Virus record (IMG/VR): IMGVR_UViG_3300020034_000076
Coordinates: 1-20,357 of that record
From: a virus
DNA: 20,357 bases
Direction: 5' to 3' (one strand)
The notes beneath the pieces are model-generated. The model made no database searches. It had not been told where the DNA came from and was given only the letters and a program-made list of their open reading frames with translations. The position numbers and the translations under genes are program-made. Positions 1 through 20,357 of the stretch are shown piece by piece; the first letter of the stretch is position 1, and every line of letters begins with the position of its first letter.

Positions 1-84
1 CTCAAAAATATCCCCGCGGGGCATTTTCCCACAAAGTTTTCACTTTTTGCTCGGGGAAACTAGGCGGAAAGGAGCTGTAACCAT
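1..84. other. Leader ahead of packaging genes, with 10-bp palindrome
   Basis: This is the only sizeable non-coding stretch in the window. It holds a perfect palindrome CCCCGCGGGG at 12-21, flanked by an A-run at 4-8 and a T-run at 24-27, then T-rich sequence, and finally the ribosome-binding site AAAGGAGC (68-75) of the first gene. A GC palindrome with T-rich flank directly before packaging genes could be a terminator for an upstream operon or part of a cos or terminase-recognition site. The sequence alone cannot separate these, and I see no convincing -35/-10 pair. Confidence 0.35.
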
Positions 85-396
85 ATGAGTTCTAAGCAAA
101 GGCCGGCGACAACTCCTGAGGCCCGCGAGAACCAGCTTGCTGCAGCGGCCTACGCACTGGCTGAGAAGCAACTTTTGGAGGGTACAGCCTCTGCTCAGGT
201 CATCAGCCACTTTCTGAAGTCAGGTTCATCGCGAGAGAAGCTGGAATTGGAGCGACTGCGTCGTGAGAACGAACTTCTGAAAGCCAAGTCGGATGCAATG
301 GCTTCGGCTCAGGAAGTTGCGGAGCTCTACACGAATGCTCTGGACGCGATGCGGTCCTACAAGGGCATGACTCCGGAGGAGGCCTTCGATGATTAG
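85..396 (+). CDS. Small coiled-coil phage protein, possible small terminase-type DNA-packaging protein
   Basis: A 103-residue charged helical protein. The N-terminal TTPEARENQ and the stretch AEKQLLEGTASAQVISHFLK (residues 27-46) recur, as I remember them, in a conserved family of small phage proteins found beside HNH endonucleases at the start of packaging modules. Residues 48-75 are rich in E, K, R and L with heptad-like spacing and probably form a coiled coil. No enzymatic motif is visible. The ATG at 85 follows AAAGGAGC with good spacing, and the stop overlaps the HNH gene by 8 bases, suggesting translational coupling. Position, size and coiled coil fit a small terminase subunit, but this family is often left as hypothetical and a helix-turn-helix is not obvious. 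Certain as a gene, tentative as to role. Confidence 0.85.
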   Translation: MSSKQRPATTPEARENQLAAAAYALAEKQLLEGTASAQVISHFLKSGSSREKLELERLRRENELLKAKSDAMASAQEVAELYTNALDAMRSYKGMTPEEAFDD

Positions 397-796
397 GACT
401 TATTCTGATCTGAGACGGCTAGCGACTTTTGAAGATCGGTTTCACTACTTGTCACTCAAGGGCACTGTCGGACAATCGACCTTTGGGTTCGATCGCTACA
501 TCAACCAACGTTTCTACACGTCGAAGCAGTGGCGAGACATTCGTCATGAGATCATCGTGCGGGACAACGGTTGCGATCTGGCGTCAGATGGACACGAGGT
601 TGTCAGTCGACTTATCATCCATCATCTGAATCCGATGGCAGCGATCGATATTACGAGCGGGGGCTCGGGCATCCTCGATCCAGAGTTCTTGATCACAACA
701 ACACACCAAACCCACAACGCCATTCACTATGGCGACGAAAGTCTCCTCGCGCGCCCGCGCTTAGAAAGACGTCCAGGAGACACGAAGATGTGGTAA
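389..796 (+). CDS. HNH endonuclease
   Basis: A 135-residue protein with the HNH (beta-beta-alpha metal) nuclease signature. CDLA begins at residue 62, the HH pair is residues 78-79 in IIHHLNPM, and N110 and H113 lie in THNAIHYGD. The paired histidine and the distal N-x-x-H are the expected catalytic and metal-binding positions. HNH proteins encoded next to terminases are known to be needed for cos cleavage in several HK97-like phages. That role is inferred here from position, and a free-standing homing nuclease is the alternative. The ATG overlaps the previous gene by 8 bases and follows GGAGGA at 375-380. The upstream half (FYTSKQWRDIRHEIIVRDNG) matches the usual HNH lead-in. Confidence 0.9.
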   Translation: MIRTYSDLRRLATFEDRFHYLSLKGTVGQSTFGFDRYINQRFYTSKQWRDIRHEIIVRDNGCDLASDGHEVVSRLIIHHLNPMAAIDITSGGSGILDPEFLITTTHQTHNAIHYGDESLLARPRLERRPGDTKMW

Positions 797-815
797 TCGA
801 AAGGAGAGCAAGCGT

Positions 816-1607
816 ATGACGAATTCTCAGAACGGATGGCCGGCCAGTTCCGACCCGAAGCAGATCGATGTCGTCTCGTTCAAGGTCGGCTCCGTGTCGT
901 TCCCGAACGGTGTCAAGGCCGGCGACGTCCACACGGTCCTAAACTACGTCGCGACTCAGTTCGGCAAGACTGTCGAGAAGCTGATGTCACCAGGATGTTG
1001 GGGCTACGACTACAAGAAGATCGACGGCAGCAACAGTCTGAGCAACCACTCGTCAGGTACCGCGATCGATCTCAACGCTCCGCACCATCCGATGGGTTCG
1101 AGCGGAACGTTCGGCACCAAGGCGAAGACCGCCATCCACAAGATCATCGCTGATTGCGATGGAGTCGTCAAGTGGGGCGGAGACTACACCGGTCGTAAGG
1201 ATGAGATGCACTTCGAGATCGTCGGCAACGCTGCTGCGGTCAAGAAGCTCGCCGATAAACTCGGTGGTAGCACGTCGACTCCGCCGGCGTCGAACAAGTT
1301 GCTCGTCGATGGGGTGCTCGGTAAGAATACGATCACTCGTTGGCAGCAGGTCATGAAGACTCCGGTTGACGGCGTCATCTCCGACCCGAGCGATCTCGTC
1401 AAGGCTGTTCAGGAAGAACTGAACAAGAAGCTCGACGGTACCGACCTTGTCGTCGACGGCGAAGGTATCAACCAGGACGACAAGATCACCAAGACGGTTA
1501 CGGCTTTGCAGAAGTACCTCGGCACTCCGGTCGATGGCAAGTTGTCTCTTCCGGTTTCCGATGCAGTCAAGGCGCTTCAGACCAAGCTCAACGCCGGCAG
1601 CTTCTAA
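816..1607 (+). CDS. Endolysin: M15-type L,D/D,D-peptidase with two C-terminal repeats
   Basis: A 263-residue predicted peptidoglycan hydrolase. The M15 peptidase core covers about residues 20-150. SNHSSGTAID supplies H78 and D85, and KDEMHFE supplies D129 and H132. The H-x6-D and D-x2-H spacing closely parallels the zinc site of Listeria Ply500 (H80, D87, D130, H133). Two related segments follow, about 162-207 and 211-260, each with a VDG...TPVDG pattern and an ALQ/AVQ helix like peptidoglycan-binding repeats in actinophage endolysins. There is no signal peptide, so release would need a holin, but none is adjacent. The gene sits in the packaging operon, 19 bases after the HNH gene, with GAAAGGAGAG upstream. 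A virion-associated role is possible but unsupported by any structural domain. Confidence 0.9.
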   Translation: MTNSQNGWPASSDPKQIDVVSFKVGSVSFPNGVKAGDVHTVLNYVATQFGKTVEKLMSPGCWGYDYKKIDGSNSLSNHSSGTAIDLNAPHHPMGSSGTFGTKAKTAIHKIIADCDGVVKWGGDYTGRKDEMHFEIVGNAAAVKKLADKLGGSTSTPPASNKLLVDGVLGKNTITRWQQVMKTPVDGVISDPSDLVKAVQEELNKKLDGTDLVVDGEGINQDDKITKTVTALQKYLGTPVDGKLSLPVSDAVKALQTKLNAGSF

Positions 1608-1628
1608 CCGACGAGGTAGGTGTTCCAC

Positions 1629-1997
1629 GTGACTGCTCTATCAATCCTCACCAGTACTAAGAAGGCTCTCGGGCTCGCTGACGAGTACGTTGCATACGAT
1701 CCCGATATCCTGATGTTCATCAATACTGCGTTCTCGACGCTTAACCAGCTGGGCCTAGGTCCTGAAGAGGGTTTTGCAATCGTGGACAAAGAGGCCACGT
1801 GGGATGCCTTCTTCACCGACTTGCGATTGAACGGAATCCAAACCTACGTTTACCTTCGGGTTCGAAATCTGTTTGATCCACCGACGACGTCATATCTCAT
1901 CGAGGCCATGGACAAGCAACGTCAAGAACTAGAAAGTCGGCTCAACCTTGTAAGGGAAGGTGACTCATGGGTGGACCCATTCCTGCCGACACCCTAA
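1629..1997 (+). CDS. Head-tail connector (gp6-like) protein
   Basis: A protein of about 122 residues, mostly helical. The pattern STKKALGL...YDPDILMFINTAF, then LNQLGLGPEEGF, then YVYLRVRNLFDPPTTSYLIEAM matches my memory of gp6-like head-tail connector proteins that form a ring under the portal. I chose GTG at 1629 because GAGGT (1613-1617) lies 11 bases upstream. The GTG at 1620 has only 2 bases of spacing, although it extends the frame by three codons. The 3' end overlaps the next gene by 31 bases. It is encoded before the terminase and portal rather than after the capsid gene, a shuffled order compared with HK97. The family call is good and the exact start moderately sure. Confidence 0.8.
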   Translation: MTALSILTSTKKALGLADEYVAYDPDILMFINTAFSTLNQLGLGPEEGFAIVDKEATWDAFFTDLRLNGIQTYVYLRVRNLFDPPTTSYLIEAMDKQRQELESRLNLVREGDSWVDPFLPTP

Positions 1998-2884
1998 CCC
2001 ACCATGGAGTTAAGGGTCAGAAGTGGGGCGTTCGTCGTGCTGACAAAAAGTTCGAACGGAAAGCAAATTCCCTGCGTAACGTCATCAAGATCAACAATGT
2101 TGCGGCTGCATATTCCAACGAGCACGATCTAGATCGAATCAACAACAAACCCGAATACAAGAATGAAGATTTCCGGCAACCGTCGGCTCTTCGGACCAAG
2201 TACTACGCAGAACATGCTGCAGCCTTCGGGAACGCGTTGGAAAAAGCAGCTAAAGGATTGGGTACGAATGCCTCAGGCACCAAGAGGTATACGGTCCTTG
2301 TCCATGATGACGGCAGTTGGGTAGTTGCAACAACCGATGTCAAACACGATGACGTCGTCGCAATCATCAAACCGAAGTTCAACAAGACTGGTCATATTGT
2401 CGGACTGATGGTGGTCCACAACAGCATGGCTCAAGGCGAAGAGATGGTTGAGGACATCCTCGCGCATTTCGGCGTCAAGGGCATGCACTGGGGCCGGCGT
2501 AATAAGTCTTCTGAAGTCGAAATTAGCGCTAAGCCGGGACGATCTCTCAAGACTTCTGGCGGTCACGCTCATCCGGCCTCAGAAGACGCACATCGCGTCG
2601 CTACTTCTAAGCAGATTGCGAAGAAGAGTAGTACCGATGCACTCTCCACTAAGCAACTCCAAGAGATGGTCACTCGGATGAATTTGGAGCAGCAATACAA
2701 CAAGCTCCGTCCACCGACTAAAGCTGAAGCGGCTACAAGTTTCCTTACTAAGGCTCTAGTCGAGGTCGGGAAACAGCAAATCAACAAGGCAGTTAGCGAT
2801 GGTGCGGCAAAACTAGTCGGTGCGGCAATCAAGAAGGTCGCGAAAGCCGCTGTTAAAACCGCAGTCACCGAAGCTGTAGCATAA
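1967..2884 (+). CDS. Phage protein with two GVKGMKWG-type motifs; putative virion protein
   Basis: A 305-residue protein of unknown function. A motif HHGVKGQKWGVRR lies at residues 12-24 and a second copy, HFGVKGMHWGRR, at 167-178. Between them is a mixed alpha/beta region containing YTVLVHDDGSWVVA. After the second copy come a polar linker and a helix LSTKQLQEMVTRMNLEQQY, which also recurs in such phage proteins. The last 40 residues are Ala/Lys/Val-rich and amphipathic. Proteins with this motif are common in phage head modules, but I know of no proven function. The ATG follows GGAAGGTGACTC. An in-frame ATG at 2444 (residue 160), seven bases after AAGG, would give a 146-residue C-terminal protein starting just before the second motif. 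The gene may therefore be a fusion or a two-product gene. Confidence 0.85.
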   Translation: MGGPIPADTLTHHGVKGQKWGVRRADKKFERKANSLRNVIKINNVAAAYSNEHDLDRINNKPEYKNEDFRQPSALRTKYYAEHAAAFGNALEKAAKGLGTNASGTKRYTVLVHDDGSWVVATTDVKHDDVVAIIKPKFNKTGHIVGLMVVHNSMAQGEEMVEDILAHFGVKGMHWGRRNKSSEVEISAKPGRSLKTSGGHAHPASEDAHRVATSKQIAKKSSTDALSTKQLQEMVTRMNLEQQYNKLRPPTKAEAATSFLTKALVEVGKQQINKAVSDGAAKLVGAAIKKVAKAAVKTAVTEAVA

Positions 2885-2900
2885 GAAGGGAGGGTTGGCG

Positions 2901-4643
2901 ATGACGTTATCAAACAGAGCGACACCGATCTACTATGGTCAGTTTCGTGACGCGGTAATCCGTGGTGAGATTCCTGTAAACCGGGAAATCGCGATGGAGA
3001 TGAACCGCATTGATGCGCTCATCGCCAACCCGAACATCTACTACGACGATCAAGCTGTCGAAGGCTTTGTTCGTTACTGTGAGCACGAACTTACGCTGAC
3101 GGATGGCAGCGACATGCATCTTCTTCCCACATTCAAGTTGTGGGCGGAGCAGATTTTCGGTTGGTACTACTTCGTAGACCGCCAGATCTATCAACCATCC
3201 AAAGACAATCACGGTGGACATTACGTCACCAAGACAATCAAGAAGCGGTTGACTGTCAAGCAGTATCTGATTGTCGCTCGAGGCGCAGCCAAGTCCATGT
3301 ATGCCGAATGCATCCAGAGTTACTTCTTGAATGTAGACACGGCCACTACACATCAGATCACAACTGCTCCTACGATGAAACAAGCCGACGAAGTCATGTC
3401 GCCATTCAGAACTGCCGTCACAAGAGCTCGTGGTCCGCTCTTCAAGTTCTTGACTGCCGGCTCACTGCAGAACACAACTGGATCTAGAGCCAATCGGCCT
3501 CAGTTGGCGTCGACTAAGAAGGGTATCGAGAACTTCCTGACCGGATCTCTACTTGAAGTTCGTCCTATGACGATCGCCAAGCTTCAGGGGCTCCGTCCGA
3601 AGATCTCTACCATCGACGAATGGTTGTCGGGGGACATTCGAGAAGACGTTGTTGGCGCAGTTGAGCAAGGTGCGTCAAAGATGGAGGATTACTTGATCGT
3701 TGCCATCAGTTCCGAAGGGACTGTCCGTAACGGTTCAGGTGATACCATCAAAATGGAACTAGCAACCATCCTCCGCGGAGAGTACAAGGCTCCGCACATT
3801 TCGATCTGGCATTACAAGCTAGACGAGATCGAGGAGGTTGCTGATCCAGCGATGTGGCCGAAGGCTCAGCCGAACATTGGGCTGACTGTTAGCTACGAAA
3901 CTTACCAACTCGATGTGGAGCGTGCTGAGAAAGCACCAGCGTCTAGGAACGACATCCTCGCTAAGAGGTTCGGCATTCCGATGGAAGGCTACACCTACTT
4001 CTTTACATACGAAGACACTCTACCGCACAACCGTAGAGATTTCTGGCAGATGCCGTGTTCGCTAGGAGCTGACCTTTCACAAGGTGACGACTTCTGTGCG
4101 TTCACGTTCCTCTTCCCATTGAAGTACGGTTTCGGAGTGAAGACTCGAAGCTACATCACGTCATTGACTTTGTCGAAGTTGCCTAGCGCAATGCGACAGA
4201 AGTACGACGAGTTCCTTCGTGAGAATAGTCTGCACGTTCTCGAGGGAACGATCCTCGACATGATGGAGGTCTACGACGATCTCGAGCATCATATCGAGGA
4301 GAAAAAGTACGATGTTCGTACACTTGGATTCGACCCCTACAATGCCAAAGAATTCGTTGCTCGCTACGAGATGGAGAACGGACCATTCGGCGTACTCAAG
4401 GTGATCCAGGGCGCTAAGACCGAATCAGTTCCGCTAGGTGAGCTCAAGAAGTTGAGTGAAGAACGACTACTCTTCTTCGACGAGGCTCTCATGACCTTCG
4501 CGATGGGTAATGCCATTACCATGGAGGACACTAACGGGAACCGTAAGCTTCTAAAGAAACGTCAGGATGAGAAGATCGACAACGTGTCCGCTTTGATGGA
4601 CGCCTACGTCGCATACAAAGCAAACAAGGAGGCGTTCGAATGA
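2901..4643 (+). CDS. terL: Terminase large subunit
   Basis: The ATP-driven DNA-packaging motor and headful- or cos-cutting nuclease, 580 residues. The Walker A-like loop is RGAAKS at about residues 127-132. The Walker B region KISTIDEW places D239 and E240 as the acidic pair. The C-terminal RNase H-like nuclease shows the expected acidic residues: D391 in LGADLSQGDD, D478 in TLGFDPYN, and D560 or D567 in KIDNVSALMDAY. The length is normal for the HK97-like terminase family. ATG at 2901 is preferred over TTG at 2895 because AAGGGAGGG (2886-2894) lies six bases before it. The stop overlaps the next start as ATGA. It is flanked by two genes carrying the same unusual W-G motif. Confidence 0.95.
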   Translation: MTLSNRATPIYYGQFRDAVIRGEIPVNREIAMEMNRIDALIANPNIYYDDQAVEGFVRYCEHELTLTDGSDMHLLPTFKLWAEQIFGWYYFVDRQIYQPSKDNHGGHYVTKTIKKRLTVKQYLIVARGAAKSMYAECIQSYFLNVDTATTHQITTAPTMKQADEVMSPFRTAVTRARGPLFKFLTAGSLQNTTGSRANRPQLASTKKGIENFLTGSLLEVRPMTIAKLQGLRPKISTIDEWLSGDIREDVVGAVEQGASKMEDYLIVAISSEGTVRNGSGDTIKMELATILRGEYKAPHISIWHYKLDEIEEVADPAMWPKAQPNIGLTVSYETYQLDVERAEKAPASRNDILAKRFGIPMEGYTYFFTYEDTLPHNRRDFWQMPCSLGADLSQGDDFCAFTFLFPLKYGFGVKTRSYITSLTLSKLPSAMRQKYDEFLRENSLHVLEGTILDMMEVYDDLEHHIEEKKYDVRTLGFDPYNAKEFVARYEMENGPFGVLKVIQGAKTESVPLGELKKLSEERLLFFDEALMTFAMGNAITMEDTNGNRKLLKKRQDEKIDNVSALMDAYVAYKANKEAFE

Positions 4644-4999
4644 CAATGATCACCGGACACGAGAAGCCCGATCTGGCAGACATCGAGCATTTCGGTGTAG
4701 CAGGAATGAAGTGGGGCGTTCGTCGAGGTAAGAGCACTACCGGTTTGAGCCGGTTCAGTGGGGCCAAGGTTCAAGCCAATGACCGGGCTGTTCGCGCGCG
4801 CACGCGCGTAAAGGGCAGCGTCGTCGGTAAGATCCCCGGCGTGAAGAAGCACGAGGATAAGCAGATCGCTAAACTCGCAGCTTCGACCGCTCGCATCAAC
4901 GCTGGCCACAAGAAGGTTCAGGATATTCTGAACATCCACAGCACCGTGGGTATCTCCGATCTTCTGTTCACCAAGACCCCAAATCCCAAGAAGAAGTAA
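4640..4999 (+). CDS. Small basic protein with GVAGMKWGVRR motif; putative virion protein
   Basis: A 119-residue, strongly basic protein. The motif HFGVAGMKWGVRR sits at residues 17-29, the same distance from the N-terminus as in the 1967-2884 product. The rest is rich in Lys, Arg and Ala, with a helical middle (KLAASTARINAGHKKVQDIL) and a lysine-rich end. No catalytic signature is seen. It is coupled to the terminase by a 4-base ATGA overlap and has AAGGAGG seven bases before its ATG. Position between terminase and portal suggests a head-associated protein, perhaps packaged with or bound to DNA given its charge. This is inference. Confident as a gene, function unknown. Confidence 0.85.
   Translation: MTMITGHEKPDLADIEHFGVAGMKWGVRRGKSTTGLSRFSGAKVQANDRAVRARTRVKGSVVGKIPGVKKHEDKQIAKLAASTARINAGHKKVQDILNIHSTVGISDLLFTKTPNPKKK
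4793..4810. other. 18-base alternating purine-pyrimidine tract
   Basis: The bases alternate pyrimidine and purine without a break through CGCGCGCGCACGCGCGTA, inside codons for the Arg-rich part (VRARTRVK) of the small basic protein. Such tracts can adopt Z-DNA in vitro. Nothing else suggests a function here, and Arg/Val/Thr codon choice may be enough to explain it. Confidence 0.4.
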
Positions 5000-5035
5000 C
5001 CGAGCCCTCTCGACTAGACAGAAAGGAGGTGACTC

Positions 5036-6295
5036 ATGGGGAAAATCGCAACTCAGTTGAAGCACGCGTGGAACGCATTCACGAATCAGGATCTCAGTCA
5101 GCGTATTCATACGTTTGGTGGTGGCGCTAGTTATGGCGGCCGCTCTGATCGACTGCGGTTCTCATATTCCAACGAGCGTTCCATCATCGCCTCAATCTAT
5201 ACGCGTCTTGGGATTGACGTGGCCGCGGTCGAACTCAGACACGTTCGTTTGGATGACGAAGATCAGTATGTCGAGACGATCGATGACGGTCTAAACCAAT
5301 GCATTACGGTAGAAGCCAACATCGACCAAGGTGGAACTGCTTTCCGCCAAGATATTGCGATGACTCTCTTCGACAAGGGCGTTGTTGCGATCGTTCCAGT
5401 GGATACGACGTTGAATCCTTCGATCTCAGGTTCCTACGACATCAACACGATGCGCGTTGGCGAGATCGTTGCGTGGTACCCACGACACGTTCGTGTCAAT
5501 CTGTACAACGACGTCAAAGGCGTTCGTGAGGAGCTCACTCTCGAGAAGAAGTATGTCGCGATTGTGGAGAACCCTCTGTACTCAGTGATGAACGAGCCGA
5601 ACTCAACTCTGCGACGATTAATCCATAAGCTCAACCTCTTGGATGTCGTCGATGAACAGTCAAGCTCGGGCAAACTCGATCTACTTCTCCAACTTCCATT
5701 CGTTGTTAAGTCCGAGGCCCGTCGGGATCAGGCAAAGCAGCGATTGACTGACATTGAGTTCCAGCTTCAAGGCAGCAAGCACGGCATCGCCTATGTGGAC
5801 GCTACCGAGAAGATCACTCAGCTGAACCGACCGGTCGAGAATGGTCTACTCGCTCAGATCACCACGTTGACTACTTTGCTCTATAGCCAACTAGGTCTGA
5901 CTGATGAGATCATGAATGGCACGGCCGATGAAGCCACCATGCTGAACTACATGAATCGTACAATCATGCCGATTACCGAAGCGATCGTCGAAGCCATGAA
6001 GCGAACCTTCCTGACTAAGACTGCTCGATCGCAGAAGCAATCGATAGCGTCCTTCTACGATCCGTTCAAGTTTGTGCCGATTGCTCAGATCGCGGACATC
6101 GCGGACAAGTTCAGTCGTAACAAGATCCTTTCTGCCAACGAACTACGGGCCAAGATCGGCGTTAAGCCTTCTAAGGATCCGGAAGCCAGTAAACTGGTAA
6201 ACAGCAACATGCCGCAACCGGGTCCGTCGGATCCGAACCAAGCACCACCAACACAAACGGAAGGAGACGGTCAAAATGGGAGTAACCAAGGCTGA
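5036..6295 (+). CDS. Portal protein (HK97-type)
   Basis: A 419-residue protein forming the dodecameric ring at the unique capsid vertex through which DNA is packaged and to which the tail is joined. Family features include an N-terminal region after a Gly-rich segment, the membrane-facing wing-like beta region (WYPRHVRVNLYN...), and the long stem and crown helices near TTLTTLLYSQLGLTDEIMNG followed by the conserved MNRTIMPI and IADKFSRNKILSANELRAKIG segments. The last 30 residues are Pro/Gln/Gly-rich and disordered. The ATG follows AAAGGAGGTGACTC, nearly the same initiation region as at 1958-1971. The 3' end overlaps the capsid gene by 20 bases. No MuF-like gene is encoded after it. Confidence 0.93.
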   Translation: MGKIATQLKHAWNAFTNQDLSQRIHTFGGGASYGGRSDRLRFSYSNERSIIASIYTRLGIDVAAVELRHVRLDDEDQYVETIDDGLNQCITVEANIDQGGTAFRQDIAMTLFDKGVVAIVPVDTTLNPSISGSYDINTMRVGEIVAWYPRHVRVNLYNDVKGVREELTLEKKYVAIVENPLYSVMNEPNSTLRRLIHKLNLLDVVDEQSSSGKLDLLLQLPFVVKSEARRDQAKQRLTDIEFQLQGSKHGIAYVDATEKITQLNRPVENGLLAQITTLTTLLYSQLGLTDEIMNGTADEATMLNYMNRTIMPITEAIVEAMKRTFLTKTARSQKQSIASFYDPFKFVPIAQIADIADKFSRNKILSANELRAKIGVKPSKDPEASKLVNSNMPQPGPSDPNQAPPTQTEGDGQNGSNQG

Positions 6296-8234
6296 TTTCA
6301 GCGGTTACGCCACGAAGGTCGGTCTCAAGTGCTCCGACGGACGAACCATCATGCCCGACGCGTTCAAGGACATGGACGGCAAAACGGTTCCGCTTGTTTG
6401 GCAGCATACGCACGACGAGCCCTCCAACATTCTCGGCCACGCAGTGTTCGAAGCTCGTGATGACGGCCTGTACTCCTACGGCTTCTTCAACGAGACGCCG
6501 GCTGGACTCACCGCCAAGGCCTTGGTTCACCACAAGGACATCACGGCGCTGTCGATCTGGGCGAACAAGCTGCTTGAGCGCAGCGGCCAGGTCTTCCACG
6601 GCATCGTTCGGGAACTCAGCCTGGTTCTTTCAGGTGCAAACCCGGGGGCGTTCATCGACAACGTCAATCTCGAGCATGGTGACGGAACTACGTCGCGTCT
6701 CGACGACGAGGTCGTCATCTCTATCGGTGAGCAGGAACTCGACTTCGAACTCGAGCACGCTGACTCCACGGATTCCTCAGGCCCGACCGTCCAGGACATC
6801 TACGACGGTATGTCGCCCGAGGAGAAGGCCGTCGTCCACTACATGGTCGGCGTAGCACTTGAAGGTCAGGGAGATTCCGCATCGCATTCGGATCTGGACG
6901 ACGCTGACGAAGACAACGACGAGGCCGACGACGAGGACAACCTCGCTCATCAGGAAGGAACCAACGTGACACGGAACGTCTTTGACCAGATCGCCGGCGC
7001 GTCAACCCAGGAGCGTCAGCACCTGACCCGCGACCAGATCAAGACCATCATCGCCGACGGCAAGCGGCTGGGCTCTCTGAAGGAAGCCTTCCTCGCGCAC
7101 GTCGACGACTATGGCATCCAGAACATCGACTACCTCTTCCCAGACGCCAAGACGATCGCCGATTCCCCGGAATTCGTTAGCCGGCGGATGGAGTGGGTGA
7201 CCACGGTCATCAACGGCTCCAAGCACACCCCATTCTCCCGCATCAAGAGCATTTCGGCAGACATCACGCTCGACACCGCCCGCGCCAAGGGTTACGTCAA
7301 GACGACGATGAAGAAGGAAGAGTTCTTCGCTCTGTCGAAGCGTGTCACCACGCCGACGACCATCTACAAGAAGCAGAAGCTTGACCGTGATGACATCATC
7401 GATATCACGGACCTGGACGTCGTGGCTTGGCTCAAGGCTGAAATGCGCGTCATGCTCGACGAGGAAATCGCCCGTGCCGGCCTGCTCGGCGACGGTCGTG
7501 AGGTTGACGACGAGGACAAGATCCCCGAGGCTAACATCCGCCCCATCGCGTACGACGACGACTTCTACGCACACCAGGTCACGATCCCGGCCAACACGGT
7601 TGGTGACTCGCTGGTCGAGGCTATCGTTCGCGCGCGTCCGTTCTACCGCGGTGCCGGCAACCCGACGATGTTCTGCACCGAGGACTTCCTCACGGACCTG
7701 CTCCTGATCAAGGACGCAGTTCAGCGCCGGATCTACCCGACGGCAACGGACCTCGCGGCAGCTCTGCGGGTTTCCAACATCGTCACGGTTCCGGTCATGG
7801 AGGATCTGACTACGGACGGCGGAGACCTTCTCTGCATCCTGGTCAACATGTCCGATTACACCTTCGGCTCAGACCAGGGCGGTCAGGTGTCGATGTTCGA
7901 TGACTTCGACATCGACTACAACCAGTACAAGTACCTGATCGAGGGCCGCATGTCGGGCGCTCTGACCAAGTACAAGACGGCTCTCGTGTTCTCGCGTGGC
8001 GCCGGCACTCTGGTTGCTGCCGTGACCGCTCCGACCTTCGTTACGAGCACGGGCGTCGCAACCCTGCCCGCGGTGACCGGTGTCGTCTGGAAGATGGACG
8101 GCGTTACCAAGTCGTCTGGTGCTCAGACCGCAATCGCGGCCGGTGCGACCACCGTGGTGACGGCAGAACCCGCTTCGGGTTACTACTTCCACCACAACAT
8201 CCTCACCGACTGGACGTTCACTCGCGACGCGTAA
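6276..8234 (+). CDS. Prohead protease fused to HK97-fold major capsid protein with C-terminal Ig-like module
   Basis: A 652-residue continuous ORF. Residues 1-135 resemble S78-type prohead protease: H44 in LVWQH and S115 in RELSLVLSGANPGA fit the His and Ser catalytic sites. Residues 155-230 form a helical then very acidic linker (DDADEDNDEADDEDN) that could act as scaffold or delta domain. Residues 231-580 are the capsid protein, with recognisable YVKTTMKKEEFFALSKR, KKQKLDRDDIIDITDLD and MLDEEIARAGLLGDGR segments. The last 70 residues are a beta-rich Ig-like domain, probably exposed on the capsid surface. AAGGAGA lies before the ATG. Codons are strongly biased to C- or G-ending forms, as expected for the most abundant protein. 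Separate capsid protein could come from an internal start at 6966 or from self-cleavage. Confidence 0.92.
   Translation: MGVTKADFSGYATKVGLKCSDGRTIMPDAFKDMDGKTVPLVWQHTHDEPSNILGHAVFEARDDGLYSYGFFNETPAGLTAKALVHHKDITALSIWANKLLERSGQVFHGIVRELSLVLSGANPGAFIDNVNLEHGDGTTSRLDDEVVISIGEQELDFELEHADSTDSSGPTVQDIYDGMSPEEKAVVHYMVGVALEGQGDSASHSDLDDADEDNDEADDEDNLAHQEGTNVTRNVFDQIAGASTQERQHLTRDQIKTIIADGKRLGSLKEAFLAHVDDYGIQNIDYLFPDAKTIADSPEFVSRRMEWVTTVINGSKHTPFSRIKSISADITLDTARAKGYVKTTMKKEEFFALSKRVTTPTTIYKKQKLDRDDIIDITDLDVVAWLKAEMRVMLDEEIARAGLLGDGREVDDEDKIPEANIRPIAYDDDFYAHQVTIPANTVGDSLVEAIVRARPFYRGAGNPTMFCTEDFLTDLLLIKDAVQRRIYPTATDLAAALRVSNIVTVPVMEDLTTDGGDLLCILVNMSDYTFGSDQGGQVSMFDDFDIDYNQYKYLIEGRMSGALTKYKTALVFSRGAGTLVAAVTAPTFVTSTGVATLPAVTGVVWKMDGVTKSSGAQTAIAAGATTVVTAEPASGYYFHHNILTDWTFTRDA
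6953..6968 (+). promoter_or_regulatory. Possible internal ribosome-binding site and GTG start for free capsid protein
   Basis: GGAAGGAA (6953-6960) lies five to six bases before an in-frame GTG at 6966, codon 231 of the protease-capsid fusion. This is exactly where the acidic linker ends and capsid-like sequence (TRNVFDQIAG) begins. Initiation here would yield a 422-residue major capsid protein without the protease. The spacing and location are seen directly. Use of the site is inference. Confidence 0.45.
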
Positions 8235-8243
8235 GGATGGTAG

Positions 8244-8579
8244 ATGGCAAAGTTCTTCGGTGCCATCGGCTACGGCGAACCTATTCTGACAGCACCTGGT
8301 GTCTGGACGAATGATATTGTCGAGTTTAATTACTACGGTGATATCACTCGTCTAGCTACTAAGAACCAGGCGGGGGATCAGGTTAACGACGATCTTATTC
8401 CCCAGCATCAGATCAGTATCGTCGCAGACGCATACGCCAACGAACATTTTTATGCCATTCGCTATGTCAGCTGGGCGGGGACGTTGTGGACTGTCTCGAC
8501 GGTCGAAGTACAACGTCCCCGCCTTCTGTTGAGGTTGGGAGGTGTCTATAATGGACCGAAGGCCCCTCCTCCAGGCTAG
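8244..8579 (+). CDS. Neck / head-completion type protein
   Basis: A 111-residue protein rich in beta strands. The patterns YYGDITRL, GDQVNDDL, QISIVADAYANEHFYAIRYV and VEVQRPRLLLRLGGVYNG are characteristic, as I recall, of a small conserved phage protein encoded directly after the capsid gene in this type of module. Its position and size fit a head-closure or head-tail joining protein, but I cannot name a proven function. AAGGA (8233-8237) precedes the ATG, nine bases after the capsid stop. Its 3' third contains a strong RNA hairpin (8474-8523), and the end overlaps the next gene by 29 bases. Confidence 0.8.
   Translation: MAKFFGAIGYGEPILTAPGVWTNDIVEFNYYGDITRLATKNQAGDQVNDDLIPQHQISIVADAYANEHFYAIRYVSWAGTLWTVSTVEVQRPRLLLRLGGVYNGPKAPPPG
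8474..8523 (+). promoter_or_regulatory. Strong 14-bp perfect hairpin inside the neck gene
   Basis: GGCGGGGACGTTGT at 8474-8487 is perfectly complementary to ACAACGTCCCCGCC at 8510-8523, with G-U closing pairs on both sides and a 22-base loop that itself contains TCGAC/GTCGA. It lies about 14 bases before the ribosome-binding site of the next gene. There is no following T-run, so a simple intrinsic terminator is unlikely. RNA processing, pausing or control of the downstream start are possible. Structure seen; function unknown. Confidence 0.6.
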
Positions 8580-8856
8580 CCTCGAGGCTCTTCTGGGTAG
8601 TGCGTATGTATATTTCCAACCTCCTAGCAATGTGCAGATGCAGTACCCGTGCATAGTCTATCAACGAGACCTCGCGCGGACTGGGTTCGCTGACGATATT
8701 CCGTATCGCTACACACAGCGATACCAGGTGACCGTAATTGCTCTGGATCCGGATAACGATATTCGGGGCAAGGTCGCGGCTTTGCCGTTATGCGCCTACA
8801 GTAGGGGCTTTGCGGCGAACGATCTCAACCACGACGTCTATGAACTATATTACTAA
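8551..8856 (+). CDS. Neck / tail-terminator type protein
   Basis: A protein of about 101 residues. An N-terminal helix (RRPLLQASLEALLG) is followed by VYFQPPSNVQMQYPCIVYQRD, PYRYTQRYQVTVIALDPDNDI and LNHDVYELYY, a pattern I associate with small phage proteins placed between the head-completion gene and the major tail protein. It probably acts as tail terminator or tail-completion protein at the head-tail joint. That role is inferred from position and size. ATG at 8551 is chosen because GGGAGGTG (8537-8544) is correctly spaced; GTG at 8542 lies inside that site. The first codons overlap the end of the previous gene by 29 bases. Confidence 0.8.
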   Translation: MDRRPLLQASLEALLGSAYVYFQPPSNVQMQYPCIVYQRDLARTGFADDIPYRYTQRYQVTVIALDPDNDIRGKVAALPLCAYSRGFAANDLNHDVYELYY

Positions 8857-8865
8857 GGAGTGCAC

Positions 8866-9729
8866 ATGACCAAGCTTGCTTGGGACCAGACTGGCGCACG
8901 TCTCTACGAGACTGGTGTCAATCAGGGCGTTCTCTACATTCCGGACGGATCCGGCGTGTACAGCGATGGTTATGCTTGGAACGGTCTGACGACCGTCACC
9001 GAGTCGCCATCAGGCGCGGAAGCAAACCCGCAGTACGCGGACAACATCAAGTACCTCAACCTCATCTCGGCGGAGCAGTTCGGCGCTACGGTGGAGGCTT
9101 TCACCTTCCCGGCCGAGTTCGCGCAGTGTGATGGTACGGCTACGCCGACTCCCGGCGTCTCTCTCGGCCAGCAGTCCCGCAAGACGTTCGGTCTGTGCTA
9201 CAAGACCCGGCTCGGCAACGATCTTCTGGGTACGGACTACGGTTACAAGCTGCACCTAGTCTACGGCGCGACCGCGGCCCCGTCTGAGAAGGCGTACGCC
9301 ACGATCAATGACTCACCTGAGGCCCTCTCGTTCAGCTGGGAGCTCACCACCACTCCGGTGGACGTCCCGGGTTTCAAGCCGACCGCCAGCATGACCATCG
9401 ACTCGACGCTTGTCGACGCCGACGCTCTGGCCACTCTCGAGGATGTCCTCTACGGTACCGAAGGTCAGGACCCGCGTCTGCCGTTGCCGGCCGAGGTCAT
9501 CGCTCAGTTCGCTGACACCGTCACCGAGGTCACCCCGGCCAAGCCGTCGTTTGCGGCGAACGTCATCACGATCCCGGTCATCACCGGTGTCACCTACAAG
9601 ATCGATGGCGTTACCAAGACCGGTACCGTCACGATCACCGAAGACGTCATCGTCAACGCCGTTCCTGTCTCGGGCTACAAGTTCCCGCCCGTCACGGACA
9701 CGGACTGGCTGTTCGTCTACGCCCCGTAA
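8866..9729 (+). CDS. Major tail (tube) protein with C-terminal Ig-like module
   Basis: A 287-residue tail-tube subunit. Residues 1-215 have the tube-protein pattern: [53 protein letters not shown] and [15 protein letters not shown]. Residues 222-287 form an Ig-like module ([20 protein letters not shown] ... SGYKF ... TDTDWLF) very like the end of the capsid protein, presumably decorating the outside of the tail. ATG at 8866 follows AAGGAG (8855-8860); GTG at 8860 overlaps that site. Codon use is strongly C/G-ending, like the capsid gene and unlike the following genes, consistent with very high expression. A paralogue lacking this module is encoded at 10316. Confidence 0.93.
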
Positions 9730-9744
9730 GTCCATTCATGAGAG

Positions 9745-9859
9745 GAGACCAGAGAATGCTCGAAGTTTCAGTTCCTATGTCGGAATCGTTTGACGAAGCG
9801 AACAGCGAATTCGTAATCGCTACAGTATTCGTTCTAGAGCTAGAGCATTCTCTGGTCTC
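9745..9859 (+). promoter_or_regulatory. 17-bp perfect inverted repeat enclosing the chaperone start codon
   Basis: GAGACCAGAGAATGCTC at 9745-9761 is perfectly complementary to GAGCATTCTCTGGTCTC at 9843-9859, separated by 81 bases. The left arm contains the 3' end of the ribosome-binding site (AGGAG 9743-9747) and the ATG at 9756-9758. In mRNA the stem would block initiation of the tail assembly chaperone. The right arm is coding (LEHSLVSL). With equal base frequencies, my rough arithmetic expects about one such repeat per ten thousand windows of this size. Confidence 0.7.
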
Positions 9860-10301
9860 ACTGTCAAAATGGGAGTCTTTCTACGAAAAGCCGTTCTTGG
9901 GCAACGAGAAGAAGACTTCTGAAGAGACTCTTTGGTACATCAAGGCCATGGCTTTAGACCAAAAAGTGCCTCCGGAGGTTTTCCAGAATCTTTCCAGCGA
10001 GAACATCGATGCGATTAATACTTACATCGGTGCGAAGATGACCGCAACGTGGTTCGCTGAAGACAAGAACGCTAAACCTAATCGCGAAGTGATAACTGCT
10101 GAGCTCATGTACTACTGGATGATTGCTCTTGGGATCCCATTCGAGTGTCAGCACTGGCATTTGGAGCGACTGATAACTCTTATCAGAGTTTGCAATGTCA
10201 AGAATTCACCCAAGAAGAAGAATTCCCCAACAAGAGATTCCATCGCTCAGCGAAATGCACTCAACGAACAACGAAAAGCTCAAATGGGAACTAGCGGATG
10301 A
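9756..10301 (+). CDS. Tail assembly chaperone
   Basis: A 181-residue protein matching the family of tail assembly chaperones that coat the tape measure before tube polymerisation. Recognisable segments are [56 protein letters not shown] and [19 protein letters not shown]. It lies between the tube protein and the tape measure, as expected. ATG at 9756 follows AGGAG (9743-9747). An in-frame ATG at 9738 lacks a ribosome-binding site. The start codon is buried in a 17-bp inverted repeat. No classical -1 slippery heptamer or downstream overlapping frame is seen at the 3' end, and only 14 bases separate it from the next gene. The G/GT frameshifted form of lambda-like phages is therefore not evident. 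The gene is more A/T-ending in codon use than the preceding tube gene. Confidence 0.88.
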
Positions 10302-10315
10302 GAGGCGGAAGTTAA

Positions 10316-11107
10316 ATGCCAAGACTTAACTGGGGCGCCGCCGGCGCGCGTTTCTTCGAGGTTGGTGTTGATCGTGGAGTTCTATTCGTCCCAGGACAAG
10401 ACGGTGTCGCCTGGTCAGGTCTAATTTCGGTTGCAGAAAAAAGCTCCGGAGGTGATCCTGACGCGTACTACGTAGATGGCGTCAAGTTCCAGAACATTCC
10501 AGCTCCGGAGGAATTCGAGGCAACTATTAACGCCTTCACTTATCCGGATCTGTTCGCTGTTTGCGATGGAACCACGCGAGTACGTCCTGGGTTGTTTATT
10601 AATCAGCAACCCCGTCAATCGTTCAGTCTTTCCTACCGGACTCGAATCGGTAATGACTTGGATGGTGTCGATCATGCCTACAAGATTCATATTGTCTACA
10701 ATGCTCTGGCGGCCCCGTCAGATCGAGACAACAAGTCTCTGGGCGATTCGAGCGATCCGTCTGACTTCACTTGGGATATTACGACTCTTCCTCCGGCGGT
10801 TTCGGGATACCGACGTTCCGGACATATCGTAGTTGATTCTCGTTACGCAGGACCGAACGTTATGTCCGCTCTCGAGGATGTTATTTATGGAACAGACACC
10901 AACCCAGCCGCACTTCCGACGCTGGCCGATCTGGTCACCATATTTGACACCAACGCGACACTTACTATCACGGATAATGGCGATGGTACATTTACCGCCG
11001 AAGGCCCGAACGACGTAGTGGTCATGCTTGACTCGACACATTACTCGATCACCGCCGATTCTGTCATCGACAACGGCGACGACACATTCACGCTCAGTTC
11101 CGAATAG
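10316..11107 (+). CDS. Second tail-tube paralogue with distinct C-terminal module
   Basis: A 263-residue protein clearly homologous to the major tail protein at 8866. Shared landmarks in order are GARFFEVGVDRGVLFVP, FEATINAFTYPDLFAVCDGT, LSYRTRIGNDLDGVDHAYKI, AAPSD and ALEDVIYGTD. Its C-terminus, from about residue 212, is different: two copies of a DNGDGTF / DNGDDTF pattern around VVVMLDSTHYSI, a beta-rich module. Codon use is less biased than in the first copy, and the ribosome-binding site (GGCGGAAG) is weaker, so it is probably made in smaller amounts. It could cap the tube, form the part nearest the tip, or provide a host-contact subunit. These are inferences. Confidence 0.87.
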   Translation: MPRLNWGAAGARFFEVGVDRGVLFVPGQDGVAWSGLISVAEKSSGGDPDAYYVDGVKFQNIPAPEEFEATINAFTYPDLFAVCDGTTRVRPGLFINQQPRQSFSLSYRTRIGNDLDGVDHAYKIHIVYNALAAPSDRDNKSLGDSSDPSDFTWDITTLPPAVSGYRRSGHIVVDSRYAGPNVMSALEDVIYGTDTNPAALPTLADLVTIFDTNATLTITDNGDGTFTAEGPNDVVVMLDSTHYSITADSVIDNGDDTFTLSSE

Positions 11108-11119
11108 AGAGGAGACCTA

Positions 11120-11995
11120 ATGGCTACCGTTGATGTATTTACTGCCGACGCAACACAAGCGATTCTGGATGGAACAATCGTCGATGCTACTATCGATGGT
11201 TCAGGTCATCTTATCCTGACGACCCACGATGGCACTCCAATCGACGCCGGAGCTATTCGCGGCTCATTCGACGCTGCTACGACTTCTGCAGCCGGCGTCG
11301 TCGAACTTGCAACAGATGCTGAGGCCATTGCAGGAACCGACGCGACTCTGGCAGTTACTCCACATGCTCTAGCTGCTGTTACCGGCCCAATGAACACCAC
11401 CATATCTGGGAAACAAACAGCAGATGCGGATTTGACCACGATCGCCGGACTCACGGCTACTACAGACAATGTTATTCAGTCTGTCGGTGGATCGTGGGCC
11501 TCTCGCACGATGGCTCAGATGAAGGCTGTAATGTCCCTTGTGAAGGGTGACGTTGGTCTGGGCAATGTGGATAACACAACGGACGTTGGTAAACCTGTAA
11601 GTACGCTTCAGGCGGCCGCTGATGCTCTCAAGGCAAACATCGCAAGTCCGACGTTCACGGGCGTAGTTACTGCCCCAAAAATCGTCGGTCCACATGCGGC
11701 TTTGACAGACATTGTCGTCGACGCATCGCTTGGAAACAACTTCCGAGTGACTCTTGGTGGTAACCGGACTCTAGGTGCACCGTCAAATCTTACCGATGAC
11801 CAGATCCTCACGTTCGAGATCCTGCAGGACGCAACGGGTTCTAGGACGTTGGCCTACAACGCCGTCTATGCGTTCGGAACCGATATTCCCTCTCCGACTC
11901 TGACCACGACGGCTAGTAAGCGCGACTTCCTGACGTTCAAGTATAACAGCACCGCAGGGAAGCTGTACTGCCTTGGTGTTCTAAAGGGGTACTAA
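11120..11995 (+). CDS. Tail-fibre-like / minor tail protein
   Basis: A 291-residue protein assembled from fibre-type pieces. The N-terminal segment is DGTIVDATIDGSGHLILTTH. A phage tail-fibre repeat of the form AAGVVELATDAEAIAGTD...AVTPHALA covers residues 57-88. The shaft motif GLGNVDNTTDVGKPVS is at 146-161, and SPTFTGVVTAP follows at 176-186. A beta-rich C-terminal domain from about residue 205 contains LGGNRTLGAPSNLTDDQILTF and ends GKLYCLGVLKGY. Such repeats normally belong to trimeric fibres that bind the host surface. It is encoded between the second tube protein and the tape measure rather than after the baseplate genes, which is unusual. GAGGAGACCTA precedes the ATG. Confidence 0.82.
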   Translation: MATVDVFTADATQAILDGTIVDATIDGSGHLILTTHDGTPIDAGAIRGSFDAATTSAAGVVELATDAEAIAGTDATLAVTPHALAAVTGPMNTTISGKQTADADLTTIAGLTATTDNVIQSVGGSWASRTMAQMKAVMSLVKGDVGLGNVDNTTDVGKPVSTLQAAADALKANIASPTFTGVVTAPKIVGPHAALTDIVVDASLGNNFRVTLGGNRTLGAPSNLTDDQILTFEILQDATGSRTLAYNAVYAFGTDIPSPTLTTTASKRDFLTFKYNSTAGKLYCLGVLKGY

Positions 11996-11996
11996 C

Positions 11997-12680
11997 ATGG
12001 CAACCCCACCCACCTTAGTCGGATATACCTCCGGGGGATTTACCGGCACAACTTCTCCAAAAACAGCTAGTGTAACGGTTGCTGTTGGAGATGAGCTTGT
12101 TTGTGTCGGCACAACCGAGAACAACTCCACGACTCTGGCCACGCCAACCGGTGGAACCAGTATCACCTGGACACTCAAGGCGTCTTTGACTGGAACGAAC
12201 TTAGCTCCGGTTTATATTTGGACCGCGCCAGTCACATCTGCGCAAACCTTTAGCGTCAGCGTTGGTAGAAGTAGTGGCACCGGCGAGACCGGTATGGGAG
12301 TCTTTGTCTGGCGTAATCACAATGGTGTCGGAGCGGCTAACACGGCGACCGGTACTACTGGAACTCCGTCAGTTGGTTTGACTACCACCGCGGACAACAG
12401 CGCAATCGTGACCGTTAACGGCGACTGGGAAACTGTCGATGGCTCGGCTCGTACTTGGCTAACCATCAACGGCTCCGGTCCCACGAACGATACATATGCC
12501 GCTGGATCCTCTTCTTACTATGTAGCGCATTATTCCGACGCAGGAGCTACGGGGGCAAAGACAGTGGGGATGTCTACTCCAGCAGGTCAGCATTGGCAAA
12601 TCGCTGCGGTCGAAATCAAGGGCGTGGCTTCAGGAGCAGGCGTTCAGAAAAGCGGAGGATTCTTCGGCGCGATCTCGTAG
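11997..12680 (+). CDS. Beta-rich putative virion surface protein
   Basis: A 227-residue protein with no enzymatic motif. It is dominated by Thr, Gly, Ser and Val in alternating beta-strand patterns (TASVTVAVGDELVCVG, TFSVSVGRSSGTGETGMGVFVW, NSAIVTVNGDWETVDG, HWQIAAVEIKG), suggesting a jelly-roll or lectin-like sandwich. It has a short Gly/Ser-rich linker and tail KSGGFFGAIS. The start lies one base after the fibre gene stop, with AAAGGGG (11983-11989) seven bases upstream. Its direct pairing with a fibre-like gene suggests a tail-attached adhesin or decoration protein. I do not recognise the family with certainty. Confidence 0.78.
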   Translation: MATPPTLVGYTSGGFTGTTSPKTASVTVAVGDELVCVGTTENNSTTLATPTGGTSITWTLKASLTGTNLAPVYIWTAPVTSAQTFSVSVGRSSGTGETGMGVFVWRNHNGVGAANTATGTTGTPSVGLTTTADNSAIVTVNGDWETVDGSARTWLTINGSGPTNDTYAAGSSSYYVAHYSDAGATGAKTVGMSTPAGQHWQIAAVEIKGVASGAGVQKSGGFFGAIS

Positions 12681-12720
12681 AGGAGCCATAGTGATATTTG
12701 TAAAAGTACTTGGCTCCTTT
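12679..12720 (+). promoter_or_regulatory. Short hairpin covering the ribosome-binding site of the gp10-like gene
   Basis: AGGAGCCA at 12681-12688 pairs with TGGCTCCT at 12711-12718 and is extended by a G-U and an A-U pair at the base. The paired AGGAG is the ribosome-binding site, and the GTG start (12691) falls in the 22-base loop. The perfect stem is only 8 bp, so chance remains possible. Confidence 0.4.
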
Positions 12721-13068
12721 GACAAGACGAATGCTTTCTTGAACTCCATGGCTAAACTCGACATCGCCGGCGTGATGGATTCTTGTGGTCGAGAAGGGGT
12801 TACTGCTCTCGAAGCGGCGACTCCTCTCGACTCGGGATTGGCAGCCCGATCGTGGTTCTACGAGGTGACTATATCTGATGGGTTGTATACCATCGCGTGG
12901 TCCAACTCAGACGTCGAGAGTGGCTTCCCAGTTGCAGTCATGCTTCAGTACGGCTACGCAACTGGCACCGGAGGTTACGTCCAAGGCAGGGACTACATCA
13001 ATCCTGCTATCAAACCGATATTTGACCAAATCGCAGACAAGGTGTGGAAGGCGGTGACCTCAGCATGA
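12691..13068 (+). CDS. HK97 gp10-like tail/neck protein
   Basis: A 125-residue protein of the HK97 gp10-like family, small proteins at the head-tail joint or in tail completion. Family landmarks are TALEAATPLDSGLAARSWFYEV, YTIAWSNSDVESGFPVAVMLQYG and GTGGYVQGRDYINPAIKPIFDQIADKVWKA. It starts with GTG at 12691, five bases after AGGAG, and its stop overlaps the tape measure start as ATGA. Its place just before the tape measure, rather than next to the other neck genes, fits what I remember of several Gram-positive phages. The ribosome-binding site may be partly hidden in a short hairpin. Confidence 0.87.
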   Translation: MIFVKVLGSFDKTNAFLNSMAKLDIAGVMDSCGREGVTALEAATPLDSGLAARSWFYEVTISDGLYTIAWSNSDVESGFPVAVMLQYGYATGTGGYVQGRDYINPAIKPIFDQIADKVWKAVTSA

Positions 13069-14159
13069 GCAGTGTGGAACAACGTGTCGTTCAGATGCAG
13101 TTCGATAACAAGACGTTCGAGAGCGGTGTTAAGACGACACAAGATTCCCTTGCAGCTCTGAACAAGAGCCTCCAGCTGGAAGGGGCCACCAAAGGACTTG
13201 ACGAAGTCTCGTCCAGCATCAGCCATTTCTCCCTCGCAGGAATACTCAGTGGGGTCCAGAATGTTTCCTCAAAGTTCACTGCGATGGGGATTGCTGGCGT
13301 CGCCGCCATAGCTGATATTGCCAAAAGGGCAGTTGACGCTGGCATTGAGATCACCAAATCTCTAACCATAGATCCGATCAAGGCCGGCCTCGAGAACTAC
13401 GAGACCCAGATCAACGCGATCCAGACAATTCTGGCCAACACCTCGCAAGAGGGCACCAAACTCGCTGACGTGAATAAGGTTCTGGCGGTACTTAACACTT
13501 ACGCCAACCAAACCGTCTACAACTTCTCTGAAATGGTTCAGAGCATTGGTACCTTCACGGCCGCCGGCGTCGATCTACAGACGTCAGCCAATGCCATTAA
13601 AGGTATCGCTAACCTGGCCGCTATATCTGGATCCAACTCGCAACAGGCCGCTACCGCGATGTACCAGCTTTCACAAGCTATCGCCGCGGGTAGTGTCAAG
13701 CTGCAGGACTGGAACTCGGTCGTCAACGCTGGTCTGGGTGGCAAGACGTTCCAGACAGCTTTGGAGAACACCGCCCGCGCCAGTGGTATCGCGATTGACA
13801 AGATCGTCAAGAAGGCCGGCAGTTTCCGTAACAGCCTGCAAGAGGGCTGGCTTACTTCGGATGTTCTGACCAAGACGCTGTCTCAGTTCACTGGTGACTT
13901 GTCTAAGGCTCAAATCGAAGCGATGGGCTTCACCAGCAAGGAAGCTGACAATATCCTGATCCTTGGTAAGACGGCCGTAGACGCCGCAACCAAGATCAAG
14001 ACGATGACTCAGCTGACCTCTGCGTTGAAAGGGAAGTCGCTACCGCTTATGCCGCTATCTTCAAGACGATATTTGGCGACATCGGTGACGCAACAGTTCT
14101 CTTCAGTTCGATCCACACGTCGGTGGAAAACGCCATCACCGGCCCCATCTACGCTCTGA
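13065..14159 (+). CDS. Tape measure protein, N-terminal part (broken by frameshift)
   Basis: The first reading frame of the tape measure gene, 364 residues. It begins SSVEQRVVQMQFDNKTFESG, typical of tape measure N-termini. It continues with helical sequence and the conserved NYETQINAIQTILANTSQEG, VYNFSEMVQSIGTFTAAGVDL, AMYQLSQAIAAGSVKLQDWNS and KAGSFRNSLQEGWLTSDVLT segments. True tape-measure sequence appears to end near residue 322 (TSALKG, about 14033). The remaining 40 residues (Ser/Arg/Pro-rich) look like out-of-frame translation, while the fitting continuation lies in the -1 frame. ATG at 13065 overlaps the preceding stop; an in-frame GTG at 13044 has no better site. Either a recent mutation, a sequencing or assembly error, or a programmed shift explains the break. 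Confidence 0.85.
   Translation: MSSVEQRVVQMQFDNKTFESGVKTTQDSLAALNKSLQLEGATKGLDEVSSSISHFSLAGILSGVQNVSSKFTAMGIAGVAAIADIAKRAVDAGIEITKSLTIDPIKAGLENYETQINAIQTILANTSQEGTKLADVNKVLAVLNTYANQTVYNFSEMVQSIGTFTAAGVDLQTSANAIKGIANLAAISGSNSQQAATAMYQLSQAIAAGSVKLQDWNSVVNAGLGGKTFQTALENTARASGIAIDKIVKKAGSFRNSLQEGWLTSDVLTKTLSQFTGDLSKAQIEAMGFTSKEADNILILGKTAVDAATKIKTMTQLTSALKGKSLPLMPLSSRRYLATSVTQQFSSVRSTRRWKTPSPAPSTL
14025..14036 (+). other. Apparent -1 frameshift site in the tape measure gene
   Basis: Zero-frame codons here read TTG AAA GGG AAG. Slipping back one base after GGG gives ...SALKG-EVATAYAAIFKTIFGD, which continues smoothly into the second ORF. Both frames are open from 13970 (after a TAA at 13967 in the second frame) to 14156, so the shift must lie there. 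GAAAGGG is not a canonical X-XXY-YYZ heptamer in this phase. A deleted A (ancestral AAA GAG GAA GTC) would explain the sequence equally well. Confidence 0.6.
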
Positions 14160-17100
14160 ACACCCTACTGCAAGCGTGGGTGAAGCTGGGCGGTCGTGCG
14201 GACGCTATTGACGGCATCAAGAATGCTCTGAAGGCTGTAGGAGCGATCCTCAAACCGATTAAGGACGCATTCCGAGAGATATTTCCCCCGGCGACAGCTC
14301 AGGAATTGTTTGATCTGACCGTTGCGTTCGATAAGTTCACCAAGGGCTTGCTCATCAGTGGCTCTACGGCTGACGAGATCAAACGAACGTTCGCCGGCTT
14401 ATTTGCTATCATCGATATTGGTTGGACTGTCCTTAAAGACGTAGCCAAAGTTATTGTCGATCTATTCAGTTCGGCCACAAAAGGCTCCGGAGGATTCCTC
14501 AAGGTAACAGCGGGGGTTGGCGACTTCTTCGTAGCCCTGGACAAGGCGATCAAGTCTGGTCAGGGTCTGACTGATTTCTTCGACACGCTCGAGACTGATC
14601 TAGAGAAGCCGATCGCCCTGGTTCGTAAACTCGGGGACTATATCGGCAAGTTGTTTGCAGGATTCGATCAATTCGATCCCGACAAAGCGGCTAAGGACGT
14701 CACGAAGGTTGCGTCTGCTTTGGATCCGCTCGAACTCTTGGGCAAGACTATATCCGAGGTCTGGGATCACGTAATCGATGCGATCTCAGCTGTCTGGGAT
14801 GTGTTCGAGCCGATAGCAAAGAAGCTCGGTCAGTTCTTCAGTAGTCTCGGTAATTTGATTATGTCCAGCTTTGGGGACATCAATTACCAGGATGTACTGA
14901 GCACATTCAACACCGGCTTATTTGCAGGTCTACTGCTCCTGCTGAAGAAGTTCGTTTCCAAGTTCCACAGCGCCGACAAGGATCTTTCTGGTGGAGTATT
15001 CAGTTCCATCAAGGAGAGTCTCGAAGGCGTAACTAAGACGCTCAAATCAATGCAGTCGACCTTGCGGGCAACCACGCTCCTCGAGATCGCTGCAGCTCTA
15101 ACCCTTCTTACGATCGCTGTCGTTGCTTTGTCCAAAATTGACTCCGCGGGACTTACGCGAGCATTGACCGCAATGACGGTAATGTTCACTCAGCTGGGTG
15201 CAGGTCTGTTCGCACTTGAGAAGACGATGAGTGACACCAAACTGGCTAAGCTATATTTGGTCACTGGTGCCCTGTCTCTTCTCGCCATCGCGATCGATCT
15301 ATTGACCATATCCGTCAAGAGCCTGTCGGGCCTTAAGTGGGATGAACTCGCTAAGGGTCTCGCCGGCACGATGGGTCTTCTGGCTGCATTGACAATCACG
15401 ATGAAGCTGATGCCTTCGCCAGTGGGAATGATCGGTACAGCCTCAGGTCTAGTTATCCTGTCGGCCGCTATCTATCTCCTCACAAAGTCAGTAACAGCTC
15501 TTGATGGATTGTCCTGGCAGGAGATGGCTAAGGGACTCTCGGGCGTAGCCGCTCTATTGCTCTCGTTGGCTCTCTTCACCAAGTTCGCAGCAGCTGACGC
15601 CGGCGGTATATCTCAAGGTGCTGGAATCGCCCTGCTTGCTCTTGGAATCAAACTATTAGCTAGTGCACTAAAGGATTTCTCGCAGTTCTCTTGGCAGGAA
15701 ATCGCCAAGGGTGTTTCAACTCTTGCTGGAGCATTAGTCGGAATAGCTCTTGCTTTGAAATTGATGCCACCGAACACGGTTCTTTCTGCGGCATCTATAT
15801 TGATAGTAGCTAGTTCTCTTGGCTTGATCGGTGACGCTATAGCCAAAATGGGATCGTTTAAGGGAAAAACGATCGCTAAAGGACTTTCTACTCTCGCAGG
15901 GGCACTCTTCATCATTGCAGGTGCTCTAGATTCACTTCCATCCTCATCTCTTCTCTCAGCCGCAGCTATTCTAATCGTTGCTGCGTCGTTGAGTATCATC
16001 ACGGATGCTCTACAAGATATGTCGAAGATGAGTTGGAAAGAGATAGCCAAGGGACTACTTGTCCTGGCGGCCTCTCTAAACATCATAGCTATAACAATGG
16101 ACGTCATGACCGAAGCACTTCCGGGCGCGGCGGCATTGCTTATAGTAGCAGCTTCTCTAGCTATATTGGCACCCATTCTACTTCTCTTTGGTAGTATGTC
16201 TTGGAGTGAAATTCTAAAAGGCTTAACTACTTTAGCCGGAGTCTTTGTTATTCTCGGTGTAGCCGGCCTCGCATTAACGCCTGTAGTACCAATCTTGCTC
16301 GGTCTCGGTGTGGCTATCACTCTTCTAGGAGTGGGAATAGCTCTTGCTGGCGTTGGTGTATTGGCATTCTCAGCAGGTTTAACTGCGATTTCTATCGCAG
16401 GCGCCGGTGCAGCAATTGCGTTGGTAGCGATTGTAAGCGCCATGCTCGGCATACTTCCGCAAGTAGCAACAGCACTTGGTTTAGCTGTTGTTGCGTTCGC
16501 TAAAGTTATAGCTGTATCTGGACCAGCAATCACAGGAGCAATCACAGCTGTTCTATTGGCAGTAATTAATGCCATCGCAACTTTAGCGCCTAAAATCATC
16601 AGCACGTTCGTAATCCTTATTGAGGATCTACTAAAAGCTGCATTGGCTTTAGCACCGAAGATTATATCTACAGGTCTTCAACTCTTACTTGATTTCCTAC
16701 AAGGTATTGCGAATAATATCGGTAAAGTCGTTACCGCAGGAGCTAACATCATTGTTAACTTCCTGAACGGCGTGTCGGCAAATCTTCCAAAGATTATCGA
16801 CGCTGGCTTTAAGATGATCATTAGTTTCATTAATGGCATCGCCGATTCAATTCGCGAAAATCAACAGGCGTTGAATGATGCTGCAGTAAATCTGGGTAAA
16901 GCTATAATCAGTGGTATGACCTTTGGTCTACTCGGTGGTAAGAGTAAGGTTACCGGAGCGGCTGAGGACGTAGCTAAAGCAGCTCTTTCGGCTGCGAACA
17001 AAGCACTTGGGATCAATTCGCCATCCAAAGAGTTCTATAAGAGTGGCGTATTCTCAGCACAAGGTATGGTTAATGGTCTGGATGATATGTCTGGTGCTGT

Positions 17101-17500
17101 AGCTAAAGCCGCGGAAGGCGTTGGTAACGACGCTTTGGATGCTCTAGGTCAGACCTTGAGTGGCGTTAGTGATTTGATGAGTAGTGGAATAGATTTGAAT
17201 CCGACCATCACGCCAGTACTGGATCTCAGTAGCATCAAGAAGAACTCAAGTCAAATTGGAAGTTTGTTGGCTGTAAAGCCGATCTCCATAGATTCATCTC
17301 TCGCAAGTGCCAAGGCTGCCTCCGCGGATATTTCGTCCAATCAAGACGATCTTGGTACTGCTTCTGACACACCTGAGGGTAGTGGCAACACCATCTACAA
17401 CCAGTACAACAGTTCGCCGAAGGCGTTGTCTGAGGTTGAGATCTACCGTCAAACGAAGAACCAACTATCAGTTGCGAAGGGAGCTCTGCCTAAACCATGA
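14033..17500 (+). CDS. Tape measure protein, C-terminal part
   Basis: About 1155 residues continuing the tape measure in the -1 frame. No ribosome-binding site precedes the first in-frame start (GTG 14123), so independent translation is doubtful. It begins with helical EVATAYAAIFKTIFGD and LNTLLQAWVKLGGRADAIDG. A long hydrophobic section follows, with six tandem repeats of 56-59 residues (15332 to about 16360), then further hydrophobic helices. The C-terminal region contains LGGKSKVTGAAEDVAKAALSAANKALGINSPSKEF, a conserved tape-measure segment. Joined to the N-terminal part it totals about 1480 residues. At roughly 0.15 nm per residue, a common rule, that predicts a tail near 220 nm. The central and 3' parts are visibly more A/T-rich than the head genes. 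It overlaps the distal tail gene as ATGA. Confidence 0.9.
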   Translation, partial: EVATAYAAIFKTIFGDIGDATVLFSSIHTSVENAITGPIYALNTLLQAWVKLGGRADAIDGIKNALKAVGAILKPIKDAFREIFPPATAQELFDLTVAFDKFTKGLLISGSTADEIKRTFAGLFAIIDIGWTVLKDVAKVIVDLFSSATKGSGGFLKVTAGVGDFFVALDKAIKSGQGLTDFFDTLETDLEKPIALVRKLGDYIGKLFAGFDQFDPDKAAKDVTKVASALDPLELLGKTISEVWDHVIDAISAVWDVFEPIAKKLGQFFSSLGNLIMSSFGDINYQDVLSTFNTGLFAGLLLLLKKFVSKFHSADKDLSGGVFSSIKESLEGVTKTLKSMQSTLRATTLLEIAAALTLLTIAVVALSKIDSAGLTRALTAMTVMFTQLGAGLFALEKTMSDTKLAKLYLVTGALSLLAIAIDLLTISVKSLSGLKWDELAKGLAGTMGLLAALTITMKLMPSPVGMIGTASGLVILSAAIYLLTKSVTALDGLSWQEMAKGLSGVAALLLSLALFTKFAAADAGGISQGAGIALLALGIKLLASALKDFSQFSWQEIAKGVSTLAGALVGIALALKLMPPNTVLSAASILIVASSLGLIGDAIAKMGSFKGKTIAKGLSTLAGALFIIAGALDSLPSSSLLSAAAILIVAASLSIITDALQDMSKMSWKEIAKGLLVLAASLNIIAITMDVMTEALPGAAALLIVAASLAILAPILLLFGSMSWSEILKGLTTLAGVFVILGVAGLALTPVVPILLGLGVAITLLGVGIALAGVGVLAFSAGLTAISIAGAGAAIALVAIVSAMLGILPQVATALGLAVVAFAKVIAVSGPAITGAITAVLLAVINAIATLAPKIISTFVILIEDLLKAALALAPKIISTGLQLLLDFLQGIANNIGKVVTAGANIIVNFLNGVSANLPKIIDAGFKMIISFINGIADSIRENQQALNDAAVNLGKAIISGMTFGLLGGKSKVTGAAEDVAKAALSAANKALGINSPSKEFYKSGVFSAQGMVNGLDDMSGAVAKAAEGVGNDALDALGQTLSGVSDLMSSGIDLNPTITPVLDLSSIKKNSSQIGSLLAVKPISIDSSLASAKAASADISSNQDDLGTASDTPEGSGNTIYNQYNSSPKALSEVEIYRQTKNQLSVAKGALPKP
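15332..16360 (+). repeat. Six tandem hydrophobic protein repeats in the tape measure
   Basis: Each unit starts with a variant of SWQEIAKGL and runs 56-59 residues through two Ala/Leu/Ile-rich helices. The starts are at 15332 (LKWDELAKGL), 15509 (LSWQEMAKGL), 15686 (FSWQEIAKGV), 15857 (FKGKTIAKGL), 16028 (MSWKEIAKGL) and 16196 (MSWSEILKGL). The repeats are diverged at DNA level, so they are old rather than recent copies. The hydrophobic helices could form the membrane-inserting part used for DNA entry. Confidence 0.8.
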
Positions 17501-18321
17501 TCACCAAGGTCGAAGTTATAAACGCGCAGGGCGATCTTCTTAGCCTTCCATTGGACGATTATTCCTCTGGTTTGGCGCTGGAAGATGTCGGTGGATTAGA
17601 CCCAGTCAAGGCGACGATCACGTCGACCAGTTTCGCCAATCAAGACGGAACTCAGTACAACTCAGCAAGACGTGAAGCTCGTAATCTCACGATGAAGATC
17701 GGCATGTTTCCGGACTACAGCACGAACACTGTTCGTGATCTGAGGAATCGTCTGTATGCATTTCTGATGCCAAAGACGTCGGCAACATACAAAATATATG
17801 ACGATAGCGATCTTACGGTCACCATCTCAGGGCGAGTTGAATCTTTGGATGCGCCGCTCTTTGTGAAGGAACCGGAAGCGAATCTTTCGATCATCTGTTT
17901 TGATCCGGACTTCATCGATCTAGTTCCACTCGAGGTCGATTCCAGCACGGTCACAGACTCTACGAACACGACAATTCCATATCCTGGAACGGTCGAAGTT
18001 GGTGTTTCGTTGGTCTTGAACGTCAACCGCACGCTGGGATCGTTCTCGATCTACCACACGGCTCCGGACGGATCTACTCGTACCACGAACGTGACTGCCT
18101 CCTTGGTTGCCGATGATGTGTTGACTATCAATACTGTCACCGGCGCCAAGGGCGCTTCACTGAATCATGGTGGAGCGGTCAGTTCGCTTCTGTGGGGTCT
18201 AGACAAACCGGTTCAGTGGATTGAGTTGCAGCCTGGTGGTGATAACTACATCCGTGTAGTCGCCGCCGGCGCTGCGATTCCATATTCTGTTGTGTACACG
18301 CCTAGGTATGGAGGATTGTAA
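17497..18321 (+). CDS. Distal tail protein (Dit-like)
   Basis: A 274-residue protein encoded directly after the tape measure, the standard place for the distal tail protein that forms the hub at the tail tip. The N-terminal half has the siphovirus tail-component pattern (LPLDDYSSGLALEDVGGLDP, RREARNLTMKIGMFPDYSTN, VRDLRNRLYAFLMPK, ISGRVESLDAPLFVKEPEAN, IICFDPDF). The C-terminal half is a beta-sandwich-like extension ending IPYSVVYTPRYGGL. The first codon overlaps the tape measure stop by four bases (ATGA), and the stop shares one base with the next ATG. The family call rests on order and pattern. Confidence 0.88.
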   Translation: MITKVEVINAQGDLLSLPLDDYSSGLALEDVGGLDPVKATITSTSFANQDGTQYNSARREARNLTMKIGMFPDYSTNTVRDLRNRLYAFLMPKTSATYKIYDDSDLTVTISGRVESLDAPLFVKEPEANLSIICFDPDFIDLVPLEVDSSTVTDSTNTTIPYPGTVEVGVSLVLNVNRTLGSFSIYHTAPDGSTRTTNVTASLVADDVLTINTVTGAKGASLNHGGAVSSLLWGLDKPVQWIELQPGGDNYIRVVAAGAAIPYSVVYTPRYGGL

Positions 18322-19490
18322 TGGAGGTGTATATCCTCGACGATCTCCTCCGTCGTGACACGGTAATCGACGTATGGGTGTCCTTTATTTGGACTGAGCG
18401 GTTCTACTCAATTGGTGATTTCCAGTTGGTTGTGGCCGCTTCCCTCCAGGCTAAGAATGCCTTCACCAAGGGCACTCAGCTCGCCATGAGCGAGTCGGAC
18501 TATATCATGGTGGTTGAGACAGTCGAGGATGACACCTCTGCTGATGGAGTGGCAACCATCAAGATTACCGGTCCTGCGTTCGAGAATATTCTCGACAATC
18601 GAGTTGCTCGAGATGCGCTGTCAGATCTAACCACTGATCCTAAGTGGATTCTCACGGACACTCCGATCAACATCGCGACCCAGATCTTCCACGATATTTG
18701 TGTGACAGGAGTTCTCGACGCGGCAGACGTAATCCCTTATATCAACGAGGGAACGATATATCCACCGGACACGATTCCACCGTCCGCGGATACGATCACG
18801 TACGAGATGGACTTGCAGTCGGTCTATACAGCGATTGCTACCTTGTGTGTGCAATACAACATGGGGTTCCGAATTGTCCGTGATGGCGATACTTCTGCGT
18901 TATATTTCAACATCTATACCGGAAGCGATCGGACAACGGCTCAGCATGATCTGCCGGCAGTGGTGTTCAGTCCAGACATGGACAATCTACAGAACACTTC
19001 AGCTCTAACGTCCATCGCCTTGTACAAGAACGTTGTGTACGTAATCTCTCCGGTGGGTAGTGAAGTTGTATACGCATTGGACGTCGATTCATCAACAGTG
19101 GGTTATGACCGTCGAGTGTTGTTCATCAAGGCGGATGACATTACTGACCCGGACCCACCCACTGCATCGGCTTTAATGATCCAGCGAGGTACTGACGAAC
19201 TGGCTAAGGCTCGTCAGGTCACGGCGTTCGATGGTGAGATTCCCCAGAGTTCGCAGTACGTCTACGGACGTGACTATCATCTGGGTGACTTGTTAGAACG
19301 CCGGGATGAGTACGACGAAACAACGATCGTACAAGTTACCGAACAGATATTTACGTCCGACTCAACTGGTGATCACTCATATCCAACTCTCACGGCTTAC
19401 GAGTTCGTGACGTCTGGTAGCTGGAACGATACTGCTTACAATATCGACTGGGATACTGTCGATACCGCCCTCGATTGGGATGACGCATAG
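18321..19490 (+). CDS. Baseplate/tail protein, siphovirus ReqiPepy6 Gp37-like
   Basis: A 389-residue protein of the Gp37-like family, the probable tail-associated hub (Tal-like) attached below the distal tail protein. Family landmarks are the start MEVYILDDLLRRDTVIDVWVS, then FYSIGDFQLVV, SDYIMVVETVEDDTSADGVA, IKITGPAFENILDNRVA, VYTAIATLCVQYNMGFRIV, GYDRRVLFIKADDI and GRDYHLGDLLERRDEYDET. The last 20 residues are rich in Trp and Asp. No peptidoglycan hydrolase motif is present. GGAGG (18309-18313) lies seven bases before the ATG. As I recall, this family is found mostly in phages of Gram-positive hosts, including actinophages. Confidence 0.9.
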   Translation: MEVYILDDLLRRDTVIDVWVSFIWTERFYSIGDFQLVVAASLQAKNAFTKGTQLAMSESDYIMVVETVEDDTSADGVATIKITGPAFENILDNRVARDALSDLTTDPKWILTDTPINIATQIFHDICVTGVLDAADVIPYINEGTIYPPDTIPPSADTITYEMDLQSVYTAIATLCVQYNMGFRIVRDGDTSALYFNIYTGSDRTTAQHDLPAVVFSPDMDNLQNTSALTSIALYKNVVYVISPVGSEVVYALDVDSSTVGYDRRVLFIKADDITDPDPPTASALMIQRGTDELAKARQVTAFDGEIPQSSQYVYGRDYHLGDLLERRDEYDETTIVQVTEQIFTSDSTGDHSYPTLTAYEFVTSGSWNDTAYNIDWDTVDTALDWDDA

Positions 19491-19500
19491 GAGGTAAGTA

Positions 19501-19749
19501 ATGGCTATTGGCGATGATGCTACTGCCGCCGGTTATCCACTTGTTCCCAGTTCGGGCGCTGTGGGTAGTCCCGGTAAGGTGCGACAGGGCTGGCAGGAAC
19601 TAAACCGTACACGAGACTTCATTGCCCAAGTGAAGGCTCTAATTCCCACTAGCAAGGCGGCATATCGGACTGCTGGTGGCATCACCTCTGGCACGCTTGC
19701 TCCTAGTGGTGGTACGGACGGCGATATTTACCTGCAGATAATTCCTTAG
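19501..19749 (+). CDS. Small conserved tail-module protein, function unknown
   Basis: An 82-residue protein beginning MAIGDDATAAGYPLVPSSG, followed by a helix VRQGWQELNRTRDFIAQVKAL and a Gly/Ser/Thr-rich end (GGTDGDIYLQIIP). The short disordered N-terminus, helix and beta-like tail resemble the N-terminal attachment part of a fibre, and it may be an adaptor between baseplate and the next tail proteins. That is inference, and I do not recognise a named family. A strong AGGAGG precedes the ATG, 10 bases after the previous stop, and the next gene follows at once. Confidence 0.78.
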   Translation: MAIGDDATAAGYPLVPSSGAVGSPGKVRQGWQELNRTRDFIAQVKALIPTSKAAYRTAGGITSGTLAPSGGTDGDIYLQIIP

Positions 19750-19759
19750 GAGGTGAATG

Positions 19760-20357
19760 ATGCCCAGGCTTTCAGGTACCTCTAACAACGGGTCGTTCTT
19801 GTATGTCGACTATACTCTTGGTACTCCGAACGTCCCGGGCAACTACACCGACGTTTCGTGGACTGTGGGTGTGCACTGGGGTACGTACTACTTCAACATT
19901 CATAAAGCCTCAGTTCGGATGTCTACCACACTCGGTAGCGTGAGTGGAACTACCGGAACGGGTACGTACGAGTCAGGTTGGCCGATCTCTGGGGCTGGTC
20001 CCAATCGAGATCACGCCTTCAAATCTGGTACCACCCGAGTTACGCACAATGCAGCCGGCAATGGAAATATTGTCTTCAATGGCTCAGCCCAATGGGATAC
20101 CCCAGACGATTTCACCTCGACCTTGTCGAAGACAGTTGCCCTAACTCTGATCCCGAAGGTTCCAGTTGCACCAGCGATACCAACGATATCTGGCATCCTG
20201 CCTACAAGCGCAATTGTCACTTGGGTTGCGCCAGCTAATGGTGGTTCAGCCATCACAGATTACGATGTTGGATATTCACTGACACCAACGTCGCCACCAG
20301 TACCAACGACGGTTGTGTCCGGAACTTCGCCGCTAACGATCACGGGTCTTATTCCAG
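19760..20357 (+). CDS. Tail protein with fibronectin type III domain (partial, runs off the window)
   Basis: An open frame from ATG 19760 through the last base, 199 codons with no stop. Residues 1-130 are beta-rich with Thr/Ser/Gly and aromatic alternation (VSWTVGVHWGTYYFNIHKAS, GTTRVTHNAAGNGNIVFNGS), like the N-terminal sandwiches of siphovirus minor tail proteins. From about residue 134 a fibronectin type III domain begins: PVAPAIPTISG, AIVTWVAPANGGSAITDYDV, then SGTSPLTITGL. More such domains may follow beyond the edge. AGGAGGTGA is upstream. ATG 19757 is also in frame but only three bases from that site, so 19760 is preferred. It probably forms a tip or side fibre that contacts the host surface. 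Confidence 0.8.
   Translation, partial: MPRLSGTSNNGSFLYVDYTLGTPNVPGNYTDVSWTVGVHWGTYYFNIHKASVRMSTTLGSVSGTTGTGTYESGWPISGAGPNRDHAFKSGTTRVTHNAAGNGNIVFNGSAQWDTPDDFTSTLSKTVALTLIPKVPVAPAIPTISGILPTSAIVTWVAPANGGSAITDYDVGYSLTPTSPPVPTTVVSGTSPLTITGLIP

Follow-up and report, generated by a model that had tools for sequence, protein, structure and literature searches.

To our knowledge, nearly all long-tailed phages set the dose of their tail assembly chaperone by ribosomal frameshifting. In phage lambda, a programmed frameshift gives rise to gpG and gpGT and keeps one chaperone product scarce, at a ratio of about 30:1 (PMC5009743). The leader of the MS2 maturation-protein gene limits translation kinetically; as far as the account in PMC6733600 goes (citing Groeneveld 1995 and van Meerten 2001), a cloverleaf in the upstream leader of this RNA phage hides the start, and translation is thought possible only before folding. 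In the type I toxin mRNAs hok and aapA3, the start codon or Shine-Dalgarno (SD) sequence is sequestered by an anti-SD, one of them embedded in the reading frame, and co-transcriptional control is combined with a need for processing or an antitoxin RNA (PMC6733600). Finally, the SAS and ESAS elements of Cluster K mycobacteriophages are short motifs that stand in a single orientation at gene starts, in some cases accompanied by 17-bp inverted repeats; the ESAS repeat is imperfect, has 4–13 bp spacers, lies beside GGGATAGGAGCCC and has little support as an RNA hairpin (PMC3203893).

The locus described here lies in a 20,357-nt stretch of viral DNA (IMG/VR record IMGVR_UViG_3300020034_000076), which we call the window. 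The original prediction, made from its letters, held that a 17-bp perfect inverted repeat locks the start codon of a tail assembly chaperone gene. The repeat is present as claimed: GAGACCAGAGAATGCTC at 9745–9761 is matched by its exact reverse complement at 9843–9859, with 17/17 positions paired. The features of the locus are as follows.

8866–9729, + strand: major tail protein gene, upstream, with its stop codon at 9727–9729 (phrog_2645, E 5e-114)
9743–9747, + strand: AGGAG, the SD sequence for the locked gene, overlapping the left arm by its final three bases (sequence; probability of being unpaired ≤0.01)
9745–9761, + strand: left arm, comprising the SD end, spacer, start codon and codon 2 (repeat search; covariation)
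9756–9758, + strand: ATG start codon within the helix, where ATG/GTG varies jointly with the His31 codon CAT/CAC (covariation)
9756–10301, + strand: the gene under the lock (181 aa, phrog_4338), probably a tail assembly chaperone or the T part of one (PHROG, AlphaFold, Foldseek)
9762–9842, + strand: 81-nt loop, codons 3–29
9843–9859, + strand: right arm, codons 30–35 (EHSLVS), in frame (repeat search; synonymous shuffles; covariation)
9864–9875, + strand: TCAAAATGGGAG, invariant codons 37–40 just 3′ of the helix and outside it, a copy of a genome-wide late-gene motif (65/65, 118/118)
10316–11107, + strand: second major tail protein paralogue, downstream of the locked gene (phrog_2645, E 3e-93)

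Within the limits of the published account cited above, the locus resembles the MS2 maturation gene in that an mRNA structure would hide the start of a low-dose virion or assembly protein. It differs from MS2 in using one long helix, in which the ribosome-binding site pairs with codons of the gene itself, and in its occurrence among tailed phages with DNA genomes, from two or more bacterial phyla. The sequestered start and SD, and control that would act co-transcriptionally, recall hok and aapA3, although here no toxin, antitoxin or 3′ processing was seen. Unlike lambda gpG/gpGT, the phrog_4338 gene is followed by no overlapping frameshift ORF in the ORF list (the next gene, the major tail protein paralogue, begins 15 nt past the stop), and it is at initiation that scarcity would arise, through the helix or through a stop/start overlap. 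Unlike the SAS and ESAS elements, the arms are separated by an 81-nt loop and covary strongly, and the adjacent motif has another sequence. We found no earlier description of this start-codon lock in the libraries and literature searched; the control itself is of a known kind, and no Rfam covariance model matched the window or four relatives at gathering score.

Folding positions 9700–9900, a check that had been suggested, gives −76.5 kcal/mol compared with −53.8 for shuffled sequences, a difference of 4.9 standard deviations (z −4.9, 0/200), and both the minimum free energy and centroid structures contain the helix between the leader and the region beginning at codon 30. In a 400-nt context the ATG and ribosome-binding site are buried as proposed, being paired at about 0.99 or more; the probability of being unpaired is ≤0.002 for the ATG. 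The earlier chance estimate of about 1e-4 is of the right order (20,357 × about 100 / 4^17). The suggestion that codon choice in the right arm is tuned to the leader was likewise borne out: when codons alone were shuffled with the protein held fixed, the window helix beat 99.3% of shuffles (p=0.0067), so the protein alone accounts for only part of the match. The major tail protein stop does fall just short of the stem, with 15 nt between them. In some relatives the smallest gaps from the upstream stop to the stem are 3–13 nt, within reach of a terminating ribosome, so coupled opening is possible there.

The helix is conserved among relatives as an RNA structure. It forms in 118/118 actinophage-type homologues (a non-redundant set with <85% identity to each other), with pairing probabilities of 0.72–1.00 and a median probability of 0.0009 that the start is unpaired. 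Among 148 other homologues, mostly from Clostridia-type phages, it is found in 106. Gordonia and Rhodococcus phages keep it with very different letters, as in L091, where the arms are UUAAGGU AUG CUCCAGCUUCAG with UUGAGGCUGGAGCACUCCUUAG; Curtobacterium phages, Clostridia-type phages and some prophages also keep it in quite different sequence, and in L187 it reaches up to 23 perfect pairs. RNAalifold, unaided, recovers the identical long helix, and no conserved structure was found by this alignment fold in the loop at 9762–9842. The remaining 42 of the 148 non-actinophage homologues, including both Lactococcus phages examined (1706 and P118), have no strong helix. Homologues without complementarity had been named in advance as evidence against the lock; their existence indicates that the helix is not indispensable to the protein, and they tend toward another weak-initiation layout, described below.

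Compensatory changes in the two arms, which the original prediction had proposed to look for, are abundant. In a 64-sequence alignment, 9/22 pairs have changes on both sides and 72 double-change cells are found against 27 in shuffles; the signal is gone when the partner is slid by 1–3 nt. When changes in the actinophage-type set are counted on a tree of the remaining part of the protein, both sides change on 44 branches against an expectation of 10.7, and pairing is preserved on 37 of the 44. The start codon itself takes part: ATG goes with CAT and GTG with CAC at His31 (62/7 and 43/4; odds ratio 95, p=1e-19), while the control codon His135 has no link to the start codon (p=0.46). With the protein fixed, 99/118 sequences are better than 99% of their synonymous shuffles, and own arms pair at −34.3 kcal/mol compared with −29.3 for swapped arms (permutation sd 0.30), in a test that, unlike the tree count, ignores relatedness. 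Evolution has thus maintained the helix as an RNA structure, and in the predicted ensemble it buries the start codon. The matched changes on both arms suggest that the RNA itself probably limits the amount of a presumed low-dose protein.

The identity of that protein is less firmly established than the helix. Relatives of phrog_4338 number 238 in phage records and hundreds in IMG/VR, with prophages mainly in Clostridia-type genomes; the host genera of the phage-record relatives are Arthrobacter, Gordonia, Streptomyces, Lactococcus, Curtobacterium, Rhodococcus, Microbacterium and Faecalibacterium. In most actinophages examined the gene comes after the major tail gene and, as a rule, before a second major-tail paralogue, and in Firmicute prophages and Lactococcus 1706 and P118 it directly precedes a neck/tail-completion gene and then the tape measure. 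A position between major tail protein and tape measure is thus found in the window, in Firmicute prophages and in both Lactococcus phages. The AlphaFold model of the 181-aa protein (pLDDT 91) has no significant fold match in the PDB; in Foldseek its best annotated viral match (prob 0.96, E 0.015) comes from Paenibacillus phage Wanderer and is a tail assembly protein joined by frameshifting, the GT product, against which hhalign gives the phrog_4338 protein a value of 0.1%. The alignment also reveals a basic C-terminal tail. The chaperone assignment made earlier therefore gains from synteny and one distant fold match and is not borne out by any Pfam, NCBIfam or PHROG family, the tail assembly chaperone profiles of Pfam and NCBIfam giving no match. 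On balance we lean towards a tail assembly chaperone, with some confidence. A literature search for frameshifting in phage 1706 found nothing, and a candidate overlapping ORF from the ATG inside TCAAAATGGG was rejected, its median length being just 13 codons in actinophage-type sequences or 6 codons in the others.

A separate family bears a chaperone name in these phages. Pfam PF23803, 'Phage_TAC_17', adjoins phrog_4338 in Firmicute phages (L478–L481; Lactococcus 1706 and P118; L228:3525–3968). In actinophages it lies outside the structural gene block, for example at 32177–32683 in Scarif, so that its chaperone name may be wrong.

The homologues that lack the stem provide what we regard as the best, though indirect, evidence on function. 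Of 38 non-actinophage homologues that lack a strong helix and whose upstream gene is clear, 19 have a start codon ≤12 nt from, or overlapping, the upstream stop, compared with 5/105 of those with a stem (p=3e-9), and their SD sequences are weaker than those of stem-bearing homologues. Low initiation may therefore come by another route in these phages: whether the ribosome-binding site is good but locked, or poor and served by a ribosome that terminates at the upstream gene, the layout looks suited to holding initiation down.

A scan of start regions in the window and four further genomes places the phrog_4338 gene as the strongest outlier in 4/5, and in three of those four genomes the next outlier is the gene for the terminase large subunit, a protein needed in small amounts. 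Its similar but weaker lock, with the start codon at 2901, is a 22-nt repeat supported by covariation.

2892–2913, + strand: left arm of the terminase lock
3010–3031, + strand: right arm of the terminase lock

Across 72 distinct starts the terminase arms covary, own arms pairing at −18.5 and swapped arms at −15.8 (permutation sd 0.28); the covariation is weaker than in the phrog_4338 lock and is not universal. As an observation apart from the locks, two window proteins, encoded at 1967–2884 and 4640–4999, carry repeated H[HF]GVxGxKWGVRR-type motifs, with several copies per window.

Conservation continues to the right of the helix, and part of it, missed in the original prediction, belongs to an adjacent genome-wide late-gene motif. 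TCAAAATGG stands beside the right arm in 118/118 actinophage-type homologues, and codons 37–38 are TCA AAA in 65/65 sequences, although elsewhere these make up 12% of Ser and 25% of Lys codons. The 12-mer of 9864–9875 recurs at 6271–6282, over the start codon of the capsid/protease gene. In its general form, TCAAAATRGGAGT, the motif occurs in the window at both of these positions and at 3748–3759, and also in L422, L423, L424, L425 and L438–L477. Over 26 phage records, TCAAAATRRGA has 77 sites to 0, all on the coding strand of the late genes, and in Clostridia-type prophages the count by strand is 10 to 0. Outside the phrog_4338 gene, 35 of 55 sites are at gene boundaries and 20 are inside ORFs; at many boundary sites the motif encloses the start codon or SD, and a terminator-like hairpin precedes some of them. 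The flanks of sites beyond the phrog_4338 gene are unconserved and contain no long stem. We considered UCAAAAUGGGAG as part of the helix or as a pseudoknot partner, and have treated it as a separate signal since it recurs elsewhere without stems; it is invariant, so covariation cannot be seen there. Having at least 54 other sites without the helix, the motif must serve a separate purpose; it accounts for some of the conservation to the right of the helix and not for the helix itself.

Several further observations concern this motif and its surroundings. In many phages the capsid/protease fusion gene has its start codon within the motif (TCAAA-ATG-GGA; L422:7713, L423:8031, L083:1158). The clade of L288, L294 and L302 has lost TCAAAA or its context at codons 37–38 and carries TCAAAATGG in the leader, 22 nt before the start of phrog_4338, as though the motif had shifted to that place. 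A second repeated element, TATAATGAGACCCCTACGAAAGG, is found outside the structural genes in L422–L425 and looks like a family of early promoters.

All 30/30 searched records with phrog_4338 also encode phrog_4291, a relative of the Secretariat gp83 RNA polymerase with a DFDGD motif, and the carriers include the Lactococcus phages and Clostridia-type prophages; the Wanderer control has none. The protein is of the two-barrel 'RNA-dependent RNA polymerase' type with HTH-like ends (L425:46654–49302 and homologues L426–L437). Our leading reading is that the motif is the late promoter of this enzyme, although sites over start codons and inside genes fit a late promoter poorly, and we regard TCAAAATRGGAGT as a candidate late promoter or signal associated with ribosome-binding sites. 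For the YonO RNA polymerase no promoter has been established (PMC5467207).

Taken with the folding models, these sequence comparisons make it likely, in our judgement, that the helix acts in cis as an RNA lock on translation initiation of the phrog_4338 gene, whose presumed low-dose product would be made mainly from nascent mRNA. On late transcripts, codons 30–35 would pair with the gene's own SD, spacer, start codon and codon 2 in a 17–24 bp helix, and this helix would lower initiation. Helices beyond −30 kcal/mol almost abolish initiation at equilibrium, so translation would take place mainly on nascent mRNA, before the right arm exists. That opportunity would end once RNA polymerase makes the right arm, about 100–115 nt past the start codon, and each mRNA would yield one or a few rounds of translation; a ribosome passing over codons 25–45 may open the start again, briefly, for its successor. 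The expected outcome is a probable chaperone made far below the level of the tube protein, whose coding sequence immediately precedes that of the chaperone on their shared mRNA.

Other explanations of the same helix would give it a regulatory, processing or boundary role. A regulated switch, in which the gene product or a putative factor reading UCAAAAUGGGAG stabilises or opens the lock to bring about autoregulation or timing, is unlikely but would make sense of the protein's basic C-terminal tail and of the invariant motif directly 3′ of the right arm (118/118 actinophage-type); the motif, however, has at least 54 further sites with no such helix, and a general link between motif and stem was rejected, their co-occurrence in the other, Firmicute-type phages being just weak (p=0.025). 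We give slightly less credence to RNase III-type processing, in which the helix would be cut to remove the ribosome-binding site and separate the major-tail mRNA from the downstream part. The 17–24 base pairs of the helix are the size that RNase III cuts, and the helix lies at a gene junction with its 3′ side abutting the motif of many late-gene starts, but the covariation centres on the start codon and SD and not on a generic duplex, and it is the initiation layout that stemless homologues alter.

The motif could also mark a transcript boundary, with the helix ending or attenuating upstream transcripts and the adjacent TCAAAATGGGAG starting a new one. Other copies do lie directly after terminator-like hairpins (L440, L441, L445, L448; Scarif 26415); against this, intrinsic terminators do not resemble a helix with an 81-nt loop and no U-run, ending transcripts at this point would remove the helix-bearing gene itself, and other motif sites have no comparable stem (mean z −0.04), which together leave a boundary improbable. 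Least credible of all is that EHSLVSL and a purine-rich ribosome-binding site, each conserved for its own reasons, pair by accident. Protein constraint alone yields pairing of about −18 to −20 kcal/mol, whereas real pairing averages −34, the start and His codons change together, both-side branches number 44 vs 10.7, and swapped arms pair worse. Chance or a by-product of codon use is thus ruled out by the synonymous nulls, the arm swaps and the tree-aware covariation.

Whether a lock on initiation stands in for frameshift-based dosage, as originally proposed, is a matter of inference, helped by the swap between the stem and a stop/start overlap with a weak SD and by the lock at the terminase gene. 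More broadly, and only tentatively, tailed phages of a widespread lineage, which would use a two-barrel RNA polymerase of their own for late genes, may dose scarce assembly proteins (the probable tail chaperone and terminase) by start-codon locks in the first 30–45 codons, with about one round of translation per nascent mRNA in place of frameshifting, and with the separate, strand-specific TCAAAATRGGAG marking late transcripts. The motif offers a first candidate for a late signal in phages whose RNA polymerases are YonO-like. Covarying RNA locks of this type, spread over hundreds of phages and shared with the terminase gene, would be a different answer to the chaperone dosage problem. Conservation of an RNA structure within such an assembly gene, in tailed phages with DNA genomes from two or more bacterial phyla, would moreover be rare.
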